Part shown: positions 1 to 64,000 of the stretch, piece after piece
Position numbering within the stretch: the stretch's first letter is position 1
Layout: each line of letters begins with the position of its first letter
From: Archangium violaceum
Lineage (GTDB): Bacteria > Myxococcota > Myxococcia > Myxococcales > Myxococcaceae
Assembly (NCBI RefSeq): GCF_016859125.1
Contig: NZ_CP069338.1
Span: 1,116,001-1,180,000 of the forward strand
Reading direction: 5' to 3'
DNA length: 64,000 nt
Program-made: the position numbers and the translations under genes
The notes under the pieces: model-generated
Databases searched by the model: none
Seen by the model: the letters and a program-made list of their open reading frames with translations, nothing else
What the model was told of the DNA's origin: nothing

Positions 1-354
1 GAGCGTGTAGTCCCCGTTGACGAGCAGCACGCGTCCCTCCTCCGTCTCCAGCCCGATGGGCGGAGTGGAGGGGTGCTCCCGCCAGGCCTCGAGCGTGCGC
101 GCCCCCCGCCGTCGTGTCCTCTTCCGCGAGGTGAGCGTTGGCAACCCGGCCCCCGGTGAGGCGGGCACCACCCGCCCTTCCACCACGGCGCGCTCGCCGG
201 GCCGCAAGCGGCTCAGTTCGGCCGCGGTGCACCGGGGGAGCCCACGAAGCCGCCTCCCGGGAGTGGGGCCGGACAGCCGGAGGAAACGCCAGGCCTGGAG
301 CCCGAGCAGACCGGGAACGAGCACGAAGGCCGCCCCGAGGAGATGCCGCCACAT
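1..354 (-). CDS. Membrane-anchored hypothetical protein, C-terminus beyond window
   Basis: An uninterrupted minus-strand frame of 118 codons runs from an ATG at 352-354 to the left edge, so the 3' part of the gene is outside the window. The protein begins with a short basic start and a hydrophobic helix (about residues 5-21), which suggests a signal anchor. A soluble part follows with the pattern ELSRLRPGERAVVEGRVV, then a basic stretch, and later LETEEGRVLLV. That layout faintly recalls GIDE-like domains found in bacterial membrane proteins, but I would not assign it. It is divergent from the TPR gene starting near 406, leaving about 50 bp for both promoters. Confidence 0.6.
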   Translation of the reverse strand, partial: MWRHLLGAAFVLVPGLLGLQAWRFLRLSGPTPGRRLRGLPRCTAAELSRLRPGERAVVEGRVVPASPGAGLPTLTSRKRTRRRGARTLEAWREHPSTPPIGLETEEGRVLLVNGDYTL

Positions 355-405
355 GTCCCCAGTATGGTGCCAATCCCCTGCTGTGTGAGTCCCCGAGTGG
401 CTACA

Positions 406-1617
406 ATGTCCGGTGTCATGAACCCATCCGAGCATGCACAGCCAGGTCTGCGCCTCCTGGCACAACGCGAGTACGCAGCCGCGGTTTCCTCCTTCGAGAC
501 CATCCTCCGCTCGCATCCCCAGGACGTGGACAGCTGGTTCGGCCTGGCTCGGGCCCAGCTCGCCCTGAGTCAACCCGAAGCGGCCAGGAGCTCGCTGTCC
601 CGCACGGTGGCGCTCGCCCCCGGGCACTCGGCCGCGCGGGCCCTGATCGCGTCCCTGGAGGATGATGGGGACAGTCCCGAGGTGCTGAAGCGCCTGGCCG
701 GTCTGGCCCAGGCCCCTGGCGCCGGGTTCGTGGAGCACTACGCCCATGCACAGGCCCTGCTGCGCCGGGGCATGGATGACGAGGCCTCCAAGGCCCTGCG
801 CGCGGCATTGACGCTCCAGCCCGAGAGCCCCCAGGCGCTGGTGGACCTGGGACAGATCGCCCTCCGGCAGGGCCGGGCGGACAAGGCCCGGGATGCGTTT
901 CGCGTGGCCAGTGGGCTCGCGCCCGGAGAGTGGATGCCCCGGCTGCTCCACGCCCGCGCGCTCATGGCCCTGCGCCACTTCGCCCAGGCGATGACCGTGC
1001 TCGACGAGGCGGTGGCCGCCCATCCGCGCGAGGTGCCCCTGCAGCAGGCTCGCTTCGAGTGCGCCCTCATACAGGGCGAGCCCCAGAAGGCCCTCGAGGC
1101 GGCGCAGGCGCTCGAGACGCTCAAACCGGGGGATGCCAATCCCCTCTACCAGCGTGGACTGGCCCTGCTCACCCTGGGGAAGCTGCCCGAGGCGGCGCAG
1201 GCCCTCCAGGAGGCCATCCGGCTCGCGCCCGAGGCGATCGATCCCAAGCACGCGCTCGCGCAGGTGCGCACGGCGCAGGGTCAGCAGGGGGAGGCGCTCT
1301 CGCTGCTGGAGGAGCTCCAGCACGCCGCGCCGCGGGCCCTGGAGCCCGTGCTCGACCTGTCCCGTCTGTATCTGGCGGAGGACCGGACCGCCGAGGCGGA
1401 GCGGGTGCTTCGCGCGCTGTTGGCGGACCATCCGGAGGAGCCCCGGGTGAACCTCAACCTGGCGCTGGCGCTCTTCAAACAGGACCGCAAACAGGAGGCC
1501 CTGCCGTTCATCGAGCGCGTCAAGGCCAGCCGCGACGCGAGTCTGGTGGAGCAGGCCCGGAAGCTGGAGGCGCAGATCCACGGGGCGCCCCTGCGTCCGC
1601 CCATCATCCGGGGCTGA
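406..1617 (+). CDS. Tetratricopeptide repeat protein
   Basis: The product of about 403 residues is built almost entirely of TPR-like helical hairpins from residue 10 to 395, with recurring A-x-x-x-L-x-x-A-L-x-L-x-P patterns such as YAAAVSSFETILRSHP and AAQALQEAIRLAPEA. There is no signal peptide or membrane helix, so it is probably a cytoplasmic scaffold. The frame is open from 343, but the upstream ATG would overlap the divergent gene. ATGs at 406 and 418 are both plausible and neither has a strong ribosome site. The gene ends 38 bp from the convergent DUF418 gene. Its partner cannot be inferred from sequence. Confidence 0.75.
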   Translation: MSGVMNPSEHAQPGLRLLAQREYAAAVSSFETILRSHPQDVDSWFGLARAQLALSQPEAARSSLSRTVALAPGHSAARALIASLEDDGDSPEVLKRLAGLAQAPGAGFVEHYAHAQALLRRGMDDEASKALRAALTLQPESPQALVDLGQIALRQGRADKARDAFRVASGLAPGEWMPRLLHARALMALRHFAQAMTVLDEAVAAHPREVPLQQARFECALIQGEPQKALEAAQALETLKPGDANPLYQRGLALLTLGKLPEAAQALQEAIRLAPEAIDPKHALAQVRTAQGQQGEALSLLEELQHAAPRALEPVLDLSRLYLAEDRTAEAERVLRALLADHPEEPRVNLNLALALFKQDRKQEALPFIERVKASRDASLVEQARKLEAQIHGAPLRPPIIRG

Positions 1618-1655
1618 ACCCCTCACCCCCTGGTAGAAGCCCGTCCGTCAGAGCC

Positions 1656-2939
1656 TCAGCGGGAGGGCGCCGGGACACGGAGGGAGCGTGGACGCCCGTA
1701 GGTGAGCTGGCGCCACGCCCACTCCACCGGCCCCTGCGAGTGGCGGCGAAGCCATAGGACGCTCAGCCCCCATTGCACGGCGAGGATCGCGGGTGTGAGC
1801 AGAAGCATCCACACCGCGCCCACCCGGCCCATGAGGTTCAATCCGTAGCCGTAGAAGCTCAGGAGTCCCAGCACCGACTGGCAGAGGTAGTTCGTCAGGG
1901 CCATGCGGCCGAGAGGGACGAAGGGCGAGAGGAGACGCCGGCCCCAGGCCGTGCCCCACAGCAGGGTCAGGCCCGAGGCATAGGCCATCGCGAGCGGGGC
2001 CACGCCCACCGCGTACGCCAGTGTCTGCACGAGCCCCAGGGGCGTGAGCGAGAAGGACTTCCCGGTCTCCATCTGGATCCACGCGGATACGGAGTTCCCC
2101 AGGAGACCCAGCACCAGGCCTCCAGCAAGAACCCGGGCGAGGAGCCGGCGGTGGACGAGCGGATCCGGCAACAGCCGCCGGCCCACCCAGACGCCGAGCA
2201 CGAACATCGCGAGGACCTTCTCCGGCCGTCCCGTCTGCAGGTACCGCCCCGGGCGCTGGACGGCGTTGGCGAGGTTGCCCAGGAAGACCTGCCAGGGCTG
2301 CTCGGAGGACCGCAGCGAGAAGAGCGTGGCCTCCGGACCTCCCGCGGCATCCTGAATGGCGCGAGAGAGCGCATCGAACGGGGGTGTCGGATCGAGCGCC
2401 CCACCCGTCCCCATCATGGCGAGTTGGAAGAGGAAGGGCATCACGAGAAGCGCCAGCGCCCACGCCAGCAACGCGCGATCCGCCGCTCCGCGGAACAGGA
2501 GGAGGACGAATCCCATCAGCGCGTAGAGGGTGAGGATGTCGCCGTGCCACATCACGAGGATGTGGAAGAGACCGATGCAGAGCAGCGCGGCCATCCGCCG
2601 GAGGAACAACCGCCGGAAATCGCCGCCACGGCGCTCCGTCCGCTCCTGGAGCAGGAAGAACCCCACCCCGAACAGGAACGAGAAGAGGGAGTAGAACTTC
2701 CCCTCCACGAGCAGGTCCATCCAGAACACCACGAGCCGGTCGAGCTCCGCCGTGGGGAGCGCCGCCAGTTGCGCGGGGCTCATCACGTAGAAGCCGGAGA
2801 AGCTGAGCAGGTTCGCGAAGAGGATGCCGAGCAGCGCGAAACCACGGATCGCATCGAGCACCGAGATGCGCTCTTCGGGGTCGACCGGACGGAGCGAATC
2901 GTCGGCGGGCGCCAGGGAGGGACGGAGCATGCCCCCCAT
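1656..2939 (-). CDS. DUF418-type multi-pass membrane protein (YeiB-like)
   Basis: A polytopic inner-membrane protein of about 427 residues. After a short cytoplasmic lead it has the family opening RISVLDAIRGFALLGILFANL, then many hydrophobic helices and a C-terminal DUF418-like region ending LSVLWLRRHSQGPVEWAWRQLTYG. The family resembles acyltransferase-3/YeiB proteins and is often linked to transport or modification of envelope molecules, but its reaction is not established. The frame stays open to 3134, which would cover the palindrome at 2961-2977. I prefer the ATG at 2939 (or 2930, preceded by a G-rich stretch), because the residues between 2940 and 3134 look non-conserved. It is divergent from the glutathione S-transferase gene. 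Confidence 0.8.
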   Translation of the reverse strand: MGGMLRPSLAPADDSLRPVDPEERISVLDAIRGFALLGILFANLLSFSGFYVMSPAQLAALPTAELDRLVVFWMDLLVEGKFYSLFSFLFGVGFFLLQERTERRGGDFRRLFLRRMAALLCIGLFHILVMWHGDILTLYALMGFVLLLFRGAADRALLAWALALLVMPFLFQLAMMGTGGALDPTPPFDALSRAIQDAAGGPEATLFSLRSSEQPWQVFLGNLANAVQRPGRYLQTGRPEKVLAMFVLGVWVGRRLLPDPLVHRRLLARVLAGGLVLGLLGNSVSAWIQMETGKSFSLTPLGLVQTLAYAVGVAPLAMAYASGLTLLWGTAWGRRLLSPFVPLGRMALTNYLCQSVLGLLSFYGYGLNLMGRVGAVWMLLLTPAILAVQWGLSVLWLRRHSQGPVEWAWRQLTYGRPRSLRVPAPSR

Positions 2940-2960
2940 TTCGTCCGGAAGCCTCGACAA

Positions 2961-2977
2961 ATGCAACTGAATTGCAT
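2961..2977. promoter_or_regulatory. 17-bp palindrome, possible operator
   Basis: ATGCAA and TTGCAT form perfect 6-bp arms around a 5-bp spacer in the intergenic region between the DUF418 gene and the glutathione S-transferase gene. It lies about 22 bp upstream of the preferred DUF418 start. Its AT content stands out from the surroundings. This is consistent with a dimeric repressor site, but no regulator is adjacent. Confidence 0.35.
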
Positions 2978-3120
2978 CAGCATCACGACGCACGGGCCTA
3001 TGCGCGGCAAGCTCATCCAGGATGATTGGGTCAGGCTCTGGCCGAAGCCTTGAGGAGGAATAGAGAGGCGAATTCCCTGTATTGTGGGCGGGAAACACCA
3101 CGCTGGGCGGGGAGGACATG

Positions 3121-3783
3121 ATGACCCTGATCAAGGTGAGCGCATTTCGATGGGTACCCCCTCTGGCGCAGGGGTTGGTGCGGGAGTTGCGCGTACGCTG
3201 GGCGCTCGAGGAAGCCGGCCTCGCCTATGAGGAGCGGCTGATCGGACCGGAGGATCAAACCTCCGAGCACTATCGTCGCATCCAGCCATTCGGACAGGTG
3301 CCCGCCTACGAGGAGGACGGGTTGGTGTTGTTCGAGTCCGGTGCCATCGTGCTGCATATCGCCGAGCGCTCCGAGGCGCTGATGCCTTCCGAGCCACACG
3401 CCCGGGCACGCACGAAGACGTGGATGTTCGCGGCGCTGAACACGGTGGAGCCGGCGATCCAGAAACTCGCGGAGATCGACCTGTTCCACTCCGGGGAAGA
3501 GTGGGCGAAGCAGCGCCGGCCGGCGGCGGTCGAGGCGGTGAAGAAGCGGCTGGCGAGTTTGTCTGACTGGATGGGGGGGAGGGATTATCTGGAGGAGCAG
3601 CGCTTCACCGCGGCGGACCTGCTCATGACGACGGTGCTGCGCATCCTGCGTCACACGGAGCTGGTCGCGGAGATGCCGGTGCTCGAGGCCTACCGCTTGC
3701 GGTGTGAGGCACGGCCGGCGTTCCAGAAGGCCCTGGCCGACCACATGGCCCCCTTCGCGAAGTACGCCCCTCCCGGAAAATAG
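3121..3783 (+). CDS. Glutathione S-transferase family protein
   Basis: A cytosolic protein of about 220 residues with the two-domain GST layout. The N-terminal thioredoxin-like domain carries FGQVPAYEEDGLVLFESGAIVLHIAE, with the conserved cis-proline (QVP) and the ESGAI glutathione-binding turn. The C-terminal all-alpha domain contains FTAADLLMTTVLRI, matching the N-capping box region. GSTs conjugate glutathione to electrophiles or serve as isomerases or reductases; the substrate is unknown here. A GGAGG at 3111-3115 precedes two adjacent ATGs at 3118 and 3121, and spacing favours 3121. It is divergent from the DUF418 gene and converges on the nitronate monooxygenase gene. Confidence 0.85.
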   Translation: MTLIKVSAFRWVPPLAQGLVRELRVRWALEEAGLAYEERLIGPEDQTSEHYRRIQPFGQVPAYEEDGLVLFESGAIVLHIAERSEALMPSEPHARARTKTWMFAALNTVEPAIQKLAEIDLFHSGEEWAKQRRPAAVEAVKKRLASLSDWMGGRDYLEEQRFTAADLLMTTVLRILRHTELVAEMPVLEAYRLRCEARPAFQKALADHMAPFAKYAPPGK

Positions 3784-3810
3784 GAGCATCAAAGTAGCCG
3801 CCCGAATCCT

Positions 3811-4815
3811 TCAGCCGCCCACGCTCCGGCCGAGCGTGGCGAGCACTTCGCGAGCTTCCGCCGCCATCGACGAGACGAGGGTGGCGGCCGGAAGTAGCTC
3901 ACGCACGTTGCCGCACGCCTCGCCCACCGTCAGGGCCATCTCCTCGAAATCTCCCTGGGTCTGGACGGTGGGCAGCAGCGCCGAGAACCTGGGCATGGGC
4001 ACGCGCTGTCCTCCCATCTCCGTATGGCCAATGGGCTCGGACGCCGGCAGCGCCTGGGCCTCGGCCTCCCGCCCGAGCCACTCGCGCACCGCGCGGTTGC
4101 GCAGCACACGCATCATCTGGCCGGGCCACTCAGGGCCGAACAGCGTCGTGCGCACCGTGTCTCCCACTCCCGCGGCCAGCACCCGGCGCTTGTAATCGTC
4201 ATGGGCCTGAGCCTCCTCGCTGGCCAGGAAGCGGGTGCCACACCACACCGCTTCCGCTCCGAGCGCCAGCGCCGCCACCAGACTCCGGCCATCCACGATT
4301 CCTCCGGCGGCGATCACCGGCAGAGGAGCCACCGCCGCCCGCACCGCCGGCAGCAGCGCGAAGGTACTCGCCTCCGCGCGGTTGTGGCCGCCGGCCTCCG
4401 CTCCCTGCGCGATGATCGCGTCGACGCCCAGTGCCGCCGCCTCGCGCGCCTCCGCCACCGAGCCCACCTGGCTCCACACCCGCGTGCCCGCGCTCCGCAG
4501 CCTCTCCACATGCGCGCGCCGGGGCAGGGCCCAGAAGAACACCACCACCGCCACCCGCTCCTCGGCCAGCACCTCGATGTGGGCGTCCTCCACGAAGTCG
4601 CCGATGAGGTCCACTCCAAAGGAGCGCGAGGTCAGCGCCCGCGTCGCCCGGACCATGGCTCCCAGGGCCGGGGGCGGCAACATCGCCCCACCCAACGTGC
4701 CCATTCCTCCGGCGTTGCTCACCGCGGCCGCGAGCGGAGGCCCCGCCACGAAGGCCATACCGGCGCTGATGATGGGAACGTCCAGTCCGTACTGCTGGGT
4801 CATCCGGGTCTTCAT
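3811..4815 (-). CDS. Nitronate monooxygenase family flavoprotein
   Basis: This 334-residue protein has the TIM-barrel, FMN-binding pattern of nitronate monooxygenases / 2-nitropropane dioxygenases: PIISAGMAFVAGPPLAAAVSNAGGMGTLGG at the N-terminus, AQGAEAGGHN with the conserved His144, and AAGGIVDGRSLVAALALGAEAVWCGTRF for phosphate binding. Such enzymes oxidise nitronates to carbonyl compounds and nitrite. A GGAGGA sits upstream of the ATG at 4815. The start overlaps the stop of the upstream heme-oxygenase-like gene by one base (TGATG), so the two are probably co-translated. Substrate is unknown; the pairing suggests nitro-compound metabolism or detoxification (inference). Confidence 0.85.
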   Translation of the reverse strand: MKTRMTQQYGLDVPIISAGMAFVAGPPLAAAVSNAGGMGTLGGAMLPPPALGAMVRATRALTSRSFGVDLIGDFVEDAHIEVLAEERVAVVVFFWALPRRAHVERLRSAGTRVWSQVGSVAEAREAAALGVDAIIAQGAEAGGHNRAEASTFALLPAVRAAVAPLPVIAAGGIVDGRSLVAALALGAEAVWCGTRFLASEEAQAHDDYKRRVLAAGVGDTVRTTLFGPEWPGQMMRVLRNRAVREWLGREAEAQALPASEPIGHTEMGGQRVPMPRFSALLPTVQTQGDFEEMALTVGEACGNVRELLPAATLVSSMAAEAREVLATLGRSVGG

Positions 4816-6437
4816 CACGGGGTCCTCCTCCACTCCTCGCCCAGGAAGGCGAAACATTCCCGATCCGTGCTCAGGGCACGCGCCAGGTTGTCGAACTGCT
4901 GGCGACCATACGTGGCGAACGCATCCATCATCCGCAGCACCGCGCGCCGTTGCGCGTCGGTCGCGGGCAGGTGCGCCAGCGAGGTGGGGCAGGTGGGCTT
5001 CCGCCAGTCCCGCGCCATCTGGCCGTAGAGCAGGTGGTGCGTGCCCTCGAGATAGACGAGAGGCGAGCGCTCCGGGTGGTCCACCGCGAAGCGCTCCGTG
5101 AGCACACGCAGGTTGCCGAAGAAGGCACGCGACATGAAGTGCACGGACATGAGGGCCCAGTACTTGAGCAGGGGATCGTTCGGATGGCGCAGCGTCTCGC
5201 GCCGGAACTCGTGCAGGGCCTCCAGCTCCGGCCGACCGTATACCTTGTCGAAGAACCACCACTCGAGCAACTCCGCGGGCGCCCAGGGGATGTGGTCATC
5301 CATCTCCAGCACCTCCCAGTCATGGAAGAACAGCTCCGCCTCGGTGGAGAACGTGCGGCGCAGGAAGTCCACGGTGGGCCTACCGGGTCCCGCGGCGGGC
5401 TCCGCCACCCGGCAGTCCTGGAGGTAGAAGCCATGCAGCGCGCTGATGCGGGGGGCGAACAGCAGCGCCGCACAGCGCAGCGCGAAAACCACCTCCGGGC
5501 CCCGGGCCTCGCGCATCAGCCGGGAGATGGGGTGGCCCACGAAGTCGGCGTGATGGCGGTGCCAGGCGGCGATGAGCTCACCCTGCTCCGTGAAGCTCTC
5601 GGGCCGGAGGCTCCACGTCGGAGCCGGAAGCCGGCCGGCCTGGTACTCGGCCAGTTGCTCACGTACGACGCTCATGCGCTCGCGCCGTTCGCACGACAGC
5701 AGCGGTTCCGGCCCACCGGCATCCTCCGCCATCTGGACGAAGCGGTGCATGAAGTCGTTCATCTCCACCGAGAGCGCGTGCTTGCGCTCCACCAGCCGGA
5801 AGGCCCGCTCGGTCTGCTCGGCGGAGAACGCCACCTGCCCGAGCTCCGAGCCGCCCACGTGTCCCGACTCCCGCTCCAGGTGGTGCATGCCGAAGTAGAC
5901 CGGGGTGATGCCCGTCTGCTGCTTCACCTGCACCGCCTGGCGCGTCGTGGAGGAGAAGAGCAGGTTGCCATCCTTCTCGAGCTGCTCCACATGCAGGTAG
6001 CGGTAGGCGGGCGCCGCCGCCTCGTCTCCGACGACCTCCTGGATGCGCTGGCTCTCCACGGCGCGTCCCGGGTCGAGCAGGGGAGACACCCAGAGCGCCC
6101 ACATCAGTGAGCTGGCGCGCCGGGTGCCCCACAGCTCGTCGAGCTCCAGCTTGCGGAAGTCCGCCAGGAAGAGCCGCGCGTGCGTCCGGTCCTCCTGGAC
6201 ATGGTGGTTGATGGTGTCCTGGAGCTTCGCGTCCTGCTCCGGCGCCGTCTCATCCTCGCGGAACGCGAGATAGCGTTCATTGTAGAAGGGGAAGGACATC
6301 ACGAAGCCGAGCAGGGGAATGAAGCAGTCGTAGTGGCGCCGCGAGTCCTTCAAATGAGAGGCGTCAATCCAGCGGTAGAGAGGGTGTCCCTCCAGCTCGT
6401 GGGAGAGGGTGTCCAGGTGTTCCAATGCTTCTCGCAT
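4815..6437 (-). CDS. Heme-oxygenase-fold (possible diiron oxidase) protein, 540 aa
   Basis: The product is all-helical with no signal peptide. The N-terminal half shows spacing expected of heme-oxygenase-like diiron oxidases/iron-containing redox proteins: E82 with H86 in QEDRTHARLF, acidic candidates E151/E154 in YLHVEQLEKDG, and H186-x3-E190-x2-H193 in MHHLERESGH. The C-terminal half (about 280-540) is a second helical region with FFHDWEVLEMDDHIPW and YLEGTHHLLYG and may be a second, diverged copy. The family includes enzymes that oxygenate amines or cleave carbon chains, but I cannot name a substrate. GAGGAG precedes the ATG at 6437. It is first in a coupled pair with the nitronate monooxygenase and divergent from a LysR gene. 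Confidence 0.65.
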   Translation of the reverse strand: MREALEHLDTLSHELEGHPLYRWIDASHLKDSRRHYDCFIPLLGFVMSFPFYNERYLAFREDETAPEQDAKLQDTINHHVQEDRTHARLFLADFRKLELDELWGTRRASSLMWALWVSPLLDPGRAVESQRIQEVVGDEAAAPAYRYLHVEQLEKDGNLLFSSTTRQAVQVKQQTGITPVYFGMHHLERESGHVGGSELGQVAFSAEQTERAFRLVERKHALSVEMNDFMHRFVQMAEDAGGPEPLLSCERRERMSVVREQLAEYQAGRLPAPTWSLRPESFTEQGELIAAWHRHHADFVGHPISRLMREARGPEVVFALRCAALLFAPRISALHGFYLQDCRVAEPAAGPGRPTVDFLRRTFSTEAELFFHDWEVLEMDDHIPWAPAELLEWWFFDKVYGRPELEALHEFRRETLRHPNDPLLKYWALMSVHFMSRAFFGNLRVLTERFAVDHPERSPLVYLEGTHHLLYGQMARDWRKPTCPTSLAHLPATDAQRRAVLRMMDAFATYGRQQFDNLARALSTDRECFAFLGEEWRRTP

Positions 6438-6500
6438 GCTCGGCTCCTCATGAGGGGCGCCGGGCCAGGTCAGCCGCCAGCCCCCGAGGGCGGAACCGAT

Positions 6501-6519
6501 ACATCCATGACATAGATGT
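6501..6519. promoter_or_regulatory. LysR-type T-N11-A box
   Basis: ACATC (6501-6505) and GATGT (6515-6519) form a perfect inverted repeat with T and A exactly 11 bases apart, the classical LysR recognition layout. It sits between the heme-oxygenase-like gene and the divergent LysR gene, in a locally AT-rich patch. It probably serves both autoregulation and control of the divergent pair. Confidence 0.5.
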
Positions 6520-6572
6520 GAAAAACAGGGCTTTGGTAAAATCATTCTTCCGAAAAACGGGAGAATCAGCCG

Positions 6573-7514
6573 ATGGATGTCCTTCAGGCGATGCGGGTGT
6601 TCGCGAAGGTAGTGGAGCTGGACGGCTTCTCCCGGGCAGCGCAACGCTTGGGCATTTCCGCCACGGCGGCCTCGCGGCTGGTGGCCGATCTCGAGGCGAG
6701 GCTGGGGGTGAGGCTGCTGCACCGCACCACGCGCAGGCTGTACCTCACCGACAGCGGGCGGAGCTATTACGAGCGGTGCACGCACATCCTGAACGACCTG
6801 GACGAGGCGGAGCTGAGCATCACCTCCGCGGCGGGGCGGCCCCAGGGGCTGCTGCGGGTGTCGGCGCCCGTGTCCTTTGGCATCAAACACCTCACGCCCC
6901 TGTTCCTGGACTACATGGAGCGCTATCCGGAGGTGAAGCTGGAGCTGTCGCTCACCGACAGCCAGGTGGACCTGGTCGAGGAGGGCTATGACCTGGCCCT
7001 GCGCATCACCCATGAGTTGAAGACAATGCTGGTGGCCCGGCCGCTGGCCCCGGCGCGGTTGGTGGTCTGCGCGGCGCCCGCCTATCTCAAACGCCATGGG
7101 GCACCGCGCACGCCGGAGGAGCTCCGTCACCACGAGTGCCTGCGCTACACCTACGACGCGGTGCCCGGCATCTGGGAATTCACGGGTCCAACGGGGCGCA
7201 TCCGGATCTCCGTCGCGGGCCCGCTCGCCACCAATAACGGAGACACGCTGCGCGCGGCGGCGCTGGCGGGCCGGGGCATCATCATGGAACCCACCTTCCA
7301 GGTGGGCGAAGACCTGAGACTGGGCCGCCTCGTCCGGCTGTTGCCGGAGTACCCGTTGTGCTCCCTGACCCTCTACGCTGTCTATCCGAGCCGCCGCTAC
7401 CTCTCGCCCAAGGTCCGCACCCTCGTCGATTTCCTGGTCGAGCGCATCGCCGAGCCCCTTCCCTGGGACGCCTGGATGCGAAACGAAGCCAGGGGCGTGT
7501 GCCCCAATGACTGA
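6573..7514 (+). CDS. LysR-family transcriptional regulator
   Basis: A 313-residue LysR protein. The N-terminal winged helix-turn-helix (residues 1-60) reads FAKVVELDGFSRAAQRLGISATAASRLVADLEARLGVRLLHRTTR, followed by a periplasmic-binding-protein-like effector domain (about 90-300). The motif SYYERC and the LLRVSAPVSFG opening resemble the CrgA/AaeR subgroup. A GGGAGAA lies just upstream of the start. It is divergent from the heme-oxygenase-like/nitronate monooxygenase pair and the intergenic region contains a T-N11-A inverted repeat, so it probably controls that pair in response to a small aromatic or nitro-type ligand (inference). Confidence 0.9.
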   Translation: MDVLQAMRVFAKVVELDGFSRAAQRLGISATAASRLVADLEARLGVRLLHRTTRRLYLTDSGRSYYERCTHILNDLDEAELSITSAAGRPQGLLRVSAPVSFGIKHLTPLFLDYMERYPEVKLELSLTDSQVDLVEEGYDLALRITHELKTMLVARPLAPARLVVCAAPAYLKRHGAPRTPEELRHHECLRYTYDAVPGIWEFTGPTGRIRISVAGPLATNNGDTLRAAALAGRGIIMEPTFQVGEDLRLGRLVRLLPEYPLCSLTLYAVYPSRRYLSPKVRTLVDFLVERIAEPLPWDAWMRNEARGVCPND

Positions 7515-7557
7515 GCCCGCGCCGACGCCCTGCGCTGGTGGCGAAGAAGCACTCCGG

Positions 7558-7809
7558 TCACTTGCCTGAAGCCGCTGGCAGACCACGAGGACGCGCGTGC
7601 CTCTGTGCCCCCTCCAGCGGCAGCAGGGTCTTCCAATCACAGCGTTCGAACAAGCTATTCCTCCACTCGATGACGCTCCAGTCCTGGTCCTCGTGGGCCA
7701 GGGTTCCATCGAAGTAGCGCATGTTGTTGTAGATGATGCCGAACGTCTCCGCTGGCCCTCTACGATAAACACCAACGAGCCGTGGCGGGCCGCCGCTCAG
7801 ACGATCTGT
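7558..7809 (-). pseudogene. Unidentified gene fragment
   Basis: The minus-strand frame ending at 7558 contains a protein-like segment, RLVGVYRRG through AETFGIIYNNMRYFDG and SVIEWRNSLFERCD to LLPLEGAQRHARP. Farther upstream the same frame becomes low-complexity and runs through a GC-rich hairpin, so no convincing start exists. Base composition here is noticeably less GC-rich than in the neighbours. I read it as the C-terminal remainder of a decayed or foreign gene of unknown family; a short intact gene with an unusual start is the alternative. Confidence 0.35.
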
Positions 7810-7983
7810 CCGGCTCTGGAGTGAATCGCGAAGAGCGCTAAAGATGGCGCGGCTTGTACGCCCCACGTCGCTGTTCGCCCATCTCGAGCTCCATTCATGA
7901 ACGGAGCCGACAGGGTGTTGTACGCATATTGCCGTTGGGCGTGCGCGAACCAAAGAGCGACTCCCCGGCCCTCCACCATCTAT

Positions 7984-8012
7984 GGGGGGCGAGGTCGGAG
8001 GACCTACCCCCC
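7984..8012. other. Strong GC hairpin
   Basis: GGGGGG (7984-7989) and CCCCCC (8007-8012) enclose AGGTC (7992-7996), a GGAG loop, and GACCT (8001-8005). The result is an 11-bp two-part stem with small bulges. There is no T-run on either side, so a simple intrinsic terminator is not obvious. It lies in the roughly 345-bp gene-free stretch between the fragment at 7558-7809 and the Old Yellow Enzyme gene. Confidence 0.5.
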
Positions 8013-8156
8013 GGCATCCGCAAGGGGCTGGGGGGTGGCGGGGTTCGAGCCTCCGTCTCCTGCTCTTGAAACGCTTCCGGTTCTCGCGCATCCGTCACGG
8101 GACCAACTTCTCGAGACTCGGCCGCCCAGGGCGTGCCGCGATGGAGCTCTTCATCC

Positions 8157-9287
8157 ATGTCGAAACTCTTCGAACCCATCACCTTGCGCGGCGTGCGGGC
8201 GCGCAACCGCACCGTCGTCTCCCCCATGTGCCAGTACTCGGCGGTGGACGGGGTCGCGAACGACTACCACCTCACCCACCTGGGCCGCTTCGCGCTCGGC
8301 GGGTTCGGCATCGTGTTCGTGGAGGCCACGGGCGTCTCGCCCGAGGGGCGCATCACCCACGGGGACGTGGGCCTGTGGAACGATGAGCAGGAGGCGGCGC
8401 TCGCCCGCATCGCCACCCTCCTCAAGAAGCAGGGCGCGGTGCCGGCGATCCAGATCGCCCACGCGGGGCGCAAGGCCTCGGCGCAGCGGCCGTGGCAGGG
8501 AGATGGTCCCCTGACCCAGGCCGACGTGGCGGCGCGCGGGGAAAAAGAAGGCCCGTGGACCACGGTGGCGCCCAGTGCCCTGCCCCACGCGGAGGGGTGG
8601 CACGTGCCCGAGGCGTTGACGGAGCAGGGGCTCGAGCGTCTGCGCGGAGCCTGGCGCTCCGCCGCCCAGCGGGCCCTGCGGGCGGGCTTCGACATCATCG
8701 AATTGCACTTCGCGCATGGCTATCTGCTGAACGAGTTCCTCTCGCCCATCTCCAACCACCGCACGGACCGTTATGGCGGCAGCCTGGAGAACCGGATGCG
8801 CTTCCCGCTCGAGCTCGTGGAGCTCGTCCGCGCGGTGTGGCCCCAGGACAAGCCCGTCTTCGTCCGGGTGTCCGCGATCGACGGCGTGGAGGGTGGCTGG
8901 ACCATCGACGACACGGTGGTCTTCGCCCGGGAGCTCGAGGCCCGGGGCGTCGACGTGCTCGACTGCTCGTCGGGAGGGATCGCCAACCGCTACAACGGCC
9001 CGGGGGGCCCGGGCTACCAGGTGCGCTACGCCGAGCGCGTGCGCCAGGAGACGAGGCTCGCCACCATGGCGGTGGGCGCCATCACCGACGCGGCGCAGGC
9101 GGAGGCGATCGTGGCGGAGGGCAAGGCGGACCTCGTGGCGCTGGCCCGTGAGGCGCTCGCCGAGCCCCAGTGGGCCCTGCAGGCCCGGCGCACCCTGGGG
9201 GCGGATCCGCTCGACTTCACGGACTGGCCCGTCCAGTCGGGCTTCTGGCTGGAGAACCGGGAGCGGTCGCGTCAGAAGCATCGGTAG
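8157..9287 (+). CDS. namA: Old Yellow Enzyme family NADPH dehydrogenase (YqjM/NamA type)
   Basis: A 376-residue FMN-dependent ene-reductase. Family hallmarks are the N-terminal VVSPMCQYSA with Cys25 in the YqjM position that tunes the flavin, QIAHAGRKASA, the substrate-binding pair in IELHFAHGYLLNEFLSP, SNHRTDRYGGSLENRMRFP, and the phosphate-binding TMAVGAITDAAQAE region. These enzymes reduce activated C=C bonds of enones or nitroalkenes with NADPH; the physiological substrate is unknown. The ATG at 8157 matches family N-termini and is preceded by GGAG; an upstream in-frame ATG at 8133 is less likely. It stands alone, followed by a strong terminator hairpin. Confidence 0.9.
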   Translation: MSKLFEPITLRGVRARNRTVVSPMCQYSAVDGVANDYHLTHLGRFALGGFGIVFVEATGVSPEGRITHGDVGLWNDEQEAALARIATLLKKQGAVPAIQIAHAGRKASAQRPWQGDGPLTQADVAARGEKEGPWTTVAPSALPHAEGWHVPEALTEQGLERLRGAWRSAAQRALRAGFDIIELHFAHGYLLNEFLSPISNHRTDRYGGSLENRMRFPLELVELVRAVWPQDKPVFVRVSAIDGVEGGWTIDDTVVFARELEARGVDVLDCSSGGIANRYNGPGGPGYQVRYAERVRQETRLATMAVGAITDAAQAEAIVAEGKADLVALAREALAEPQWALQARRTLGADPLDFTDWPVQSGFWLENRERSRQKHR

Positions 9288-9301
9288 CTCTCGTCCCGGG
9301 G

Positions 9302-9339
9302 GAGCTGGGGCGGATGACGCGGCGCGTCTGCCCCAGCTC
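9302..9339 (+). terminator. Intrinsic terminator-like hairpin after namA
   Basis: GAGCTGGGGC (9302-9311) pairs perfectly with GCCCCAGCTC (9330-9339). The loop itself contains GACGCG/CGCGTC arms. It begins 14 bp after the namA stop. The T-run is poor, as is common in GC-rich genomes. Confidence 0.65.
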
Positions 9340-9522
9340 GAGTTCCTTCGAGATGATGCCGGGTTCATGTTTGCATGATGGTAGGTTCATGTTCGCGCGT
9401 CCCTCGTGGCCACAATCCTGACATCGTGCGTCATGTTCCCGCGCATTCACTGACATGAATCTGGATGAACGGTCATCAGTAGCTCATGGTAGAGCCTCGC
9501 CTCCCCGTTCCAGGGAGGACAC

Positions 9523-12426
<2,904 letters not shown>

Positions 12427-12501
12427 GCCACGAGCGGCACATCTCGGGCTCCAGAGTACGGGCTCGGATAACGTGTTCCCGAACCCACACAAGGAGGAGC
12501 A

Positions 12502-12552
12502 TTGAAGGGATGCGTCCGCGTGGCGCTGGTCACGCTGCTGATGTCTCCCTGA
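12502..12552 (+). pseudogene. 16-codon signal-peptide-like remnant
   Basis: A near-perfect ribosome site AAGGAGGAGC (12491-12500) is followed by TTG and 16 codons encoding MKGCVRVALVTLLMSP before TGA. The peptide resembles the first half of a lipoprotein or export signal. It could be the stub of a truncated secreted-protein gene or a tiny leader peptide. It lies in the roughly 280-bp gap before the CBM21-type gene, upstream of a terminator. Confidence 0.3.
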
Positions 12553-12569
12553 GTACGTCCTGATGCGAG

Positions 12570-12604
12570 AAGGGACCCGGGACACCTCACGGGTCCCTTC
12601 CTTC
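12570..12604 (+). terminator. Intrinsic terminator
   Basis: AAGGGACCCG (12570-12579) and CGGGTCCCTT (12590-12599) are perfect 10-bp arms with a 10-nt loop, followed by a C/T-rich tail. This is the clearest Rho-independent terminator here and separates the esterase from the CBM21-type gene. Confidence 0.8.
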
Positions 12605-12622
12605 TTCAGTCTCCTTCATCAT

Positions 12623-12643
12623 CCCGCTTGCCGTCCAAGCGGG
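12623..12643. other. 8-bp hairpin in 5' region of the CBM21-type gene
   Basis: CCCGCTTG and CAAGCGGG are perfect arms around CCGTC. The hairpin lies about 70 bp before the ATG at 12710, in the likely leader of that gene, and could affect transcript stability. No known riboswitch is recognised. Confidence 0.3.
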
Positions 12644-12709
12644 GGAGCGGCACCGTGCGCGCCCCTCGCGCCGGATGCTCCGGTGCGAACGGCAACAGGA
12701 GACGACAGG

Positions 12710-13444
12710 ATGAAGGGTGTTGGATTGATGGCCGTGCTCGGCCTGATGCTGTGTGCCTCAACCGCGCTGGCGGCCGGCGAGGTCCAGTTGGTGCACGTCA
12801 CCAGCTCGCAGTGTCCGCCCACCTCCGGCTGCTACCGCACGCCGTACCTGCGCGGCATCGTCGAGGTGCGGAACATCGCCTACGCGAAGACGGTGACCAT
12901 CCGCTACACCGCGGGCAACAACGTCTGGACGGACGCCGCCGCCAACTACGTGGGCCCCTCCTCCTCCGGCAAGGAGCTGTGGTCCTTCGATATCGCCACG
13001 CCGAACGCCACGCGCTTCGCCATCTCATACACGGTGAATGGCGCCACCTACTGGGACAACAACGGCGGCCAGGACTACCGGCTGGCGGACTACCAGTTCG
13101 ACGCGCTCCTCACCTACCCGGACATCAGCGGCGCCACCGGCCAGCGCGACACCACGAAGTCCGCCATCGTCGGCAACATCCTGGTGAGGAACCGCGGTAC
13201 CCAGAAGACCGTCACCGTGAAGTACACGGACAACAACTGGGCCACCACGGGGACCACCACCGCCACCTACGTGGCCACCCTGCCCTCTGGCGTGGAGTAC
13301 TGGGCGTATGAGGCGCCCGTGTCGGCCTCCGCGCCCTCGAGCAACATCCAGCTCTCCTTCGTGTACACCCACGCCCAGGGCACGGCGACGGACACCAACT
13401 ACGGCCGTTACTACCGTGTGGTGAGCAACACCGTCACCCGCTGA
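12710..13444 (+). CDS. Secreted protein with two CBM21-like starch-binding repeats
   Basis: A 244-residue exported protein with a Sec signal peptide (MKGVGLMAVLGLMLCASTALAA). The mature part holds two copies of a module resembling carbohydrate-binding family 21. The first spans about 25-140, with VRNIAYAKTVTIRYT and the family signature TYWDNNGGQDYR. The second spans about 140-244, with VRNRGTQKTVTVKYTDNNW and a weaker DTNYGRYYRV ending. CBM21 domains bind starch or glycogen; there is no catalytic domain, so this is a free-standing binding protein. AGGAG lies 8 bp before the ATG. It sits downstream of the esterase but behind a terminator, so it likely has its own promoter. Confidence 0.75.
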   Translation: MKGVGLMAVLGLMLCASTALAAGEVQLVHVTSSQCPPTSGCYRTPYLRGIVEVRNIAYAKTVTIRYTAGNNVWTDAAANYVGPSSSGKELWSFDIATPNATRFAISYTVNGATYWDNNGGQDYRLADYQFDALLTYPDISGATGQRDTTKSAIVGNILVRNRGTQKTVTVKYTDNNWATTGTTTATYVATLPSGVEYWAYEAPVSASAPSSNIQLSFVYTHAQGTATDTNYGRYYRVVSNTVTR

Positions 13445-13460
13445 GCGCCACGTGAGGGCC

Positions 13461-13510
13461 GGGCCCGTCCGCCGCCCGCCCGCCAGTCCTCCGGACGACG
13501 GCACGGGCCC
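13461..13510 (+). terminator. Long hairpin after the CBM21-type gene
   Basis: GGGCCCG (13461-13467) pairs with CGGGCCC (13504-13510), with inner GTCCG/CGGAC arms, followed by CCTTCTCC. It starts 17 bp after the stop codon. The remaining gap to 13689 shows no gene. Confidence 0.45.
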
Positions 13511-13688
13511 CCTTCTCCATGCAAGGGGGGATGCGCAAGCGAGGGCGCCTGTCCATTTCAAGCACCCTACCCTCTGGCGCATGTAGCCACCTCGCCCCCC
13601 TTGGCACCGCACCCCGCGGTCCCAAGCTTGTCGATGACGCGCCGACCCCACCATGCGTAGGTGGTGCGACCAGAGGGGGAGGGCATTG

Positions 13689-16600
13689 ATGGCGGAGGGC
13701 TACGAACAGACTGGACCCTCTCTGGAAGGGGCGCACCCTGGCAGGCGACTGGGCAACCGCTTCGAGCTCACCCAGCGCATCAAGCAGGGCCGTGGCATCA
13801 CCACGTGGCTCGGGGTGGACCTGCACACCGGAGCGCGTCTTGTCATCAAGACGACCTCCGCCGTGTCTCTCGTGCCCACCGCCCGGCAGCGGCTGGAGCA
13901 CGAGGCCAGTGTGTTGCGTACCTTGCGCAGCCCCTACCTGGTGCCCGTCTTGCATTTCGGAACGGGTGGGGACCTGCTCTTCCTGGTGACGCCGCTCGTC
14001 CCCGGGGTGTCGCTCCAGGAACGGCTCACCAGTGGCACCCTGTCCGTGCCCGAGGCCCTCATCGTGGGCCAGTGTGTGCTGGCCGCGCTCGCCGAGGCCC
14101 ACGCCCACGGCATCCTCCACCGGGACGTGAAGCCCTCCAACATCATCGTGGAGGGCAGCCCCACCCTCACCCGCGCCACCCTGGTGGACTTCGGACTGGC
14201 ACGCAGTGAACGGTTGGATCCGTCCTTGAGAGACCTGCCGGTGGGCACCGCGCGCTATCTGTCTCCCGAGCAGGCCGGGCTCCTCAACCGTCCGGTGGAG
14301 GCGCCCTCGGACCTGTACGCGCTGGGCGCCGTCCTCTTCGAGACACTCGCCGGGCACCCGGCCTTCGATGGCGCCTCCGTGGGAGAGGTGCTGCGCCAGC
14401 ACCTGGCCGCGCGGCCCCGTCTGCGCAGCGTGGGCATCGAGGTGCCCCGCGCCCTGGAGGAGGTCGTCGCGCGGCTGCTGCAGACGGACCCACAGGACCG
14501 CTACCAGTCCGCGGAGTCCGCGCGAGAGGACCTGGGCGCCATCGAGGTGGCGCTGGCTCGTGGCGAGCAGGATCCGGAGCTGGTGGCGGGCGCGCACGAC
14601 ATGCGCCACAGCCTCACCGAGCCCTCCTTCGTGGGCCGCCACGACGAGTTGGCGCTGCTGGAGCGTGAGCTGGAGCGCTCGCGCTCCGAGCCTGGACGGC
14701 TGCTGGTGGTGGAGGCCGAGAGCGGCGGAGGCAAGAGCCGGCTGCTGGAGGAGTTCGCCACGCGCGCCCGCCAACACCGCGCCTGGCTGTTGCAGGGCCA
14801 GGCCGTGGCCCAGTCCGCGCAACGGCCCTTCCAGCTCTTCACGGACGTGGCCACGGGGATCGCCACGGCGGCCAGGGAGCGGCCCGCGTTGGCGGAGCTG
14901 CTGCGCGAGCGGTTGGTGGAGCAGGCCGCGGCGGTATGTATGGTGCTGCCCCAGCTACAGCCGGTACTACGCCCCGCCCAGCAGCAGGGCCTGGGTCCCG
15001 AGTCGCTGGGCGAGAGCCGCGGCATCTGGGCCCTCACCACGCTGTTGGGCGCGCTGGGCACGGAGTCGGAGCCGGCGGTGGTGCTGCTCGAGGACTGCCA
15101 GTGGGCCGATGAGCCGACGCTCCGGGCGCTGGAGAACTGGCAGCAGGCGCGCCGGGACACGGTGGGGCACGTGATGATCGCCGTGTCCTTCCGCACCGAG
15201 GAGGTGGGGCCCGGGCACGTGCTGCGCCGGCTCCACCCGGACGCCCACCTGCGACTGGCGGCCTTCGGAACCACGGAGGTGGTGCGGATGCTGGAGTCCA
15301 TGGCCGGCACCCTGCCCCGCGAGGCCACGGAGATGGTGGGGCGCCTGTCCGAGGGCAATCCCTTCATGGCCTCGGCGGTGCTGCATGGGCTGGTGGAGGA
15401 CGGCGCGCTGGTGCCGGGTCCACGGGGCTGGCAGGTGGAGCCCGAGGCCATGGCGCACGTGCGCTCCTCGAGACAGGCGGCCTCCTTCCTGGTGCGCCGG
15501 TTGAAGCTGCTGCCGCCCGAGGCGCTGCGCCTGTTGTCCGTGGGCGCTGTGCTGGGCAAGAGCTTCGACCTGGAGCGGGTGGCCTCGCTGTCGGACACGC
15601 CTCGCGAGCAGGTCGTCAGCGCGCTCATGGAGCCGCGGCGGCGGCACATGCTGTGGGAGGGCAGCAACGGCCGCTACACCTTCGTCCACGACAAGCTGCG
15701 CGAGGCCCTGCTGGGACTGCTACGGCCCGAACAGCGCCGGGAGCTGCACCGGCTGGCGGCGCGCTCCATCGCGGCCAATCCGCCCGTGGACCCATTCGAG
15801 CTCGCCTACCACTTCGACGCGGCGGGTGAGCATACCCAGGCCCTCCCCTATGCCCTGGTGGCCGCCGAGCGGGCGCGGCAGCAGTTCGCCCTGGAGACGG
15901 CGGAGAACAACTACCGCATGGCCGAGCGCGGCGCGGCGCGGGCCGATGCGGGCACCCGCTTCCGCATCTTCGCCGGGTTGGGAGACGTGTTGATGCTCCG
16001 TGGCCGCTACGACGCCGCCCAACAGCAATTCGAGCTGGCCCAGTCACTGGCCCGCGACAGGCGGGAGCAGGCCCGCCTCTGGTCCAAGCTGGGCGAGCTG
16101 GCGTTCAAGCTCTACAACAAGGAGGAGGCCGACGCGGCACTGAAGCAGGGACTGAAGTTGTTGGGGCGGTGGGTTCCCCGCTCCAACGTCTCGGCCGCGA
16201 TGGGCGCCCTCTGGGAGCTCATGGTGCAGGCGGGACACACGTTGATGCCGAACCTGCTGACGGGACGACGCTCGCTGGAGAACGGCGAGGAGGACCTGCT
16301 CGCCGTGCATTTCTACAGCCGCCTGACGTACAGCAGCTGGTACTTCGGCAGCCCCATCGCCACCTTCTGGACCCACCTGCGCGAGGTGAACACGGCCGAG
16401 CGCTACCCGCCCACCCTCGAGCTCGCCCAGGCCTATTCGGAGCACGCCCCCATGCTCACCATGGTGCCGTGGTTCAGCCGGGCGACCGCCTACGCGGAGA
16501 AGTCGCTCGCGATCCGCCGGGAGCTGGGCGACATCTGGGGCCAGGGCCAATCGCTCCACTTCTACGGGCTGGGCCTCTATGCCGCGGGCCGCTTCGAGGA

Positions 16601-18686
16601 GTCCATCGAGAAGTGCAGCGAGGCGGTGCGGCTGCTGCAACGCACGGGAGACCAGTGGGAGGTCAACAACGCCCACTACCAGTACGCCATGGCCCTCTAC
16701 CGGCTGGGCCGGTTGAAGGAGGCACTGGAGTCCGCCCAGCGGCTGCACGGAGCGGCGCTGGCCATCGGTGACCAGTACGCGGTGCGGCTGGCCCTGGAGG
16801 TCTGGGCGAAGGCGTCCCTGGGGCACATCCCCTACAGCCTGCTGGAGGGCTCGCTGGCCAACCCCGGCCAGGACACGCAGACGCATGCCAACACCCTGCT
16901 GGCCGAGGCGCTGCGCCGGCTGCGCGAGGGAGACACCGCGGGCGCGGTGACGATGTTGGAGAAGGCCGACAAGCTGGTGGAGCAGGCCCACCTGCGGCAG
17001 GAGTACGTGGCCCCCATCGTGCCCTGGCTGGTGACCGCGCTGCGCATGCACGCCGAGAGCATCTCCCCGCTCGCGCCCACGGTGCGCGCGCAATGGATGA
17101 AGCGGGCGGAGAAGGTGGCGCGGCGCGCCCACTCCCTGGCGCGCAGCTACCGCAACAACCTCGCCCACGCGCTGCGTGAGCGGGGACTGCTGGCCGCCAT
17201 GTCCGGCCATCCGCGCCGGGCCCGCCGCTGGCTGGAGCAGAGCCTGAAGGCCGCCGAGGAATTGAAGATGCGCTACGAGCGCGCCCTGACGCTCCAGGCG
17301 CTCGGCCGCGTGGGCAAGGAGCTCGGTTGGACGGGAACCTCCGCCTGGCAGGAGGAGGCCACGCGCGAGCTCCAGGAGATGGAGCAGGACCTGGGCACCG
17401 AGCCGCGCGAAACCGAAGGGATGACGGAGCACCCGGGGACGCTGTCGCTGGTGGACCGCTTCCCCCGGGTGCTGGACGCGGGCCGCCGCATCGCCTCGGC
17501 CCTCACCCGCGAGGCGGTATTCGAGGCCGTGCGTCAGTCCATGATGGAGCTGCTGCGCGCGGAGCACTGCGTGGTGTTCACCCCGGAGACGATGCTGCCC
17601 GAGGACCAGCTCGCGGCGGCGGGCGTGGGCCGCACCGCCATTGGCAGGGCCATGGAGACGGGGCGCCCGGCGGTGATGGGCCAGGGCATGCCCGGTGGGG
17701 TGAGCGAGAGCATGGAGATGCTGGGGGTGCGCTCGCTCTTGTGCGCGCCCATCCAGGTGCGCGGCAAGACGGTGGCGTGCGTGTGCGTCAGCCACCGGCA
17801 GGTGGGCGAGCTCTTCGGCGAGGACGAGGAGCGCCTGGCCTCCTTCGTCTGCATCCTGGCCGGCGCCGCGCTGGAGAACGCCGAGGGCTTCGAGCAGATG
17901 GCCGCCCTCTCCGAGGAGCGGGGCCGGCTCTACCGCGAGGAGCAGGAGGCGGTGCGGCGCCGCGACGACTTCCTCTCCATCGCCGCGCACGAGCTGAAGA
18001 CGCCCCTCACCTCACTGCAGCTCCACCTGCAGGGCCTGATGAACCAGGTGCGCCAGGGGATGGAGCGGCTGCCCCCGGAGCGGCTCGGCGCCAAGCTGGA
18101 GTCGGCCAACCTCCAGACACAGCGCCTGGGCAAGCTGGTGAACGAGCTGTTGGACATCTCGCGCATCGCCCAGGGGCAGATGCTGGGCAAGCTCGAGGAC
18201 GTGGACCTGGTGCAGGTGGTGCACGGCGTCGTCGAGCGCTCGCGCGAGGCACTGTCACGGGCCGAGTGCGAGCTGCGGCTCCACCTGCCCCCCAGCATGG
18301 TGGGCCACTGGGACGCCATGCGGTTGGAGCAGGTGGTGCTCAACCTGCTCACCAACGCGACGAAGTACGGCGCGGGCCGGCCCATCGACGTCACCCTGGA
18401 GGGCGATGCCAACCAGGCCCGGCTGCGGGTGCGTGACGAGGGCATCGGCATCGCCGAGGAGGATGCGGCGCGCATCTTCGAGCGCTTCGAGCGCGCCGTG
18501 TCCGTGCGCCACTACGGTGGCTTCGGCATCGGGCTGTGGATCGTCCGGGAGATCGTCCAGGCGCTCGGCGGCACCATCGAGGTGGAGAGCGCCCCGGGCA
18601 AGGGCGCCACCTTCACCATCACCCTGCCCCGCCGCGGCCCCGAGGCGTCCCGGAACGGCAACGGGAACGGAGCTAGCGACGCGTGA
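13689..18686 (+). CDS. Giant hybrid: Ser/Thr kinase-ATPase-TPR-GAF-histidine kinase
   Basis: A 1,665-residue soluble signalling protein. Domains in order are a Ser/Thr kinase (about 20-285; Lys54, HRDVKPSN at 144, DFG at 167), an AAA/NACHT-like ATPase (about 310-620; Walker A ESGGGKSR near 345 and an LLEDCQWAD Walker B), a long helical TPR-like region (about 680-1230), a GAF domain (about 1268-1400), then HisKA with His1434 in HELKTPL and HATPase_c with DEGIGIAEEDAARIFERFER and GFGIGLWIV. The glycine loop of the first kinase is atypical (IKQGRGITTWLG). The family is known from myxobacteria and cyanobacteria. It may relay signals from Ser/Thr to two-component circuits. GGGGAGGG precedes ATG 13689. 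The gene overlaps the convergent methyltransferase gene by 14 bp. Confidence 0.88.
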   Translation: MAEGYEQTGPSLEGAHPGRRLGNRFELTQRIKQGRGITTWLGVDLHTGARLVIKTTSAVSLVPTARQRLEHEASVLRTLRSPYLVPVLHFGTGGDLLFLVTPLVPGVSLQERLTSGTLSVPEALIVGQCVLAALAEAHAHGILHRDVKPSNIIVEGSPTLTRATLVDFGLARSERLDPSLRDLPVGTARYLSPEQAGLLNRPVEAPSDLYALGAVLFETLAGHPAFDGASVGEVLRQHLAARPRLRSVGIEVPRALEEVVARLLQTDPQDRYQSAESAREDLGAIEVALARGEQDPELVAGAHDMRHSLTEPSFVGRHDELALLERELERSRSEPGRLLVVEAESGGGKSRLLEEFATRARQHRAWLLQGQAVAQSAQRPFQLFTDVATGIATAARERPALAELLRERLVEQAAAVCMVLPQLQPVLRPAQQQGLGPESLGESRGIWALTTLLGALGTESEPAVVLLEDCQWADEPTLRALENWQQARRDTVGHVMIAVSFRTEEVGPGHVLRRLHPDAHLRLAAFGTTEVVRMLESMAGTLPREATEMVGRLSEGNPFMASAVLHGLVEDGALVPGPRGWQVEPEAMAHVRSSRQAASFLVRRLKLLPPEALRLLSVGAVLGKSFDLERVASLSDTPREQVVSALMEPRRRHMLWEGSNGRYTFVHDKLREALLGLLRPEQRRELHRLAARSIAANPPVDPFELAYHFDAAGEHTQALPYALVAAERARQQFALETAENNYRMAERGAARADAGTRFRIFAGLGDVLMLRGRYDAAQQQFELAQSLARDRREQARLWSKLGELAFKLYNKEEADAALKQGLKLLGRWVPRSNVSAAMGALWELMVQAGHTLMPNLLTGRRSLENGEEDLLAVHFYSRLTYSSWYFGSPIATFWTHLREVNTAERYPPTLELAQAYSEHAPMLTMVPWFSRATAYAEKSLAIRRELGDIWGQGQSLHFYGLGLYAAGRFEESIEKCSEAVRLLQRTGDQWEVNNAHYQYAMALYRLGRLKEALESAQRLHGAALAIGDQYAVRLALEVWAKASLGHIPYSLLEGSLANPGQDTQTHANTLLAEALRRLREGDTAGAVTMLEKADKLVEQAHLRQEYVAPIVPWLVTALRMHAESISPLAPTVRAQWMKRAEKVARRAHSLARSYRNNLAHALRERGLLAAMSGHPRRARRWLEQSLKAAEELKMRYERALTLQALGRVGKELGWTGTSAWQEEATRELQEMEQDLGTEPRETEGMTEHPGTLSLVDRFPRVLDAGRRIASALTREAVFEAVRQSMMELLRAEHCVVFTPETMLPEDQLAAAGVGRTAIGRAMETGRPAVMGQGMPGGVSESMEMLGVRSLLCAPIQVRGKTVACVCVSHRQVGELFGEDEERLASFVCILAGAALENAEGFEQMAALSEERGRLYREEQEAVRRRDDFLSIAAHELKTPLTSLQLHLQGLMNQVRQGMERLPPERLGAKLESANLQTQRLGKLVNELLDISRIAQGQMLGKLEDVDLVQVVHGVVERSREALSRAECELRLHLPPSMVGHWDAMRLEQVVLNLLTNATKYGAGRPIDVTLEGDANQARLRVRDEGIGIAEEDAARIFERFERAVSVRHYGGFGIGLWIVREIVQALGGTIEVESAPGKGATFTITLPRRGPEASRNGNGNGASDA

Positions 18687-19719
18687 GCACCATGTAGATG
18701 ACGTTCTGCACGCTGTCGCGGAACTGCTCCACGGAGGCGATCTCCTCGGGGTCGATCTCCGAGGCGAAGGCCCGCACCTGGTTCTCGTCCCGGTAGAGGA
18801 GCCACCAATCCATGAGGGCCTCCAGGTACCCGGCATCGGGGGTGCGGGTGGCGAAGTTGCCCACCAGCAGGCGCCCACCGGGGCGGAGCATCCCGAAGAG
18901 GAGCCGGGTGAGGCGCGCGGCCACGGACTCGGAGAGGTAGTCATACAGGCCCGCCGAGTAGATCAGGTCCATCTCCGGGAACGAGGCCTTGCCCAGCAGG
19001 ATGGAGCGCACCGTGCCGCGGACGGGTTGGACGAGGTGGCTGGGGTGCTGCTGGGCCACGACCTCCAGACTCTCCGGGTCCTGATCGAACGCGATGAACT
19101 CACCCACGCGGCCCTCGGCGACGGAGAGAGAGAGCTCGGCCTCGCGCAGGTGCCCACAGGCCACGGAGAGGATGCGGGGCTGGTGCACCCGCTCGGCCGT
19201 GGCGTCGATCTCCTGGGCCAGCAATTCCCGCCGCTCGCGGACGCTCCGGGGGCCGGACTGGTTCCACAGGAAGTGGTAGATGTCCCGCCCCAGCGGCGTC
19301 AGGGGCCCCTGGTGCTCGTCATAGAGATAGTCGATGAGGACCGCGTCACCCGCGTAGCCCCGGGGCTTCTCGAAACCATGCCGGGTATAGGGACACTGGT
19401 GGATGACCTCACGCAGGGGATGGGTCCGCACGATCTCCAGGCAGAAGCGGGTCCACTCCTCGCGGTCCCACTTGCGATGCAGCAGGGTGAGCCCCCGGAA
19501 CAGGGACTCCAGCGCCAGCTGCAGGTCATCGCCCCGGGTGATCTGCCAGTGGACGTCATCCAGCCAGCAGACCGCGCGTTCGAGCGCATTGCTCCAATCC
19601 ACCCACTCCATCACGGGCGCGGCCAATGCGTTGCGCAGCGTTTTGAGATCGCCAGGGAGGGCAGCATCGCTAGCAGTCGACGATGACGACGACGAAGAAG
19701 AGGAGGGAGGTCCTTCCAT
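18673..19719 (-). CDS. Class I SAM-dependent methyltransferase
   Basis: The 348-residue protein has a helical N-terminal region and a C-terminal Rossmann methyltransferase fold. Motif I is degenerate: RILSVACGHLREAELS; motif II has IAFDQDPESLEVV; motif IV is MDLIYSAGLYDYLSESVA; motif V is MLRPGGRLLVGNFA. The fold resembles extracellular-factor 3-hydroxypalmitate methyl ester synthesis methyltransferases, but I would not name a substrate. The N-terminus has a run of nine serines, and the frame continues farther upstream. ATG 19719 is a compromise without a clear ribosome site. It converges on the hybrid kinase gene with a 14-bp tail overlap, so expression of the two could interfere. Confidence 0.75.
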   Translation of the reverse strand: MEGPPSSSSSSSSSTASDAALPGDLKTLRNALAAPVMEWVDWSNALERAVCWLDDVHWQITRGDDLQLALESLFRGLTLLHRKWDREEWTRFCLEIVRTHPLREVIHQCPYTRHGFEKPRGYAGDAVLIDYLYDEHQGPLTPLGRDIYHFLWNQSGPRSVRERRELLAQEIDATAERVHQPRILSVACGHLREAELSLSVAEGRVGEFIAFDQDPESLEVVAQQHPSHLVQPVRGTVRSILLGKASFPEMDLIYSAGLYDYLSESVAARLTRLLFGMLRPGGRLLVGNFATRTPDAGYLEALMDWWLLYRDENQVRAFASEIDPEEIASVEQFRDSVQNVIYMVLTRR

Positions 19720-19820
19720 CGCCACCAAAACGAAGAGCCTTCCCACTCCCTTCCCTGTGACCTGGCCACCCGGCCAGCGCTTGTCCGAGGGGCAGGAAGG
19801 AGAGCGGAATAGGGCGGCGT

Positions 19821-20111
19821 CTAGAGCGCGAAGTAGTCCCGGGAGATCTGGAAGCTCACCTGCTCGTCCGCGGGCTCCAACTCGACGGCGCGCTCGTGAC
19901 GGGCGAGGATGCCGTGGCGCCGCAACAGGGCCTCGATGTCGTCCTCGAGCGCGAGCACCGGACGCACCGCGCAACCCGTGGCGTAGGCCATGTCATTGAG
20001 CAGGCTCGGATTGTCCGGCTCGCTGGTGGCGACGAAGACGGTGCCTCGCACGTCGTCATGCTGCGCCGACGCCAACAGCCCGCTCGCTACCCATAGCTCG
20101 CCCAGCCGCAT
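19821..20111 (-). pseudogene. Internally deleted MshEN/GspE-N-like gene
   Basis: The short frame opens with MRLGELWVASGLLASAQHDDV, a good match to the start of MshEN (type II secretion/pilus ATPase N-terminal) domains. It then jumps to TVFVATSEPDNPSLLNDMAYATGCAVRP, which is the end of that domain type, followed by VLALEDDIEALLRRHGI. The middle part normally present (LGELLVELG through the conserved P-x-x-A region) is missing, about 80-90 codons by comparison with the usual domain. The junction is in frame. I interpret it as a fossil; a small divergent domain protein remains possible. Confidence 0.5.
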
Positions 20112-20416
20112 CCGCCGCACGCCCGACCCCCGCCGCCCCACGACCCCACAACCGCGTGCGCTCGGGCGATCCCCCTCCCCACTCGCCACCCACCTACACG
20201 CCCGAGCGCGCCCACCCCGACCCACCCAACCTCAACCCGTGCGCGACTCATTGCGCGTTGCGTGCCAGAACGCACCTGACGGATTCCGAGGGGTTGGACA
20301 ACCTGTACCGCGGGGCGATACCGGAATGCGGGAAGATTTTCAGGGAGGACTGGCCCGAAATGGGGAGAAGGGTGTTTGACGACGACGCTCTCCGGAGCGT
20401 CCTTCTCGCCGGATGA
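20112..20416. other. Gene-free stretch with hairpins
   Basis: No gene is supported in these 305 bases. The first half is C-rich with CCCACC repeats. A hairpin GACGCTC-TCCG-GAGCGTC lies at 20384-20401, and a 9-bp inverted repeat GGATGAGAA/TTCTCATCC begins at 20411 and ends at 20437. A protein-like phrase in one forward frame near 20300-20416 (ending DDDALRSVLLAG) could be further debris. Confidence 0.4.
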
Positions 20417-20641
20417 GAACGCGTTTTCTTCTCATCCAACGAGAGTGGCATCTTCAACGCATACACCCTACCGCTGACCGGTGGGAAGGTGAAGGCACTC
20501 ACACATTCGTGCGCACGCCGGATGGCCAAGGAGCGTGACCTCACGAACGGCATCCCGGTGGAGTACGTCATCTTCCCGGACGAGGGCCACGGCTTCACCA
20601 AGAAGAAGAACGAGGTGGAGGCCTACTCGCGCCGGTCCCAG
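20417..20641 (+). pseudogene. S9 prolyl-oligopeptidase-family fossil with large internal deletion
   Basis: A single forward frame without a start codon begins with ERVFFSSNESGIFNAYTLPL and TGGKVKALTHS. This is typical of the beta-propeller of S9 peptidases. Within a few codons it continues as NGIPVEYVIFPDEGHGF and TKKKNEVEAYSR, which is the extreme C-terminus of the catalytic domain with the histidine region. Most of the propeller and the whole Ser/Asp part, some hundreds of residues in intact relatives, are gone, yet the frame is preserved. A TGA sits directly before 20417. It is not functional. Confidence 0.75.
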
Positions 20642-20673
20642 GTAGCCGGCGGGCCCGGTCGTCACCCTTGGGA

Positions 20674-21078
20674 CTATTGGCCCAGGTGCTCGGCCTTCCG
20701 CTTCACCTCATCGGCCTTGTCGCCGGTGAGGATCTCGACCTTGTATGTCTTCTCGGGGCCCGTGGCGGGCTCGTAGCTGACGCGCACCGGAGTGCCCTCA
20801 TCGAGGTCGTCCCAGGTCACCGCCTGCCCGTCACGCTCCAGCCTCGTGCCCGGGGTGAGCACGAACCAGGCCTCCGGCGCGGACGGATCATCCACGGCCT
20901 TCACGGCGATGCGGTAGGCGTCCTTGTCCATGTCGGTCACCACGCCCTCGCGGTTCTGCGAGAGCCCTGGCACCGCCGCCCCGACGTCGCGAGCCGCCTC
21001 CTTCGTCCCGGCGCACCCCACACCGCCCAGCACCGCCACCAGCACCGCCGCTCCCAGCACCTTCACGCGCGTCTTCAT
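20674..21078 (-). CDS. Small hypothetical lipoprotein
   Basis: The 134-residue protein starts with a lipoprotein signal peptide (VLVAVLGGVGC, Cys22). The mature part has a small beta-rich domain reading REGVVTDMDKDAYRIAVKAVDD and then WDDLDEGTPVRVSYEPATGPEKTYKVEILTG. The pattern resembles DUF1344/DUF5666-like small OB-type domains, but I do not assign a family. It should be anchored in the inner or outer membrane. A GGAGG precedes ATG 21078. It lies downstream of the kinase-TonB gene on the same strand with a 186-bp gap, so co-transcription is possible but not shown. Confidence 0.75.
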   Translation of the reverse strand: MKTRVKVLGAAVLVAVLGGVGCAGTKEAARDVGAAVPGLSQNREGVVTDMDKDAYRIAVKAVDDPSAPEAWFVLTPGTRLERDGQAVTWDDLDEGTPVRVSYEPATGPEKTYKVEILTGDKADEVKRKAEHLGQ

Positions 21079-21264
21079 GTCTTCTGGACCTCCTCGATAG
21101 CCGGACTCCGGGCAGGCACGGGCCATGCTCGAAGCCAGTGCGAAGCTAGGGACCCGGTCCGGGTGGCGCCAGGAGTGCGCGAGTCCCGAGGCCCGGGCGC
21201 CCGGTCTCCAGCGCCTGGGACAGGCAGGCCACCGAGCCGGACTGGAGGACGTAGGGACCGTCCT

Positions 21265-23172
21265 TCAGCGAAGACGGAAGGGAATCTTCACCACGCGATA
21301 GACGGAGATGGGCCGCCCATCCAGGAGCGCTGGCGAGTAACGCCACGTGCGGACCGCGGCGATCGCCGAGGAGGCGAACGGCTCCTCTCCCCTCATCACC
21401 GAGATGTCGCCCACGCGCCCGTCCTCGGTCACGATGATCTTCAGGATGACGAGGCCCTCCCGACCCGAAGCCCGCGCGGACTGGGGGAATTCGGGCTGGA
21501 CGTTGGACGCCAGCTCCCTCGGAGCCGTGGCCTTCTCCGGAAGTTGGATGGGACCCACGGGGCGCGCGGGCTTCTCCACCAGGGCGGGGCGTTGCACCTG
21601 CGCGGGAGGACGCTCGGAGGCGAGCATCTCCGGCGTGCTGAAGTCCGCCACCGCCCCGGCGTAGGCGGCGCCCTGCCGCGCCGAGGAGCCCGACACCTGG
21701 GCCACACGCGAGGCCGGCTGCTTTCGCAGGCGCTGGGTGAAGAGCACATCCCCGGAGCCGCCCGCGAGCGCGCTCTCCGTCTGGTACCCGTCGAGCACGA
21801 AGGTCAACTCCGCGGTGGCCACCCCGTTGGAACCCGGGGGGACGTCGAGCACGAGTGGCGTGGAGCCTCGCTCCTGGCCCAGCCAGAAGACGCGCGCACC
21901 CGAGGGCTCACTGGTGATGAAGAAACGAACCGGAGCGGGAGCGGGCGCGGGGGCCTCGGCGACCGGCGTGGGAGCGGGCGGGCTCGTGGGAACGGGCTCC
22001 GGACGACGCCACAGGGCCACTCCGGCACCAGCCCCCACGAGCAGCACCGCCAGGGCGACGCCCATCCACGGGTTCGTGCGTCGGGGTGGAGCCGGTGGCT
22101 GGACCGGAGCGGAAGGCCGCTGCGCGCCACTGGCCGGAGGGACGTCCAGGCTGATGTCCAACACGAGCGTCCCCGCCTCCGGACCCTGCGCGGGGGGCGC
22201 GGGCAGCGGGGTGAGGAACGGCGAGCTGATGGGGCTGGAATCTCCCACGCGACCGAGCACCTCGCGCAGCGCCTCGAGCAGCTCGTCCATGGAGGCGTAG
22301 CGTGCCTGGGGATCCTTCTCAAGACAGCGAAGGACGAGGGCCTCCACGCGCTCGGGGATGACGAGCCCGGGCTGCAGGTCCCGGAAGCGCGGGGGCGACA
22401 CCTTGTGGTGCGCGAAGAGAAGCTCGAGCGTGTCCTTGGAGACGAAGGGCGGACGGCCCATCAGCATGTGGTACGTGACGACACCGAGCGAGTAGATGTC
22501 GCTGCGCACGTCCGCGACGTTACGGGCCTGCTCGGGTGACATGTACACCGGTGAGCCCAGGAAGGTGCCGCTCTGGGTGATGGCCGGAGTGGCCTCGGCT
22601 CCCGCCCCTTCTGGAGAGAAGGGCTTCACCAGACCGAAGTCGAGCACCTTGACGTGGTCGCGGTCTCCATCCGCCACCAGCATCACGTTGGCGGGCTTGA
22701 GATCCCGGTGCACCACCCCCAGCCGGTGCGCCTCGCGCAGCGAGAAACAGACCTGCCGGGCGAGCTCCATCGCCCGGGGCCACGGCAGCGGCCCCTCGGC
22801 GAGCACCTCCGAGAGCGTGCGGCCCTCGATGTACTCCATGGCGATGAAGCAGATGCCGTCCTCCGTCTGGCCATAGTCGATGACGGTGACGGTGTTGGGG
22901 CTGCGCAGCTTCGCGGTGAGCGAGGCCTCGCGGATGAAGCGCTGGAGGAAACCCGGATCCTTGCTGGTGGGGAACGTGGGGCTCAGGATCTTGAGCGCCA
23001 CCACGCGATCCAACGGGACCTGGAGCGCGCGGTACACGCGGCCCATGCCGCCCTCTCCGATGGGGGCCTGCACCAGGAAGCGCCCCAGCAGGGTACGACC
23101 GAGCAGCGGATCCTCCGACGGAGGCGGAGGCGCGGGCTCATCGGTATTGGGAGGGCGGGGTTGGGTCTCCAT
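21265..23172 (-). CDS. Transmembrane Ser/Thr kinase with PEGA-like and TonB C-terminal domains
   Basis: The product has 635 residues. A Hanks-type kinase covers about 30-310 (IGEGGMGRVYRA loop, Lys61, HRDLKPANV at 155, DFG at 178). After a Pro-rich linker there is one transmembrane helix (about 370-387), an extracytoplasmic PEGA-like domain (about 414-485, SEPSGARVFW), a second Pro-rich linker, and a TonB C-terminal domain (545-635) with REGLVILKIIVTEDGRVGDI and AAVRTWRYSPALLDGRPISVYRVVKIPF. TonB C-terminal domains normally bridge to outer-membrane receptors. The fusion suggests a kinase that senses or touches an outer-membrane partner. GGAGG lies 6 bp before ATG 23172. It is divergent from the gene at 23397. 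Confidence 0.88.
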   Translation of the reverse strand: METQPRPPNTDEPAPPPPSEDPLLGRTLLGRFLVQAPIGEGGMGRVYRALQVPLDRVVALKILSPTFPTSKDPGFLQRFIREASLTAKLRSPNTVTVIDYGQTEDGICFIAMEYIEGRTLSEVLAEGPLPWPRAMELARQVCFSLREAHRLGVVHRDLKPANVMLVADGDRDHVKVLDFGLVKPFSPEGAGAEATPAITQSGTFLGSPVYMSPEQARNVADVRSDIYSLGVVTYHMLMGRPPFVSKDTLELLFAHHKVSPPRFRDLQPGLVIPERVEALVLRCLEKDPQARYASMDELLEALREVLGRVGDSSPISSPFLTPLPAPPAQGPEAGTLVLDISLDVPPASGAQRPSAPVQPPAPPRRTNPWMGVALAVLLVGAGAGVALWRRPEPVPTSPPAPTPVAEAPAPAPAPVRFFITSEPSGARVFWLGQERGSTPLVLDVPPGSNGVATAELTFVLDGYQTESALAGGSGDVLFTQRLRKQPASRVAQVSGSSARQGAAYAGAVADFSTPEMLASERPPAQVQRPALVEKPARPVGPIQLPEKATAPRELASNVQPEFPQSARASGREGLVILKIIVTEDGRVGDISVMRGEEPFASSAIAAVRTWRYSPALLDGRPISVYRVVKIPFRLR

Positions 23173-23396
23173 GGAGATCCTCCAAGGTCGGGACCCTGGC
23201 ATGGGGCCGTCACGGCCGCGTCGACAGTGGGTCACGAAACGTAAAAGTCGCCCCACCCCCTCCCCCCTGCCCCGCAGGGCCTCCTACCGCTCGAAAGAGG
23301 CTTGACAGGGTTTCGACGCGGGCCGCTCTGGGGCTAGAGTGCGTCGGCACGCGCCGGCCCACAGGCCGCCCGCCTGGGAGCACCGAGCCACAGCAC

Positions 23397-23774
23397 ATGC
23401 CCTTTCAGATCACCGTCTACGAGGAAGACCGCATCATCGACGTCGTCTATCCCCCGCAGCCCACGGCGGAGGACGTGACGGACTACCTCAAGCGCATCCG
23501 CGAGACGATCGCCTACATGAACGGCCCGTGGAGCGCGCTGGTGGACCAGGGACAGCTGCGCGTGATGCCGCCGGAGATGGTGGCCACCATGGCCAGCCTC
23601 AACGCCTACGCGCAGCTGCACGGCATGAAGCGCTCGGCGCGCATCGTGAGCGACGCCGCCTCCGGCCTCCAGGCCTGGCGCATGACGAAGAAGGCCATGC
23701 TCTCCATCCCCACGCGCACCTTCGAGACCCGCGAGGCCGCCCTGGCCTGGCTGCGCAACCCCGACGACGAGTAG
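23397..23774 (+). CDS. Hypothetical 125-aa protein
   Basis: A small soluble protein with alternating beta-alpha pattern: MPFQITVYEEDRIIDVVYP, then a helix TAEDVTDYLKRIRETIAYM, then WSALVDQGQLRVMPPEMV, ending in FETREAALAWLRNP. The arrangement resembles STAS-like/SpoIIAA-like proteins often annotated as hypothetical in myxobacteria; the ending is typical of that fold. No catalytic motif is visible. The ribosome site is weak. It is divergent from the kinase-TonB gene, separated by 224 bp with no other gene. Confidence 0.65.
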   Translation: MPFQITVYEEDRIIDVVYPPQPTAEDVTDYLKRIRETIAYMNGPWSALVDQGQLRVMPPEMVATMASLNAYAQLHGMKRSARIVSDAASGLQAWRMTKKAMLSIPTRTFETREAALAWLRNPDDE

Positions 23775-23902
23775 TCCACTTCACTCCGTGTCAAAAGTTC
23801 GTTCCGGTACGGTTTCCTTGGGGCATCATTCACCTGCTGGGCGTCCAGGTCTGGCACGGCATTACACCCCCGTTTCACCCCAGGAAGACAGGAGCGAATC
23901 CA

Positions 23903-25579
23903 ATGCGACACCCCAGGTTCGGGTTGCCGGTGCGTCCCCTCGTGGGCGCGCTGATGTGCACCCTCACGCTCGCGGCGGGCTGCGGCCCGGCGGAGGAGTT
24001 GGAGGCGGCGAAGGGCGAGGATTCCTCCGCCCTCGGGAAGAAGAAGGGCGAGGTCGTCTACGGCACGGACAGCCGGCAGGACGTCTACGCCCACCCGGAC
24101 GCCACGCTGCGCGCTCGGGCGCAACAGGCCACGGTGGCACTGATGAACCCGTCGGACTTCAACGCGACGGACCCCAACGACGTCACCTTCCCCGGTTCGA
24201 CGCTGGGATCCGCCTACAACCTCTGCACCACTGAGCGCTTCCGGGATGACCCGACAGGGGCCTTCTGCTCCGGCACGCTCATCGACGACGACCTGGTGCT
24301 CACCGCGGGCCACTGCGTCACCAGTGCCTCGGCTTGCGCCGACACGCGCCTCGTCTTCAACTACTACCGGCCCTCGGCGGGCACGCTGCAGCCGGTCACC
24401 ACGCAGGACATCTTCACCTGCACCTCCATCGTGGCGCGCCAGCAGGGCACGGTGAACGGGCAGAACCTGGATTACGCCATCCTTCGCCTGGACCGGCCGG
24501 CCACGCCGCGCTTCACCCCCGCGCCGGTGCGCATGGACAACACCGCGCTGAGCGTCGGGCAGAACGTGGCCGTCATCGGCAGCGGCAGCGGCATCCCCTT
24601 CAAGATCGACTCCGGTGGCTCGGTGCGCAACGCGCGCGCGAGCACGCTGGACTACTTCGTGGCCAGCACGGACACCTTCGGTGGCAACTCGGGCTCCGGC
24701 GTGTACGAGACGAACGGCTACACCGTGGCGGGCATCCTCGTGCGCGGTGAGACGGACTACGTCTCCAACGGCAGCTGCCGCATCGTGAACACGTGCACCG
24801 AGACGGGCTGCCGCGGCGAGGACATCACCTACGTCTACCCGGCCATCAGCGCCTTCTGCGCCGCGACCAACAACGGCAGCACGCGGCTGTGCGCCGGACT
24901 GCCGCCGCCGCCTCCTCCCCCGGCGAACTCGTACGCCTTCACCGCGAGCAACACCAACAACGCCCAGCAGAACACGGTGAACAAGGTGCTCACGCTCAAC
25001 GCGGGCGACGTGGTGGAAGTGGGCACCTGCAATCTGGAGGGCGCAACCGGCACCGGTGACACCTGGCTGCGCCTCAACAACGCCGCGGGCACCCAGGTGG
25101 CCTCCAACGACGACGGCTGCTCCGGCAGCACCCTCTCCTACTTCAAGTACACGGTGACGGCCTCCGGCTCCCACACCATCCGCGCCGGCTGCTACTCCAG
25201 CGGCAGCTGCAGTGGCACCGTGGTGTGGAAGGTGACCTCCGCCAGCACGAGCACCACCACCAGCGGCTCGTTCTCTTTCGGCGCCCACGACACCAACAGC
25301 GCCACGCAGAACACCATCAACCACAACGTGTATCTGACGGGCGGCCAGGTCATCCAGCTGGGCACCTGCTTCGTGAGCGGCGGAACCGGCAGCGGCGACA
25401 CCTTCCTGCGGCTGTACAGCCCGACGGGCACCGAGGTGCGCTCCAACGACGACAACTGCGGTACCCTCTCATACATCCGCTACGCCGTGCCCTCGGACAT
25501 GGGCGGTACGTACCAAATCCGCGCCGGCTGCTTCGGCAGCGAAAGATGCGGCGGCACCGTGGCCTACACCATCCAGTAG
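23903..25579 (+). CDS. Secreted trypsin-like serine protease with two pre-peptidase-type repeats
   Basis: A 558-residue lipoprotein precursor (LAAGC, Cys27). The S1 peptidase domain (about 70-320) carries the triad His137 in LTAGHC, Asp190 in LDYAILRL and Ser263 in GGNSGSG; the last motif departs from GDSGG as in V8-like proteases. After a run of seven prolines come two tandem C-terminal domains of about 105 residues. Each has an AxxTNNAQQNTVN-type start, a GTGDTWLRL core and an HTIRAGC end, resembling the bacterial PPC domain. It likely digests prey or environmental protein. GGAG lies 8 bp before ATG 23903. The gene is monocistronic, followed by a terminator hairpin. Confidence 0.88.
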   Translation: MRHPRFGLPVRPLVGALMCTLTLAAGCGPAEELEAAKGEDSSALGKKKGEVVYGTDSRQDVYAHPDATLRARAQQATVALMNPSDFNATDPNDVTFPGSTLGSAYNLCTTERFRDDPTGAFCSGTLIDDDLVLTAGHCVTSASACADTRLVFNYYRPSAGTLQPVTTQDIFTCTSIVARQQGTVNGQNLDYAILRLDRPATPRFTPAPVRMDNTALSVGQNVAVIGSGSGIPFKIDSGGSVRNARASTLDYFVASTDTFGGNSGSGVYETNGYTVAGILVRGETDYVSNGSCRIVNTCTETGCRGEDITYVYPAISAFCAATNNGSTRLCAGLPPPPPPPANSYAFTASNTNNAQQNTVNKVLTLNAGDVVEVGTCNLEGATGTGDTWLRLNNAAGTQVASNDDGCSGSTLSYFKYTVTASGSHTIRAGCYSSGSCSGTVVWKVTSASTSTTTSGSFSFGAHDTNSATQNTINHNVYLTGGQVIQLGTCFVSGGTGSGDTFLRLYSPTGTEVRSNDDNCGTLSYIRYAVPSDMGGTYQIRAGCFGSERCGGTVAYTIQ

Positions 25580-25604
25580 CTCACCTGCCAGACGGAAGGT
25601 CCCC

Positions 25605-25641
25605 AGGGCCGCTCGCCTTCGTTGCGGGCGGCCCTCGTCTT
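25605..25641 (+). terminator. Intrinsic terminator after the protease gene
   Basis: AGGGCCGC (25605-25612) pairs with GCGGCCCT (25628-25635), followed by CGTCTTTCC. It starts 26 bp after the stop codon. Confidence 0.65.
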
Positions 25642-25655
25642 TCCGTAACCGACGC

Positions 25656-25684
25656 TTGACAGCTCGGGGGGCGGGATCTAACGC
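25656..25684 (+). promoter_or_regulatory. Possible sigma-70-type promoter for the SerA-like gene
   Basis: A perfect TTGACA (25656-25661) is followed after 17 bp by TAACGC, a poor -10. Transcription would begin very close to the ATG at 25695, implying an almost leaderless message. The -35 is exact but the -10 is weak, so this is tentative. Confidence 0.3.
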
Positions 25685-25694
25685 GAAGAGTCAT

Positions 25695-26945
25695 ATGAGC
25701 ACGCCCAAGTTCCCGTCGCCCTCTACTCCGATCTCCATCGAAGGTCCCCTGAAGGTCCTGCTGCTCGAGAACATCCACGTGTCCGCCGAGGAGATGCTCA
25801 AGGCGGAGGGGTTCTCGGTGGAGCGGCTCAAGGGAGCGCTCAAGCCCGAGGAGCTGGAGGAGCGCATCCGGGACATCCACCTGCTGGGCATCCGCAGCAA
25901 GACGAACGTCTTCGAACCGGCGCTCGCCAAGGCGCCCAACCTGCTGGCGGTGGGCGCCTTCTGCATCGGCACCAACCAGGTGGATTTGAAGTCGGCCAAC
26001 ATCCACGGCGTGCCCGTCTTCAACGCGCCCTTCAGCAACACGCGCAGCGTGGCGGAGTTGGTCATCGCGGAGATCGTCATGCTCACGCGCCAGCTCGGGG
26101 ACCGCAGCCGCGAGGTGCACGCGGGCCAGTGGCGCAAGGTGGCGACGGGCAGCCACGAGGTGCGCGGCAAGACGCTGGGCATCATCGGGTATGGGCACAT
26201 CGGCTCGCAGCTGGGCGTGCTGGCCGAGGCCATGGGCATGCGCGTCATCTTCTACGACATCATGACGAAGCTGCCGCTGGGCAACTCGCGCCCCACGGCC
26301 ACCCTGGGCGAATTGCTGGAGTCCTCGGACTTCGTGACGCTGCACGTGCCGGCCACGCCGTCCACCGAGTGGATGATCGGCACCGCCGAGCTGGCGCGCA
26401 TGCGCAAGGGCAGCTACCTCATCAACGCGAGCCGCGGCACGGTGGTGGACATCAAGGCGCTGGCGGCGGCCATCAAGTCGGGCCACCTGGGTGGCGCCGC
26501 GGTGGACGTCTACCCGGAGGAGCCGGAGACGAACAGCGACGGCTTCGTCACCGAGCTGCAGGGCCTGCCCAACGTCATCCTCACCCCGCACATCGGCGGC
26601 TCCACGGAGGAGGCGCAGGCGTCCATCGGCAAGGAGGTGGCCACCTCGCTCATCAAGTTCGTGCGGAGCGGAGCCACCACGGGCGCGGTGAACTTCCCGC
26701 ACGTGGAGGCGCCGCTGATTCCCAACACGCACCGCATCCTCAACGTGCACCGCAACACGCCGGGCGTGCTCCGCGACATCAACCGGATCGTCTCGGACCT
26801 CAACGCCAACATCCACGCGCAGGTGCTGAGCACGGATGCGAACATCGGCTACCTGCTGATGGACCTGGACCAGGACGTGGCCAACCCGGTGTGCCAGGCC
26901 ATCGCGGGCCTGCAGACGGACATCAAGACGCGCATCGTGTCCTGA
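25695..26945 (+). CDS. serA: D-3-phosphoglycerate dehydrogenase with ACT domain
   Basis: The 416-residue protein matches the E. coli-type SerA length and layout. The N-terminal substrate domain has KVLLLENIHVSAEEMLKAEG and IRSKTNVFEPALAKAPNLLAVGAFCIGTNQVD. The NAD domain has GKTLGIIGYGHIGSQLGVLAEAMGM. The catalytic tail has LINASRGTVVDIKAL and NVILTPHIGGSTEEAQASIG. A C-terminal ACT domain (about 340-416) reads HRILNVHRNTPGVLRDINRIV. It oxidises 3-phosphoglycerate in the first step of serine synthesis, with serine feedback through the ACT domain. ATG 25695 fits family N-termini. It converges on a LysR gene. Confidence 0.9.
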   Translation: MSTPKFPSPSTPISIEGPLKVLLLENIHVSAEEMLKAEGFSVERLKGALKPEELEERIRDIHLLGIRSKTNVFEPALAKAPNLLAVGAFCIGTNQVDLKSANIHGVPVFNAPFSNTRSVAELVIAEIVMLTRQLGDRSREVHAGQWRKVATGSHEVRGKTLGIIGYGHIGSQLGVLAEAMGMRVIFYDIMTKLPLGNSRPTATLGELLESSDFVTLHVPATPSTEWMIGTAELARMRKGSYLINASRGTVVDIKALAAAIKSGHLGGAAVDVYPEEPETNSDGFVTELQGLPNVILTPHIGGSTEEAQASIGKEVATSLIKFVRSGATTGAVNFPHVEAPLIPNTHRILNVHRNTPGVLRDINRIVSDLNANIHAQVLSTDANIGYLLMDLDQDVANPVCQAIAGLQTDIKTRIVS

Positions 26946-26962
26946 GCCGTGAATCACTCGAC

Positions 26963-26982
26963 GCCCGGCGCTTCAACCGGGC
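26963..26982. terminator. Bidirectional hairpin between serA and the LysR gene
   Basis: GCCCGG (26963-26968) and CCGGGC (26977-26982) flank an 8-nt loop in the 38-bp gap between two convergent genes. Either transcript could use it. Confidence 0.4.
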
Positions 26983-26983
26983 C

Positions 26984-27892
26984 TCACTTCCTTCGCTCGC
27001 GTGAACGCGCACGCTTGCGCAGGAACTGGATCAGGGCCTTGAGCTTGAGCGGGGTCTGCGCTCGGCTCGGGTAGTACAGGTAGAAGCCCGCGAAGGGTGG
27101 GCAGAACTCCTCGAGGACGGGAAGGAGCTCACCCCGCTGGATGTAGGGGCGGAAGGAATCCTCCATCCCAATGGTGAGACCGACCCCGTCGCACGCCAGG
27201 CGCAGCATCAGGTGCTTCTCGTTCGTATTCACGCGGGCATCGACGGCGAGCTCGAAGTCCCTTCCCTTCTCCGTGAACTCCCAGCGGTAGGGGGCACCGT
27301 TCGGCATCCGCCACCCGATGCACGCGTGCGCGTGGAGCTCCCTCGGGTGTCGTGGCTTGCCGTGGACCGCGAAGTAGCCCGGTGACCCGACCACCAGTTG
27401 CCGCTGCTCTCCGGAGATGCTGACGGCGACCATGTCCTTGTCGATGATTTCGCCGAGTTGAACCCCCGCGTCGAAGCCCCGCTGAAAAATGTCCGAGGGG
27501 CTGTCGTCGATGTGGATGTCGAGCTTGATGTCCGGGTACTCCGCCAGGAACTCCGAGAGCATCCTTTCGGAGAGAAAGTCCTCCGCGATCGATGAGACAT
27601 TCAGGCGGAGCGTTCCCGCGGGCTGGCTCCGCAGCTCGTTCAGCGATTCGAGTGTCGCGCGCATGTCGGAGAACGCCGGCTGCAGACCCCGGTAGAGGCG
27701 CTCACCTGCTTCGGTGAGGCCCACGCTTCGCGTGGTTCGCTGCAGCAGACGGACGCCGAGCCGCTCCTCCACCTGGCGGATCGTCTGGCTCACGGCGGAT
27801 CTCGTCACGCCGAGCTCCTCCGCCGCGGCCTTGAAGCTCCGCTTCTCCGCGACGGACAGGAACGCCGCCAGCCCTCCGAGCTCATCTCTCAT
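26984..27892 (-). CDS. LysR-family transcriptional regulator
   Basis: A 302-residue LysR protein. The helix-turn-helix reads AFLSVAEKRSFKAAAEELGVTRSAVSQTIRQVEERLGVRLLQRTTRSVGLTEAG (residues 10-65), and the effector domain spans about 90-295. Its ending (FYLYYPSRAQTPLKLKALIQFLR) is standard. It is divergent from a small Atu4866-family gene, a pairing repeatedly seen in proteobacteria. An inverted repeat with T-N11-A spacing overlaps its own start codon. It probably regulates itself and the Atu4866-like gene; the effector is unknown. Confidence 0.9.
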   Translation of the reverse strand: MRDELGGLAAFLSVAEKRSFKAAAEELGVTRSAVSQTIRQVEERLGVRLLQRTTRSVGLTEAGERLYRGLQPAFSDMRATLESLNELRSQPAGTLRLNVSSIAEDFLSERMLSEFLAEYPDIKLDIHIDDSPSDIFQRGFDAGVQLGEIIDKDMVAVSISGEQRQLVVGSPGYFAVHGKPRHPRELHAHACIGWRMPNGAPYRWEFTEKGRDFELAVDARVNTNEKHLMLRLACDGVGLTIGMEDSFRPYIQRGELLPVLEEFCPPFAGFYLYYPSRAQTPLKLKALIQFLRKRARSRERRK

Positions 27893-27912
27893 TGGTAAGT
27901 CACTCTAACCAA
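27892..27912. promoter_or_regulatory. LysR-type operator overlapping the lysR start
   Basis: TTGGT (27892-27896) and ACCAA (27908-27912) are perfect arms 11 bp apart. If extended inward they form 8-bp arms with one mismatch (TTGGTAAG/CTAACCAA). The site touches the ATG of the minus-strand LysR gene and lies 76 bp upstream of the Atu4866-like start. This fits autorepression. Confidence 0.55.
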
Positions 27913-27987
27913 CCCATCAACGATTGGAAGGTCGCGGCGGCAGCCGGGTGCCCCTACTTTGGATTTGGGAACAGCAAGGAGAAAGAC

Positions 27988-28248
27988 ATGACGAAGCCAT
28001 CGAGCGAGCAGCATCCCTACGTCGGCATGTGGGTCACCCAGGACGGCTACATCCGCCACGAGCTCCTGCCGGGAGGCCGCTATGACGAGGCCCGCGGGAA
28101 GAGGAAGAGCGCCTACCGCGGCCGGTACACCATCAAGGGCGACCATATCGACTACGTGGACGACACCGGCTTCACCGCGGACGGAGACTTCCGCGATGGC
28201 GTGCTCTACCACGCCGGCATGGTCCTCTACCGGGAAGAGACGAGGTAG
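27988..28248 (+). CDS. Atu4866-domain protein
   Basis: The 86-residue protein is almost entirely the small Atu4866 domain: HPYVGMWVTQDGYIRHELLP, GGRYDEARGKRKSAYRGRY, GDHIDYVDDTGFTADGDF and RDGVLYHAGMVLYRE. The fold is a small beta barrel of unknown biochemical role, commonly found beside LysR regulators and oxidoreductases. AAGGAG lies about 7 bp before ATG 27988; the frame is open upstream to 27892, but that part has no family similarity. It is divergent from the LysR gene. Confidence 0.85.
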   Translation: MTKPSSEQHPYVGMWVTQDGYIRHELLPGGRYDEARGKRKSAYRGRYTIKGDHIDYVDDTGFTADGDFRDGVLYHAGMVLYREETR

Positions 28249-28252
28249 ACCA

Positions 28253-28276
28253 TGGCAGCCAATCCCCGCGCTGCCA
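28253..28276. terminator. Hairpin between convergent genes
   Basis: TGGCAGC (28253-28259) and GCTGCCA (28270-28276) are perfect 7-bp arms with a 10-nt loop. It begins 5 bp after the Atu4866-like stop and lies before the end of the sugar-dehydrogenase gene. Confidence 0.45.
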
Positions 28277-28291
28277 CCCCATGAACCGGGC

Positions 28292-29596
28292 TCAGCGGGG
28301 CGTGAGCTTGAGCAGCCGGCCGTTGGACTCGTCGGTGAGCAGATAGAGCGCCCCCTCGGGGCCCTGGACGACCTCGCGGATGCGCGCATTCATATCCGTG
28401 AGCAACCGCTCCTCACCCACCACGCGGTCGTTCTTCATGACGAGCCGCACCAGCGCCTGGCTGGACAGGCCTCCGATGAAGATGTTGTCCCGCCACTCGG
28501 GGAAGAGGTCCCCGGAGTAGATGGTCATCCCCGAGGGGGAGATCACCGGATCCCAGTAGTACACGGGCTGCTCCATGCCCGGGCCCTGGGGGCTCTTGTG
28601 GATGGGCTCGCCGGAGTACTCCTCGCCATAGCCGATGGTGGGCCAGCCGTAGTCCTTGCCCACCTCGATGAGGTTGAGCTCGTCACCCCCGCGAGGCCCC
28701 ATCTCCACCACCCAGAGGCGGTTCTTGCCGTCCAACGCCGCGGACAGGATGTTGCGGTGTCCCAGGGACCAGATCTCGGGCCGGGCGCCCTTGCGGCCAA
28801 CGAACGGGTTGTCCTTCGGCACCGAGCCGTCGGGGTTGATGCGGACGATCTTCCCGAAGTGGCTCTTCAGGTCTCTCGCCTGGACCCGGCCGGGGAGGAT
28901 GGAGCGCTCGCCGAGCGTGACGAACAGCTTGCCGTCGGGGGTGAACACGAGGCGCCCCCCCGCGTGCAGGGTCGACTCGAGCGTGGGCTGCATGCGGAAG
29001 ATGACCTTCACGTTCTCCACACGTGGCTTCGCACCCTCCACGAGCCTCGCGCGAGCCACCGCCAGGCCATTACCGCCCTCGCGCGGCTCGTAATAGGTCC
29101 AGTAGATGAGGTGGCTCTTGGCGTAGTCGGGGCCGAGCTCCACGTCGAGCAGGCCGCCCTGCCCACGGCCATCCACGCGCGGCAGACCCGCGACGGGCGG
29201 GGACTTCGCGCCCTCGGGAGTGACGATGTAGAGGGAGCCCGTCGGCTTCTCCGTCACCAGCATGCGCCGGTCCGGCAGGAAGGCGATGGCCCAGGGCTTG
29301 TTGAAGCCAGAGGCAATCTCGGTGACCTGGAAGGGCGTCTTCGTCTCAACAGCCGGAGCGCGTGTCTGGCCAGGGAAGGCTGGCTCGAACTCGGGCACGT
29401 TGGGGGGCGCCGTCTCGACGGGCGCGCCTGCAGGATTGGGCCCCGTTCGCGGCACCGACTGCTGGCTGTCGCCCGCGCGGCCGGGAGCCAGGTTCCCACT
29501 CTGGTCCGAGGACGTGCGAGGACGCTGGCCTTGTGCCAGCCCCGAACCAGACAGGAGCGAGACAAGGACAACACTACTCGTCAGGAAGGCGCGCAT
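28292..29596 (-). CDS. Exported PQQ-dependent sugar dehydrogenase-type protein
   Basis: The 434-residue protein has a signal peptide (RAFLTSSVVLVSLLSGSGLAQG), a low-complexity linker, and a six-bladed propeller of the soluble aldose sugar dehydrogenase (YliI) family: IASGFNKPWAIAFLPDRRMLVTEK, GRGQGGLLDVELGPDYAKS, HAGGRLVFTPDGKLFVTLGER, EIWSLGHRNILSAALD, MGPRGGDELNLIEVGKDYGWP and SPSGMTIYSGDLFPEWRDN. These enzymes oxidise sugars in the periplasm with pyrroloquinoline quinone; I cannot confirm the cofactor. GGAGAG precedes ATG 29596. It converges on the Atu4866-like gene; no PQQ biosynthesis genes are in the window. Confidence 0.85.
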   Translation of the reverse strand: MRAFLTSSVVLVSLLSGSGLAQGQRPRTSSDQSGNLAPGRAGDSQQSVPRTGPNPAGAPVETAPPNVPEFEPAFPGQTRAPAVETKTPFQVTEIASGFNKPWAIAFLPDRRMLVTEKPTGSLYIVTPEGAKSPPVAGLPRVDGRGQGGLLDVELGPDYAKSHLIYWTYYEPREGGNGLAVARARLVEGAKPRVENVKVIFRMQPTLESTLHAGGRLVFTPDGKLFVTLGERSILPGRVQARDLKSHFGKIVRINPDGSVPKDNPFVGRKGARPEIWSLGHRNILSAALDGKNRLWVVEMGPRGGDELNLIEVGKDYGWPTIGYGEEYSGEPIHKSPQGPGMEQPVYYWDPVISPSGMTIYSGDLFPEWRDNIFIGGLSSQALVRLVMKNDRVVGEERLLTDMNARIREVVQGPEGALYLLTDESNGRLLKLTPR

Positions 29597-29748
29597 GAGG
29601 CTCTCTCCACAGGTCGAGGTGGGTTCCAAAGCAGGAGCGGGGCGGCCAATGAGGGTGAAGCAACCCACGTTGGGACTAGACATGCCCGCCCCGCGCGGCA
29701 GATAACCACGACAGGCGCAACTCGCCGCCCTGCTTGTACGAGGCTGTT

Positions 29749-29803
29749 CTCGCACCGACAGAAGAGGTTCTCCGATTCGCCCACTCGGAGAGCGTCGTGC
29801 GAG
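29749..29803. other. Nested inverted repeats, possible structured leader
   Basis: Outer arms CTCGCAC (29749-29755) and GTGCGAG (29797-29803) enclose inner arms TCTCCGA (29769-29775) and TCGGAGA (29785-29791) with a 9-nt loop. Together they could fold into a long stem with an internal loop. The structure ends 20 bp before the GTG at 29823. No known RNA family is recognised. Confidence 0.35.
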
Positions 29804-29822
29804 CCTGCTCGATGCCCCGCCA

Positions 29823-30170
29823 GTGTGGAGCCCACCCGTGCTCAGCCAGCGCTTCTCCTACGAAAGCTTCGCCCAGACGAGCGATCGCGCCCGGTTATGC
29901 CGAGAGCTCGAGCAGGTGCTGACCGCTCGGGTCCGGTCGGCGCCCTCTCCCGAGGAGGAGGGTCATCGGATTGCGATGGAGCTGCGCGAGCTGGGGCACG
30001 ACCTCTGGAGCTTCGACAAGTCCACCGACTTTCAAGTCTGGTGTGGGAATTGGGCGAACCCCACGCGCCCCTACGAGCTCATCGTCGAGGTCTCCTACCG
30101 AGACGAAGAAGAACCTCGGACGGTGTCAGTCAGCCTCCGTGTCAGAGAGACACACCCAGCGCATCACTGA
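29823..30170 (+). CDS. Hypothetical 115-aa protein
   Basis: A soluble protein with an amphipathic, acidic composition: RARLCRELEQVLTARVRSAP, then EEEGHRIAMELRELGHDLWSFD and a beta-rich C-terminus TDFQVWCGNWANPTRPYELIVEVSYRDEEEPRTVSVSLRV. Codon use looks like the neighbours, which supports a real gene, but I do not recognise the family. Start codons GTG 29823 and GTG 29838 are both possible. Its last 7 bases overlap the end of the convergent metallo-hydrolase gene. Confidence 0.5.
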   Translation: MWSPPVLSQRFSYESFAQTSDRARLCRELEQVLTARVRSAPSPEEEGHRIAMELRELGHDLWSFDKSTDFQVWCGNWANPTRPYELIVEVSYRDEEEPRTVSVSLRVRETHPAHH

Positions 30171-31153
30171 CCGGTGCTGTAATTGGCGGGCACCCAGGTG
30201 TACCCCTTCCCGTTGGCGCGCACGTGGCCGAGGCCCGGGAACGAGACGTGTGCGACGCCCACCCAATACCCCTGCTTCGCGGCGTCGGCATACGCCTTCG
30301 CGCGCTGGGCCGCCGCCGCCTTGGAGTCGACGTCGTACTGGATGGTCACCGACGGCTCGGGGAACTGCACCGCGGCCACATGCATCACATCACCCCAGAG
30401 CACGAGCCTCTGTCCCTTGCTCTCCACGGAATAGAAGCTGTGCCCGGGAGTGTGGCCCGGGGTCGCGATGGCCCGGATGCCGGGGAACAGTTCGGTGTCG
30501 CCCTCGAACGTCTTGAGCCTGCCCGCCGCGACATAGGAGTCGAGCGCGGTCCTCGCCTCCTGGAAGCGGGGCTTCTTGTCGGCCGGAGCCTTCTCCATGT
30601 TGTCCGTGCTCAGCCAGTAGTCCACATCGCGCTTGTCCGCGTAGACGAGGGCCTTCGAGAAGACCTGCTTGCCGCCAACCGTCAGTCCGCCCGAGTGGTC
30701 CGTGTGGATGTGAGTGAGCAGCACCGCGTCGATCTGCTCTGGCTCGTACCCGGCCGCTCGCAGGTTGGGGACCAGCTTGTTGAGGCCCTTGATGCCCGGT
30801 CCGAACAGCTCGCCCGCTCCGGTGTCCACCAACACCAACTTGGAGCCGGTATTGATGAGGAAGGCATTGACCGAGGTCTCCACCGGCAGCTCGAGGTACG
30901 CATCGGCCAGCAGCTTCTTCACATGCTCGGGATGGGTGTTGGTCAGCAGCTTGTCCGGTTGTTGCGGCACGGTTCCATCCGAAATCACCGTGACCTCGAA
31001 ATCACCCAACATCATCCGGTAGAAGCCCGGGGCCTGGCTCCTGACCTGCGGCGCGGCCGCGTGTGTGGCCGACGGCGCGAACACGGCGCCCGTCGCGGCA
31101 GTGAGGGACACGGCGAGCGTGGCACGCGAAAGGAAGGTGCGTAGCGTCATCAT
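30164..31153 (-). CDS. Exported metallo-beta-lactamase-fold hydrolase
   Basis: The 329-residue protein has an N-terminal export signal (RTFLSRATLAVSLTAATGAVFA) and an MBL domain. Metal-binding residues are visible in LLTHIHTDHSGG (His148, His150, Asp152, His153), in ATPGHTPGH and in WGDVMH. The family includes quorum-quenching lactonases, thiol-ester hydrolases and pesticide esterases; the substrate cannot be read from sequence. A GGAG lies upstream of ATG 31153. It is divergent from a TetR gene, and three copies of a 16-bp palindrome lie between, so it is probably induced by its substrate through that repressor. Confidence 0.88.
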   Translation of the reverse strand: MMTLRTFLSRATLAVSLTAATGAVFAPSATHAAAPQVRSQAPGFYRMMLGDFEVTVISDGTVPQQPDKLLTNTHPEHVKKLLADAYLELPVETSVNAFLINTGSKLVLVDTGAGELFGPGIKGLNKLVPNLRAAGYEPEQIDAVLLTHIHTDHSGGLTVGGKQVFSKALVYADKRDVDYWLSTDNMEKAPADKKPRFQEARTALDSYVAAGRLKTFEGDTELFPGIRAIATPGHTPGHSFYSVESKGQRLVLWGDVMHVAAVQFPEPSVTIQYDVDSKAAAAQRAKAYADAAKQGYWVGVAHVSFPGLGHVRANGKGYTWVPANYSTGQ

Positions 31154-31240
31154 CGGAATGCTCCAGAGGAATGCGCACGGAACCGCCTCGGCCCGTGAGC
31201 AACGGCCGACAACGACCCCGCGGCTGTGTAATGTTTCCCT

Positions 31241-31296
31241 GATACCGGCCGGCCTCGTGATACCGACCGGTCTCTTATATGATACCGACCGGTATC
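31241..31296. promoter_or_regulatory. Three-copy TetR operator
   Basis: Three copies of the palindrome GATACCG-NC-CGGTATC occur at 31241-31256 (right arm degenerate), 31259-31274 (one right-arm mismatch) and 31281-31296 (perfect 7-bp arms). They lie between the MBL-fold hydrolase (start 31153) and tetR (start 31314). The array could block both divergent promoters. Confidence 0.8.
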
Positions 31297-31313
31297 ATCG
31301 TCAAGGAAGAAGG

Positions 31314-31895
31314 ATGACGGGCAAGAAGACGACGAAGCCCTCGCCCCGGGAGCGCATCCTCGAGGCGGCCGAGGAGCTCTTCTATCGCGAGGGGATCCGG
31401 GGGGTGGGGGTCGAGGCGATCGCCGCGAGGGCGGAAACCACCAAGATGGCGCTCTACCGCCATTTCGAGTCCAAGGACGCGCTGGTGACCGAATGGCTCC
31501 GCCTCGTGGCGACCCAGGATGAGGCGGTCTTCGATCGGCTTGAGTCCGAGCATCCTGGCGACCCACGCGCGCAGCTCCTGGGATGGGCGCGATTCATCGC
31601 CGGGAGGCTCTCGGAAGAATCGAACCGGGGTTGCCCGCTCAGCAACTCCGTGGCCGAGCTGCCAGACAAGAATCACCCGGCCCGGCAGGTCATCGAAGCG
31701 CACAAGGCCCGGCAGGCCCGGAAGCTGGCGGCCCTCTGTGCCCAGGCCGGCATCCCCGAGCCCGAAGCGGCCGCCAGCGAGATCCTCTTCGTCCTGGAAG
31801 GTGCTCAGGTCAGCGCCCAGTGCATGGGCGCCGCGAAGGTCAGCGAACGCCTCATGCGGATCGTGAGCGCGATCGTGGAAGGCAAGGGCAGCTGA
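31314..31895 (+). CDS. TetR/AcrR-family repressor
   Basis: A 193-residue TetR protein. The DNA-binding domain (residues 10-58) reads PRERILEAAEELFYREGIRGVGVEAIAARAETTKMALYRHFESKDALV. The ligand domain has the RGCPLSNSVAELPDKNHPA motif typical of a TetR subgroup (TetR_C_33/YjdC-like) linked to electrophile or aromatic sensing. GGAAGA precedes ATG 31314. It is divergent from the MBL-fold hydrolase and downstream of three palindromic operator copies, so it most likely represses itself and the hydrolase. A short hairpin separates it from the convergent alcohol dehydrogenase gene. Confidence 0.9.
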   Translation: MTGKKTTKPSPRERILEAAEELFYREGIRGVGVEAIAARAETTKMALYRHFESKDALVTEWLRLVATQDEAVFDRLESEHPGDPRAQLLGWARFIAGRLSEESNRGCPLSNSVAELPDKNHPARQVIEAHKARQARKLAALCAQAGIPEPEAAASEILFVLEGAQVSAQCMGAAKVSERLMRIVSAIVEGKGS

Positions 31896-31898
31896 TGG

Positions 31899-31913
31899 CG
31901 GGCCATCGGCCCG
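31899..31913. terminator. Hairpin between tetR and adhP
   Basis: CGGGCC and GGCCCG flank the loop ATC in the 22-bp gap between these convergent genes. The stem is short but perfect. Confidence 0.4.
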
Positions 31914-31917
31914 TGTA

Positions 31918-32946
31918 TCAGGCGGTCAGATCCAGCACCACGCGGCCCTCGATCTTGCCGGCGTGCATGCGCGCGAACACGTCGTTGATGTTCTCCAGCC
32001 TGTCGGTGGTCACCGTCGCCTTGACCTTGCCCTGCGCGGCGAAGGCCAGTGACTCCTGCAGGTCCAGACGGGTACCGACGATCGAGCCACGCACGGTGAT
32101 TCCCCTGAGCACCATGTCGAAGATCGGCAGCGGGAAGTCGCCCGGCGGCAGGCCGTTGAGCGACACCGTACCGCCGCGGCGGACCATGCCGAGCGCCTGC
32201 TCGAAGGCCTTGGGCGACACCGCGGTGACCAGTGCGCCGTGGGCTCCGCCGATCTCCTTCTCGAGGTAGGCCGCCGGATCCGTCTCGCGGCAGTTGACGG
32301 TGACGGTGGCGCCGAGCCGTTTGGCCAGTTGCAGCTTGCCCTCGTCCACGTCCACCGCGGCCACGTTGAGGCCCATCGCCCGGGCGTACTGCACCGCCAT
32401 GTGGCCGAGCCCTCCCACGCCGGAGATCACCACCCAGTCACCCGGCCGGGTATCGGTGACCTTCAGGCCCTTGTAGACGGTCACGCCAGCGCACAGCACG
32501 GGCGCGATCTCCGCGAAGCTGAGCTTGTCCGGCAGGAGTCCGACATAATTGGCATTGGCCAGCGCGTATTCGGCGAAGCCACCATTGACCGAGTAGCCGG
32601 TGTTCTTCTGCTGCTCGCACAGGGTCTCCCAGCCCCCCAGACAGTGCTCGCAGTAGCCACAGGCCGAGTACAGCCAGGGGATGCCAACCCGGTCGCCCTC
32701 CTTGACGTGGGTGACGCCCTCTCCCACCGCCACCACGTGGCCGACGCCTTCGTGGCCAGGAATGAACGGCGGGTTCGGCTTGACCGGCCAGTCTCCTTCG
32801 GCCGCATGCAGATCCGTGTGGCAGACGCCACACGCGCTGATTTTCACCAGGATGTCGCCGCGCCCGGGACGAGGGATCTCCACCTCCTCGATGCTCAACG
32901 GCTTGCCGAATGCACGTACGACCGCGGCCTTCATTGTCTTGTTCAT
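31918..32946 (-). CDS. adhP: Zinc-dependent alcohol dehydrogenase, AdhP type
   Basis: The 342-residue protein matches the length and motifs of bacterial AdhP. Catalytic zinc ligands are Cys42 ([10 protein letters not shown]) and His65 (PGHEGVG). Structural zinc ligands are Cys96, Cys99, Cys102 and Cys110 ([15 protein letters not shown]). The nucleotide-binding turn is [20 protein letters not shown]. It interconverts primary alcohols and aldehydes with NAD. It lies 112 bp downstream of the aldehyde dehydrogenase gene on the same strand, so the pair could oxidise an alcohol to an acid. Two hairpins occur in that gap, so expression may be partly separate. Confidence 0.92.
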
Positions 32947-32990
32947 ACAGGTACCCCCGTTTGTTTGTGTATGGCGTCAGGAACAGCATT

Positions 32991-33050
32991 CCGCCAGGTG
33001 CCACACTGGCGGAAATACCCTCACCCTCGCCCTCTCCCGGAGGGAGAGGG
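32991..33050. terminator. Two hairpins between the aldehyde dehydrogenase gene and adhP
   Basis: CCGCCAG (32991-32997)/CTGGCGG (33006-33012) is the first hairpin. The second, CCCTCTCCC (33030-33038)/GGGAGAGGG (33042-33050), is a perfect 9-bp stem. A near-identical stem occurs at 47019-47040, suggesting a dispersed repeat. They may attenuate transcription into adhP. Confidence 0.5.
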
Positions 33051-33058
33051 GACATCCA

Positions 33059-34588
33059 CTAGAAGAAGCCCATCGCCTTGGGCGAGTAGCTGACCAGCAG
33101 GTTCTTCGTCTGCTGGTAGTGGCTCAGCATCATCCGGTGGTTCTCACGGCCGATGCCCGACTGCTTGTAGCCACCGAAGGCCGCATGCGCCGGATACAGG
33201 TGGTAGCAGTTCGTCCAGACGCGGCCGGCCTGGACCTCGCGGCCGACTCGGTACGCCGTCGACGCGTCGCGGGTCCACACTCCCGCGCCGAGGCCGTACA
33301 GCGTCTCGTTCGCGATCTTCAGCGCCTCGTCCAGGTCCTTGAATGACGTGACGGAGACGACCGGTCCGAAGATCTCCTCCTGGAAGAGCCGCATCCGGTT
33401 GTTGCCCTGGAAGATGGTCGGCGCGACGTAGTAGCCGTTCTCCAGCTCCCCCCCATGGCGCAGCCGCTCGCCGCCAAGCAGCAGCTTCGCGCCCTCCTGC
33501 TTGCCGATGTCCACGTACGAGAGGATCTTCTCGAGCTGATCGTTCGACGCCTGCGCGCCGATCATCGTGGAGGTGTCGAGCGGGTTGCCCGTCTTGATCT
33601 TCTTCGTCCGCTCGATGGCTCGTGCCAGGAACTCCGCTTGAATCTTCTCGCTGACGAGCGCGCGTGAGGGGCAGGTGCAGACCTCGCCCTGGTTCAGGGC
33701 GAACATGGCGAAGCCCTCCATCGCCTTGTCCGCGAAGTCGTCGTCCTTCGCGAAGATGTCCTCGAAGAAGATGTTGGGCGACTTGCCACCGAGCTCGAGT
33801 GTCACCGGGATCAGGTTCTCGGACGCGTACTGCATGATGAGCCGTCCGGTGGTGGTCTCACCGGTGAAGGCCACCTTCGCCACGCGCTTGTTCATGGCGA
33901 GCGGCTTGCCCGCCTCCACGCCAAAGCCATTCACGATGTTCAGCACGCCCGGGGGAAGAAGATCTCCCATGAGCTCCGCGAGCATGAGGATCGACGCGGG
34001 TGTCTGCTCGGCCGGCTTCAGCACCACCGCGTTGCCCGCGGCGAGCGCCGGAGCGAGCTTCCACGCGGCCATGAGCAGCGGGAAGTTCCAGGGGATGATC
34101 TGCGCCACCACACCGAGCGGCTCGTGGAAGTGGTACGCGACCGTGTCCGCGTCCAGCTCGGACAGGCTGCCCTCCTGCGCGCGGATGCAACCCGCGAAGT
34201 AGCGGAAGTGGTCCACCGTCAGCGGCAGGTCGGCGGCGAGCGTCTCGCGGACCGGCTTGCCGTTGTCCCACGTCTCCGCGATCGCGAGCGTCTCGAGGTT
34301 CTGCTCGATGCGGTCCGCGATCTTGTTGAGGATGATCGCACGCTCGGCGGGCGAGGTCTTCCCCCAGCCCGTCTTCGCGCGGTGCGCGGCATCGAGCGCG
34401 GCCTCGATATCGCTCGCATCCGAGCGGGGAATCTCACAGAACGCACGGCCCGTGACCGGGGTGATGTTCTCGAAGTACCGGCCCTGCTTCGGCGGTGTCC
34501 ATTCGCCCCCGATGTAGTTGGCGTAGCGGGACTTGAACTGGACCTGCGAACCCGACGTGTTGGGGGCTGCGTACACCTTGCTGGACAT
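33059..34588 (-). CDS. NAD-dependent aldehyde dehydrogenase, ExaC/AldB type
   Basis: A 509-residue aldehyde dehydrogenase. Family residues are visible: [36 protein letters not shown], general base Glu265 in [10 protein letters not shown] and nucleophile Cys304 in [14 protein letters not shown]. The ending [25 protein letters not shown] is characteristic of acetaldehyde dehydrogenases (ExaC, AldB, AcoD). It should oxidise acetaldehyde or similar to the acid. A GGAG lies before ATG 34588. It is divergent from an AcoR-like activator and preceded by a good sigma-54 promoter, so expression probably responds to an alcohol or aldehyde via that activator. Confidence 0.92.
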
Positions 34589-34642
34589 CTGCGCTCCAGG
34601 GGTAGGGGCGCCGCGGGATTGCGGCATGCGCCCGACTCCCTT

Positions 34643-34659
34643 TTGCAGCGTGCGTGCCC
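34643..34659 (-). promoter_or_regulatory. Sigma-54 (-24/-12) promoter for the aldehyde dehydrogenase gene
   Basis: Read on the minus strand from 34659 the sequence is GGGCACGCACGCTGCAA. It matches the consensus TGGCACGNNNNTTGCW except for two non-core bases. GG and GC are separated by exactly 10 bases. Transcription would start around 34633, leaving a leader of about 45 nt before ATG 34588. Confidence 0.75.
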
Positions 34660-34680
34660 TGACCTTCTCCTCTCACGCGG

Positions 34681-34739
34681 TGTCGCGAGCTGGAGCGGAA
34701 GCGGTCGTCGAGGCGAGACAGTTGCAGCGTTTCGCGACA
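34681..34739. promoter_or_regulatory. Candidate activator binding site (inverted repeat)
   Basis: TGTCGCGA (34681-34688) and TCGCGACA (34732-34739) are perfect inverted copies 43 bp apart. They lie about 50-105 bp upstream of the predicted sigma-54 start, where enhancer-binding proteins normally bind. The spacing is longer than a usual single dimer site, so two half-sites or DNA looping may be involved. Confidence 0.45.
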
Positions 34740-34861
34740 TGACGCGGGACGTCACGGAAAAGGGCGCGGGGCACGCGTGCAATCCGCTGACGGCCTGTAA
34801 CAGAATTCGAGAGGTCCAGGCGGGGGCGTCAGCAACAGCGAACCGAAAGGAGAGAACCGGG

Positions 34862-36763
34862 ATGCTCAAACTGGTCGAGCCAGGGCCACGACTCTGGGAA
34901 CGGTTTGTCTCGGGTGCCGTCGAAGCGGAGGAGCGCGCAAACGCCATCCTCCGCCGATGGTCGCGTGCCGTGGCGCTGGGAGCGAAGGCGAACGGTCCCG
35001 CGCACTCCGAGGGCGTCACCGATGCCGAGCTCCGTTCCCGGCGCGAATCCCTGAGCGAGCGATGCGTGGATGCGGTCCAGCTCGTCTCGCGGCTCTCCAC
35101 GGAGACGAGCGCCTCCGAGTTCCGCGCGGTCCTCACCGATGCCGATGGCGTCGTGGTGTTCGCTCGGGGTGGCGTCGGCGCGTCCCTGCGTTCCGCGGAC
35201 ACGTCCCGGCTGGTGGAGGGCGCGAGCTGGGCGGAGGGCACGCGTGGCACGAATGCCATTGGAACCGCGATCGTGGAGGGCGAGCCGGTGGCGGTGGTCG
35301 GGCGCGCGCACCTCGAGGAGCGCAACCATGGTCTCGTCTGCTACGCGGCACCGATCCGAGATCCCTTCGGAGACATCGTCGCCGTTCTGGATGTGAGCGG
35401 AGCGGTGACCCAGGCGAACCCGCTGCTCGAGGCGCTCGTGCTCGCGTCCGCGCACGCCGCCGAGCAGTCGCTCCGGCTGCGGAGTTATGAGGAGATGTTC
35501 GTGGGCGGCCGCCGGAGCCTCGAGGCCCGGCTCGCCGGCGCCGCGTCGCTCCTGGTCGAGGCGCCCGGTGTGGTCAGACAGGTGAGCGCGGATGCGGCGG
35601 CGAGGCTCGGCCAGCCCCCCGCTTCCGTGATGGGAAGGCCCGTCGAGGACGTCCTGACGCTGTCATGGACCACGCTCGTGGAGGCGGCCCTGAGCGGCAA
35701 GCCTTGCCATGTCTCCGGCATGCGCCTTCACCCCGTGCCGCACTTCGACGCACGCGGGCGCCCACTCGCGCTCGCCGTCTTCATCGAGCGCGATGTTCCC
35801 CGAGCGCGCACGGTGGCTCCGCTGCCGCGCCCATTCGACGTGATCCTGGGAAGTGATTCCGCGCTGCAGGACACGAAGCAACGCGCGGCCCGGGTCGCGC
35901 GGAGTCAGCTTCCCATCCTGTTGCTCGCCGAGACAGGCACCGGCAAGGAGTTGCTCGCGCGCGCCATTCACGAGGCGAGTGGCCACGCGTCCGGACCCTT
36001 CCTCGCGATCAACTGCGGAGCCATGCCCGCGGGCCTGCTCGAGGCCGAGCTATTCGGCTACGCACCGGGTGCATTCACCGGCGCGCTCGCCGCCGGAAGC
36101 AAGGGCAAGCTCGGAGCGGTGGACGGAGGAACACTGTTCCTCGACGAGATCGGCGAGATGCCCGAGCAACTCCAGGCACTCCTGCTCCGGGTGCTCGATG
36201 ATGGCCACTACTTCCGGCTGGGCGAAACGAGGCCGCGGGAGTCGCGGTTCCGGCTCATCAGCGCCACCTGCCGAGATCTCCCCGCGATGGTCGAGGCAGG
36301 GAAGTTCCGGCGCGACCTCTACTACCGCATCCGCGGTGCCGTGCTCTCCCTCCCGCCCCTTCGCCGAAGAACGGACAAGGCCGAACTGGCGCGCGCGTTG
36401 GTGGAGAAGATCGCTCGAGCCCAAGGAGGAGAGGCCCCCCCGATGACTCCCGAGGCCGAGCGGCTCATCGAGGCACACACGTGGCCGGGGAACGTGCGCG
36501 AACTGAAGTCCGCGCTGGCTCACGCCCTCGCACTCGCTGGCGAGGGCGAGCCTCTTGCTCCCGAACACCTGCCCGACGATGTCGCAGAGCCCTCTGGCAA
36601 GGCGGCCACGAACGAAGGCGGTGGCAGGAAGGAAGCGGAGGCCCGCGCGCTGAGGGAAGCAATGGCCTCCGCCCATGGGAACCTCAGTGAGGCGGCGCGG
36701 CGCCTCGGCGTGGCGCGGAGCACCCTCTACCGGATGCTCGTCCGGCACGGTCTCGCGGCTTGA
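34862..36763 (+). CDS. AcoR-type sigma-54-dependent activator
   Basis: The 633-residue protein has the AcoR layout. An N-terminal GAF sensor (about 75-205) has ASWAEGTRGTNAIGTAIVEGEPVAVVGRAHLEERNHGLVCYAAPIRDPFG. A PAS-like middle follows. The AAA+ domain has Walker A LLLAETGTGKELLARAIH near 355, the GAFTGA sigma-54 loop near 403, Walker B GGTLFLDEIGEMP and RFRLISATCRD. A Fis-type helix-turn-helix (about 585-630) reads NLSEAARRLGVARSTLYRML. It opens sigma-54 promoters in response to a metabolite such as acetoin, an alcohol or an aldehyde. AAAGGAG lies 9 bp before ATG 34862. It is divergent from the aldehyde dehydrogenase gene. Confidence 0.92.
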   Translation: MLKLVEPGPRLWERFVSGAVEAEERANAILRRWSRAVALGAKANGPAHSEGVTDAELRSRRESLSERCVDAVQLVSRLSTETSASEFRAVLTDADGVVVFARGGVGASLRSADTSRLVEGASWAEGTRGTNAIGTAIVEGEPVAVVGRAHLEERNHGLVCYAAPIRDPFGDIVAVLDVSGAVTQANPLLEALVLASAHAAEQSLRLRSYEEMFVGGRRSLEARLAGAASLLVEAPGVVRQVSADAAARLGQPPASVMGRPVEDVLTLSWTTLVEAALSGKPCHVSGMRLHPVPHFDARGRPLALAVFIERDVPRARTVAPLPRPFDVILGSDSALQDTKQRAARVARSQLPILLLAETGTGKELLARAIHEASGHASGPFLAINCGAMPAGLLEAELFGYAPGAFTGALAAGSKGKLGAVDGGTLFLDEIGEMPEQLQALLLRVLDDGHYFRLGETRPRESRFRLISATCRDLPAMVEAGKFRRDLYYRIRGAVLSLPPLRRRTDKAELARALVEKIARAQGGEAPPMTPEAERLIEAHTWPGNVRELKSALAHALALAGEGEPLAPEHLPDDVAEPSGKAATNEGGGRKEAEARALREAMASAHGNLSEAARRLGVARSTLYRMLVRHGLAA

Positions 36764-36782
36764 GACATCCGGGAGGCCACGG

Positions 36783-38183
<1,401 letters not shown>

Positions 38184-38251
38184 ACCGGGAGCACTAGTGC
38201 AGGCGCCCACCCGTCGCAAGCCGACAAGCAGGGCGAAGAGCGCTTTCACCC

Positions 38252-38274
38252 CCTGGCGCCACGTCCGCGCCAGG
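38252..38274 (-). terminator. Hairpin downstream of the SRPBCC gene
   Basis: CCTGGCGC (38252-38259) and GCGCCAGG (38267-38274) are perfect 8-bp arms with a 7-nt loop. They lie between two minus-strand genes, so they may end the upstream SRPBCC transcript. A T-run is lacking. Confidence 0.45.
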
Positions 38275-38309
38275 ACAGAGGACGCGGCCCGCCGTGGGGC
38301 TTCGGCTCG

Positions 38310-39251
38310 CTACGGCGGAGTGAGGGTCGAGGAAGCTCCCCCGGGAGCCGAAGCCGGGGGTGGGATCTGAGCTGAAGCCGGCGTCGGCGCCGGAGCGGGC
38401 TCGGCCACGGGCGCGGCCTGCGGGGGAGCCGCCTCTCCCGAGGGAGCCACCACGACCGGCGAGGCCGGAGCCGGCTCACCCATGGGAGGAGTCGTCGTCG
38501 GCGTCGTGGGAGGAACCTCGACCGGAGCGGAGCCCTGCGAGCCCTCCACGAGCGGAGCGGGAACGACTCCCCCCGTCCCCTCCACCGGAGGAATCACCCC
38601 CGGAGACCCCTCCGCGCCCGAGACAGGCGCGGGAGGCTCGAAAGCAGAAGGCGGCGACGGCTCCGGGGCCTGTACTACGGGAGCGGGTTCGGGTTCCGGC
38701 TCCGGCTCCGGCTGGGCTGGGAGGGGATGGGCCTCCACCTGCTTCTGGAGGTTGGCCAGCGCCTCTTCGATGTGACCGCCGAGCCTCGACTCGATGAGGG
38801 GGACCAGGTAGTGCGCGAACGGGTTGCCGCCGATCTCCCCCTCGTCCACCCACGTGACCCGGGTCCCCGAGTCCTCGGGCGAGAAGGAGATGCGACCGTG
38901 CACGAGGTACTCGCCGTGCTCCACCGACATCTCATAGACCACGCCCGTCTTCGGGTCCGCCTCGGTGAGCGAGAGGGTGCCATTGCCCACGTCCTCGCCG
39001 CTCCAACTGCGCACGGCGCCAACGCCCACCTCGGGCCCTCCGATCACCCACTGGTTGCCCGGGAACCTCGTCGCGTTCCACGGCACCCATTCCTCCCAGC
39101 GCTTCAGGCTGGCCACGTGGGCGTACACCGCCTCGGACGAAGCGGGGATGCTCGTCGAGCGCTCGACGCGGTACTTCGACGGCAGCGCGAGTCCGATGGC
39201 GAGCACGAGCGCCATCAAGGTCGCGAAGGCGATCAGGATCTTCTTGAGCAT
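38310..39251 (-). CDS. Membrane-anchored SRPBCC/polyketide-cyclase-like protein with Pro-rich tail
   Basis: The 313-residue protein starts with a signal anchor (ILIAFATLMALVLAIGLAL), then a START/SRPBCC lipid-binding fold (about 30-175: STSIPASSEAVYAHVASLKRWEEWVPWN, SWSGEDVGNGTLSLTE, GTRVTWVDEGEIGGNPFAHYLVPLIESRLG). The last 135 residues are low-complexity Pro/Ala/Glu sequence beginning PEPEPEPEPAP. The fold binds small hydrophobic ligands. The tail may span the periplasm or cell wall. GGAG precedes ATG 39251. The tail is unusual for the family. Confidence 0.8.
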   Translation of the reverse strand: MLKKILIAFATLMALVLAIGLALPSKYRVERSTSIPASSEAVYAHVASLKRWEEWVPWNATRFPGNQWVIGGPEVGVGAVRSWSGEDVGNGTLSLTEADPKTGVVYEMSVEHGEYLVHGRISFSPEDSGTRVTWVDEGEIGGNPFAHYLVPLIESRLGGHIEEALANLQKQVEAHPLPAQPEPEPEPEPAPVVQAPEPSPPSAFEPPAPVSGAEGSPGVIPPVEGTGGVVPAPLVEGSQGSAPVEVPPTTPTTTPPMGEPAPASPVVVAPSGEAAPPQAAPVAEPAPAPTPASAQIPPPASAPGGASSTLTPP

Positions 39252-39475
39252 CGAGCAGCTCCAGGGGCCAGATGCACCCGGATGATGCACCGTAGCAGAC
39301 CCCACCGATCGGTCGAGCCCTCCCATGAGCAGGCGTGCCTGTCCCACCCGGGAGGCCCTGCCCGTCCGCCTGTCTGCCCTGCCGGGAGGTGGACTCCGTT
39401 CTCGCGGCTTCTCTCCCGGCGCGGGCTCGCGAATGATGTCCCGGCGAGCAGGGTGAGCCCGGAGGGGACGGAGAC

Positions 39476-40195
39476 ATGAGCACAGCGGTCGAGCCGAGGG
39501 GGGACCCTGAGATGGCGGGCCTCGTCAGGAGGAGCATCCGGTGCGCCCGTGCGCTCACCTGCCTGCTGGCACTGGCACTCCCCCCCGGAGCCCTGGCCCA
39601 GGGAGGACAGGAGGATCCGGACGCGACGGAGGAGGAATCGGAGGCCGCCGTATCCACCCCGGCACCGGTCGATCCCGATGCGGCCCCCCCATGGAACACC
39701 CGGTTCGGTGTGAGACTGGTCGCGGGCTCACCCGACGGCGTGGGAGTCTCGGCGCTCATCCATCCACGGCGCTGGCTGCGAGCGCACGCGGGTGCCGCGA
39801 GGAACAGCCTGGGCCTCGGGGTGCGTGGAGGACTGAGCCTCATCCCGCTCCAGCTCTTCGTCTCGCCCCTGCTGGAGCTGGAGTACGGCCATTACTTCAA
39901 CGCGGACTACGACAAGCTGCTGACGCAGCTGCACGGCGAGCCCACCACGGCGGCCTCGGGTATCCGCCAGGTGGAGTACGACCAGATCAGCGCCAGCCTG
40001 GGCCTGGAGTTCTCGCCCTGGCGCTATGTGACGCTCTTCGGCGGCGTGGGCATCAGCTACTGGTTCATCGGAGGCAGCGACGTGAAGGCCTTCATCCGCG
40101 AGGCGGAGGAGAACCCGGACATCACCGCCCGGCCGCTCAGGCTCGGTCTCTCCAGCCCGGTGGCGAAGCTGGGCTTCATCCTCTATTTCAATTGA
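39476..40195 (+). CDS. Outer-membrane-type hypothetical protein
   Basis: The 239-residue protein has a signal peptide (CARALTCLLALALPPGALAQ), an acidic linker, then beta-strand-rich sequence with alternating hydrophobic residues: RFGVRLVAGSPDGVGVSALI, LSLIPLQLFVSPLLELEYGHYF, YVTLFGGVGISYWFIGG, ending in AKLGFILYFN with a terminal aromatic-polar residue, as in outer-membrane barrels. No specific family is recognised. ATG 39476 has GGAG just upstream; M13 at 39512 is a possible alternative. It is 12 bp before a lipoprotein gene, so the two are probably one operon. Confidence 0.75.
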   Translation: MSTAVEPRGDPEMAGLVRRSIRCARALTCLLALALPPGALAQGGQEDPDATEEESEAAVSTPAPVDPDAAPPWNTRFGVRLVAGSPDGVGVSALIHPRRWLRAHAGAARNSLGLGVRGGLSLIPLQLFVSPLLELEYGHYFNADYDKLLTQLHGEPTTAASGIRQVEYDQISASLGLEFSPWRYVTLFGGVGISYWFIGGSDVKAFIREAEENPDITARPLRLGLSSPVAKLGFILYFN

Positions 40196-40207
40196 CGGGG
40201 TTCCTCC

Positions 40208-40774
40208 ATGCCCGCCCTTCCCCGCGTCCTGCTGCTGACCGCCGCCACCCTGCTCACCTCCGGCTGCCGGAAGATCGCCGACACCTTCTTCGTGGTGAAC
40301 GCCGAGACCGAGGAGATCTGCAAGACCGAGCGGAGCATCGCCTTTCCCGCCGCCGCGCCGGGCACGGGGATGCTCACGCATACCTTCGAGTTCCCGCTAG
40401 GGGAGATTGGCGCGGACCTGCCCGAGGGGCGGCTCGAGACGGAGTTCCGGCTGCGGCTGTTCGAGCTGGAAGTCACGGGCGGCGACGTGGACCTGAGCGG
40501 ACTCGAGTACGCGAAGGTGTCATTGAGGCGGCCGGGCGCGACGGAGATCATCCGGACGCTGCTCGAGTACCGACAGCCCACGGATGCGTTCTCGCCCACG
40601 AGCATCACCCTGCGCGGGGTGGAGGCCGCGAGCGTGTCACAACTGGCGCGCGATGACCGGCTGGAGCTGGTGTTCGAGGCACAGGGCACACTGCCCCCCC
40701 AGGCATGGACGGCGGACCTCCGGGCCTGTGCGGCGCTCTGGGCCGAGGTGCACTACTTCCGCTTCATCTTCTGA
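40208..40774 (+). CDS. Hypothetical lipoprotein
   Basis: The 188-residue protein has a lipobox (LLTAATLLTSGC, Cys20) and a mature domain dominated by beta strands: ICKTERSIAFPAAAPG, HTFEFPLGEIGADLPEGRLETEFRLRLFELEVTGG and SITLRGVEAASVSQLARDDRLELVFEAQG. No family is recognised. It follows the outer-membrane-type gene by 12 bp and likely works with it at the envelope. Its last 11 bases overlap the end of the convergent gene. Confidence 0.75.
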   Translation: MPALPRVLLLTAATLLTSGCRKIADTFFVVNAETEEICKTERSIAFPAAAPGTGMLTHTFEFPLGEIGADLPEGRLETEFRLRLFELEVTGGDVDLSGLEYAKVSLRRPGATEIIRTLLEYRQPTDAFSPTSITLRGVEAASVSQLARDDRLELVFEAQGTLPPQAWTADLRACAALWAEVHYFRFIF

Positions 40775-41417
40775 CGGAGACGCCGGGCAGCTTCTCCACC
40801 CACTCGCGCGCCCGGGCGTTCGCCTTCAGCAGGAAGTCGAAGTGCCCGGCACGGACCCGCGTCACCAGCTCCCGGTCCCGGGCGATGACCTCGGAGGCAC
40901 TCCAGGGGAAGGCTCGCGGTGGCGGTCCCTCCCCACCATCTCCGGCGGGCGCCAGGGCGCTCTCCAGGTAACGTGCGTAGGTGTCGAAGAACTGGTCGAC
41001 GCTCGAGGCCACGGGGACGGCGTACAGCAGCTCGTAGACGTCGACCCACACCACCGGCTGCAGGCCCCGCTCATCCACCAGCGCCGGCACCATGGCGTAG
41101 CAGTAGGCCAGCCGATCATCCTTCGCGAACACGCGCAGCGAGCCGAATGGCGCCGCCCACTCCCGGCTCCAGCTCTCGTTCACCCGGTGCAGGTCGGGCC
41201 GCCGCTCGTGCTTCTCCGGGAACACATAGAGCTCATCCCTCACCCAGAGATACCCCGCGCGCGAATGCAAGGCCGCCAGCTGGGGGTCCATCACCTGTCC
41301 CGCCACGAACGCTTCCACCGGGTGCCCGGACGGAGGCTCCAACTTCAACGGATGCGCCCGGCGCCGGCACACCTCCAACAGGTGCTCGAAGCCGGGCAGC
41401 GCGGTCACTGACTGCAT
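40764..41417 (-). CDS. Hypothetical 217-aa protein
   Basis: A soluble protein without signal peptide. It reads GFEHLLEVCRRRAHPLKLEP, AALHSRAGYLWVRDELYVFPE, NESWSREWAAPFGSLRVFAKD, LAYCYAMVPALVDERGLQPVVWVDVYE and FFDTYARYLESALA. The pattern (an aromatic WxxEW segment, a mid-protein VVWVD and a C-terminal helix) is like SMI1/KNR4 (SUKH) proteins, which act in toxin immunity and cell signalling, but the match is only suggestive. GAGGAG precedes ATG 41417. A perfect 10-bp inverted repeat lies just upstream at 41442-41473. Confidence 0.65.
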   Translation of the reverse strand: MQSVTALPGFEHLLEVCRRRAHPLKLEPPSGHPVEAFVAGQVMDPQLAALHSRAGYLWVRDELYVFPEKHERRPDLHRVNESWSREWAAPFGSLRVFAKDDRLAYCYAMVPALVDERGLQPVVWVDVYELLYAVPVASSVDQFFDTYARYLESALAPAGDGGEGPPPRAFPWSASEVIARDRELVTRVRAGHFDFLLKANARAREWVEKLPGVSVRR

Positions 41418-41441
41418 TTCCAGGTCTCCTCTCGGGTGCCT

Positions 41442-41473
41442 TTCGCGGTCACCCCACACTAGATGACCGCGAA
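41442..41473. promoter_or_regulatory. 10-bp inverted repeat upstream of the 217-aa protein gene
   Basis: TTCGCGGTCA (41442-41451) and TGACCGCGAA (41464-41473) are perfect arms with a 12-bp spacer. The repeat lies 25 bp before the start at 41417. It could be an operator or a leader hairpin. The rest of the 234-bp gap to the CBS gene shows nothing else. Confidence 0.4.
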
Positions 41474-41651
41474 GGTCATGTCACGAAGAGTGCCGGGCAG
41501 CGCCCTTTCGTGAACACGCAGCCCTTGCGCCGGAGAGCCGGCCCGACGCAGACGCTGCGCGCCGAACAGATGGCCCCGGGCCGGGCGACTCACGCCTTCT
41601 GATTGGCCGGAGCCTTGCTAGCTTGAGTCCCTAGAACACGTGAGGATCGCC

Positions 41652-42197
41652 ATGACCCATGTCGTCGATGACTTCATGACCCGCGGCGTGCACACCATCG
41701 GCACGCAGAGCCCCCTGAGCGATGCACACAGGCTCATGAACGAGCACGCCATCCGCCACCTGCCCGTGCTGGAGGGAGGGAAGCTGGTGGGAGTGGTGTC
41801 GATGAGGGACCTGCACCTGATCGAGACCCTCAAGGGGGTGGACCCCAAGGAGGTCGCCGTCGAGGAGGCCATGTCCCAGGATGCCTATACCGTGCCCCCG
41901 GGGACCACGCTGCTCGAGGTGGCTCGCACCATGGCCATGCACAAGTACGGCTCGGCCGTCATCGCCAGCAAGGGCCGAGTGGAGGGCATCTTCACCACCG
42001 TCGACGCGCTGAAGGCGCTGGAGACGCTCCTGGCCACACCCCAGGCCGAGGCGACGCCCTCGCCCCGGCGCAAGACCACACCTCGTCAGCTCGGCAAGAA
42101 GGGGGCGCGCACCACGGCGAAGCGCCCGACCGCCAAGAGCGCGTCGAAGCGCCCGTCTCGCAAGGCGGCTCCAGCTCGCAAGCGCGGCGGAGGTTGA
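41652..42197 (+). CDS. CBS-domain pair protein with basic H1-like tail
   Basis: The 181-residue protein has two tandem CBS domains (about 5-130): DFMTRGVHTIGTQSPLSDAHRLMNEHAIRHLPVLEGGKLVGVVSMRDLHL and EAMSQDAYTVPPGTTLLEVARTMAMHKYGSAVIASKGRVEGIFTTVDAL. CBS pairs bind adenine nucleotides. From about 140 the tail is Lys/Arg/Ala-rich (KKGARTTAKRPTAKSASKRP), like histone-H1-type tails, and may bind DNA or RNA. ATG 41652 is preceded by GAGGATCG; a GTG at 41640 is an alternative. The fusion is odd for a CBS protein. Confidence 0.85.
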   Translation: MTHVVDDFMTRGVHTIGTQSPLSDAHRLMNEHAIRHLPVLEGGKLVGVVSMRDLHLIETLKGVDPKEVAVEEAMSQDAYTVPPGTTLLEVARTMAMHKYGSAVIASKGRVEGIFTTVDALKALETLLATPQAEATPSPRRKTTPRQLGKKGARTTAKRPTAKSASKRPSRKAAPARKRGGG

Positions 42198-42252
42198 GAC
42201 ATCCCGACGAGGACGCGCTTCGCTCGGTCGTTCGCGTGTCCTGGGGTATGCC

Positions 42253-42697
42253 ATGCCCGCTGAGACGATGCGAAAGTGGGCGACGCCGCGGAGAAACACC
42301 TTCGAAGAACTCGCGGAGATGTTGGAGAGGACCCCCTCGAGGTGTCTCGGCCAGGGAGTGAGCGAGACGGAGCTCAACACCGCCAGCGCTCGACCTGGCG
42401 TGAACCTGGCCGGTGACTATCGGCTCTTTGAGCCCTACCGCGATGACCCCGAGTGAGCGGGAGGAAATGAGGCCCGCGCTCCCCCGACATCTCATCCCCC
42501 TCATGAACGATGGGGGAGACAACCTCTACTGCCTCGACTCGAGGAGGGAGGGCGAGCCGCCTGTCGTGTTCTGGGACCCTACAGCCGGAGAGACGCAGGA
42601 ACCCGCCCAGGTGGCTTCCGACTTCATGGCGTGGCTGACCGAGCGGGTCGAGCGCGAGCTCGCGGAGGAGGGACAAACCGGGGGTCAGGACACATAG
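42253..42697 (+). pseudogene. Broken SMI1/KNR4 (SUKH) family gene
   Basis: The first frame (42253-42456) starts like SUKH proteins with TFEELAEMLERTP and GVSETELNTASARPGVNLAGDYRLF, then stops. The next frame (+1), open from 42413, continues as SEREEMRPALPRHLIPLMND, GGDNLYCLDSRREGEPPVVFWDP and FMAWLTERVERELAEE, the C-terminal half of the family. The segment normally between DYRAF and the EMRP helix is shortened. A frameshift near 42444-42456 joins the two halves. Either it is a pseudogene, or a sequencing indel, or a programmed shift; the lost middle favours a pseudogene. Confidence 0.65.
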
Positions 42698-42748
42698 GGT
42701 TCCCAGCACTCGCGTGTCCGGGCGTGGCTCGTGGTAGGCAACGAGGCA

Positions 42749-43819
42749 ATGGACCCTGCACAGACAGCTCCACGAGTCCTCGTCGTTGGCTGTGGTGGAA
42801 TCGGCGGCGTGCTCCTGTCCCGCATCCTGGAGGGTGGGCAACGCGTCGCCGCGGTGGCACGCCGCGAGGAGATCGCCCACATGCTCCGGACGCGCGGCCC
42901 GGTGTTGCGCGACGAGAAGGGCGAGCGCACCGTCCGCGGCGACCTGGAGGTCTTCGTCCAGCCACCCCGTGAGGGCGTCTACGACTTCATCCTGCTCGCC
43001 ACTCCGCCGAACGGAGTGGAGGCGGCGGCCCGGGACACGGCCCACCTGCTCGCGCCTCATGGGGCGATGGTGGTGCTCCAGAATGGGCTCTGCGAGGAGC
43101 TGGTGGCCCGGATCGTCGGCGAGCCCCGGGTGATCGGCGCCATCGTGGCCTGGGGCGCATCGTCTCCGGAAACCGGCGTCTACGAGCGGACCTCCTCGGG
43201 CGGCATCGTGCTCGGTGTGCTCTCCGGTGAGCCGGACCCGCGGCTGCCCCAGCTCGCCCAGGTATTGCGCGCGGTGTGCCCGGTGACCTTCACCGGCAAC
43301 CTGCGCGGCGCGCGCTGGAGCAAGCTGGCGATCAACTGCGCCATCTCCACGTTGGGCACCGTGGGCGGCAGCCGGGTCGGGCCACTCCTGCGGCACGCCT
43401 TCGTCCGGCGGCTCGCGATGGAGGTCTTCACCGAGGTGTTCCAGGTGGCCCGGGCCGAGGGCGTGAAGCTGGAGAAGGTGGCCTCCACGGTGGACCTCGC
43501 GTGGCTCACGCTGAGCGAGTCGGAGCAACGCGCGCATGCCTCCCCCTCGCTCCTCATCAAGCACGCGATGCTCCTCGCCATCGGCGCGAGGTATCGGCGG
43601 CTCCGCTCGTCCATGCTGGCGGCCATCGAGCGCGGACGCGAGCCGCCCGTGGACTTCCTCAATGGCGAGGTGGTCCAGCGTGGAAGAATCCACGGCCTCC
43701 AGGTGCCCGTGAACGAGCGTCTGTTGGAGGCGGTCCACGCCATGTCCCGGCGCGAGTTGACCCCAGGTGTGGAAACGCTCCGACACCTCCACGCACAGAC
43801 GCGACCCCAGCGCCATTGA
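42749..43819 (+). CDS. Ketopantoate reductase family (PanE/ApbA-like) oxidoreductase
   Basis: The 356-residue protein has the N-terminal NADPH fold (RVLVVGCGGIGGVLLSRILEGGQRVAAVARRE) and the ketopantoate-reductase C-domain (LRGARWSKLAINCAISTLGTVGG, then SSMLAAIERGREPPVDFLNGEVVQRGRIHGLQVPVNERL). Catalytic Lys in W-S-K-L and the N-x-x-x-N helix are present, so it can reduce a 2-keto acid such as ketopantoate. It is longer than E. coli PanE by about 50 residues. A GAGG precedes ATG 42749; a GTG at 42731 is also in frame. It is 80 bp upstream of the histidine kinase gene. Confidence 0.85.
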   Translation: MDPAQTAPRVLVVGCGGIGGVLLSRILEGGQRVAAVARREEIAHMLRTRGPVLRDEKGERTVRGDLEVFVQPPREGVYDFILLATPPNGVEAAARDTAHLLAPHGAMVVLQNGLCEELVARIVGEPRVIGAIVAWGASSPETGVYERTSSGGIVLGVLSGEPDPRLPQLAQVLRAVCPVTFTGNLRGARWSKLAINCAISTLGTVGGSRVGPLLRHAFVRRLAMEVFTEVFQVARAEGVKLEKVASTVDLAWLTLSESEQRAHASPSLLIKHAMLLAIGARYRRLRSSMLAAIERGREPPVDFLNGEVVQRGRIHGLQVPVNERLLEAVHAMSRRELTPGVETLRHLHAQTRPQRH

Positions 43820-43899
43820 CCTGAATTCGACCTGTCGGCTACAGGACTTCCCGGGAAAGCGTGTAGATTCGCATCGCTGTCCTGCCGGGGGGAGTCCCG

Positions 43900-46302
43900 A
43901 TGGCGCCGTATCTGAAGACATGGAGGTCGCCGGTCCTATCGCTCGCCTCGCCGGACCCGCGCCCACAACCCATCAGGGAACTGCCGGCCCGTCAGGTGGA
44001 GGGGCCGCACAGGGAGGAGCGCGTCACGAATGCGCTCTACGTGCTCGACCGCGACTGGCGCTTCACCTACCTCAACGAGCAGGCGGCACGGCTGCTGCGG
44101 CGCTCGCGCGAGGAGTTGCTCGGCCGCAATGTCTGGGAGGAGTTCCCCGAGGCGGCCAGCGGTGAGCTCCATCGCCAGTACCACCGGGCCCGCGCCGAGC
44201 AGGTCTCCGTCTCCTTCGAGGCGTACCATTGCTCGCTCGACGAATGGCTCGAGGTGCACGCGTCTCCCTCGCAGGACGCGCTCTTCGTCTGCGTCCGGGA
44301 TCTCCACGAGCGCAAGCACGGCGATCGGCTGTCGCGCGAGCCGGAGCAGCTCCTCCGCTCGGTGCTGGACTCGCTGTCGGCCCACCTCGCCGTGCTCGAT
44401 GCGTCCGGCACCATCATCGCCGTCAACGCGGCGTGGCAACACCTCGCGGCCAACAACGCTCCCTCCATCGAGGGCTCTCGCGGAGTGGGGGCCAACTACC
44501 TGGCCATCACCGAAGCGGCCGCCGAAGCGGGAGACGAAGACGCCCGTGCCGCCGCGCGAGGCCTCCGCGACGTCCTCTCCGGGCGCAGGGAGCTCTTCGA
44601 GCTCGAGTACCCCTGCCACAGCGCCACCGAGCGGCGGTGGTTCCTGATGCGCGTCACCCGTTTCGCGGGACCGGGCCCCATGCGGGTGGTGGTGGCCCAC
44701 GAGAACACCACCGCGAGGAGGATGGCCGAGGAGACCACGCGGCGGCTGACCCTGGAGGAGGCCGCGCACGAGGAGGCGGAGGCGGCCCGGGCGCGTCTCC
44801 ACGAGGTGCTCGAGCGCGTCACCGATGGCTTCGTCGCGTACGACCGGCAGTGGCGCTACACCTACGTGAACCGGTACACGGAGACCTGGGTCAACCGGAC
44901 GCGGGAGGAGCTGCTCGGCCAGTGCGTCTGGACCGTCTTTCCAGCGCTGGAGGGCTCTCCCCTCCAGGTGCTCCTCTACCGGGCGGCGGACACGCAGGAG
45001 CCGTGTGAGGCCGAGCTCCCCTCCATCATGTGGGGCCGGTGGATGCGGGTGACGGCGTACCCCTCCCCGGAGGGCGTCTCCATCTACTTCCGCGACACCA
45101 CCCAACAGCGGCGGGCCGAGGAGCGGATGCGCTTCCTCTCGGAGGTGAGCGCGACGCTGGTGCGCTCGCTCGAGGACAAGGACATCCTCCAGGCCGTCGC
45201 CCGGCTGTCGGTGCCGGGGCTCGCGGACGGGTGCGCCCTCATCGCGGACCGCGCCACCGGAGAGCACGTGCGGGCGGTGGCGGCGAGCGGACAGGAGTTG
45301 GAGGAATCCCTGCGTGAGGCAATCGGGCATCCACCCGCCCCCACCAGCCCGGTGGCGGACGCGGTGGAGCGGGTGCGTCGCACGGGCGAGACGGTGCTCC
45401 TGGAGGAGGAGCGGCTCCTGGCCGTTCCGCTGCGGGCACACGAGCGGACGCAGGGGGTGCTCGTGCTGGTGCGGACCGCGCCGGGCCGGAGCTACGACGC
45501 CGAGGACGTCACCCTGGCCCGGGAGCTCGCGCGCCGGACGGCCCTCGCCTTCGAGAACGCGCGCCTTTATCGCACCGCGCAGGAGGCCATCGCCACGCGG
45601 GACGAGACGCTCAGCATCGTCTCCCATGATCTGCTCAACCCCCTCCACGTCATCAAGCTCCTGTGCGGCAGCACCGAGCGGTATTTGCTGCCCGCGGGGG
45701 AGGCGGGCGAGAAGACCCGGGCGAACCTGCGGAGGATCCGCCAGGCGGTGGGCGACATGGAGCATCTCATCGAGGATCTGCTCGCGGCGGCCCGGCTGGC
45801 GGCGGGGCATCAACCGACGTTGAACCTCGAGGACCTGGAGGTGGCGGAGGTGCTCTCGCGGGTGCGCAACGCGAATGAGCCGTTGGCCGAGGCCAGGGCC
45901 ATCCACCTCGAGGTGGAGCACGGGCCCGGCCTGCCACCCGTACGCGCCGACCCGGCGCGAGTGCTGCGCATCTTCCAGAACCTCGTGGGCAACGCCCTCA
46001 AGTTCACGCCCGCCGGGGGCTCCATCCGCATCCGGACGGAGGTGGGCGAGGGCCACGTCCGCTTCTACGTCTCGGACACCGGACGGGGCATCGAGCCCAC
46101 GAGCCTGCCCCACATCTTCGATCGTTTCTGGCAGGCGAGGCATGCCCGCAGCGCGGGAGTGGGGCTGGGTCTCTCCATCGTCAAGGGACTCGTCGAAGCT
46201 CACGGAGGCAGGCTCGCGGTCGAGAGCACCCTGGGCCAGGGGACGACGTTCCACTTCACCCTGCCCAGCGCGGGGGGCGCCCCTCCAGATGTCGGAGAAT
46301 GA
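43900..46302 (+). CDS. PAS-PAS-PAS-GAF sensor histidine kinase
   Basis: An 800-residue cytoplasmic sensor kinase without membrane helices. Three PAS-like domains lie at about 40-140 (LYVLDRDWRFTYLNEQAARLL), 150-270 (LAVLDASGTIIAVNAAW) and 300-405 (FVAYDRQWRYTYVNRYTETW). A GAF domain (about 410-555) follows, then HisKA with His576 in IVSHDLLNPLHVIKLL, and HATPase_c (about 680-795) with NALKFTPAGG, DTGRGIEPTSLPHIFDRFWQ and GVGLGLSIVKGLVEAHGG. It likely phosphorylates a separate response regulator, none of which is adjacent. GGGGGGAG lies before ATG 43900. The PAS repeats look like tandem duplicates. Confidence 0.9.
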   Translation: MAPYLKTWRSPVLSLASPDPRPQPIRELPARQVEGPHREERVTNALYVLDRDWRFTYLNEQAARLLRRSREELLGRNVWEEFPEAASGELHRQYHRARAEQVSVSFEAYHCSLDEWLEVHASPSQDALFVCVRDLHERKHGDRLSREPEQLLRSVLDSLSAHLAVLDASGTIIAVNAAWQHLAANNAPSIEGSRGVGANYLAITEAAAEAGDEDARAAARGLRDVLSGRRELFELEYPCHSATERRWFLMRVTRFAGPGPMRVVVAHENTTARRMAEETTRRLTLEEAAHEEAEAARARLHEVLERVTDGFVAYDRQWRYTYVNRYTETWVNRTREELLGQCVWTVFPALEGSPLQVLLYRAADTQEPCEAELPSIMWGRWMRVTAYPSPEGVSIYFRDTTQQRRAEERMRFLSEVSATLVRSLEDKDILQAVARLSVPGLADGCALIADRATGEHVRAVAASGQELEESLREAIGHPPAPTSPVADAVERVRRTGETVLLEEERLLAVPLRAHERTQGVLVLVRTAPGRSYDAEDVTLARELARRTALAFENARLYRTAQEAIATRDETLSIVSHDLLNPLHVIKLLCGSTERYLLPAGEAGEKTRANLRRIRQAVGDMEHLIEDLLAAARLAAGHQPTLNLEDLEVAEVLSRVRNANEPLAEARAIHLEVEHGPGLPPVRADPARVLRIFQNLVGNALKFTPAGGSIRIRTEVGEGHVRFYVSDTGRGIEPTSLPHIFDRFWQARHARSAGVGLGLSIVKGLVEAHGGRLAVESTLGQGTTFHFTLPSAGGAPPDVGE

Positions 46303-46411
46303 AACCCCGCCGCGTGGATGAGCCCTCCGGATGCGTCAACCGATTCAGCCGCGTGCCACGATGCAAGTAGAGTATCGGGACGTTCGACGTGCATTCACGG
46401 AGAGGTGAACC

Positions 46412-46999
46412 ATGGCGATGAAGAAGCTCACGCAGGCAGCGGGACGGGCTCGGGAAGCGGCCCGGAAGGTGGCCAAGAAGGTGGCCAAGAAGGCGGCCAA
46501 GAAGACGCCGATCAAGGCCCGCAAGAAGGCGCAGCCGATCCCCAAGGGCTACCACGTGGTGACGCCGAGCATCGTCGTCCGTGGCGCGGCGCAGGCGATC
46601 GAGTTCTACAAGAAGGCGTTCGGCGCGAAGGAGCTGTACCGGATGCAGGGGCCGGACGGGAAGATGCTGCACGCGGAGATCAAGATCGGCGATTCGATCG
46701 TGATGCTCGGGGACGAGTACCCCGACATGGGCGCCTCCTCGCCCCAGTCCATCGGCGGCAGCGCGTCGAGCTTGATGATCTACACGCGCGACGTGGATGC
46801 GCTGTTCAACCAGGCCGTTGCCGCGGGGGCGAAGGTGGCGATGCCCGTCTCCGACATGTTCTGGGGAGATCGCTACGGGAAGGTCACCGACCCGTTCGGC
46901 CACCAGTGGCAGCTCGCGACCCACAAGGAGGACCTCACACCGAAGGAGATGAACCGCCGTGCCGCGGCCGCGATGAGCGCGCCACCGAAGAATCCGTAG
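46412..46999 (+). CDS. Glyoxalase/VOC-fold protein with H1-like N-terminal extension
   Basis: The 195-residue protein has a lysine/alanine-rich N-terminal tail (residues 1-45, AREAARKVAKKVAKKAAKK) followed by a PhnB-like VOC domain (about 48-175): TPSIVVRGAAQAIEFYKKAFGAKELYRMQGPDGKMLHAEIKIGDSIVMLGDE and DMFWGDRYGKVTDPFGHQWQLATHKEDLTPKEM. PhnB-like VOC proteins are small-molecule binding or modifying proteins. The tail resembles histone-H1-like bacterial nucleoid proteins, so it may localise the protein to DNA, unusual for this fold. GAGAGG lies before ATG 46412. It converges on the fatty-acid-hydroxylase-like gene, with a 9-bp hairpin between. Confidence 0.85.
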   Translation: MAMKKLTQAAGRAREAARKVAKKVAKKAAKKTPIKARKKAQPIPKGYHVVTPSIVVRGAAQAIEFYKKAFGAKELYRMQGPDGKMLHAEIKIGDSIVMLGDEYPDMGASSPQSIGGSASSLMIYTRDVDALFNQAVAAGAKVAMPVSDMFWGDRYGKVTDPFGHQWQLATHKEDLTPKEMNRRAAAAMSAPPKNP

Positions 47000-47018
47000 C
47001 GGCCCCGAAGTCTCCTGG

Positions 47019-47040
47019 CCCTCTCCCGAAAGGGAGAGGG
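47019..47040. terminator. Bidirectional terminator hairpin
   Basis: CCCTCTCCC (47019-47027) and GGGAGAGGG (47032-47040) enclose a GAAA loop in the gap between two convergent genes. The same stem is at 33030-33050, so it may be a dispersed repeat used as a terminator. Confidence 0.6.
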
Positions 47041-47044
47041 TGTC

Positions 47045-47542
47045 TCAGGCGGCGGAGACTCGCGCTTCGGTCATGGCGGGCGTGCCCAGGTACTTGCGGC
47101 GCGTGCCCAGGACGTAGTCGAAGAGCGGGAACGTCACGCACCAGTTCGCGTTCTGGTCCTTCCCCATGTGGTGGTCGTAGTGCCACGGCAGGTGCTCGCG
47201 CGCCCATTCGGGGTCCAGGTGCGCCCGCCGGTGCACCACGTAGTACAGCACCGTCGAGGCCCACACCGTGGCCACGAACCACGGTGCCCGCTTCAGCAGC
47301 GGCATGTGCCCCACCACGATGGCCGCCAGCCCCAGCACCTCCTTGCTCTGCGGCGCCCACTCCCACAGGGACCCCCGGTACTGCTCGTCCACCATTTCGT
47401 TGCGGCGCGAGCGCTGGTGGTGCTCATGCCAGTGGAAGCTCCAGAAGCTCTTGTGTCTCCTGCCCAACCCGTGCAGCACGTAACGGTGCAGCCACCACTC
47501 CCCGAAGTTGGAATACGCCAGACCCAGTGGAATACCGATCAT
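47045..47542 (-). CDS. Fatty acid hydroxylase/sterol desaturase superfamily protein
   Basis: A 165-residue membrane protein with His-box motifs of the superfamily: EWWLHRYVLHG (His19, His24), FHWHEHH (His37, His39, His41, His42), YVVHRRAH (His104, His108) and HYDHH (His121, His124, His125). It has hydrophobic segments at about 68-80 and 88-103 and an overall length close to short bacterial members. These enzymes use two irons to hydroxylate or desaturate lipids. GGAGCAGGGGAG lies upstream of ATG 47542. A divergent TetR gene with paired palindromes suggests ligand-controlled expression. Confidence 0.85.
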   Translation of the reverse strand: MIGIPLGLAYSNFGEWWLHRYVLHGLGRRHKSFWSFHWHEHHQRSRRNEMVDEQYRGSLWEWAPQSKEVLGLAAIVVGHMPLLKRAPWFVATVWASTVLYYVVHRRAHLDPEWAREHLPWHYDHHMGKDQNANWCVTFPLFDYVLGTRRKYLGTPAMTEARVSAA

Positions 47543-47590
47543 CTCCCCTGCTCCTCGCGGAACACCCCCTGCCTCCAGGTGCCCCGCATG

Positions 47591-47639
47591 AAATGATGAC
47601 CAGACGGTCACTCAAAGAATGACCATCCGGTCATCATTT
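47591..47639. promoter_or_regulatory. Paired TetR operator in a large palindrome
   Basis: Two copies of TGACC-N4-GGTCA lie at 47597-47610 and 47620-47633, 23 bp apart. The outer arms AAATGATGACC (47591-47601) and GGTCATCATTT (47629-47639) are perfect 11-bp inverses, so the whole forms a nested palindrome. It lies between the fatty-acid-hydroxylase-like gene and the TetR start at 47659, so it likely binds two TetR dimers. Confidence 0.8.
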
Positions 47640-47658
47640 GTGAGGTGCGCGAGCTCAT

Positions 47659-48405
47659 ATGGCCACCCGGAAGCCCCCTTCACGACAGGCGGTGGAGAGC
47701 CCGCCCGCTCCCATGCCCCGCCGGCCGGGTCCCCAGGGCGGTGTGCGGGACACCAATCGTCGCGAGCGGGTGAACGCACTCGCCGACGCGGCGCTCGAGC
47801 TCTTCCTGGAGCGTGGGCTGGAGGGCGTCACCATCGACGACATCACCCAGGCGGCCGGCGTGGCCAAGGGCACCTTCTACCGGTACTTCGAGGACAAGGC
47901 GGCGCTGGTGGACTTCCTACTCGAGCCCGTACGCCGGGAATTGCTCCAGGGGCTGGTGACCTGCGGCGAGGCGCTCGAGGCGGCGCGTGACGTGGAGGCC
48001 ATGTTCGAGGCCTACCGCGCGGTGGCCGCAATCATCGCCGGAGCCATCGTCCAGCACCCGGGGGTGGTGCGGCTCTACCTCCAGGAGTGCCGGGGACCCG
48101 CGGTGGGGGCCCGGGTGAAGCTCGTCGAGGTGGAGCGCCTCATCTCCCGTCACGCGGTGGATATCACCCGCAAGGCCCATACCCATGGGCTGCTGCGCCC
48201 CATCCGTCCCGCCGTCAGCGGACTGGCGGTGGTGGGCGCCGTGGAGCGCCTGCTGCTCGCCGTCCTCAGTGAGGAGGAGGACGTCGGCAACCCCCTGGAG
48301 CTGCCCGACGCCCTCACCACCCTCATCCTCGATGGACTGCGCCTTCCCCACCCCGGCCCCCCGCCCGCGCGCCGGAAGTTGGACGGGAAGCCCGGCCGCC
48401 CGTAA
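47659..48405 (+). CDS. TetR-family regulator
   Basis: The 248-residue protein has a basic N-terminal extension (1-30), then the TetR DNA-binding domain (about 35-85: ERVNALADAALELFLERGLEGVTIDDITQAAGVAKGTFYRYFEDKAALV) and a helical ligand domain. The C-terminal tail is Pro-rich. It likely represses the divergent fatty-acid-hydroxylase-like gene and its own operon. A GAGG precedes ATG 47659. It is 11 bp before a lytic transglycosylase gene on the same strand, so the two are probably co-transcribed. Confidence 0.88.
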   Translation: MATRKPPSRQAVESPPAPMPRRPGPQGGVRDTNRRERVNALADAALELFLERGLEGVTIDDITQAAGVAKGTFYRYFEDKAALVDFLLEPVRRELLQGLVTCGEALEAARDVEAMFEAYRAVAAIIAGAIVQHPGVVRLYLQECRGPAVGARVKLVEVERLISRHAVDITRKAHTHGLLRPIRPAVSGLAVVGAVERLLLAVLSEEEDVGNPLELPDALTTLILDGLRLPHPGPPPARRKLDGKPGRP

Positions 48406-48416
48406 GGAAGGAGATC

Positions 48417-49106
48417 GTGCGGCGGAAACGGGCGAGCGGGCTTCCTTGGGTGATGAGGGTGGGGCTGTTCGCCCTGGTGCCCCTCGTGCTGCTCAACGTG
48501 TCGGTGGCCTTCTTCGGCGACACGACCGTCTTCCCCCTCTCCTTGTCCTTCCTGGATGAGAAGGCCCACGCCCTGGCCGCCTACGCGCGCCACCGGCCCA
48601 CGTGCCTGCTCGAGGGACACCCGGAGCTCGTGCCCCTCATCCGGGACACCGAGCGCCGCCACCGCCTGCCGCCCGGCCTGCTGCAGGCGCTCGTGGAGGT
48701 GGAGTCCAACACGCAGCCGCATCGCATCTCCCCCGCGGGCGCCATGGGCCCGGGCCAGCTCATGCCCTCGACGGCCAGCCTGCTGCGGGTGGAGGACCCC
48801 TTCGACCCGGCACCCGCCATTGATGGAAGCGCGCGCTACCTCGCCGAGCAGCTCGCGCGCTACCGGGGCAACGTGAAGCTCGCGGTGGCCGCCTACAACG
48901 CAGGGCCCGGCAACGTGAACGGCCGCGTCCCGCGCAACGGGGAGACGGAGTTCTACGTGGAGAAGGTGCTCACCCGATACGAGCGCCTCCGGCCCCGCCC
49001 TCCTTCCCGTCCGTCACGGCCCGCGCCCGCCGCCGCGAAGAGACAGGCCCGACCGGTGAGCGCCCCTCCGCGCCATTCGCCCGTTGAGCCGCCCACCTCC
49101 GGATGA
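48417..49106 (+). CDS. Lytic transglycosylase (SLT domain)
   Basis: The 229-residue protein has an N-terminal transmembrane anchor (MRVGLFALVPLVLLNVSVAFF) and an SLT lysozyme-like domain (about 70-190): LPPGLLQALVEVESNTQPHRISPAGAMGPGQLMPSTASLL with catalytic Glu96, then LARYRGNVKLAVAAYNAGPGNVNGRVPRNGETEFYVEKV. It cleaves peptidoglycan glycan strands to 1,6-anhydro products in the periplasm. The tail is Pro/Arg/Ala-rich. Start is GTG 48417, with AAGGAG just before. It follows the TetR gene by 11 bp; a shared operon is probable. Confidence 0.9.
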   Translation: MRRKRASGLPWVMRVGLFALVPLVLLNVSVAFFGDTTVFPLSLSFLDEKAHALAAYARHRPTCLLEGHPELVPLIRDTERRHRLPPGLLQALVEVESNTQPHRISPAGAMGPGQLMPSTASLLRVEDPFDPAPAIDGSARYLAEQLARYRGNVKLAVAAYNAGPGNVNGRVPRNGETEFYVEKVLTRYERLRPRPPSRPSRPAPAAAKRQARPVSAPPRHSPVEPPTSG

Positions 49107-49136
49107 GCAGCTGAGCAGCTCACCGACGCGCGCTGA

Positions 49137-49229
49137 ACCGGTGTGGCCCCCGCGCTCGTCAATGCCATCCATCACGCGACCGGACGTCGCATCCGCCATC
49201 TCCCCGTTCGCATCGAAGACCTGCTGTAA
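49137..49229 (+). pseudogene. C-terminal fragment of a xanthine dehydrogenase-type molybdopterin subunit
   Basis: A 30-codon frame bounded by stops encodes TGVAPALVNAIHHATGRR and IRHLPVRIEDLL. It matches the last residues of xanthine dehydrogenase/aldehyde oxidase molybdopterin-binding subunits (typically APAIANAIFDATGKRIRDLPITPEKIL). No other part of the gene is present. It is a fossil 32 bp before cutC, and an orphan XdhC gene lies at 53933. Confidence 0.65.
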
Positions 49230-49261
49230 TCCCGCGCCTCTCCGTGGAAGGCAGGAATGGT

Positions 49262-49996
49262 GTGCGGCGGATCACCCTGGAAGTGTGTGTGGACGACGTG
49301 GCCGGTCTGGTGTCGGCGGCCGAAGGGGGCGCCGACCGGATCGAGCTGTGCGCCGGGCTGGAGGTGGGCGGTCTCACTCCGTCGCGAGGGCTGATGGCGC
49401 GGGCCGCGGCGCTCGACATCCCGGTGCTGGCGATCATCCGCCCGAGGGCGGGTGACTTCGTCTACGACGCGGCGACGCTGGACGTGATGCGCGCCGACAT
49501 CGACACGGCGCGCGAGGCGGGACTCGCTGGCGTGGTGCTGGGCGCGAGCCGGCCGGACGGGAGGCTCGACGAGGACGCGCTCGCGGCGCTCATCGCACAT
49601 GCGACGGGGCTCGAGGTGGCGCTGCACAGGGCGTTCGATCTGGTGCCCGACCCGCTGGAGGCGCTGGAGACGGCCGTGGCGCTGGGGTTCGCGCGAATTC
49701 TCACTTCCGGAGGAAGCGCGACGGCGCTCGAGGGAGCGGAGACGATCGCCATGGTGACGCGAGCCGCGGCGGGCCGGATCTCCATCATGCCGGGCAGCGG
49801 CGTGCGGCCCGACACGGTCTCGGAGCTCCTGGCAAGGACCGGCGCGCGAGAGGTGCACGCGTCGTGTTCGGTGCCGCACGTGCCGACCGATCCGCGCGTG
49901 GCGGCGCTCGGCTGGGGGCCACCCCTCGCCCGGCGCACCGACCGGGCCACCGTGGAGGCCTTGCGGCACACGCTGAACGGGCTCCCGGCCCCTTGA
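49262..49996 (+). CDS. cutC: Copper homeostasis protein CutC family
   Basis: A 244-residue TIM-barrel protein with CutC motifs: LEVCVDDVAGLVSAAEGGADRIELCAGLEVGGLTPSRG at the start, IIRPRAGDFVYDAATLDVMRADI, EVALHRAFDLVPDPLEALETAVALGFARILTSGG and IMPGSGVRPDTVSELLARTGAREVHAS. CutC is linked to copper tolerance, though its biochemistry is uncertain. The frame is also open to GTG 49244; GTG 49262, after GCAGGAATG, fits better. No copper pump is nearby. The upstream gap contains the molybdopterin-subunit fossil. Confidence 0.88.
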   Translation: MRRITLEVCVDDVAGLVSAAEGGADRIELCAGLEVGGLTPSRGLMARAAALDIPVLAIIRPRAGDFVYDAATLDVMRADIDTAREAGLAGVVLGASRPDGRLDEDALAALIAHATGLEVALHRAFDLVPDPLEALETAVALGFARILTSGGSATALEGAETIAMVTRAAAGRISIMPGSGVRPDTVSELLARTGAREVHASCSVPHVPTDPRVAALGWGPPLARRTDRATVEALRHTLNGLPAP

Positions 49997-50075
49997 GTTG
50001 AATGGACACCGGAGGGCGTTGCCCACACCGCCGGTGAACCCTAGGCTCCAGCACCCCCCCTAGCTGGAGAAGAAC

Positions 50076-51701
50076 GTGAAACGTCTCTCTGCTGTCTTCG
50101 CCGCGGCGAGCCTCGCGCTCGGTGCGATGTCCCCCACCTGGGCCGCCGAGCCGCCCCCCGAGTTCGGCACCGATTGGGATGACCCCCGCACCGCGGCCCC
50201 TCCCGTGGAAAAGCCGGCGACGGCCTCGTGCACGGTCAAGATCGTCGACGAGAAGTTCGACGACTTCACTCCCTACACCGGCACCTTCACCCCGCCCGCG
50301 GACTGCCCCGGCCCCTGGAACAAGATCGTCCTGCGCATGGAAGGCAAGGTCCAGGGCGTCCAATACGACCGGCTCGGGCACCTGGAGGTCGGTGGTGTCA
50401 CCCTCTTCAAGACGTCCACGCCCGAGCCTTCCCGTGAAGGCATCGCCTGGTCGGTGGAGAAGGACGTCACCGCCTACGCGCCGCTGCTGGCCCGGTCCCA
50501 GCCCGTCTGGATGCTGATTGGCAACGTGGTCAACGACACCTACACCGGCGTGCTGGACGTGCAGGTCTACCTGACCTTCTACCGGGCGCAGGGCAGGTAC
50601 AAACCGGCGGAGACGGCGGACGACGTGATTCCCCTGACCAACCCGCGCCGCGAGGGCACCGCCCTGCTGGGCGAAGTGACGGTGCCCCAGAACACCGAAC
50701 GGCTCATCGCCGAGGTGTACGCGACGGGCTCGGGCGGAGGCTGCGAGGAGTTCTGGTACTTCACCGTCCCAACCGTCGTGCCGTACTCCTGCCCCGCCGA
50801 TACGGGCCCGTACCGCGAGGTGCAGCTCGAGGTGGACGGAAAGGTGGCCGGTGTCGCCATGCCCTTCCCGCATGTCTACACGGGCGGCTGGGCCAACCCG
50901 TTCCTCTGGTACGTGCTGCCCGCGCCGCGCGCCTTCGACATCCGCCCCATCCGCTATGACCTCACCCCGTTCGTCGGCCTGCTGACCGACGGCAAGCCGC
51001 ACCAGATCAAGGTGAACGTGCTGGGAGTCCCCGAGGGCCGCCCTGGCTGGGAGCTGCCGACCCAGGTGCTCGCCTGGCGCGACCCGCGCGTCTCCCGGGT
51101 CACCGGCGGTCTCATCGAGCATCGGCTCGGGACCCTGAGCAATGACTCGACGTACGCGCTGGTGGATGGCTGGAACCAGGTGGACACGCAGGGCGGTCAT
51201 CAGCTGCGCGTCTCCGGCTACCTGCGGACCTCGCGCGGGTGGGTGGTGACGAGCGTCGAGCAGTCGGTCTCCAACTCGAGCATGCACCGCTGGGTGGGAG
51301 AAGCGGAGAACCCGGATGGAATCACCGCGACCTGGAACGACACCAGCACCGTCACGGAGATCGGCCGCGGCCTCTTCCCCACCGTGAGCCGGTCCGACAA
51401 GCGCTACACGCTCGATGGGCTCATCAGCGTGACGCCGGAGAACCGGCTCACCACGACCATCACCCTCCACGACGAGGAGGAGGAGCGCACCGTCCAGGGC
51501 CTGCTCACGCTGTCGCACCGGGAGCTCAGCGACCTCTACACCGGCGAGGCCGCCTATAACTCCGGCGTCCCGCGCCCGCAGCGCAACGCGGTGGGGACCT
51601 CCACCCAGCGCTACCGGTTGACCGAGGGCCGCACCTGCTACGACCGCAGCATCACCACGCGGAACGGCTTCGTCACCGAAGACGTCCAGCGCTGCCACTG
51701 A
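50076..51701 (+). CDS. Exported PNGase A-family glycoamidase
   Basis: The 541-residue protein has a signal peptide (KRLSAVFAAASLALGAMSPTWAA) and the PNGase A (peptide-N4-(N-acetyl-beta-glucosaminyl)asparagine amidase) pattern: SCTVKIVDEKFDDFTPYTGTFTPP, KIVLRMEGKVQGVQYDRLGHLEVGGVTLFKTSTPEPSREGIAWSVEKDV, then EEFWYFTVPTVVPYSCP and PYREVQLEVDGKVAGVAMPFPHVYTGGWANPFLWYVLPAP. These amidases remove N-glycans from glycoproteins and are mostly described in plants and fungi. It may help a predator use host or prey glycoproteins. GGAGAA precedes GTG 50076. It stands alone; a NagB-like gene faces it downstream. Confidence 0.85.
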   Translation: MKRLSAVFAAASLALGAMSPTWAAEPPPEFGTDWDDPRTAAPPVEKPATASCTVKIVDEKFDDFTPYTGTFTPPADCPGPWNKIVLRMEGKVQGVQYDRLGHLEVGGVTLFKTSTPEPSREGIAWSVEKDVTAYAPLLARSQPVWMLIGNVVNDTYTGVLDVQVYLTFYRAQGRYKPAETADDVIPLTNPRREGTALLGEVTVPQNTERLIAEVYATGSGGGCEEFWYFTVPTVVPYSCPADTGPYREVQLEVDGKVAGVAMPFPHVYTGGWANPFLWYVLPAPRAFDIRPIRYDLTPFVGLLTDGKPHQIKVNVLGVPEGRPGWELPTQVLAWRDPRVSRVTGGLIEHRLGTLSNDSTYALVDGWNQVDTQGGHQLRVSGYLRTSRGWVVTSVEQSVSNSSMHRWVGEAENPDGITATWNDTSTVTEIGRGLFPTVSRSDKRYTLDGLISVTPENRLTTTITLHDEEEERTVQGLLTLSHRELSDLYTGEAAYNSGVPRPQRNAVGTSTQRYRLTEGRTCYDRSITTRNGFVTEDVQRCH

Positions 51702-51707
51702 GGCAGA

Positions 51708-51866
51708 GCCCCTCGCTCGAGCGCAATTGCCTTCGCTGTCCAGCTTCTGGCGGAGGGACGGTTGCGCGAGGTGCTCCCGAACGCGCGCCCTCCGCCCCTC
51801 CCACTCTCGGCCCTCTGCGCCCGGCAACTCGGCACCACCGCCGGGGAATCACGTCCCGAGGATTGA
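51708..51866 (+). pseudogene. C-terminal fragment of a LysR regulator
   Basis: The forward frame encodes AIAFAVQLLAEGRLREVLPN, then ARPPPLPLSALCARQL, matching the end of LysR effector domains (LAAGRLVPVLPDWQPPPLPLYAVYPSRRHL). It lacks the helix-turn-helix and most of the effector domain and ends at TGA 51864-51866. It begins immediately after the glycoamidase stop, so it is probably a remnant from a rearrangement. The remaining gap to the NagB-like gene holds nothing else. Confidence 0.5.
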
Positions 51867-51929
51867 GAACGAGGACCCCTCCCCGGGCATCCGCCCCACG
51901 CCGCATCGCGTCAGGACTCCGCTGGCGGA

Positions 51930-52742
51930 TTAGCGCGAACCGTCCAACCCGCGTCCGGCCTCGAAGTCCACCCACACCTCCACGTTGCCGTGGAGCTGGA
52001 GGAACGAAGCCGGGCAATGCGTGGAGAGGGGGCCACGCACCATGGCCGTCACGGCGGCCGCCTTGTTGACCCCGAAGGCCAACAGGATGACGCGACGCGC
52101 CTGGAGGAGCGCCCCCATCCCCAGCGTGAGCGCCGCCAGGGGAACCTTCGAGACGTCGTCTCCGAAGAGGGAGGCCATCGCCAGACGCGACTCCCGTGAG
52201 AGCCGGGCCCGGTGGCTGACCGCCTGGAGGCTCTCCCCCGGCTCGTTGCAGCCCACCTGCCCGTTGGGCCCGATGCCCAACAGCAGCATGTCCAGCCCTC
52301 CGGCCCCAGCAAGTTGCGCGTCGTAGCGGGCGCACTCGCGTTCCGCCCTGTCCGCGCTCCCATCGAGGAAATGGATGCGCTCGCGTGCCAGGTTGACGTG
52401 CTGGAAGAGATGTCGCTCCATGTACGCCCGGAAGCTGCCCGGATCATCCGGCGGCAAGCCGAGGAACTCGTCCAGGTTGAAGGTGGTCACCCGCGAGAAG
52501 TCCAGCTCCCCGCGCCCGTGCAACACCACCATCTCCCGGTACACATTCAGGGGGGTGCGGCCGATGGGCAGGCCGAGCACCAGGGACGGCTTCTCCCGCA
52601 CCGCCGTGGCCACGTAGGCGGCGCAGGCGGCGGCAGCTTCCTTCTCGGAGGCGAAGACGCGAACGTTCAAGGTGGGGGCCGTAACCAGGGGGTCCGAGGC
52701 AGCATAGCCAAAGCCCTCCCTCCGACAAAGCCGCACGTCCAA
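51930..52742 (-). CDS. NagB-like glucosamine-6-phosphate deaminase homologue with altered active site
   Basis: The protein resembles NagB (LGLPIGRTPLNVYREMV, VTTFNLDEFLGLP with the proton-transfer Asp, and VSHRARLSRES). However, the catalytic loop reads GIGPNGQVGCNEPGESL instead of the usual DGHIAFNEP. In E. coli numbering, Asp141 becomes Asn and His143 becomes Gln, while Glu148 is kept. Ring opening by His143 would be lost, so activity as a deaminase is doubtful. It might be a 6-phosphogluconolactonase-like or regulatory relative. TTG 52742 opens the frame; TTG 52670 fits the fold better but has no ribosome site. It is convergent with the glycoamidase gene. Confidence 0.75.
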   Translation of the reverse strand: MDVRLCRREGFGYAASDPLVTAPTLNVRVFASEKEAAAACAAYVATAVREKPSLVLGLPIGRTPLNVYREMVVLHGRGELDFSRVTTFNLDEFLGLPPDDPGSFRAYMERHLFQHVNLARERIHFLDGSADRAERECARYDAQLAGAGGLDMLLLGIGPNGQVGCNEPGESLQAVSHRARLSRESRLAMASLFGDDVSKVPLAALTLGMGALLQARRVILLAFGVNKAAAVTAMVRGPLSTHCPASFLQLHGNVEVWVDFEAGRGLDGSR

Positions 52743-52876
52743 CCCTGGGAGTCCCTCCCCGCCCGCCCGCCCCGCACCACCCCGGGGCCTTCCGGCCGAT
52801 CGCCACCGCGCCTGGCGAGCGGTTTACATCAACTTCGCGCATGACTCGCGCCCGAGGTAGGTTAGAAGGGAACCTC

Positions 52877-53914
52877 ATGAAAGTCGCCGTTCTCACTGGC
52901 GGGGGCGATTGCCCCGGCCTCAACGCGGTCATCCGCGCCGTTGTCCGTCGAGCCACCGCCCATGGTTTCGAGATGATGGGCCTGCGTGATGGATGGAAGG
53001 GTCTCCTCGAGGACAACCACTTCCGCCTCACGCGCGAAACCACCTCCGGCATCCTCCACCGCGGAGGAACCATCCTGGGCACTTCTCGCGTCAACCCGTT
53101 CAAGGTCGAGAACGGGTTGGAGAAGGTCAAGCGCGCCATGGAGCGCAACGACATCCACGCCGTCATCGCCATTGGCGGCGAGGGCACGCTCTCCGCGGCC
53201 ACGCGCATGTCCCAGGAGGGGCTGCGCATCGTGGGTGTGCCGAAGACGATCGACAACGATCTCAACGGCACGGACTTCACCTTCGGCTTCGACACCGCGG
53301 TGGCCATCGCCACCGAGGCCATCGACCGGCTGCACTCCACCGCCGAGTCCCACAAGCGCGTCATCGTGTGCGAGGTGATGGGGCGGCACGTGGGGTGGAT
53401 CGCCACCTACGCGGGCATGGCCGGCGGCGCCGACGTGATCCTGGTCCCCGAGGTCCCCGCGGACCTGGTGCGTGTCGCCGAGCACATCAAGCACCGGCAC
53501 TCCACCGGGCGCTCCTTCTCCATCGTGGTGGTGGCCGAGGGCACGCGCATCAAGCTGTCGCACGAGGGGCAGGAGCAGCTCGTCACCTCGGGCGCGCTGG
53601 ACGAGGCGGGCCGGCCGCGCCTGGGTGGCGTGGGCAGCATCGTGGCGCATGAGATCGAGCAGCGCACGGGCTACGAGACGCGCGTGTCGGTGCTGGGTCA
53701 CATCCAGCGCGGCGGCGCGCCCACCGCGCATGATCGCGTGCTGGCCACGCGCTTCGGCGTCCACGCGTGCGACATGGTGGCCCGGGGCGAGTTCGGCAAG
53801 ATGGCCGCGCTGCGGGGCAATGAGATCGTGAGCGTGGACCTGGCCGAGGCCACCCGGGAGCTCAAGAAGGTTCCCCAGGAGTTCTTCGAGGTCGCCCAGG
53901 TCTTCTTCGGCTAG
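52877..53914 (+). CDS. pfkA: 6-phosphofructokinase
   Basis: The 345-residue protein is a PfkA-family phosphofructokinase: MKVAVLTGGGDCPGLNAVIRA, GGEGTLSAA at 100-108, VPKTIDNDLNGTDFTFGFDTAV and EVMGRHVGWIATYAGMAGGADVILVPE, then LGHIQRGGAPTAHDRVLATRFG. The G at position 103 favours ATP over pyrophosphate, while Lys123 in PKTIDND is shared with pyrophosphate enzymes. This combination occurs in group III enzymes such as those of actinobacteria. It phosphorylates fructose 6-phosphate in glycolysis. AAGGGA precedes ATG 52877. It is 18 bp before xdhC. Confidence 0.93.
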   Translation: MKVAVLTGGGDCPGLNAVIRAVVRRATAHGFEMMGLRDGWKGLLEDNHFRLTRETTSGILHRGGTILGTSRVNPFKVENGLEKVKRAMERNDIHAVIAIGGEGTLSAATRMSQEGLRIVGVPKTIDNDLNGTDFTFGFDTAVAIATEAIDRLHSTAESHKRVIVCEVMGRHVGWIATYAGMAGGADVILVPEVPADLVRVAEHIKHRHSTGRSFSIVVVAEGTRIKLSHEGQEQLVTSGALDEAGRPRLGGVGSIVAHEIEQRTGYETRVSVLGHIQRGGAPTAHDRVLATRFGVHACDMVARGEFGKMAALRGNEIVSVDLAEATRELKKVPQEFFEVAQVFFG

Positions 53915-53932
53915 CCGGGAGCGGGGGTGGAC

Positions 53933-54706
53933 ATGTCCCCTGCCACGGACCTGTACGCGGAGATGGCGGCCCTGGTGTCCGAGGGCCGACCCTTCGTCCT
54001 GGCCACCGTCATCGAGAGCGCCGGCAGCACGCCGCAGAAGCCGGGCTCGAAGCTGGTGGTGCTCGAGGACGGAAGCCTGCGGGGCACCGTGGGCGGCGGC
54101 GCCATCGAGCATCAGATCATCCAGGCCGCGCGGGAGCTGCTGGCGTCGCCGGAGCAGACGCGCGTCATCGAAACGCACCTCACGCACGAGCTGGGCATGT
54201 GCTGTGGGGGCCGGATGAAGGTGTTCCTGGAGAAGCACGGAGCACCCCCGCGGCTCACGGTGTTCGGCGCCGGGCACGTGGCGAAGGAGCTGGCGTCGCT
54301 GGCGCACCGGGTGGGCTTCCGGGTGACGGTGGTGGACGCCCGGCCCGAGTGGGCCAACCCCGAGCGCTTCCCGGACTGCGAGCTGCGGGTGAAGGACCCG
54401 GCGGACCACGCGCGGGCACTGCCCGGTGGGCCGGAGCATTACTTCTGCGTGACGACGCACGACCACCCGTTGGATCAGGCGGTGGTGGAGGCGTTGCTGG
54501 ACAAGCCCTCGGCGTACCTGGGGGTGATTGGCAGCCGTCGCAAGGCCGAGCGCTTCCGGATGCGGCTGCGGGCCGCGGGCTTCACCGAGCCGGCCGTGGA
54601 GCGGATGCGCTCACCCATGGGCGTGGACATCGGCGCGCTGACACCGGAGGAGATCGCCGTCTCCATCGTGGGCGAGCTCATCCGGGTTCGGCGCCAGCCG
54701 GAGTAG
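53933..54706 (+). CDS. XdhC-family molybdenum enzyme accessory protein
   Basis: A 257-residue XdhC/CoxI protein. The N-terminal domain reads MAALVSEGRPFVLATVIESAGSTPQKPGSKLVVLEDGSLRGTVGGGAIE and ELGMCCGGRMKVFLE (the CCGG motif). The C-terminal NAD-fold domain reads LTVFGAGHVAKELASLAHRVGFRVTVVDARPEWANPERFP and YLGVIGSRRKAERFRMRLRAAG. XdhC inserts and sulfurates the molybdenum cofactor of xanthine dehydrogenases. No molybdoenzyme gene is intact here; only a fragment remains at 49137. GTG 53927 or ATG 53933 can start. It is 18 bp after pfkA. Confidence 0.9.
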   Translation: MSPATDLYAEMAALVSEGRPFVLATVIESAGSTPQKPGSKLVVLEDGSLRGTVGGGAIEHQIIQAARELLASPEQTRVIETHLTHELGMCCGGRMKVFLEKHGAPPRLTVFGAGHVAKELASLAHRVGFRVTVVDARPEWANPERFPDCELRVKDPADHARALPGGPEHYFCVTTHDHPLDQAVVEALLDKPSAYLGVIGSRRKAERFRMRLRAAGFTEPAVERMRSPMGVDIGALTPEEIAVSIVGELIRVRRQPE

Positions 54707-54843
54707 AGACCTTCCGAACGGACCGGGCCGCGCCCTGCATGGAAGACGACAGGGAGCGTCTCTTCCCGAGGTGTCCGCGGACCACCCCCTGTTACAAGCC
54801 GGCTCCCGCGCCACGCCCGGCGCGACGGTCCCTGGAGGTCAAC

Positions 54844-55680
54844 ATGGTGGTCCTCACGGATGGCGGCTCCCGCGTCGAGCTCGTCCCCGAACGCGGAGCG
54901 CTCATCACCCGCTTCATCGTCGAGGGCGAGCCCATCCTCTTCCTCGACGAGAGCACCCTGGCCGATCCCACCAAGAACGTGCGCGGCGGCATCCCCGTGC
55001 TCTTCCCCTCCCCCGGCGTCCTCCCCGGCGGTAGGTACACCGTCGAGGGCCACGAGTTCCCCATGCGACGCCATGGCTTCGCCCGCGACCTGCCCTGGGA
55101 AGTGCGGAACCAGGAGGCCTCGCGCGTGGTGCTCGCGCTCGGGCACTCGGAGCAGACGCTGCGCGAGTTCCCCTGGCGCTTCGAGGCGCTCCTCACCGTG
55201 ACACTCGAGGGCAGCGCGCTCCACCTCTCCTTCAGCGCCGAGAACCGCGACTCCCGGCCCATGCCGCTGCACCTCGGCTACCACCCGTACTTCCACGTCC
55301 CCCAGGCCAACAAGGCCGCGGCCCACGTCGAGACGGATGCCAGGAACGCCTGGGACAACCGCCAGGGCGCCACCGTGTCCTTCTCCGGCCTGGACCTCAC
55401 CGAGCCCGAGGTGGACATGCACCTGCTCGACCACTCGCCGCAGGGCACCACGCTCGAGCGAGGACCCGGCCTGCGCCCGGTGGAGCTCGCCTGGAGCCCA
55501 TCCTTCACCATGCTCGTGGTGTGGACGCTCGCGGGCCGCGACTTCGTCTGCGTGGAGCCCTGGACCGCCCCCGGCGGCGCGCTCCAGACGGGCCAGCGGC
55601 TGCTGACCGTTGCCCCCGGCGCCACCTTCTCCTCCGAATTCGAGCTCAGCGTCGAGCCCATGGCCCGCTTCGTCCGGTAA
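54844..55680 (+). CDS. Aldose 1-epimerase/galactose mutarotase-like protein
   Basis: The 278-residue protein is a beta-sandwich mutarotase relative: VELVPERGALITRFIVEGEPILFLDESTLADPTKNVRGGIPVLFPSPGVLPGG, HEFPMRRHGFARDLPWEV with the conserved His, LHLGYHPYFHVPQ with the catalytic-type His, and VCVEPWTAPGGALQTGQRLLTVAPGATFSSEFEL with the conserved Glu. The pattern is closer to glucose-6-phosphate 1-epimerases (YeaD) than to GalM. It interconverts sugar anomers. GGAGG lies 5 bp before ATG 54844. It is 17 bp upstream of thrC, so both are probably one operon. Confidence 0.85.
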   Translation: MVVLTDGGSRVELVPERGALITRFIVEGEPILFLDESTLADPTKNVRGGIPVLFPSPGVLPGGRYTVEGHEFPMRRHGFARDLPWEVRNQEASRVVLALGHSEQTLREFPWRFEALLTVTLEGSALHLSFSAENRDSRPMPLHLGYHPYFHVPQANKAAAHVETDARNAWDNRQGATVSFSGLDLTEPEVDMHLLDHSPQGTTLERGPGLRPVELAWSPSFTMLVVWTLAGRDFVCVEPWTAPGGALQTGQRLLTVAPGATFSSEFELSVEPMARFVR

Positions 55681-55697
55681 CCGGTAAAAGGGGCGCC

Positions 55698-56903
55698 ATG
55701 TCCTTCCTCTCCCACCTCGAGTGCTCCCGCTGCCGCAAGACCCATGACGCGGACCGGGTGCAGAACCTGTGTGACTGCGGCGGCCCGCTGCTCGTGCGCT
55801 ACGATTTGAAGGCCGTGGCCAGGGCCGTCCGCCCGTCCGACCTGGCCGGCCGCGTCTCCTCCCTGTGGCGCTACCGGGAAGTGCTGCCCCTCCGGGATGA
55901 CAAGAACATCGTCTCGCTCGGAGAGGGCATGACGCCGCTCTTTCCGCTCCCTCGGCTGGGCGCAGAGCTGGGCCTGCCGGACCTGTGGTTGAAGGACGAG
56001 GGCCTCAATCCCACCGCCTCCTTCAAGGCGCGCGGTGCCGCCACGGGCGTGAGCCGTGCGAAGGAGCTGGGAATCAAGGCGCTCGCCATGCCCACCAACG
56101 GCAACGCGGGCGGCGCCTGGGCCAGCTATGGCGCTCGCGCGGGAATGTCCGTCACCCTCGTGATGCCCACCGACGCGCCCGCAATGAGCGTGCTCGAGGC
56201 CACCGCCGTGGGTGCTGATGCGTACATGGTCCGGGGACAGATTACCGACGCTGGCGCCATCGTTGGCCGCTCGGCCAAGGCGCACGGCTGGTTCGAGGCC
56301 GCCACGCTCAAGGAGCCGTACCGCATCGAGGGCAAGAAGACGATGGGGTACGAGATCGCCGAGCAGCTCGGCTGGAGCCTGCCGGACGTCATCCTGTACC
56401 CGACCGGTGGCGGCGTGGGCATCATCGGCATCTACAAGGCACTGCTGGAGATGCGAGAGCTGGGTTGGCTGCCGGAGAACATGCGCTTCCCCAAGCTCGT
56501 CGCCGTGCAGGCCGAGGGCTGCCAGCCCATCGTGAAGGCCTTCCGCGAGGGCAAGGACGTCTCCGAGAAGTGGGAGAACGCAACCACCGTGGCCCAGGGC
56601 ATCCGCGTGCCCAAGGCGATCGGTGACTTCCTGGTGCTCCAGGCCGTGAGGGAGACGGGAGGCACCTGCGTGGCCGTGCCCGACGCCGACACGATGTGGG
56701 GCCTGGAGCGCATCAGCCGCACGGAGGGAGCCTTCATCTGCCCCGAGGGCGCCGCGCTCGTGGGCGCCGCTCGCATGCTGCTGCGCGACGGGTGGCTGGA
56801 TGCGGGTCAGCGCGTGCTGCTGCTCAACACCGGCGCGGGTATCAAGTACCCGGATGTGATGTCGCCCAAGCTCCCCGTGATCGAGCTCAACGCGACCTTG
56901 TGA
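55698..56903 (+). CDS. thrC: Threonine synthase
   Basis: The 401-residue PLP enzyme has an N-terminal zinc-ribbon-like set (Cys9, Cys12, Cys25, Cys27) and a fold type II core: VSLGEGMTPLFPLPRLG, WLKDEGLNPTASFKARGAATGVS with PLP Lys110, and PTNGNAGGAWASYGARAGM. PTGGGVGIIG is the phosphate loop. It converts O-phosphohomoserine to threonine. AAGGGG precedes ATG 55698. It follows the epimerase gene by 17 bp. A convergent two-repeat protein gene begins 21 bp after its end. Confidence 0.88.
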   Translation: MSFLSHLECSRCRKTHDADRVQNLCDCGGPLLVRYDLKAVARAVRPSDLAGRVSSLWRYREVLPLRDDKNIVSLGEGMTPLFPLPRLGAELGLPDLWLKDEGLNPTASFKARGAATGVSRAKELGIKALAMPTNGNAGGAWASYGARAGMSVTLVMPTDAPAMSVLEATAVGADAYMVRGQITDAGAIVGRSAKAHGWFEAATLKEPYRIEGKKTMGYEIAEQLGWSLPDVILYPTGGGVGIIGIYKALLEMRELGWLPENMRFPKLVAVQAEGCQPIVKAFREGKDVSEKWENATTVAQGIRVPKAIGDFLVLQAVRETGGTCVAVPDADTMWGLERISRTEGAFICPEGAALVGAARMLLRDGWLDAGQRVLLLNTGAGIKYPDVMSPKLPVIELNATL

Positions 56904-56924
56904 GGGGCGGGGCGCCTGCTCGCC

Positions 56925-57512
56925 CTATTCTTCCGGCCTCTTCTTCCTCTTCTTGTGCCTTTCGACAATCGAGAAGGGGAAGAGAGCCCGATGATTGATG
57001 TTCCGGTAATACGCCGCCAGGAAGTATTCGCCACCGACCTGGATGACGGACTGAGCTCGCGGCTCGGTCTGGCCCTGAAACCAGGCGTCCGCATCCTCTC
57101 GAGTATCGAACGTGGCTACCGCTGGAGGGAGACCGTCCCGCATCATCTCCTCGAGATAGAACTCGAGGGTCGGATGCGGAAGGAATGCGCGCCAGTTGCT
57201 TTCGCGGCGATATGCAACGAGATGGTATTCGTCCGCGATCAGGACATACGCCATGGCAGGCGGACTGGGATTGTTTGCCAACCAGGCCTCCGCCTCCTCG
57301 CGTGTCTTGAAGGCAGCGACCACCAGAGCGGGGGCGTCTAACGCACGACTCTTTCGATAGTCTTCGAATTCGTAGGCTCGACCCGTTGCCCAGATGAACT
57401 CGAGCGCATCGGCGGCGGCGACGAGCCACTCCTTCTCCTCCGCAGACTGGGTGTTCTCGTGGATACGTCCGAGGAAATCCACCGCGTTATTGATGAAGTC
57501 TCCAATGGCCAT
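56925..57512 (-). CDS. Two-repeat hypothetical protein
   Basis: A soluble protein (about 195 residues) with an N-terminal helical part (GDFINNAVDFLGRIHENTQSAEEKEWLVAAADALEFIWATG) and two tandem alpha/beta modules. The first is ALVVAAFKTREEAEAWLANNPSPPAMAYVLIADEYHLVAYRRE; the second is PAVATFDTREDADAWFQGQTEPRAQSVIQVGGEYFLAAYYR. The F-x-T-R-E-x-A-x-x-W motif is shared with the protein at 23397. No function is assigned. ATG 57512 fits the conserved region; ATG 57551 is possible and would overlap the stop of a small ORF by four bases. It is the last gene of the leftward set. Confidence 0.7.
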   Translation of the reverse strand: MAIGDFINNAVDFLGRIHENTQSAEEKEWLVAAADALEFIWATGRAYEFEDYRKSRALDAPALVVAAFKTREEAEAWLANNPSPPAMAYVLIADEYHLVAYRRESNWRAFLPHPTLEFYLEEMMRDGLPPAVATFDTREDADAWFQGQTEPRAQSVIQVGGEYFLAAYYRNINHRALFPFSIVERHKKRKKRPEE

Positions 57513-57547
57513 GGTGACGCCGCCCGGATGTGGAGCCCCCACAGGGA

Positions 57548-57661
57548 TCATGATGCCGCCAGCAACAACGCGGGGATGAGGCTCAGTCCCCCCACCGCCC
57601 GAGGCAACTCCAGCAGCACCGCCGCTCCCACGAGGACCGAGGAGCGGTTCGCGCTTTTCAC
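57548..57661 (-). CDS. Possible 37-aa single-helix membrane peptide
   Basis: A GTG at 57659-57661 overlaps the TGA of the dipeptidase gene (GTGA), followed by 37 codons encoding SSVLVGAAVLLELPRAVGG and SLIPALLLAAS. The TGA at 57548-57550 overlaps the ATG at 57551 (ATGA) of the next frame. One hydrophobic helix is likely. The paired overlaps suggest translational coupling, but it could also be debris from a membrane protein. Confidence 0.35.
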   Translation of the reverse strand: MKSANRSSVLVGAAVLLELPRAVGGLSLIPALLLAAS

Positions 57662-58269
57662 TTGGAGGTCTCCTCGGGCTTCGTGAAGGGCACGTCCAGC
57701 ACCGGGAGCTTCGTCGCTCCCGGCAGATCGTAGTGCCACCACTCCATCGCGTTCTTCTTGAAGCCCGCCCCCTCCATCGCCGCGCGCAGAATCTCCCGGT
57801 GCTTGCGCGAGGCCTCCGTCCCGCCCTTATACCCGTGGTGCGCCGCCTTCTCGAAGGAGTCGAACGGCGTCGGCATCTCCACCTCCGCCCCGTCCAGCGT
57901 CACCAGCGTCAGGTCCACCGCCGCGCCCCGGTTGTGGTTCCCCCCCTTCTTCGGGTTCGCCACGTAGCCGGGCTTCGGGAAGATCTTCCACATCTGCCAC
58001 TGCACCGCGATGGGCCGATAGCAGTCGTACACCTTCAGCCGGTACCCCCGCGGGCGCAGCGTGTCCGCCGCCTTCTTCAGCCGCTCGGCCGTCTCCGGCA
58101 ACAGCAGGCAACGCGCCCCGTCCGGGTACACCTTCTGCTTCAGGAAGTTGTCCGGCGTGGCGTACTTCATGTCCACCACCAGGTCCTTCACCACCTCGGT
58201 GGCATCCACCACCGGCGCGCTCCCCGCCGCCAGCCACAGCCCCAATGCCACGCTTGCTGGTCCCGCCAT
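57658..58269 (-). CDS. ddpX: D-alanyl-D-alanine dipeptidase, VanX/DdpX type
   Basis: A 203-residue M15 zinc peptidase with an N-terminal hydrophobic export-like segment. Zinc ligands are His112 and Asp119 in GGNHNRGAAVDLTL, and His179 in EWWHYD with catalytic Glu176. Arg85 in YDCYRPIAVQW stabilises the transition state. The usual S-x-H-x-x-G-x-A-x-D motif has Asn instead of Ser. It hydrolyses D-Ala-D-Ala, in wall turnover or nutrient use rather than necessarily vancomycin resistance, since no VanHA genes are present. Its start is 3 bp from the end of queC. Confidence 0.88.
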   Translation of the reverse strand: MAGPASVALGLWLAAGSAPVVDATEVVKDLVVDMKYATPDNFLKQKVYPDGARCLLLPETAERLKKAADTLRPRGYRLKVYDCYRPIAVQWQMWKIFPKPGYVANPKKGGNHNRGAAVDLTLVTLDGAEVEMPTPFDSFEKAAHHGYKGGTEASRKHREILRAAMEGAGFKKNAMEWWHYDLPGATKLPVLDVPFTKPEETSK

Positions 58270-58272
58270 CCC

Positions 58273-58971
58273 TCAGGCTCCCTTCACGTAGGGCGTGGGG
58301 TCCGGCACCCCCGCCTGCTCGAATCCCCGGCGCCGCAGCACGCAGCTGTCGCACCGTCCGCACGCCCTCCCCTCCGGGTCCGGGTCGTAGCACGAGTGCG
58401 TCATCCCGTAGTCCACGCCCAGCTTCACGCCCGCGCGGATGATGTCCGCCTTGGTCATCCCCGACAGCGGCGCGTGTACCTTGAAGCGCGTCCCCTCCAC
58501 CCCCGCCTTCGTCGCCAGCGTCGCCATCTGCTCGAAGGCCCGGATGAACTCGGGCCGGCAGTCCGGGTAGCCGCTGTAGTCCACCGCGTTCACGCCGATG
58601 TAGATGTCGCTCGCGCCCACCACCTCCGCCAGACCCAACGCCAGCGACAGGAAGAGCGCGTTGCGCGCCGGCACGTAGGTGATGGGGATGCCGTGGGACA
58701 TCTCGCTCTCGGGCCGATCCTTGGGAACCTCGATGTCCGCCGTCAGCGCCGAGCCGCCCACCTGCCGCAGGTCCACCGTCACCACCCGGAAGTCCTTCAC
58801 GCCCATGGCCTGCGTCACCCGGCGCGCCCGCTCCAGTTCCACCAGGTGCCGCTGCCCGTAGGACACCGCGAGGCACACCGGCTCGAAGCCGTCCGCCTTC
58901 GCCATCGCCAGACAGGTCGTCGAGTCCAACCCGCCCGACAGCAACACCACCGCCTTCTTAGTTACCGCCAT
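58273..58971 (-). CDS. queC: 7-cyano-7-deazaguanine synthase
   Basis: The 232-residue protein is a PP-loop ATPase with the [14 protein letters not shown] signature at residues 11-24, [13 protein letters not shown], the [21 protein letters not shown] and [22 protein letters not shown] segments, and a C-terminal zinc site HSCYDP with [14 protein letters not shown]. It converts 7-carboxy-7-deazaguanine to preQ0 for queuosine or deazapurine products. No other queuosine genes are near. Its first 14 bases overlap the 3' end of the upstream lipoprotein gene. Confidence 0.93.
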
Positions 58972-59575
58972 TGAAGCGCCGCTTCCCTTCCACGCCGTAC
59001 ACCGCCGTGCACGACGTCACGCATTTGCAGTTCTCCTTCCCCGGAAGGAAGGTCACCCTCAGCTCACCACACGCCCGCTCCGCGTCGTAACCATTCACCG
59101 TGGGGCCCGGCACCGCGCCATCCGGCAGGCCTCCGTCGGGCAGGTTGGCGCACCTGCTCCCGATGGCCCGGTCCTGGCTGTCGCTCAGCAGCACCACCGA
59201 CATCATCTCCTCGATCTCCGCGCCCTCGCAGTTCTCTCCACAGCTCGGAACCTGGGCCGCGGCCCGGTGGACCGTGACGTAGCGCTGCGCCGGGGCATCG
59301 AAGGTGGCCTTGCGCGAGAAGCCGTCGATGGTGAACCACCCGCCCCCATCCACGCTGTCGCGCGAGAAGGTGCCCGAGAACTCGAAGCCGCCGTCCACGA
59401 GCCGGGTGAAGTCACCTGCATCCGGATTGCAGTCCGTCCGGTCCCAGTTCGCCTGGGCATGGAAGTCGAACCTTCCGATGACGAGATCCCCCGGGTACAC
59501 CGTCTCGGACGCACACGCGATGGCGATGGCGACCACGGGGAGCGCTACGAGGAGCAGACGTCGGGAGTCAGGCAT
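58958..59575 (-). CDS. Hypothetical lipoprotein
   Basis: The 205-residue protein has a lipoprotein signal ([15 protein letters not shown], Cys21) and a beta-rich mature part: [47 protein letters not shown] and [23 protein letters not shown]. It is cysteine-rich (several C-x-C and C-x-x-x-C pairs), suggesting disulfides outside the cytoplasm. No family is recognised. It lies 12 bp after the giant TPR gene and overlaps queC by 14 bp. Confidence 0.75.
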
Positions 59576-59587
59576 GGTCTTCGGAGG

Positions 59588-62500
59588 TTACACGGTCTCC
59601 AGGGCCGCGAGGGCCACCGCGCGGAACGCCGTGCTGGTCCGCAGCACCGTGCCCACGTCCAGGGACGATGGGTCGGAGCCACGCACCTCGGGCGACAGGT
59701 GTGCCAGCACGCGCGACGCGGCGAGCGAGGCGGGCACCGCGCGGAAGGCCGCCACCGCTGCGACATCGAAGCCCTGGACCGGACCGGGCCGGGTCAGCGC
59801 CTCGCCGGACCCGCCCAGACAGAGGGCCAGCGCGCAGAGGTAGCTCAGCTCCACCGGGCCGAAGCAGGCCAGCGTCCCCGCGCCCAACACCAGCTCGTCC
59901 GGAGAGGCCAGGTACGCCTCCACGCCACCGGCCGGGTTCAGGAAGACACGCAGCGACTCGGCCCCCAGCTCCTTCAGCGTGGGCCGCAGGGCCGCGTGCA
60001 GGCGGGGCATCACCTCGGCCGTTACCGCTACCGCGTTCGGAGGCAGCGGATGGCGGAAGCCCTCGGGCAGCGCCACCCGGGAGATCGTCGCGGCCGATGC
60101 GCTCGCCGTACTGGAGACGAGCGCCGCGCCGAAGCCGTCCACGCGCGCCACCTCCATGGGCACGTCGTCGCAGGCCACCAGCGCCTCGGCGTACAGCGTC
60201 CACCCGTCCGCGTCCACCGGTTGCCGCCGCAGCAGCTCGGGCCAGAGATAGATGGCCAGCGCCGCGCCCTCGTACGTGGGCGACAACCGCTCCGCCACCA
60301 GGCGCTTGGCCTCCATGGACAACTGGCCGGCCTGGAAGAGCCGCTCGGCAAGACGCACCGCGAACACCACCAGCTGCCCGTCCAGGTACCTGCGGAGGAT
60401 GCCCTCCAGCGTCGCGGGGTCATCCGTGAGGCGCTCGCGCAGCTGCAACGCCTCGCCCGTGAGGCCCTGGGCCTCGGCGATCCGCACCCGCCGCTCCAGC
60501 CGCTCCGGCGTCTCCGGCAACAGCTTGAGCTGCTCGGCGGCCTCCGGCAGCCGGCCAAGGGCCTCGTAGGCCTCCGCCAGCCGCTCGCGCCACAGCCCCA
60601 TCGCGGCCGGGCCGGCGAGAATGGCCGCCAGCTGCTCCGCCACCACCACGAAGCGCGCGTGGTTGCGCGTCTCGTCGTAGATGGGCAGCAGGAACTCCAG
60701 CGCGCGCACCGTCCCGGGTGCGTCCTCGAGCGCCTTCTCGAAGGCCTCCTGCGCACGCGCCTTGTCTCCCGCCCACATCAGCATGTCGCCATGCTCCACG
60801 TGGAGGCTGGCGCGAGCCTTGGGATCCGTCTCGAGCAGGATGAGCAGGCCCAGCGTGTCCGCCGCGTCCGCCGTGCGCCCCGCGTCGCGCTGCAACCGGA
60901 AGCGCTCGCGCAACAGCTTGCCGCGCCGCTCCGGCCAACCATCCGCCGCGTCGGAGAGCGCCTCGACGCGCTCGTCCAGCGAGAGCGCCCGGACGTGGGT
61001 CAGCACCACCTCGGCCACGGCCTCGGGGAAACCGCCGATCGACGACAGCAGGAGCCGCAGGCGCTCGGTGAAACCCGGCGACGTCGCGAAGGACTCCAGC
61101 GCGAGCAGGCGGGCCTCGGCCGGAGCGGCCTCCGCGCGCAGCACCTCGTCGCGAAGGCCCATGGCCATGGCCGCGTCCCACTGCGTGAGGAGCTCCGCCA
61201 ACCGCAGCAGCCCCTCCCAGTCTCCTTCCGCGCGCAGGCCGGTGGTCAGGTCCGTGACGTGCGAGGCGTCCGCGTCCGGCCTCGCCACCAGCGCCCAGAG
61301 CGCCTGACGGACGCGGGCCATGTCCCCTGCACGCTCGGCGAGCGCGAGCGCCCCCGTGAGGTCCCCGGACTCGAGCGCGGGGCCGAAGCCCACCTCGACG
61401 GCGCGCGCCGGGGCGCCCAACCGGGTGAAGCGCTCGGCCAACTCCACCGGGCCCAGCGTGCCCGGGGCCTCCGAGGCCAGACGCTCGAGCACCTCGAGGG
61501 CCTCGATGCGCTCGCCCGCGGACTCCCAGAGGTCCGCCGCCTCCAGCAACAACGCCGGACGCTGCGCGGAGTACGCGAGACGGGCCGCCTGCAACAACGC
61601 CTGGGCCGCGCGCCCGGTTTCTCCCGCCGCACGGTGCAGCCGGGCCACCCACCCCAGCGACTCCGCGTCGGGCTCGATGGAGACGGCGGCACGGGCCGAA
61701 CGCAGTGCATCCGGGAGACGGCCCGCGGCCTCGAACTCGCGCGACGCGGACAGCAGCAGCTCCCGGCGCTCCGCGTTGGCGAGCAGCTCCGCCCGAGCCA
61801 GGCGCACCTCGGCGAGACGGCCCGGCTCCTCCGCGAGCAACGGCTCCAGGGCCTCCAGCGCCTCGGCGTAGCCCGCACCGGAAGTGCCCCGGGCCACCAC
61901 GGCCTCCAGCGCCTCGCGGGCGAGCGACTCGCGGCCCGCGGCACTCGCGAGGGAGGCCAGCTCCAGCCGCAGCAGGGAGGCCTCGTCCGCGTCCTCCGTC
62001 GCCGGCACCAGACGCTCGAGCGCCTCCAGCAGCGCGGCCTGTTCGCCCCGCTCGCGCAGGCCCTCCACCAGGGCCCGGATCGCGGCCACGTTGGTCGGGT
62101 CCGCCTCGGCCGCGCGCTCCCGGAGGGCCGCGGCGCGCCTCGGGTCATCGAGCTGCTCCGCGGCGACCTCGGCGGCGGCCATCAGCAGCTCCGCGGCGCG
62201 CGAGCCCCCGGCGGCCTCCGCACCGGCCTCGTAGACGGCGAGCAGGTCCGCGGGGCGGCCCAGGGCACGCAGGCCCGTCACCGCCCGATCGATGATGTGG
62301 GCGTCCGCGGGACGCAGACGCGTCAGGTGCAGCAGCGCGTCGATGGACTCCCTGGGGTCCTCGAAGAGGTCCGCGGCGCGGCGGTAGAGCACCTCGGCGG
62401 TGGCGGCATCCGCCTTGCGCGCGAGCTTCAGGGAAGCGCGGTACAGGCCCTTGGAATCACCCGTGCGGCCGTACACCTCGGCGAGGAGGGACAGGGCCTC

Positions 62501-64000
62501 CTGGCCACGCGCCCCCTCGGGCTCGAGCGCCACCACGGCCTCGAAGGACTCCGCGGCATCACGGTACGCCCCCGAGGACAGCGAGGCATGACCGAGCCGC
62601 AGGTGGGTGCGCACGCGCACCGGGACGGGAAGCGACTCGCCCCCGGCCGCGAGCAGACGCCGGTCATAGGGCTGGGCCGCGTTCGGGCCACCGCCCTTGG
62701 CGGCCAGCTCCGCGCGCGTGGCGAGCGCGTCCACGTCGTCACCCGCGTGGGCCAGGTAGTCGTCGAAGGCCTGGGCGGCGAGCAGCGACTCCCCCGCCTC
62801 GAGCAGGAGGTCCGCGCGCTCACGCAGCAGCGGCAGCGCCTGCTCCGACGGTACGGAGGCGGCACGAAGGGACAGCAGCTCCGCCAGGCGGCGCACGTCC
62901 CCGGCGGCACGGGCCCGCAGCACGTGGAAGGCCTCGGCGCTGGAGGGAGCGAGCTCGAAGGCCTGGTCCTCGCACAGCAGCGCGCGCTCCAGCGCACCGG
63001 CCTCGCGGAAGGCCTTCGCGGCGGCCAGGTAGCTCTCCGCGGCCTGCGCGGGCGGCTGCTTCTGGGCGCGGCGCAACATCAGCGCGGCGAGCGACTGCAG
63101 GTCCTCCGTCTCCGTGAGGAAGGCGCGGTGGCGGGAGTAGAGCGGCTCCTGGAAGGGGTCCGCCTCCAGCAGGAGGGCGTCGAACTCGGCGGCGTCCGCG
63201 TCCCGCCCCAGCTCGTGGAGCAGGTCCGCGGCCTGACGGGTGAGGCCCAGGTCGTCCGGCAGCGCCGAGCGCGCGGCGAGCAGCGCGATGACGGCGGCAT
63301 CCGGACGTCCGGCGCGCTCACGGTAGAGGGTGGCGGCGCGCAGCAGCAGTTGCGCGCGGAGGGTGGGCTCCTCCTCATGCGAGGCGGAGTCCTCGAACCA
63401 GGCGGCCAGCTCGGCCACGCGCCCCTCGCGCTCGAGCAGCTCGCACAGGAGCGTCTCGGCCTCCTGGAGGGAACGGTCCAGGCGGAGCGCCTCGCGCAGG
63501 AAGCCCTCGGCCTTGCTGGAGTCGTCCAGCACCTCCAGGTGGAGCTTCGCCAACCGCAGCAGCGACGTGGCCTTCCCGGGCGCCTCGGGGAGCAGCGGCA
63601 GGACGCGCTCCAACCAGCGGGCCTCGGCGACGGTATCGTCCCGGCGCACGGCCAGCTCGATGCCCATGCGCGCCGTGTCGAGCTGCTCGGAGAGCGCGAA
63701 GGCCCGCTCCAGCGCGGCCTCGGCGGCGGACAGGTCCAGCTTCGCGTCGCGCAGCATCTCCGCGCGGTGGCGCTCGTAGGCGGCGGCCTCGTCCTTCCGG
63801 TCCTCCTTCTCCAGGAGGAAGCGCAGCGCCTCCAGCGAGCGCAGCGAGTCATCCACCCGGCCCGACTCCTCGGCCAGGCGCGCGTGCTCCGCGCAGGCGG
63901 AGATGGCGCCGTCCAGGTCTCCACGCTCCTGGCAGAGCGCGGCCACCACCTGGAGCTGGGCCATCAGCTCGGGGGCATGGCCCGTGTCGCGGTAGAGGTC
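59588..64000 (-). CDS. Giant TPR-repeat protein, N-terminus beyond window
   Basis: A frame of 1,470 codons reaches the right edge, so the N-terminus lies outside. Nearly the whole protein is made of TPR-type helical hairpins, with recurrent ALRLDRSLQEAETLLCELLEREG and AAELFEDPRESIDALLHLTRLRP patterns and Ala/Leu/Glu/Arg-rich composition. The last 200 residues (about 1270-1470) are different, with more mixed sequence (LPEGFRHPLPPNAVAVTAEVMP, SPDELVLGAGTLACFGP). Such proteins are scaffolds in myxobacteria; the partner is unknown. The upstream residues (DLYRDTGHAPEL) keep the frame open. Confidence 0.85.
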   Translation of the reverse strand, partial: DLYRDTGHAPELMAQLQVVAALCQERGDLDGAISACAEHARLAEESGRVDDSLRSLEALRFLLEKEDRKDEAAAYERHRAEMLRDAKLDLSAAEAALERAFALSEQLDTARMGIELAVRRDDTVAEARWLERVLPLLPEAPGKATSLLRLAKLHLEVLDDSSKAEGFLREALRLDRSLQEAETLLCELLEREGRVAELAAWFEDSASHEEEPTLRAQLLLRAATLYRERAGRPDAAVIALLAARSALPDDLGLTRQAADLLHELGRDADAAEFDALLLEADPFQEPLYSRHRAFLTETEDLQSLAALMLRRAQKQPPAQAAESYLAAAKAFREAGALERALLCEDQAFELAPSSAEAFHVLRARAAGDVRRLAELLSLRAASVPSEQALPLLRERADLLLEAGESLLAAQAFDDYLAHAGDDVDALATRAELAAKGGGPNAAQPYDRRLLAAGGESLPVPVRVRTHLRLGHASLSSGAYRDAAESFEAVVALEPEGARGQEALSLLAEVYGRTGDSKGLYRASLKLARKADAATAEVLYRRAADLFEDPRESIDALLHLTRLRPADAHIIDRAVTGLRALGRPADLLAVYEAGAEAAGGSRAAELLMAAAEVAAEQLDDPRRAAALRERAAEADPTNVAAIRALVEGLRERGEQAALLEALERLVPATEDADEASLLRLELASLASAAGRESLAREALEAVVARGTSGAGYAEALEALEPLLAEEPGRLAEVRLARAELLANAERRELLLSASREFEAAGRLPDALRSARAAVSIEPDAESLGWVARLHRAAGETGRAAQALLQAARLAYSAQRPALLLEAADLWESAGERIEALEVLERLASEAPGTLGPVELAERFTRLGAPARAVEVGFGPALESGDLTGALALAERAGDMARVRQALWALVARPDADASHVTDLTTGLRAEGDWEGLLRLAELLTQWDAAMAMGLRDEVLRAEAAPAEARLLALESFATSPGFTERLRLLLSSIGGFPEAVAEVVLTHVRALSLDERVEALSDAADGWPERRGKLLRERFRLQRDAGRTADAADTLGLLILLETDPKARASLHVEHGDMLMWAGDKARAQEAFEKALEDAPGTVRALEFLLPIYDETRNHARFVVVAEQLAAILAGPAAMGLWRERLAEAYEALGRLPEAAEQLKLLPETPERLERRVRIAEAQGLTGEALQLRERLTDDPATLEGILRRYLDGQLVVFAVRLAERLFQAGQLSMEAKRLVAERLSPTYEGAALAIYLWPELLRRQPVDADGWTLYAEALVACDDVPMEVARVDGFGAALVSSTASASAATISRVALPEGFRHPLPPNAVAVTAEVMPRLHAALRPTLKELGAESLRVFLNPAGGVEAYLASPDELVLGAGTLACFGPVELSYLCALALCLGGSGEALTRPGPVQGFDVAAVAAFRAVPASLAASRVLAHLSPEVRGSDPSSLDVGTVLRTSTAFRAVALAALETV

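Follow-up and report, generated by a model that had tools for sequence, protein, structure and literature searches.

A Myxobacterial Ser/Thr Kinase Family with at Least Two Kinds of Predicted TonB Tail

The window, by which the whole stretch of 64,000 nucleotides of Archangium violaceum DNA analyzed here is meant, encodes a protein that can be identified by its sequence as a transmembrane Hanks kinase whose sensor end is unusual and informative. As judged from profiles, alignments, and trees, this protein belongs to a kinase family in which TonB tails of at least two kinds occur, and one kinase chassis appears to carry tails of different origin, obtained through exchange or separate acquisition. 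Beyond the domain order already given in a previous sequence-only reading, the analysis found a second kinase with the tail of another TonB, the parent Ton operons, and the lack of the parental N-terminus and helix in the kinases. The window protein could be a non-energised, trans-envelope sensor kinase that docks on the TonB boxes of outer-membrane transporters, a proposal about evenly balanced between right and wrong, in which we infer the docking, the partner, the effect on the kinase, and the topology. Among four explanations, this receptor-sensing reading is the best, though unproven.

Gene and Domain Layout

The sequence-only reading had located the gene at 21265–23172 and said nothing of its strand. 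These limits are right; the gene lies on the minus strand and runs from the ATG at 23172 down to the stop at 21265, encoding 635 amino acids, and the plus-strand frame across the same interval is interrupted by stops. In the alignment, this ATG is close to the start in several orthologues, and others start later. The features of the gene are the following:

21265..23172, minus strand: whole gene, Ser/Thr kinase with a TonB C-terminal tail, 635 aa (open frame, Pfam, full-length orthologue alignment)
22273..23091, minus strand: kinase domain, residues ~28–300 (Pkinase E 1.4e-43, motifs, 4ow8 match)
22075..22272, minus strand: juxtamembrane stretch, residues 301–366 (poorly conserved in the alignment except for an LDIS motif)
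22009..22068, minus strand: predicted single membrane helix, residues ~369–388 (hydropathy)
21721..21930, minus strand: PEGA-like domain, residues ~415–484 (sub-threshold Pfam match, paralogue L087, block pLDDT mostly 71–89)
21553..21720, minus strand: fast-changing linker, residues 485–540 (low identity, dN/dS)
21268..21552, minus strand: TonB C-terminal domain with its N-terminal extension, residues 541–635 (TonB_C profile, fold)
21271..21303, minus strand: last TonB strand, residues 624–634 (strand in both models, lowest entropy of the domain)

The architecture described in the earlier reading, with a kinase, a helix, a PEGA-like part, and a TonB C-terminal domain, is borne out by Pfam, hydropathy, and motifs and, for the PEGA-like part, by homology to L087. 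The Pkinase profile matches residues 35–298 (E 1.4e-43, 149.6 bits, above the cut-off of 31.7), and the motifs GEGGMG (residue 39), ALK (59), HRDLKPAN (155), DFG (178), and SPEQ (212) are in place; by profile and catalytic motifs, the protein is thus assigned to the Hanks-type Ser/Thr kinases. The TonB_C profile matches residues 559–634 (E 5.9e-16, 59.1 bits, above the cut-off of 24.6). The PEGA match (residues 418–451) scores 18.4 bits, below the curated cut-off of 20.8, whereas the homologous segment of L087 exceeds it with 24.5 bits, so that the label "PEGA-like" rests on homology. The hydrophobic helix reaches a 19-residue Kyte–Doolittle maximum of 2.13, and no second membrane helix was detected in the chain, no other 19-residue segment scoring 1.6 or more.

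The arm between the helix and TonB_C comprises 170 residues and, if extended, should by our own estimate be long enough to cross the periplasm. Identity between the window protein and its orthologues is 0.30 in the juxtamembrane stretch and 0.21 in the linker, and dN/dS is 0.21–0.43 for the linker versus 0.06–0.14 for TonB_C in the four orthologue pairs tested. The fusion is not due to chance, because there are relatives with the whole layout and the TonB part shows the latter dN/dS range. In the whole-chain model (mean pLDDT 52.9), the kinase part is nearest to PknA/PknB, with 4ow8 (PknA) as a match at low model confidence (Z 16.7, rmsd 4.0, 240 residues). Since this mean pLDDT is low and the fold search covered the kinase part only, the TonB part was folded alone.

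Two Tail Types on One Kinase Chassis

The genome of the window (12.68 Mb) yields 21 TonB_C matches, among which the window's tail, here called the first type, is 65% identical to that of the stand-alone TonB L005, the next own-genome domain reaching 35%. A second kinase of this genome, L062, has the same order of kinase, helix, PEGA-like part, linker, and TonB_C and is 52% identical to the window kinase over residues 11–625, whereas its tail is 28% identical to the window's tail and 60% to that of the TonB L012, with the next usable domain at 54%; the percentages of L020 and L021, derived from short alignments, were left out of this ranking. A third family kinase, L087 (about 801 kb on contig C1; L087:4683–6311), keeps the PEGA-like part and has no terminal TonB_C.

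The sequence-only reading had supposed that similar proteins may exist in myxobacteria, and they do. The first-type C-terminal half occurs in 14 of 96 genomes of the family, comprising 12 of the 27 of group g19, one of the six of the window's genus, and G051; in 13 of them, the match has at least 53% identity over nearly the entire half, and in G051, the fourteenth, it comes in two pieces. In G061, the first-type kinase gene (L100) is split into two adjoining frames by either mutation or sequencing error. Moreover, 27 relatives carry the second tail type, from 24 genomes and three genome-collection contigs; these loci were chosen from the match list, rather than by census, and the duplicates L095 (=L055) and L097 (=L054) were dropped. 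When 67 other Myxococcota genomes were searched with the C-terminal half, five of the six long frames read among 30 loci (L159, L162, L164, L172, and L174) matched both Pkinase and TonB_C, each above its cut-off, within a single frame outside the family, L159 with PEGA above its cut-off too. A motif scan requiring a lysine returned none of the 30 non-family loci, those kinases being without that lysine. The five proteins have other catalytic-loop variants and, thus, kinase–TonB_C proteins are probably recurrent. A literature search that left the myxobacterial kinome survey aside found no paper on kinase–TonB proteins, and the word "TonB" is absent from the main text of PMC7694542 and PMC11032199.

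When 11 first-type and nine second-type sequences were compared with each other, mean identity was 0.67 in the kinase, 0.57 in the PEGA-like part, and 0.27 in TonB_C; among ten first-type orthologues, the values are 0.84, 0.81, and 0.84, respectively. The kinase tree places 40 family rows in a single group (95/99) that excludes 15 other own-genome kinases. Within it, 11 rows make up a first-type clade (93/97) and 24 rows a second-type clade (91/93), with L098 and a set made up of L087 and three second-type kinases outside both. In the TonB_C tree, which was built without nine of the 15 stand-alone TonBs of relatives, first-type tails group with stand-alone TonBs of the L005 kind (19 rows, 98/98) and second-type tails group elsewhere, with L009, L012, and other own-genome proteins (35 rows, 96/81). 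G056 (L028) and the split gene of G061 were omitted from the trees. The idea that all kinase tails arose once and then drifted apart was rejected (AU test p 7e-5), the one-clade constraint costing 99.5 log units on a tree without nine own-genome rows, most of them long-branched. On this tree, the 12 first-type kinase tails lie on one side of a branch supported at 66/0 only, so that L098 may have acquired its tail separately. Discordance between the kinase and tail trees, together with the rejection of one tail clade, points to tails that differ in origin.

The TonB Domain and Its Last Strand

The TonB part, modelled alone from four sequences (mean pLDDT 77.5), has predicted strands at model residues 47–56, 61–69, and 99–108 and a helix at 74–82. 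Its best structural match is TonB in the FoxA complex (6i97; Z 11.6, rmsd 1.8, 87 residues), followed by Neisseria TonB (9ddz; Z 10.8), E. coli TonB (1u07; Z 10.4), and TonB in the BtuB (2gsk; Z 10.1) and FhuA (2grx; Z 8.1) complexes, with TolA entries at Z 3.6 to 6.6. The TonB matches run to the final model residue (110) and include the last strand. A TonB domain without a receptor-binding strand would have spoken against the sequence-only reading; the predicted fold follows receptor-bound TonB through that strand. A profile of 12 related domains also recovers TonB structures (2k9k, E 1e-9; 1u07, 5e-8; 2gsk, 9e-8; 2grx, 1e-7), and these sequence alignments end ahead of the last strand.

Residues 624–634 are what we take to be the counterpart of the receptor-binding strand of TonB. 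Their entropy in 12 kinases is 0.10, the lowest in the domain, the other elements lying at 0.43–0.59; in 11 stand-alone TonBs, it is 0.17, and seven of the 11 positions are invariant in both sets. Nevertheless, the strand also belongs to the fold, so its conservation may be partly structural.

Parent Ton Systems

L005 (C1:4017547) opens a run of TonB, ExbB, ExbD, ExbD, a receptor, and a 444 aa protein; in the window's genome, Pfam matches bear out ExbB, the two ExbDs, and the receptor, which has CarboxypepD_reg, Plug, and barrel domains. On the basis of gene sizes and sequence starts, this gene order is present in all 14 contexts viewed of the 17 loci (all except L135, L149, and L150), with one intervening gene in L146. 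L012 is followed downstream by ExbB, ExbD, and ExbD and is divergent from a 1044 aa receptor. Gene order suggests that the L005 run corresponds to MXAN_0276–0272 of M. xanthus and the L012 run to the Oar operon (MXAN_1450; ExbB1, MXAN_1448), a likening of gene orders and not of named M. xanthus sequences, with gene names taken from PMC6434023 and PMC8546572. According to the former, the C-terminal domains of TonB1, MXAN_0276, and MXAN_0820 interact with the N-terminal region of Oar, and the TonB box of Oar is reported to be important for PopC secretion.

The parent TonB also occurs in genomes without the kinase. In three g19 loci, the resident TonB reads WRF...IFKVPFRLKS versus WRY...VVKVPFRLR in the kinases of that group, so the partner of a kinase need not be the receptor of the parent TonB.

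Two further observations concern the surroundings of this operon. The 444 aa protein after the receptor (L061:3390–4724, minus strand) has similar-sized counterparts in the other loci viewed and gave no Pfam or NCBIfam match. In seven loci (L061, L133, and L140–L144), a kinase-like gene of about 1250–1280 aa is divergent from the TonB operon; it carries Pkinase and AAA_16 in L061 and is absent beside the operon in the g19 and g5 loci viewed.

Gene Neighbourhoods of the Kinases

The first-type kinase has no conserved neighbour, and three kinds of context were distinguished across 11 loci. In none of these loci, the window included, was an exbB, an exbD, or a receptor gene recognised nearby, as read from sequence starts and, for the window flanks, from Pfam. 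The window shares with the g19 loci L063, L064, and L067 the order and orientation of genes for a hybrid kinase, a methyltransferase, the kinase, a SpoIIAA-like protein, and a trypsin-like protein, with additional genes on either side of the kinase in the three g19 loci. Four other loci share a different context with a putative RND efflux gene, named by its sequence start, and three share none. By contrast, the second-type kinase is fixed in its surroundings: in nine of nine loci (L062 and L073–L080), it lies beside CheW, CheR, MCP, response-regulator, CheW, and CheA-type genes, whose domains were confirmed in L062, and is divergent from this one-receptor chemosensory cluster with its CheA–response-regulator hybrid.

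In the window, the SpoIIAA-like gene (23397–23774, plus strand) is divergent from the kinase gene. It is found near the kinase in all four syntenic loci, with a small gene in between in the three from g19, and its product is a possible candidate substrate. As a dedicated neighbour or substrate, it was set aside, being missing from the remaining seven of the 11 first-type loci read. The window also encodes (13689–18686, plus strand) a 1665 aa protein with Pkinase, AAA_16, TPR, GAF, HisKA, and HATPase domains, i.e., a Ser/Thr kinase and a histidine kinase within a single chain.

Proposed Mechanism and Alternatives

In the proposed mechanism, the kinase would lie in the cytoplasm, with one helix across the inner membrane, and the flexible arm and the PEGA-like domain would hold the TonB C-terminal domain out toward the outer membrane. 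There, this domain could dock on the TonB box or plug of a TonB-dependent transporter once the box is exposed; for the window kinase, the likeliest partner would be the CarboxypepD_reg receptor of the L005 operon. Docking may change the arm or the dimerisation of the kinase and, hence, its activity, so that the cell would be informed of a loaded transporter, and the different TonB tail of the relatives would switch which transporter is read. The tail of another TonB on the sister kinase is a hint that kinases of this kind monitor the state of specific transporters. The sequence-only reading had proposed that contact with an outer-membrane receptor may be coupled to phosphorylation, and such a coupling is also the explanation preferred here.

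Docking is supported by a TonB part that folds like receptor-bound TonB through a conserved last strand, by the closeness of the tail to an operonic TonB (65%), by the sister kinase with another TonB's tail together with the rejection of a single tail clade, and by the reported interaction with Oar of the C-terminal domain of MXAN_0276, which is matched to L005 through gene order only. The intact catalytic motifs support a sensor kinase. Docking is weakened by the lack of a conserved neighbour, with no exbB, exbD, or receptor recognised in the 11 loci, by the parent TonB occurring in genomes without the kinase, and by the profile match to E. coli TonB structures ending before the last strand.

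TonB_C has other uses in this genome, since it stands at the N-terminus of four receptors: in L003, L006, L008, and L011, it precedes the Plug domain of a TonB-dependent receptor, all above the Pfam cut-offs. It is also carried by proteins that read like lipoproteins. These occurrences favour a second explanation, in which TonB_C would be a general periplasmic adaptor for a non-transporter ligand (e.g., peptidoglycan, a lipoprotein, or another TonB_C or PEGA protein) and the kinase would sense the state of the envelope; a PEGA-like part as conserved as TonB_C (0.81 and 0.84) fits it as well. However, the first-type tail resembles the operonic TonB far more than any other own-genome domain (65% against 35%), and the receptor strand is the best conserved part of the tail. 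The adaptor is therefore judged unlikely, with perhaps a quarter of our belief behind it.

A third explanation is that the kinase is driven by ExbB/ExbD like TonB, a proton-driven pull on the receptor altering its activity. The N-in helix, the long arm, and the TonB domain are indeed ordered as in the parent TonB, whose operon also holds the genes for ExbB and two ExbDs. Nevertheless, in 16 parent-type TonBs, the identity of the genome's own sequence to the others is 0.79 for the first 16 residues and 0.62 for the helix, whereas the kinase helix shows 0.26 between the window protein and its orthologues, 0.48 among orthologues, and 0.18 between types; neither the parent's conserved N-terminus nor its helix is found in the kinases. 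The window protein thus does not classify, by sequence, as a TonB energy transducer, having no parent-like N-terminus or helix and no exbB or exbD recognised alongside, and an energised kinase is improbable. The histidine known from the helix of E. coli TonB does not decide the matter, because the parent TonB helix is also without histidine in the 16 aligned sequences, which made this comparison uninformative. Equally improbable is a tail that chiefly competes with TonB for receptors, the kinase adjusting transport instead of sensing, since competition alone needs no intact and conserved kinase, even if the tail is close to a resident TonB of the same genomes.

Receptor sensing by passive docking is favoured by the absence of the end presumed to couple TonB to ExbB/ExbD. 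With the receptor-gripping end present and the conserved TonB N-terminus and helix absent, the kinase would read transporters and not power them.

Comparison with Known Systems

The stand-alone TonB L005, which by gene order would correspond to MXAN_0276, shares with the window kinase the C-terminal domain and a near-identical last strand; it differs in lacking a kinase or PEGA-like part and in having the conserved N-terminus and helix. GltG and GltJ of the M. xanthus gliding machine resemble the window protein in their single helix and TonBC motifs, which, in PMC5349195, are proposed to contact outer-membrane proteins with possible TonB boxes. However, as described there, they are motility parts that interact with a TolQ-type motor and contain no Ser/Thr kinase.

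Among NCBIfam models, the window kinase scores best with the PknB/StkP-type PASTA kinase NF033483, at 285 bits, below the curated cut-off of 450 and over residues 25–309 only, in line with the PknA/PknB fold of the low-confidence model. PASTA kinases have one helix and an outer sensor part; in place of their PASTA repeats, the window protein has TonB_C. In transporter signalling of the FecA–FecR type, a signalling domain of the receptor acts with an anti-sigma factor. The window kinase would likewise report the state of a transporter to the cytoplasm, but through a TonB domain on a kinase, with no receptor signalling domain or anti-sigma factor.

Implications for Myxobacterial Signalling

Kinases are very numerous in myxobacteria, and few of their inputs are known. 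For the kinase described here, the input domain can be recognised, and the closest TonB has been identified along with its operon and receptor; from the two tails of the chassis, one can predict the transporter that each kinase would read. More tentatively, and with less confidence than in docking itself, there may be a myxobacterial class of TonB-box-reading kinases, in which a fixed chassis with the tail of a transporter's TonB would form a dedicated sensor of the loaded state, parallel to TonB, and the second-type kinase, beside its chemosensory cluster, would feed the state of a transporter (e.g., the protease exporter Oar) into behaviour and development. If true, this would be a route from the outer membrane to the cytoplasm without a receptor signalling domain or a sigma/anti-sigma pair and a new way for Gram-negative cells to sense the activity of their outer-membrane transporters.
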